Shown in pieces: positions 1 to 10,525 of a stretch of 10,525 nt of DNA (positions are counted from its first letter, which is position 1; every line of letters begins with the position of its first letter). Under the pieces are notes generated by a model. That model had not been told where the DNA came from, searched no databases, and was given only the letters and a program-made list of their open reading frames with translations. Source of the DNA: an uncultured Bacteroidales bacterium (lineage in GTDB: Bacteria; Bacteroidota; Bacteroidia; Bacteroidales; UBA932); contig CAMHFA010000020.1 in the NCBI GenBank assembly GCA_946184255.1, forward strand, positions 1-10,525. The letters are read 5' to 3'. The translations under genes were made by a program, and so were the position numbers.

Positions 1-1362
1 CAGCGGCAGATAAGCCATTATGATGATCAGGGTGGAGAACAGTATAGGCCTGGCTACTTCCTTCACGTGGGTTACTACGGAGTCGCCGTACAAAGGTTTT
101 GATGTGTCCTCTTCCCTGAGTTTCAAAACTGTTTCCATCATCACTATGGCTCCATCCACAAGGATTCCGAAATCAATTGCTCCAAGGCTAAGGAGATTGG
201 CCGGAATACCCGTCAGGTGCATCAGGATAAAAGCGAAAAGAAGGGCTATCGGGATGGTGATCGCCACTGCAAGGGCGCTCCGGGGACTTCCTAAGAAGAG
301 AAGGAGAATTGCTATGACAAGCAGCATTCCGAACAACAGTGTGTGCTGTACAGTATGCAAGGTCGTTCCGACCAGCTCGGTCCTGTCCATGAACATCTTG
401 ATCCGGACATTCTCAGGAAGTACATTATCGTTAAGGTTATCCACAACCTTATGGACCTTCGAGAGTACTTCGGAAGGGTTCTGGTAACGAAGCATCTGCA
501 CGATACCCTCCACTCCGTCGCTGAACGAAACTTCGTCATCGACGTATCCGAGGATGCCTTTCCGTTCGAGGTTGCCGTATTTCAATTCTCCGAGATCCCT
601 CAGGAACACCGGCACACCGTCGTCGTTCTTGACTACTATGCCTCCCATGTCCTCGAGATCGGTAACCTGGCCGATTCCACGGATGACATAGCTCACGTCA
701 CCGACCGAGATACGGCTTCCGCCAGCGTTGGAATTATTCCTTTCCAGGGCCTCCGTTACCTCATCGAGGGAGAGATCGTAGGCCGCAAGCCTGTCAGGAT
801 CGATCTCTATCTGGTACTGGGTAGTCAAACCTCCGAAATTGCTGACATCCGCAACTCCCTGGACCTGCTTCAACGCCGGAATCACCGTCCACTGGTTCAA
901 GTCGGACAGTTCCCTGAGAGAAACGGAATTGTCTCCGACGAGAACATAACGGTAAATCTCCCCGGTAGGGGAAGTGAGGGGATTCAATTCAGGGACGGCG
1001 CCATAGGGAAGTTCGACATCGCCTATGCATTCCTGGACTCGTTGGCGAGCCCAATAATCGTCTGTCCCATCTTCGAATACCAGAACGATCAGGGATAACC
1101 CGAAAGAATTCTTGCCCCTCATCATTGTAAGGGAAGGAAGACCGTTCAACGCCCTTTCAAGCGGGATAGTGATCTGCTGCTCGATCTCTTCCGCGGCAAG
1201 TCCCGGAATCTGGGTGACCACATGGACGGTAACGTCAGCGATATCGGGATAGGCATCGATGGAAAGCCTTGTCCATGAATATATTCCGAAAAGGCACAAC
1301 ACGAAGAAGATGGAGGCGATGAGCCATCTCCGCCTTAGCAGGTACTTGAAGAATGCGTCCAT
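1..1362 (-). CDS. CzcA/CusA-family heavy-metal efflux RND pump, N-terminal 454 codons (runs off the left edge)
   Basis: This is an inner-membrane proton-driven pump of a tripartite RND complex that exports metal cations from periplasm or cytosol through an outer-membrane channel. The frame is open from an ATG at 1362-1360 to base 1, so the C-terminal half or more is missing. Seen in the translation: a first transmembrane helix around residues 13-30, and a CzcA-type porter start (SIDAYPDIADVTV, then a PGL.A.EIEQ.IT.P.E.AL.GLP block). Further on are FEDGTDDYWARQRV and PTGEIYRYVL, then TM2-TM4. TM4 reads AIDFGILVDGAIVMMET, with D397, D403 and E410. That is the same spacing as D402/D408/E415 of Cupriavidus CzcA and indicates divalent cations rather than Cu(I)/Ag(I). 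The start lies 5 nt after the adaptor's TAG stop, and AGGAG overlaps that stop, suggesting coupled translation. Family is certain; the exact metal is inferred. Confidence 0.95.
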   Translation of the reverse strand, partial: MDAFFKYLLRRRWLIASIFFVLCLFGIYSWTRLSIDAYPDIADVTVHVVTQIPGLAAEEIEQQITIPLERALNGLPSLTMMRGKNSFGLSLIVLVFEDGTDDYWARQRVQECIGDVELPYGAVPELNPLTSPTGEIYRYVLVGDNSVSLRELSDLNQWTVIPALKQVQGVADVSNFGGLTTQYQIEIDPDRLAAYDLSLDEVTEALERNNSNAGGSRISVGDVSYVIRGIGQVTDLEDMGGIVVKNDDGVPVFLRDLGELKYGNLERKGILGYVDDEVSFSDGVEGIVQMLRYQNPSEVLSKVHKVVDNLNDNVLPENVRIKMFMDRTELVGTTLHTVQHTLLFGMLLVIAILLLFLGSPRSALAVAITIPIALLFAFILMHLTGIPANLLSLGAIDFGILVDGAIVMMETVLKLREEDTSKPLYGDSVVTHVKEVARPILFSTLIIIMAYLPL

Positions 1363-1367
1363 GTCTC

Positions 1368-2471
1368 CTAACGGCTTAGATAAATGCCACCATCTGCAAT
1401 GATCGTCTCTCCTTCATCAAGGCCTTCCAGGACAAGCATCTTGCCGGCGTCCAGGCTTTCAAGCCGGACTGGCCTTTTCTCGAAGGTCAACCCCTCTTCC
1501 AGGACATAGACGAACGGATGCTCCTGGCTCTGGAACACAGCGGTAGCAGGGATGACTATCGCATCCTTGTCATTGACAGTGAAACGAGACGATACGAACA
1601 TCCCTGGCTTCAGGGTTTTTTCCGGATTGAGACATTCTATCACCACAGGGATCGTCCTGGTCTTGTCATCAAGGATATCCCCTACATAGAAAATGTTCCC
1701 GGAAAGCGGATCTCCCGAAGGAAGGATCACGGATGCCTCCTGACCCTTTGCCAGCCTGCGGACGGAATTCTCCCGGACATTGGCGGTCACCCAGACCCTG
1801 GACAGGTCGGCGACAACCACAGGCGGTTCAGAATCATCAGAGAGTATCTGACCGAGTACCAGGTTATTCTTCACGACAGTGCCCGAAATCGGCGAAATCA
1901 CCCTCAGAGGCTGTCCCATCTGGACATTTGCGGGATTAACCCCGAAGACAGACAAAACCTGGCGTGAAAGGGCAAGGGCCGTCTCTGCATCAGACGCCTC
2001 CCTCTTCGCATCTTCCCACTCCCGTTCGGACACTACCCCGGACTCCCGCAGCGAAGATTTGCGGCTGAGGTTAGCAGAGGCCACCGAATATGCGTTGTTG
2101 CTTTCAAGATAGTCCTTTACGGCTGCCATGAAATCCGGGGAAGACATTTCAAAGAGTACCTGTCCCCTGTAGACCCTGTCTCCCAGGCGTACCGCCGAAC
2201 GCGTCACCCTTCCGTTGAATGGTGCACCGACTTCGGCATAGCCGTCAGGCCTTGGCGAGACACTTGCCGTCACAGTAAACCCCTGATTGATATCTTCTTT
2301 TTGCAGCTGGGTCAGTTTCAGTTTACTCTCAAGGGGAGACCCTGCTTCTATCTTGACTTTGTTTCCTTCGAGGATGAATCCGGTCGACGACTCTCCGTCG
2401 TTACTTTTTCCGGTCCTGCATCCACACAATACCGATGCAAGGAGCATCAGCGCGATAAAATTGTATTTCAT
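1368..2471 (-). CDS. Periplasmic adaptor lipoprotein (membrane fusion protein) of the metal-efflux RND system, CzcB/CusB-like
   Basis: This adaptor bridges the RND pump and an outer-membrane channel. With the ATG at 2471-2469 it has 367 residues. It opens with a lipoprotein signal (MKYNFIALMLLASVLCGC, lipidated Cys18) followed by a Ser/Asp/Gly-rich linker. Next come the first biotinyl-lipoyl half (GAPFNGRV..., GDRVYRGQVLFEM) and an alpha-helical hairpin rich in Ala/Ser/Glu (about 110-165). Then come the second lipoyl half (ISPISGTVVKNNLVLGQ), the beta-barrel region (ADLSRVWVTANV, GQEASVILPSG, LKPGMFVSSRF) and a membrane-proximal end (GLDEGETIIADGG). An in-frame TTG at 2492-2490 would add seven polar residues before the signal and overlap the palindrome, so the ATG is preferred. 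No His/Met-rich metal-chaperone extension is present. The pump gene begins 5 nt after the stop. Confidence 0.93.
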   Translation of the reverse strand: MKYNFIALMLLASVLCGCRTGKSNDGESSTGFILEGNKVKIEAGSPLESKLKLTQLQKEDINQGFTVTASVSPRPDGYAEVGAPFNGRVTRSAVRLGDRVYRGQVLFEMSSPDFMAAVKDYLESNNAYSVASANLSRKSSLRESGVVSEREWEDAKREASDAETALALSRQVLSVFGVNPANVQMGQPLRVISPISGTVVKNNLVLGQILSDDSEPPVVVADLSRVWVTANVRENSVRRLAKGQEASVILPSGDPLSGNIFYVGDILDDKTRTIPVVIECLNPEKTLKPGMFVSSRFTVNDKDAIVIPATAVFQSQEHPFVYVLEEGLTFEKRPVRLESLDAGKMLVLEGLDEGETIIADGGIYLSR

Positions 2472-2490
2472 GTTTATTTGCTGGTTCGTC

Positions 2491-2503
2491 AATGATAATC
2501 ATT
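2491..2503. promoter_or_regulatory. 13-bp perfect palindrome matching the Fur-box core
   Basis: AATGATAATCATT is a perfect 6-1-6 inverted repeat. All 13 bases match the centre of the classical 19-bp Fur consensus, and with the flanks 15 of 19 positions match. It lies 20 bp upstream of the adaptor's ATG, in the 57-bp gap after the histidine-rich gene. A Fur-superfamily repressor (Fur, Zur or similar) acting on an internal promoter would fit a divalent-metal efflux operon. The assignment is by motif only, and no clear promoter boxes accompany it. Confidence 0.45.
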
Positions 2504-2504
2504 T

Positions 2505-2520
2505 GCGCCAAAGAAGGCGC
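2505..2520 (-). repeat. Small GC-rich hairpin in the gap between the histidine-rich gene and the adaptor gene
   Basis: GCGCC and GGCGC arms (5 bp) flank a 6-nt loop. In the minus-strand transcript the hairpin lies just after the stop codon of the small upstream gene. No U-run follows, so it is not a convincing terminator. It could be a processing or attenuation structure that sets the ratio of the small protein to the pump proteins, or chance. Confidence 0.3.
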
Positions 2521-2528
2521 GGATAACA

Positions 2529-2894
2529 TCAAACCAGCGAAGGAGGGCCCCTGAGAGAAAGGGTGTTTGAATGATCCGTACTGACTACTGGAACAATCTC
2601 ATCCTGGAAAACATACTCTAAGACATCATATCTCTCCAGATGGATTTCAGGTATGGTGCCGGCAGTGCAGTCTGAGTGACAGATAATGTCGAGGATCTGG
2701 ATCTGCCCCGTCGTGTGTCCACCGTCGGAATTGCCCGAAGCGTGCGTTTTCCAATAGATGTGGGAATGCATTATCGAAGAGCCTCCAATCTTGTGGCAAT
2801 GCCAGAACATTGTGGCATTGGCATAATTGAAGAGCATCATGACTACGAAAGCAATAGTCAGGATATTCCTCGATCTGTAGTTCCTACGGTTCAT
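2529..2894 (-). CDS. Small exported histidine-rich protein, probably periplasmic metal-binding accessory of the efflux operon
   Basis: This 121-residue protein has a basic N-terminus and a hydrophobic signal segment (NILTIAFVVMMLFNYANA, likely cleaved after Ala27). The mature part begins with a metal-ligand-rich stretch: H32-C33-H34, H43-S-H45, H51, H60, then C72-H73 and C76. A hydrophobic/acidic middle follows, and the protein ends in LRGPPSLV. Small exported proteins with clustered His residues and a terminal Pro-Pro motif often lie next to CzcCBA-like genes in Bacteroidetes, where their role is not well defined. It is the first gene of the minus-strand operon, 57 bp before the adaptor gene. 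By position and composition it may bind or sense the exported metal in the periplasm. I do not recognise a named family, and the function is inference. Confidence 0.75.
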   Translation of the reverse strand: MNRRNYRSRNILTIAFVVMMLFNYANATMFWHCHKIGGSSIMHSHIYWKTHASGNSDGGHTTGQIQILDIICHSDCTAGTIPEIHLERYDVLEYVFQDEIVPVVSTDHSNTLSLRGPPSLV

Positions 2895-2986
2895 TTGGGT
2901 TGTAAAGATAGTATTCTTATGGCAAAAAATGGAGTAATACTCAGAAAAATGAGTTATATTCGTATAATCTGCGCCACATTTTTAAG
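2895..2986. promoter_or_regulatory. Divergent promoter region between metal-efflux operon and GRE operon
   Basis: This 92-bp AT-rich spacer must hold start signals for both directions. On the plus strand, TATATTCG at 2955-2962 matches the Bacteroides -7 box TAnnTTTG at 7 of 8 positions and would start transcription about 20 nt before the activase ATG. On the minus strand, TATCTTTA at 2910-2903 also matches 7 of 8. Neither has a TTTG -33 box at normal spacing. ACTCA-gaaaaa-TGAGT at 2939-2954 is a short inverted repeat just upstream of the plus-strand box and could be an operator. The exact promoters are weakly supported. Confidence 0.4.
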
Positions 2987-3745
2987 ATGACATCTGGAAC
3001 TGTCTTCAGCATAGAGGAATTCGCAATCCATGACGGCCCTGGAATACGTACCACTGTTTTCCTTAAGGGTTGTCCCCTGCGTTGTACATGGTGCCATAAT
3101 CCCGAGGGACAGGGTTTCGAACCCGAAACGATGGTTAAAAAGGGAGAGAAAAGCGTCTGCGGGGAAAGATTGTCCCCCGAAGAACTGGCGTCCAAACTAC
3201 TTAGGAACGAGGAAATATTCAAGATGAACGGAGGTGGCGTGACCTTCACCGGCGGAGAACCGTTATCACAGGCGCAGTTCCTGTTGGAAGTACTTGAAAA
3301 ACTCGACGGAAGGATCCACACCGCGATTGAGACAAGCGGTTACGCCCCGAAGGAAGTATTCAGGATGGTGACAGATAAGGTTGACCTTGTCATGATAGAC
3401 ATAAAGATGGTTGATCCGAAGCGGCACATGGAGTGGACAGGGCAGAGCAATGCGCTTATTCTCAGCAACCTGGAGACCTTGATTGGTTCAGGAAAACCAT
3501 TCATCGCAAGGATTCCCCTGATTCCTGGCGTCAATGACGGCAGGGAGAACCTCGAAGCTACCGCTGCGCTGCTGGAAGGAGCCACCGGTCTCCAGAGGGT
3601 GGAACTTCTTCCCTACCACAAGACCGCCGGTGCGAAATACCCAATGGTCAGCCGTGAATATCTTCCCGGCTTCGACACTGAAGTCCCACCGAGGCTGGAC
3701 ACTGAACCGTTTGAAAAGAGAAACATAAAGACAATGATACTATGA
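2987..3745 (+). CDS. Radical-SAM glycyl-radical-enzyme activating enzyme (short, PflA-like architecture)
   Basis: This activase uses a [4Fe-4S] cluster and S-adenosylmethionine to abstract hydrogen from the radical glycine of the partner enzyme encoded next. Its 252 residues contain the cluster motif C29-x3-C33-x2-C36 (GCPLRCTWCHNPEG), preceded by the family signature IHDGPGIRTTVFLKG. The SAM-binding GGE motif lies at residues 89-91 (GGGVTFTGGEPLSQ). ETSGYA, DLVMIDIKMVD and RIPLIPGVND are typical for this family. Only about 45 residues separate the CxxxCxxC motif from the GGG strand, and they contain a single extra cysteine, C58. The ferredoxin-like insert with two auxiliary clusters, usual in activases of dehydratase and decarboxylase GREs, is therefore absent. 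It overlaps the GRE gene by 4 nt (ATGA), indicating translational coupling, and is probably the first gene of the operon. Confidence 0.95.
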   Translation: MTSGTVFSIEEFAIHDGPGIRTTVFLKGCPLRCTWCHNPEGQGFEPETMVKKGEKSVCGERLSPEELASKLLRNEEIFKMNGGGVTFTGGEPLSQAQFLLEVLEKLDGRIHTAIETSGYAPKEVFRMVTDKVDLVMIDIKMVDPKRHMEWTGQSNALILSNLETLIGSGKPFIARIPLIPGVNDGRENLEATAALLEGATGLQRVELLPYHKTAGAKYPMVSREYLPGFDTEVPPRLDTEPFEKRNIKTMIL

Positions 3746-5811
3746 ATGAGAGACTTGATGCCCTCAGGACCTATCTGCTTGAGAAAAAGCACCATGCCTT
3801 CGTAAAAACAGCGGAAGAGGCCGGGATTGCGGACTTGAACGAACGTTTTGCCCGCGAAGGAACTCCTGACCAGATGCGAAGCGCAACCGTCTTTTCGGAG
3901 ATGATGAAGAAGCAGGATCCGGTTATCCTCCCAGGTGAAAAGATTGTCTTTACCCGCACCATCAGGGACGTCCCTTTTATCTACACCGAAAAGGAATGGG
4001 AAGGAATAAAATCCACCCATTATATCCATGAGCGCGGCACTGTCAGCAACATCAGCCCTGACTATGAGACCACCATCCGACTTGGGCTCGAGGCACGGAA
4101 GGATGAAGTCAAGGCACGACTGGCGAAAGGGAACACTGGAAAAGATGGAAAGATATTCCTGGAATCTGTCCTCACATGCATCGATTCCCTCCAGGACCTG
4201 GTACACCGTTATGAGGAGAAAGCCCGCGAGATCGGCGAGGAGGACACCGCGGCAGTGCTTGCCAACGTCCGTACAAAGGGTGCTGAGACCTTCCGGGAAG
4301 CCCTTCAACTCCTTCGTATCATCCACTTCGCAATCTGGGCTGCTGACAACTATCACAACACCCTGGGCCGGTTTGACCAGTACATGTACCCATATTACAG
4401 GCATGACATTGACAACGGCATCCTGACCCCGGGAGAGGCCTTCGACCTTCTGGAGGAATTCTTCCTGACCTGCAACAAGGATAGTGACTTCTACCCCGGA
4501 ATGCAACAGGGAGACAACGGCCAGAGCATAGTGCTGGGTGGCAGGGATGCCGACGGCAAATATCTTTTCAACGAACTTTCGGAAATGTGCCTTAAGGCCA
4601 GCTACGAGCTAAGGCTTATCGATCCGAAGATCAATATCAGGGTGGACAGCCGCACTCCGGACGAAATCTTCGAGATGGGGTCACGGCTCACGAAAATAGG
4701 GCTGGGATTTCCACAGTACAGCAACGACGACGTAGTAATCCCAGGGCTTGTAAGGAAGGGCTACTCAGAAGAGGACGCCCGGAACTATGTAGTTGCAGCA
4801 TGCTGGGAATTCATAATCCCGAAGGTGGCGATGGACATAGTGAACATCGACGGCCTTTCCCTGGCAGCCTGCGTTAAAGACGCCCTTCCCGGACTGAAGG
4901 AATGCAAGGACTATGGATCCTTCTATTCCCTTGTCGAAAAGGAGATCAGAAAGGAAGCCGACCGCATCTGCGCCAGGCATAAGGACCTTTACATGATTCC
5001 ATCTCCGATGATGTCCCTCCTGATGGATGGTACTATAGAGAGGGCAAAGGATATCTCACTAGGCTGCAAGTACAACAATTTCGGAATACATGGTACCGGA
5101 CTCGCCACTGCAACCGACTCCCTGGCTGCCATAAGGAAATATGTCTTCGAAGAGAAAACTGTCACTCCGGAGAGGCTGCTGGCAGCTCTTGAGGCCGACT
5201 TCAAGAACGATCCCGAGCTGAAGGATCTCCTCCGGAAGGAGGCTCCTAAGATGGGCCAGGACATAGATTGGGTAGATTCTATCGGCACCGACCTGCTTGA
5301 CTCCTTTGACAAAGCCCTGGAAGGCAGGCATAACGAAAGGGGTGGCATTTACAGGGCAGGTACCGGAACTGCAATGTATTACATCTGGCATGCCCGTGAC
5401 CTTGGTGCTACGCCGGACGGACGCACTGCCGAGGAAAATATCCCGGCGAACTATTCACCGAGCCTTTTCATGAAACAGAAGGGACCCATTTCGGTGATCA
5501 AGTCGTTCTCCAAGCCCCACCTGCAAAGGGTGATAAACGGAGGACCGCTGACCCTTGAATTCGACCAGACGGTCTTCAGCAACGAAGAGAGTATCCGCAA
5601 GCTGGGAATGCTGGTAAAAACATTCATCACCCTCGGAGGACACCAGCTTCAGCTCAACACCGTGAACCGCGAGGAACTCCTTGATGCAAAAGCCCATCCG
5701 GAAAACCATCGCCAGTTGATAGTCAGGGTCTGGGGATGGAGCGGCTATTTCGTCGAACTGGACGAATGCTACCAGGACCACGTGATCAGCAGGATAGAAT
5801 TCGAAGTGTAA
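3742..5811 (+). CDS. Compact glycyl radical enzyme of the PFL/diol-dehydratase superfamily, substrate unknown
   Basis: This is a cytosolic, oxygen-sensitive radical enzyme of 689 residues; common relatives have about 760-850. Seen in order: a shortened N-terminal helical region; GRFDQYMYPYY (209-219); GFPQYSNDDVVIPGL; the thiyl-radical loop NYVVAACWEF with Cys354 and Glu356; ATPDGR (556-561); and the C-terminal glycyl loop VRVWGWSGYFVELD, with radical Gly665 lying 24 residues from the end. The Cys-x-Glu pair is shared with choline trimethylamine-lyase, glycerol/propanediol dehydratase and arylacetate decarboxylases, and argues against pyruvate formate-lyase, which has Cys-Cys. Both loops are unusual: ACWE replaces GCVE, and WGW replaces S/A-G-Y. 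Neighbouring sugar transporter and arabinofuranosidase genes suggest a carbohydrate-derived substrate. Superfamily is certain. The reaction, perhaps dehydration or other C-O/C-C cleavage of a polyol or sugar, is inference. Confidence 0.95.
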   Translation: MNERLDALRTYLLEKKHHAFVKTAEEAGIADLNERFAREGTPDQMRSATVFSEMMKKQDPVILPGEKIVFTRTIRDVPFIYTEKEWEGIKSTHYIHERGTVSNISPDYETTIRLGLEARKDEVKARLAKGNTGKDGKIFLESVLTCIDSLQDLVHRYEEKAREIGEEDTAAVLANVRTKGAETFREALQLLRIIHFAIWAADNYHNTLGRFDQYMYPYYRHDIDNGILTPGEAFDLLEEFFLTCNKDSDFYPGMQQGDNGQSIVLGGRDADGKYLFNELSEMCLKASYELRLIDPKINIRVDSRTPDEIFEMGSRLTKIGLGFPQYSNDDVVIPGLVRKGYSEEDARNYVVAACWEFIIPKVAMDIVNIDGLSLAACVKDALPGLKECKDYGSFYSLVEKEIRKEADRICARHKDLYMIPSPMMSLLMDGTIERAKDISLGCKYNNFGIHGTGLATATDSLAAIRKYVFEEKTVTPERLLAALEADFKNDPELKDLLRKEAPKMGQDIDWVDSIGTDLLDSFDKALEGRHNERGGIYRAGTGTAMYYIWHARDLGATPDGRTAEENIPANYSPSLFMKQKGPISVIKSFSKPHLQRVINGGPLTLEFDQTVFSNEESIRKLGMLVKTFITLGGHQLQLNTVNREELLDAKAHPENHRQLIVRVWGWSGYFVELDECYQDHVISRIEFEV

Positions 5812-5838
5812 AAAAGAAAAAAAACAAATATTCAGAAT

Positions 5839-7167
5839 ATGGCAAAAGTCAGAGGAAAAATGTTCTATATCGCCTTTGTCGCTTCCCTGGGAGGACTCCT
5901 CTTCGGGTTCGACACGGCGGTAATCTCGGGAGCAGAGCAGGCTATCCAGAAAATCTACGGCTTGTCCAGCTTTGCACATGGTTTCACAATCGCTACAGCA
6001 CTGATCGGAACGATTATCGGTGCATTCATCTGTGACCGGCCTTCAGAGAAGTACGGAAGAAAGAAACTGTTGATTGTCATCGCGTGGCTGTATCTGATCT
6101 CTGCCATCGGAAGCGCCACGATTGTCAATTGGTACTCGTTCATGTTCTTCCGTTTCATTGGAGGTCTTGCAGTGGGTGCATCCTCGGTAGTAGGACCCAT
6201 GTACATTGCTGAGATCTCCCCTTCAGACTGGAGAGGACGTTTCGTGGCTTTTTTCCAATTCAACATAGTCCTGGGAATAGTCCTGGCCTACATTTCCAAC
6301 TTCCTGGTCAAAGGAGTTCCCCATGACTGGCAATGGATGATCGGCATAGAGGCCTTCCCCGCCATGTTGTTCGCCACCCTTCTGGTAACCGTTCCGGAAA
6401 GCCCGCGCTGGCTTGTCAAGAAAAACCGCCAGCCAGAAGCCAAGTCCATCCTTGGCATGATCGGCGAACCAAACGTTGACGGTGAGATAAGGGAAATCGA
6501 AGAATCCCTGCACGCTACCGCGGACGCCGGGGACCGGCTCTTCCAGAAGAAATACGCCATTCCGGTACTTATTGCCTTCCTTATCGCAACTTTCAACCAG
6601 CTCACCGGTATCAATGCAATCCTGTACTATGCTCCGAGAATATTCGAACAGTCAGGAGTCTTTGCTGAAGGGGCGATGGTCCACTCGATCATAGTAGGCC
6701 TGACGAACCTCGTCTTCACCATGCTGGGCATGTCTCTCATCGACAAGGTGGGGCGCAAGCAACTTCTGCTTGTAGGAGCAGTCGGAATGTTCATCGCCCT
6801 GTCCATGGTTTCCATCGGTTTCAAATACAATCTCATCCACGGCTACTATATGCTCCTCTGCCTGATGGGCTACATAGCCTTCTTCGCTATGTCCCTTGGA
6901 GCGACCATCTGGGTCGTGATCTCCGAAGTGTTCCCGAACAGTGTCAGGGCAAAAGGCCAGATGCTAGGCAGCATGACCCACTGGGTCTGGTCCGCCCTCC
7001 TGACCTGGTTCTTCCCTGTGCTCTTTAAGGACGGACGGGAATCCTTCATCTTTGGATTCTTTGCATTGATAGCCCTCGGAAGCCTGGTGTTCGCAATCAA
7101 ACTGCCCGAGACAAAAGGCAAGTCGCTGGAACAGATCCAGAAAGAACTGTTAGACAAAAAGTCCTGA
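5839..7167 (+). CDS. Sugar porter family MFS transporter (proton:sugar symporter, XylE/AraE-like)
   Basis: This inner-membrane transporter of 442 residues has twelve predicted helices and a central cytoplasmic loop. Sugar-porter motifs are complete: GGLLFGFDTAVISG (18-31), where Asp25 matches the proton-coupling Asp of XylE; GRK after TM2; PESPRWL before the loop; QLTGINAILYYAP (254-266); DKVGRK in the second half; and PETKG at the C-terminus. Of the XylE sugar-contact residues Q288/Q289/N294, the first is Asn253 here, while Gln254 and Asn259 are retained. The substrate is probably a monosaccharide such as a pentose, but specificity cannot be read from these motifs. It starts 27 nt after the GRE stop behind an A-rich leader with no clear Shine-Dalgarno, and ends 1 nt before the next ATG. 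This places it firmly in the operon as the likely importer of the sugar processed by its neighbours. Confidence 0.94.
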   Translation: MAKVRGKMFYIAFVASLGGLLFGFDTAVISGAEQAIQKIYGLSSFAHGFTIATALIGTIIGAFICDRPSEKYGRKKLLIVIAWLYLISAIGSATIVNWYSFMFFRFIGGLAVGASSVVGPMYIAEISPSDWRGRFVAFFQFNIVLGIVLAYISNFLVKGVPHDWQWMIGIEAFPAMLFATLLVTVPESPRWLVKKNRQPEAKSILGMIGEPNVDGEIREIEESLHATADAGDRLFQKKYAIPVLIAFLIATFNQLTGINAILYYAPRIFEQSGVFAEGAMVHSIIVGLTNLVFTMLGMSLIDKVGRKQLLLVGAVGMFIALSMVSIGFKYNLIHGYYMLLCLMGYIAFFAMSLGATIWVVISEVFPNSVRAKGQMLGSMTHWVWSALLTWFFPVLFKDGRESFIFGFFALIALGSLVFAIKLPETKGKSLEQIQKELLDKKS

Positions 7168-7168
7168 C

Positions 7169-9571
7169 ATGAAAAGAACACTCTGCATTTGTGCCGCATT
7201 GGCTGCATTCTGTGTCGGAACTGCCGCCCAGGACAGGATCTCGGTTGATCCAGGCAAAGTGATCAACCATGTCAGTCCCCTCCTCTACGGGTCCGGAATG
7301 GAAGATGTCAACCATGAGGTCTATGGAGGAATTTATAACCAGAGAATCTTCGGAGAAAGCTTTGAAGAAGGGGCAAAGGTGACCGGAATCACCGGATTCA
7401 CCAGATTCGATTCAATGTGGCACGGAGTAGGAGACCGCGTCTATCCTACCGTCAACAACGTTTCTTCTAAGCTGATGATGGACCAGCCTGAAACAGGAAC
7501 CGGGAAGGTGGCGGTGGACATCAGGTTCGAAAGCATCCGCCCCGGCACGGCAGGACTGCTCCTTCACGCATCAAACGCAAAGGAGGGCCCCGAGAACATC
7601 AAGGCCTACGAATTCGGCATCTCTGCTGTCGGCAACCGCTTCACTCTGTGGAAGGTTGACGGAGGAAGGCAGGAAATAGGCAAAGTCAACCTTCGCTTCG
7701 ACCCTTGGGAATGGCACCGTCTCGAAATCGATTTCAAGGGAAACAGTTTCAAGGTTTCATTGGACGGAGACTTGATCTTCGTCGCCACGGACCATGAGAG
7801 TCCGTTCACCAAAGGTCAGATAGGACTAAGGACACGTGATGCCGACGCTTCGTTCCGGAATCTCCGCCTAGAAGACGGGAACGGCAATAGGAGCATTCCT
7901 CTCAACCGTGAAAGCGAGTTCGAGGTCAGTTCCATGTGGCGGCCGTATGCTGCAGGAGCAACTGAATATTCCTTCTCCCTTAACCGCGAAGATCCCTACA
8001 ACGGGGAGCAGTGCCAGGTTATTGAGAACAGAGGCAATGGCAGGGTCGGAGTCACCAACATGAGCCTGAACCATTGGGGTATAGGAATAAAGAAAGGCCA
8101 GGTGTTCAAAGGTGACTTCTTCGCCAAAGGAAATGCCGGAAGTCTCTGGGTGGCACTTCAGGACGAGGAAGGAACGAGGGAATATGCCCGCACAAAGATT
8201 GGTACCGTCTCCGGAGGATGGAAGAAATATTCCTTCACCCTGAAGTCAAATGCCACGGATCCCAAGGCCCGTTTCGCAATCTATATTGAAGGAAAGGGTA
8301 AGGTCATGCTGGACCAGGTGACCTTGATGGGCACAGGAACCGACCTCTACAAGGGTTATCCTTTCAGGGCAGACATCGCTCAAGGACTTGTGGAAGAAGG
8401 CCTGACCTTCCTACGCTACGGAGGTTCAATGACCAATGCCAAGGAATATTCATTCAAGCAGATGACAGGTCCCCGCGACAAGCGCCAGCCCTACAGGGGA
8501 CAGTGGTACCACTTCTCGACCAACGGTTTCGGAATAGTCGAATTCGTCCAGGTGGCTGAAGCCTGTGGCTTCACTCCCTCCTTCGCTATCAACATGGAAG
8601 AAGAGCCTGAAACAGTGGCATTCATGGTTGAATACCTCAACCGGGGTGCTGACACTGAGGGAGGACGCCAGAGGATAGCCGACGGACATCCGGAACCCTA
8701 CGGGGTAAAGTACATAGAACTAGGCAACGAGGAGTGTATATTCTGGACCATCAAGGAAAACTACCAGCATTATATCGACCGCTTCAACCTTCTGGCCGAC
8801 GCAATGCTGAAGGTGGATCCATCCCTCGAACTCGTCTGCTCGGCATGGTGGAGGACCGACCTCAAGCCCCTCATGGAGATGGTTTTCAAGGGGATAGACG
8901 GCAAGGCCGCATGGTGGGACCTTCACACAACGACGGATTCCTTTGCCGCGGCACTCAGGGTTGACCCTACCCTGGACCAGATGAAAGAATGGTTCCTCGA
9001 ATGGAATCCCGACACCAAAATGAGGATAGCGATCTTCGAAGAGAACGGTGCGACACACAATGTGGAGAGGATGCTCGGACATGTGGTGAACCAGAACGCA
9101 GTACGCAGGCACGGCGACTGGGTGCTTACATCAAGCGCAGCCAATGCCCTGGAACCTTATCTCCAGAACGATAATGCCTGGAATCAGGGCCAGGTATTCT
9201 TCACACCCTCCCAGGTCTGGGGGATGCCCCCGTTCCATGCCCAGAAGATGGCTTCTTCCCACCACCAGAACAACCTCGTTGAATGCAAGGTGGAAGGAGG
9301 ACTCGATGTGACCGCCACTGTCAGCGATGACGGAAACTGCGTCATCCTCCATATAGTCAACCTGGAGAACAGGGAAAGACCGGTACAAGTGGATGTGAAA
9401 GGCTTCGGAAAGCCCTCGTCGATTAAGGAAATATCCCTAAGCGGAGGCCTTAAGGACGTCAATTCTCCTGCCGAACCACTAAAGATTTCACCAGTTGAGC
9501 GAAAACTTGACAATCTCGGCTCGGTCTTTGCTAAACCATATTCATACACACTGGTAGAAGTGCGTAAGTAA
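7169..9571 (+). CDS. Exported GH51-type alpha-L-arabinofuranosidase-like glycoside hydrolase with extra beta-sandwich domains
   Basis: This predicted retaining glycosidase releases non-reducing furanosyl residues, usually L-arabinofuranose. Its 800 residues begin with a type I signal (MKRTLCICAALAAFCVGTAAQ) and no lipobox, so a periplasmic or secreted location is likely. A GH51-like N-terminal strand (LLYGSGMEDVNHEVYGGIYNQ) is interrupted by a LamG/DUF1080-like concanavalin domain (about 100-235) and a CBM4/9-like sandwich (about 245-390). The TIM barrel follows (about 395-680), with FLRYGGSMTNA, YHFSTNGFGIVEF and acid/base Glu521 in ELGNEE. The likely nucleophile is Glu624 in AIFEENGATHN. 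A C-terminal beta-sandwich ends the protein. Pairing with an MFS porter instead of SusCD proteins suggests it handles small oligosaccharides or glycosides in the periplasm. Family is fairly sure. The exact furanoside (arabinose, or another pentose or hexose furanoside) is not. Confidence 0.9.
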   Translation: MKRTLCICAALAAFCVGTAAQDRISVDPGKVINHVSPLLYGSGMEDVNHEVYGGIYNQRIFGESFEEGAKVTGITGFTRFDSMWHGVGDRVYPTVNNVSSKLMMDQPETGTGKVAVDIRFESIRPGTAGLLLHASNAKEGPENIKAYEFGISAVGNRFTLWKVDGGRQEIGKVNLRFDPWEWHRLEIDFKGNSFKVSLDGDLIFVATDHESPFTKGQIGLRTRDADASFRNLRLEDGNGNRSIPLNRESEFEVSSMWRPYAAGATEYSFSLNREDPYNGEQCQVIENRGNGRVGVTNMSLNHWGIGIKKGQVFKGDFFAKGNAGSLWVALQDEEGTREYARTKIGTVSGGWKKYSFTLKSNATDPKARFAIYIEGKGKVMLDQVTLMGTGTDLYKGYPFRADIAQGLVEEGLTFLRYGGSMTNAKEYSFKQMTGPRDKRQPYRGQWYHFSTNGFGIVEFVQVAEACGFTPSFAINMEEEPETVAFMVEYLNRGADTEGGRQRIADGHPEPYGVKYIELGNEECIFWTIKENYQHYIDRFNLLADAMLKVDPSLELVCSAWWRTDLKPLMEMVFKGIDGKAAWWDLHTTTDSFAAALRVDPTLDQMKEWFLEWNPDTKMRIAIFEENGATHNVERMLGHVVNQNAVRRHGDWVLTSSAANALEPYLQNDNAWNQGQVFFTPSQVWGMPPFHAQKMASSHHQNNLVECKVEGGLDVTATVSDDGNCVILHIVNLENRERPVQVDVKGFGKPSSIKEISLSGGLKDVNSPAEPLKISPVERKLDNLGSVFAKPYSYTLVEVRK

Positions 9572-9589
9572 ACAATTCTTATTTAAAAA

Positions 9590-10141
9590 ATGGAAAAACT
9601 GAACCATCCCGCCATCCTGGTCGTCGACATGCTCAACGACTTCGTGACCGGCGCCCTTGCATGCGACCGCGGCAAGGCAATCGTACCCGCAACAGCCCGT
9701 CTTCTCAGAGCAGCTCGTGAGAAGGGTGTACCCGTGATTTTCTGCAACGATGCCCACATCCCCGGAATAGACCGTGAACTGAAGATCTGGGGAGACCACG
9801 CAATAGCAGGCACCCCGGGTGCCGAAGTCATCCCTGAACTGGAGCTCTGCGACAAGGACTTTGTAGTACCCAAGAGACGTTACAGCGGCTTCTTCCAGAC
9901 CGACCTGGACATCCTTCTGAAGGAACTTGGAGTCAAGACCGTCGTTATGACCGGTCTCCATGCCCACATGTGCGTCAGGCACACTTCCGCAGATGCATTC
10001 TGCCTGGGTTATGATGTTGTAGTCGCAAAGGAAGCAACAGACTCCTTTACCGAAGAAGACTATCTGAACGGCCTCGCTTATCTGAAGACCTGCTACGGCG
10101 CCGACGCTTACTCTAATGAAGAACTGATTGCAGCCTTCTAG
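9590..10141 (+). CDS. Isochorismatase/nicotinamidase-like cysteine hydrolase
   Basis: This cytosolic hydrolase has 183 residues, the usual size for the family, and no signal peptide. The catalytic triad is Asp13 (ILVVDMLNDF), Lys95 (VVPKRRYSGF) and Cys128 (TGLHAHMCVRHT). Asp54, His56 (NDAH) and His70 (GDHAIAGTPGAE) fall where nicotinamidases bind a metal ion, so it resembles the metal-dependent amidase branch more than plain isochorismatases. The second halves of the nicotinamidase metal motif (DWHP, HxSF) are not conserved, so nicotinamide is not a safe substrate. Known family reactions are hydrolysis of amides, carbamoyl groups or vinyl ethers. It is the last gene of the operon, 18 nt after the glycosidase stop and just before the terminator, so it may act on a product or cofactor of the GRE pathway. 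That link is inference. Confidence 0.88.
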   Translation: MEKLNHPAILVVDMLNDFVTGALACDRGKAIVPATARLLRAAREKGVPVIFCNDAHIPGIDRELKIWGDHAIAGTPGAEVIPELELCDKDFVVPKRRYSGFFQTDLDILLKELGVKTVVMTGLHAHMCVRHTSADAFCLGYDVVVAKEATDSFTEEDYLNGLAYLKTCYGADAYSNEELIAAF

Positions 10142-10160
10142 GAACAAGGTCTAAAAGCAT

Positions 10161-10204
10161 ATAATCCCCACGCCATCCAGACGGTGACGTGGGGATTATT
10201 TTAT
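10161..10204 (+). terminator. Rho-independent terminator of the GRE operon
   Basis: Arms 10161-10172 (ATAATCCCCACG) and 10188-10199 form a perfect 12-bp stem around a 15-nt loop, followed by a T-rich tail. It begins 20 nt after the hydrolase stop and closes the five-gene operon. A second copy of GGGGATTATT at 10207-10216 repeats the 3' arm sequence and could pair with the same 5' arm in an alternative fold. Confidence 0.88.
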
Positions 10205-10218
10205 CCGGGGATTATTGT

Positions 10219-10226
10219 TATATTTG
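10219..10226 (+). promoter_or_regulatory. Bacteroides-type -7 promoter box before the last gene
   Basis: TATATTTG is a perfect match to the TAnnTTTG consensus and lies 5 nt before the ATG at 10232. No TTTG -33 box is seen at the usual distance, where the terminator tail lies. If used, transcription would begin at or within a few bases of the start codon, giving a leaderless or near-leaderless mRNA. Confidence 0.35.
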
Positions 10227-10231
10227 TCTTA

Positions 10232-10525
10232 ATGAAAAGGATATGGTTAATAGTCTTTGCGTTTACCTTGTCTTTCTGTGCCTTTGCCCAGGAGAACAAT
10301 CTGAGCATAGATGCCGATTTCCTCACCCGCGGTGAGATCCGTTCCGGAGGATTACCGGTCAGCAATGAGGAAGGAGCTGTGAACAAGGATTTTGCCAGCT
10401 TTATCCTCGAGAGGACCCTGATCGGGCTGAACTATGACCGGAAAAACTTCTCCTCAAAGGTCATGGCACAGCATAGCGGAACCTGGGGTAGTTCTGAGGG
10501 GGGGTCTTTCAATGTCTATGAAGCC
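10232..10525 (+). CDS. Exported protein, possible outer-membrane porin, N-terminal 98 codons (runs off the right edge)
   Basis: The frame is open from the ATG at 10232 to the last base. It begins with a clear type I signal peptide (MKRIWLIVFAFTLSFCAFAQ), cleaved before or after Gln20 in the common Bacteroidetes manner. The mature start (NNLSIDADFLTRGEIRSGG) and later segments (FILERTLIGLNYDRKNFSSKVMAQHSGTWG) alternate polar and hydrophobic residues as beta-barrel strands do. The RxE..GY/ER.L.GL pattern resembles the start of Bacteroidetes alginate-export or porin-type outer-membrane proteins, but too little is visible to assign a family. It lies after the terminator with its own promoter-like box, so it is probably a separate transcription unit. 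Whether it supplies substrate to the sugar cassette is unknown. Confidence 0.7.
   Translation, partial: MKRIWLIVFAFTLSFCAFAQENNLSIDADFLTRGEIRSGGLPVSNEEGAVNKDFASFILERTLIGLNYDRKNFSSKVMAQHSGTWGSSEGGSFNVYEA

Follow-up and report, generated by a model that had tools for sequence, protein, structure and literature searches.

According to passages of PMC11574389, many of the glycyl radical enzymes (GREs) that are abundant in the gut have no known function. A locus of an uncultured Bacteroidales bacterium raises the question of which substrate is attacked by a GRE that carries tryptophans in both of its radical-site loops and is encoded beside a sugar transporter. The window, i.e., the whole stretch of 10,525 nucleotides that was analysed, contains the following features:

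2987..3745, + strand: GRE-activating radical SAM enzyme (activase), 252 aa; Pfam Radical_SAM 5.1e-21
3742..5811, + strand: GRE of the W-G-W / A-C-W-E family, 689 aa; Pfam, tree and AlphaFold2/Foldseek
4048..4050, + strand: codon of Asn103, aligned with His164 of glycerol dehydratase
4798..4812, + strand: active-site loop A353-C354-W355-E356-F357 (ACWEF at residues 353-357)
5725..5751, + strand: glycyl loop R662-V-W664-G665-W666-S-G-Y-F (RVWGWSGYF at residues 662-670)
5839..7167, + strand: XylE-like sugar porter (MFS); Sugar_tr 4.6e-107, PDB matches and conserved position
7169..9571, + strand: divergent GH51-like protein of the alpha-L-arabinofuranosidase type, 800 aa; Alpha-L-AF_C 8e-13, ASD1_dom 1.2e-7
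9590..10141, + strand: isochorismatase-fold hydrolase, last gene of the apparent operon; PF00857 2.8e-43

The last 4 nt of the activase gene are shared with the start of the GRE gene, and the genes after the GRE follow at gaps of 27 nt (porter), 1 nt (GH51-like protein) and 18 nt (hydrolase); this close spacing suggests a single operon of five genes. The best PDB matches of the porter are the D-xylose-proton symporter, and the GH51-like protein matches a GH51 structure at 8e-16. The window genome (1.44 Mb, 58.7% complete) has a single PF02901 match, which is this GRE.

The GRE reading frame starts with ATG, contains no internal stop and matches both the PFL-like domain (PF02901, 2.5e-100) and the Gly_radical domain (PF01228, 5.9e-20); Gly665 is the presumed radical site. 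The initial annotation had described a compact GRE of 689 residues with these two loops, and the frame and the motifs are as it claimed. It had also assigned the protein to the dehydratase/lyase type rather than to pyruvate formate-lyase, and this holds as well: C-x-E occurs in 87 of 87 distinct relatives, and the A-C-W-E loop lacks the adjacent Cys-Cys pair of pyruvate formate-lyase (C-C-V in E. coli PflB). The characterised GREs 1r8w, 5i2a and 8yjo have the loops RVAGYSA and GCVE, and E. coli YbiW has RVAGYSA and GCIE, so that the tryptophans do set the protein apart in both loops, as had been proposed.

Relatives were collected in a scan of GTDB contigs, in which the best 80 of 591 confirmed stretches were used; among these, L002-L074 share 40-95% identity with the query, and L075-L081 fall to 32-34%. 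Together with further genomes, this yielded a clade of 91 sequences, 87 of them distinct by their last 300 residues. A-C-W-E is kept in all 87 (as is Cys354), and W-G-W, including Gly665, is kept in 84 of the 85 that reach the glycyl loop (two fragments stop short of it); the sole exception, W-D-W in L022, comes from a reading frame that runs to the contig end. This conservation in close homologues rules out sequencing error or drift as the source of the tryptophans. Among 17 aligned rows of non-clade GREs, each Trp was seen once and never two together, in GCWEV (position 355, L096), RVWGF (664, L095) and RVTGW (666, L099). These three are uncharacterised GREs outside the clade. Compactness is likewise a clade property: the reading frames span 649-784 aa with a median of 687 (four fragments excluded, some starts over-extended), compared to 746-847 aa in the full-length non-clade GREs examined, apart from two of 668 and 687 aa in Ructibacterium (L091) and one of 726 aa on a Persicobacter plasmid (L084). 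The latter three (668-726 aa) also have glycosidase genes nearby; however, their Cys loops (GCNW, ACCT, SCMG) lack the Glu of the clade, and their glycyl loops (ITGF, MYGF, IGGF) are unlike W-G-W.

By record title, clade members come from Bacteroidota, Verrucomicrobiota, Thermoguttaceae, many Bacillota, Treponema (a fragment) and Gastranaerophilales. Of 299 sampled genomes belonging to the family of Diplocloster agilis, 12 carry a clade GRE, as do 5 of 38 from that of Ructibacterium gallinarum; the named isolates are these two species, D. modestus and Clostridium transplantifaecale. The clade is a coherent GRE family with a diagnostic Trp signature, spread over several phyla. A tblastn search for close plasmid-borne relatives returned 136 records, all below 60% identity, with a top value of 32.1% among the 15 matches listed, which were spread down the ranking.

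The next question is whether this family belongs to a known activity. In a tree of 59 rows (quick method), the 36 clade rows grouped together with an SH-aLRT support of 100 and a stem of 0.95, separate from YbiW and PflD; the remaining 23 rows include long branches, which makes the outer order unsure. All NCBIfam equivalogs scored (HypD, CutC, HpsG/HpfG, indoleacetate and hydroxyphenylacetate decarboxylase, PRK09983) stayed far below their cut-offs, the best being HypD with 288.9 versus 1100 bits; these cut-offs, along with A-C-W-E in place of C-C-V, rule out pyruvate formate-lyase or any of the named equivalogs. The AlphaFold2 model (pLDDT 93.7, pTM 0.92) is predicted to adopt the ten-stranded barrel of GREs, and the 50 Foldseek matches listed were all GREs at 18-27% identity, glycerol dehydratase being first; the modelled fold is ordinary, at low identity to all solved chains listed. 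The distinct clade that the initial annotation had foreseen is borne out by monophyly, subthreshold scores and low identity, with no high-identity clustering inside a characterised group. It should be noted that no publication on a W-G-W / A-C-W-E family was found in a literature search that excluded preprints and covered few subscription journals. Apparently, the clade is an uncharacterised GRE family of the C-x-E eliminase type.

Among solved structures, glycerol dehydratase, diol dehydratase and PflD come closest in sequence. The B12-independent glycerol dehydratase (1r8w) and the GRE 1,2-propanediol dehydratase (5i2a, 9rco) share the fold, the C-x-E motif, the glycyl domain and the presence of a partner activase with the clade; they rank first and third in the Foldseek listing, and 1r8w is first and 5i2a second by sequence match. 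Conversely, they are about 100 residues longer than the window GRE, are only 25-27% identical to it, carry GCVE and RVAGYSA loops, and have a His where the clade has Asn103. That column, which corresponds to His164 of glycerol dehydratase, is Asn in 85 of the 85 clade rows that have it, compared to His in 16 of 17 non-clade rows and Arg in PflB; a His here may be a defining feature of eliminases, and the clade does not have it. The common fold and C-x-E motif would allow the clade to be an offshoot of an enzyme group with established activity (glycerol or propanediol dehydratase, HypD, CutC, YbiW or PflD), but with the scores, the separate stem, the replaced His and neighbours unlike those of the respective pathways, we regard this as the least probable of all explanations, with hardly any chance.

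Further candidate residues of the pocket are strongly conserved. In a 56-sequence alignment, the stretch from N245-x-D247-x-D249-x-Y251 to D258-N259-G260 is invariant, and so are D294, K296, N298, R300 and Q325. Judged by sequence, such invariant polar residues would suit a polyhydroxylated substrate, and N103, D247, D249, D258, N259, K296, N298, Q325 and H450, all invariant in the clade, seem stronger pocket candidates than the tryptophans. The initial annotation had tied the tryptophans to a substrate pocket specific to the clade, a proposal that is tentative: each Trp also occurs singly outside the clade, and the middle residue of C-x-E, flanked by the side chains of both catalytic residues, may face away from the substrate. 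With the usual geometry of this loop, Trp355, placed between Cys354 and Glu356, may thus turn its side chain away from the substrate and pack against the glycyl loop instead of lining the pocket.

The enzyme has a regular activation partner. The window activase has the CxxxCxxC motif without a ferredoxin-type insert and scores 252.7 bits with TIGR02494 (cut-off 174.35). Of the 74 clade loci (the window and L002-L074, from the best 80 of 591), 67 have an activase. In 60 of them it lies no more than about 240 nt from the GRE, in six at -1.1 to -1.9 kb and in L070 at +2.4 kb; none was found at L013, L022, L033, L036, L040, L051 and L073.

The genomic neighbours point to sugars, in keeping with the pentoses, pentitols and aldonates that the initial annotation had named as candidate substrates. 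An XylE-like porter follows the 3' end of the GRE in 20 of the 20 Bacteroidota and Verrucomicrobiota loci that have room for it (among the best 80 of 591; L006 has only 36 nt left after the GRE). In 19 of these loci the porter starts between -78 and +117 nt from the GRE end; in L010 the porter is a reading frame with its called start further inside. Searching five genomes at E<=1e-20, we found one or two such porters per genome (two in the window genome), so that this adjacency is not a base-rate effect. Genome G034 differs in having the porter upstream of the GRE on the opposite strand. We take XylE-like porters to be a family of neutral-sugar symporters; their counterpart in Bacillota loci would be an ABC importer.

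GH51 relatives above 100 bits lie within 8 kb of the GRE in the window and in 8 of the 73 other loci (L002, L003, L004, L007, L008, L009, L032, L073); GH127 relatives occur in 10 of the 73 (L005-L009, L021, L032, L037, L042, L052), both in Bacteroidota and in Bacillota; that of L042 reaches 270.5 bits to the GH127 catalytic domain. Together, genes of these arabinofuranosidase types occur in 15 of 74 loci, including the window. Aldose epimerase relatives are found within 8 kb in eight loci. When 85 of the 166 listed same-strand neighbours were scanned, Aldose_epim was the commonest family (7 members), followed by Raffinose_syn (5), Alpha-L-AF_C (5), ABC_tran (4), DUF4867 (3) and GH127 (3); no microcompartment shell genes appeared among the 25 families listed of 83. 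DUF4867 has been proposed as a ring isomerase of ketose metabolism, an activity that was not found according to passages of PMC11968277. Finding a mutarotase next to a sugar importer hints at an enzyme that acts on the free aldose. A GntR/LacI-type regulator in L005 was considered as AraR, but its PDB matches (E 3e-5 and weaker) are confined to the DNA-binding domain and say nothing on the effector.

Thus, the window GRE, placed beside a sugar transporter and sugar-releasing enzymes, probably starts a hitherto undescribed breakdown route of a plant sugar. Our preferred reading, to which we give a probability of about 0.5, is that the clade GREs are radical C-O eliminases of a free, unphosphorylated, imported monosaccharide, L-arabinose or a related pentose-like aldose being the likeliest. 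That they are carbohydrate eliminases of some kind we consider quite likely; that the sugar is free is somewhat better than an even bet. It should be noted that on another contig (G000:C18) the window genome carries L-arabinose isomerase (AraA) together with a stronger GH51 match, so that L-arabinose has an ordinary route there; a pentose relative released by GH51/GH127-type enzymes is, therefore, as likely a substrate as L-arabinose. An AraA match is absent from 3 of the 11 genomes searched (G004, G034, G064). We counted against the preferred reading this ordinary route, the opposite-strand porter of G034 and the neighbours of many Bacillota loci, which are mixed or unrelated (e.g., threonine synthase, glutamate synthase, DNA methylase).

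GREs that cleave pyranose phosphates are known, and we counted this in favour of a sugar eliminase. E. coli YbiW and PflD, C-x-E enzymes like the clade, break a pyranose C-O bond, opening the rings of 1,5-anhydroglucitol-6-phosphate and 1,5-anhydromannitol-6-phosphate, respectively, as described in passages of PMC12441222. They share 23-25% identity with the window GRE and lie in a separate clade, and their substrates are phosphorylated after PTS uptake, whereas the clade porter would import without phosphorylation. The action of YbiW and PflD on 6-phosphates (passages of PMC12441222), FGGY kinases near the GRE in three loci (L024, L027, L091), and a rhamnogalacturonase-type neighbour at L045 and a beta-helix neighbour at L016 could all be read as signs that the eliminase acts on a sugar acid, a sugar phosphate or some other constituent of the plant wall, e.g., a pectin-derived acid. 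Since the fixed partner in Bacteroidota and Verrucomicrobiota is a porter of what we take to be a neutral-sugar family, and the window operon contains no kinase, we consider this unlikely.

How a free sugar could be attacked can be outlined from related GREs. The sugar would enter unphosphorylated through the adjacent porter (the ABC importer in Bacillota). The activase would take a hydrogen from Gly665, and the glycyl radical would generate a thiyl radical at Cys354, which would abstract a carbinol hydrogen of the sugar; in the pyranose hemiacetal, this is most likely the one at C1. With the help of Glu356 the C2 hydroxyl would be lost, and the product radical would take the hydrogen back. 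The outcome would be a redox-neutral entry step from an aldopyranose to a 2-deoxy-aldono-1,5-lactone. This dehydration at C1-C2 is the more specific part of our reading and is less likely than not. By analogy with glycerol dehydratase, the same abstraction and loss would turn a pyranose into a 2-deoxy-lactone and an alditol into a 2-deoxy-aldose; the presence of aldose epimerases, arabinofuranosidases and an SGL-family protein leans toward the lactone, that of DERA and AKR toward the 2-deoxy-aldose.

DERA and AKR occur in clostridial operons. In the Diplocloster loci L024 and L027, the GRE is accompanied by a LacI-type regulator, Zn-ADH, FGGY kinase, DERA and AKR, further by a ureidoglycolate-lyase-like cupin, an SGL-family propeller and an MFS_2 transporter. 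Locus L104 has AKR, activase, GRE and SGL in succession, with DERA and Zn-ADH convergent, and in Ructibacterium (L091) SGL, FGGY, Zn-ADH and DERA lie among three GREs. All four loci thus have an SGL-family protein close to the GRE, and a DERA (TIGR00126 about 230 bits, cut-off 117.3) with Zn-ADH; AKR and FGGY are each present in three, the FGGY of L024, L027 and L091 being xylulokinase-like. The best PDB match of the SGL protein is an NHL propeller and no lactonase was matched, which weakens it as a firm lactonase and was also counted against the preferred reading.

These operons fit another pathway, in which reduction of an aldose yields a pentitol and the GRE, in the manner of glycerol dehydratase, removes water from its terminal C1-C2 diol to form a 2-deoxypentose, which is then phosphorylated and split by a DERA-type aldolase into acetaldehyde and glyceraldehyde 3-phosphate. 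Glycerol and diol dehydratases as closest solved relatives agree with it, and so does the clustering of the four DERAs, which together with two more are set off from the other paralogues (support 1.0). However, only 2 of the 73 first-set loci (L002-L074) were found to have a DERA close to the GRE, the window operon contains no reductase, kinase or aldolase gene, and aldose epimerases and arabinofuranosidases suggest an aldose. Moreover, genome G111 has a like Zn-ADH/SGL/FGGY/AKR/DERA set, and no GRE was found within 35.3 kb there. The set, therefore, does not prove the product of the GRE, and its occurrence in G111 slightly lowered our confidence in the preferred reading as well; it points to sugar catabolism, which may run via 2-deoxy or lactone intermediates. 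We consider such an alditol dehydratase possible, though doubtful. The xylulokinase-like FGGY would also suit a radical aldose-ketose isomerase, in which C2-H abstraction, cleavage of the ring C1-O bond as in YbiW and return of the hydrogen yield a ketose. Chemically, this departs little from what YbiW and PflD do. With cofactor-free isomerases being common and AraA encoded in the window genome, we regard it as very improbable.

The preferred reading, a radical eliminase of a free imported sugar, has the merit of a short substrate list: the near-fixed porter and the arabinofuranosidase-type neighbours make the function directly testable. If the GRE does act on the free sugar, carbohydrate fermentation gains a radical point of entry; if the product is a 2-deoxy-aldonolactone, the first catabolic step would be radical and redox-neutral, on a sugar neither phosphorylated nor isomerised. 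As a separate observation, an isochorismatase-fold hydrolase like that of the window also lies close to the GRE in loci L002 and L003.

A check of the cysteine pattern in the radical SAM activating enzymes (activases) of the clade showed that the ferredoxin-type CxxCxxC insert is missing from all 20 activases found in Bacteroidota and Verrucomicrobiota (L001-L012, L014-L017, L019, L032, L035 and L041), including the window copy at 2987-3745, and is present in 45 of the 47 remaining clade activases. Of the two exceptions among these 47, L067 is a fragment of 180 aa, and L065 is an over-extended ORF in which the pattern lies further in. The absence of the insert in Bacteroidota and Verrucomicrobiota looks like a single loss. 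Among the clade glycyl radical enzymes (GREs) themselves, two sequences were irregular: that of L022, located at a contig end, has Asp at the radical glycine position, and that of L032 is split over two ORFs of 222 and 446 aa; assembly error or decay could account for each.

The DERAs of all four DERA-bearing GRE loci fall in one subfamily (L127, L129, L130 and L131, together with L126 and L128), which is separated from other paralogues with support of 1.0. Two further GREs lie at a distance of about 10 kb from the L128 DERA gene. One of the four loci, that of Ructibacterium gallinarum, contains multiple GREs; it is listed here with two further loci:

L091 (Ructibacterium gallinarum), 1565-16520: three GREs and activase-type genes, same direction
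L084 (Persicobacter plasmid), 8950-11130: GRE
L013, 2251-5110: two related genes directly upstream of the GRE

The L091 stretch also carries SGL, FGGY, Zn-ADH and DERA genes and one GH36-type gene; its second GRE has a PFL-like Cys-Cys (loop SACCTF), and the third is without the Glu (loop SCMG). A first-look scan of the 5.7 Mb Diplocloster agilis genome yielded 20 candidate GRE-like stretches. In the GREs of L084, which adjoins GH47 and GH5-like genes, and L098, GCNW or GCQW replaces C-x-E, placing Trp at Cys+2.

No activase was found within the L013 locus; one of its two upstream genes encodes a metallo-beta-lactamase-fold protein (Pfam), possibly a lactonase. In the window, the minus-strand ORFs at 1-2894 diverge from the GRE operon; by eye, they resemble an RND efflux pump and its adaptor, apart from a 121-aa ORF, which gave no match in a Pfam search.
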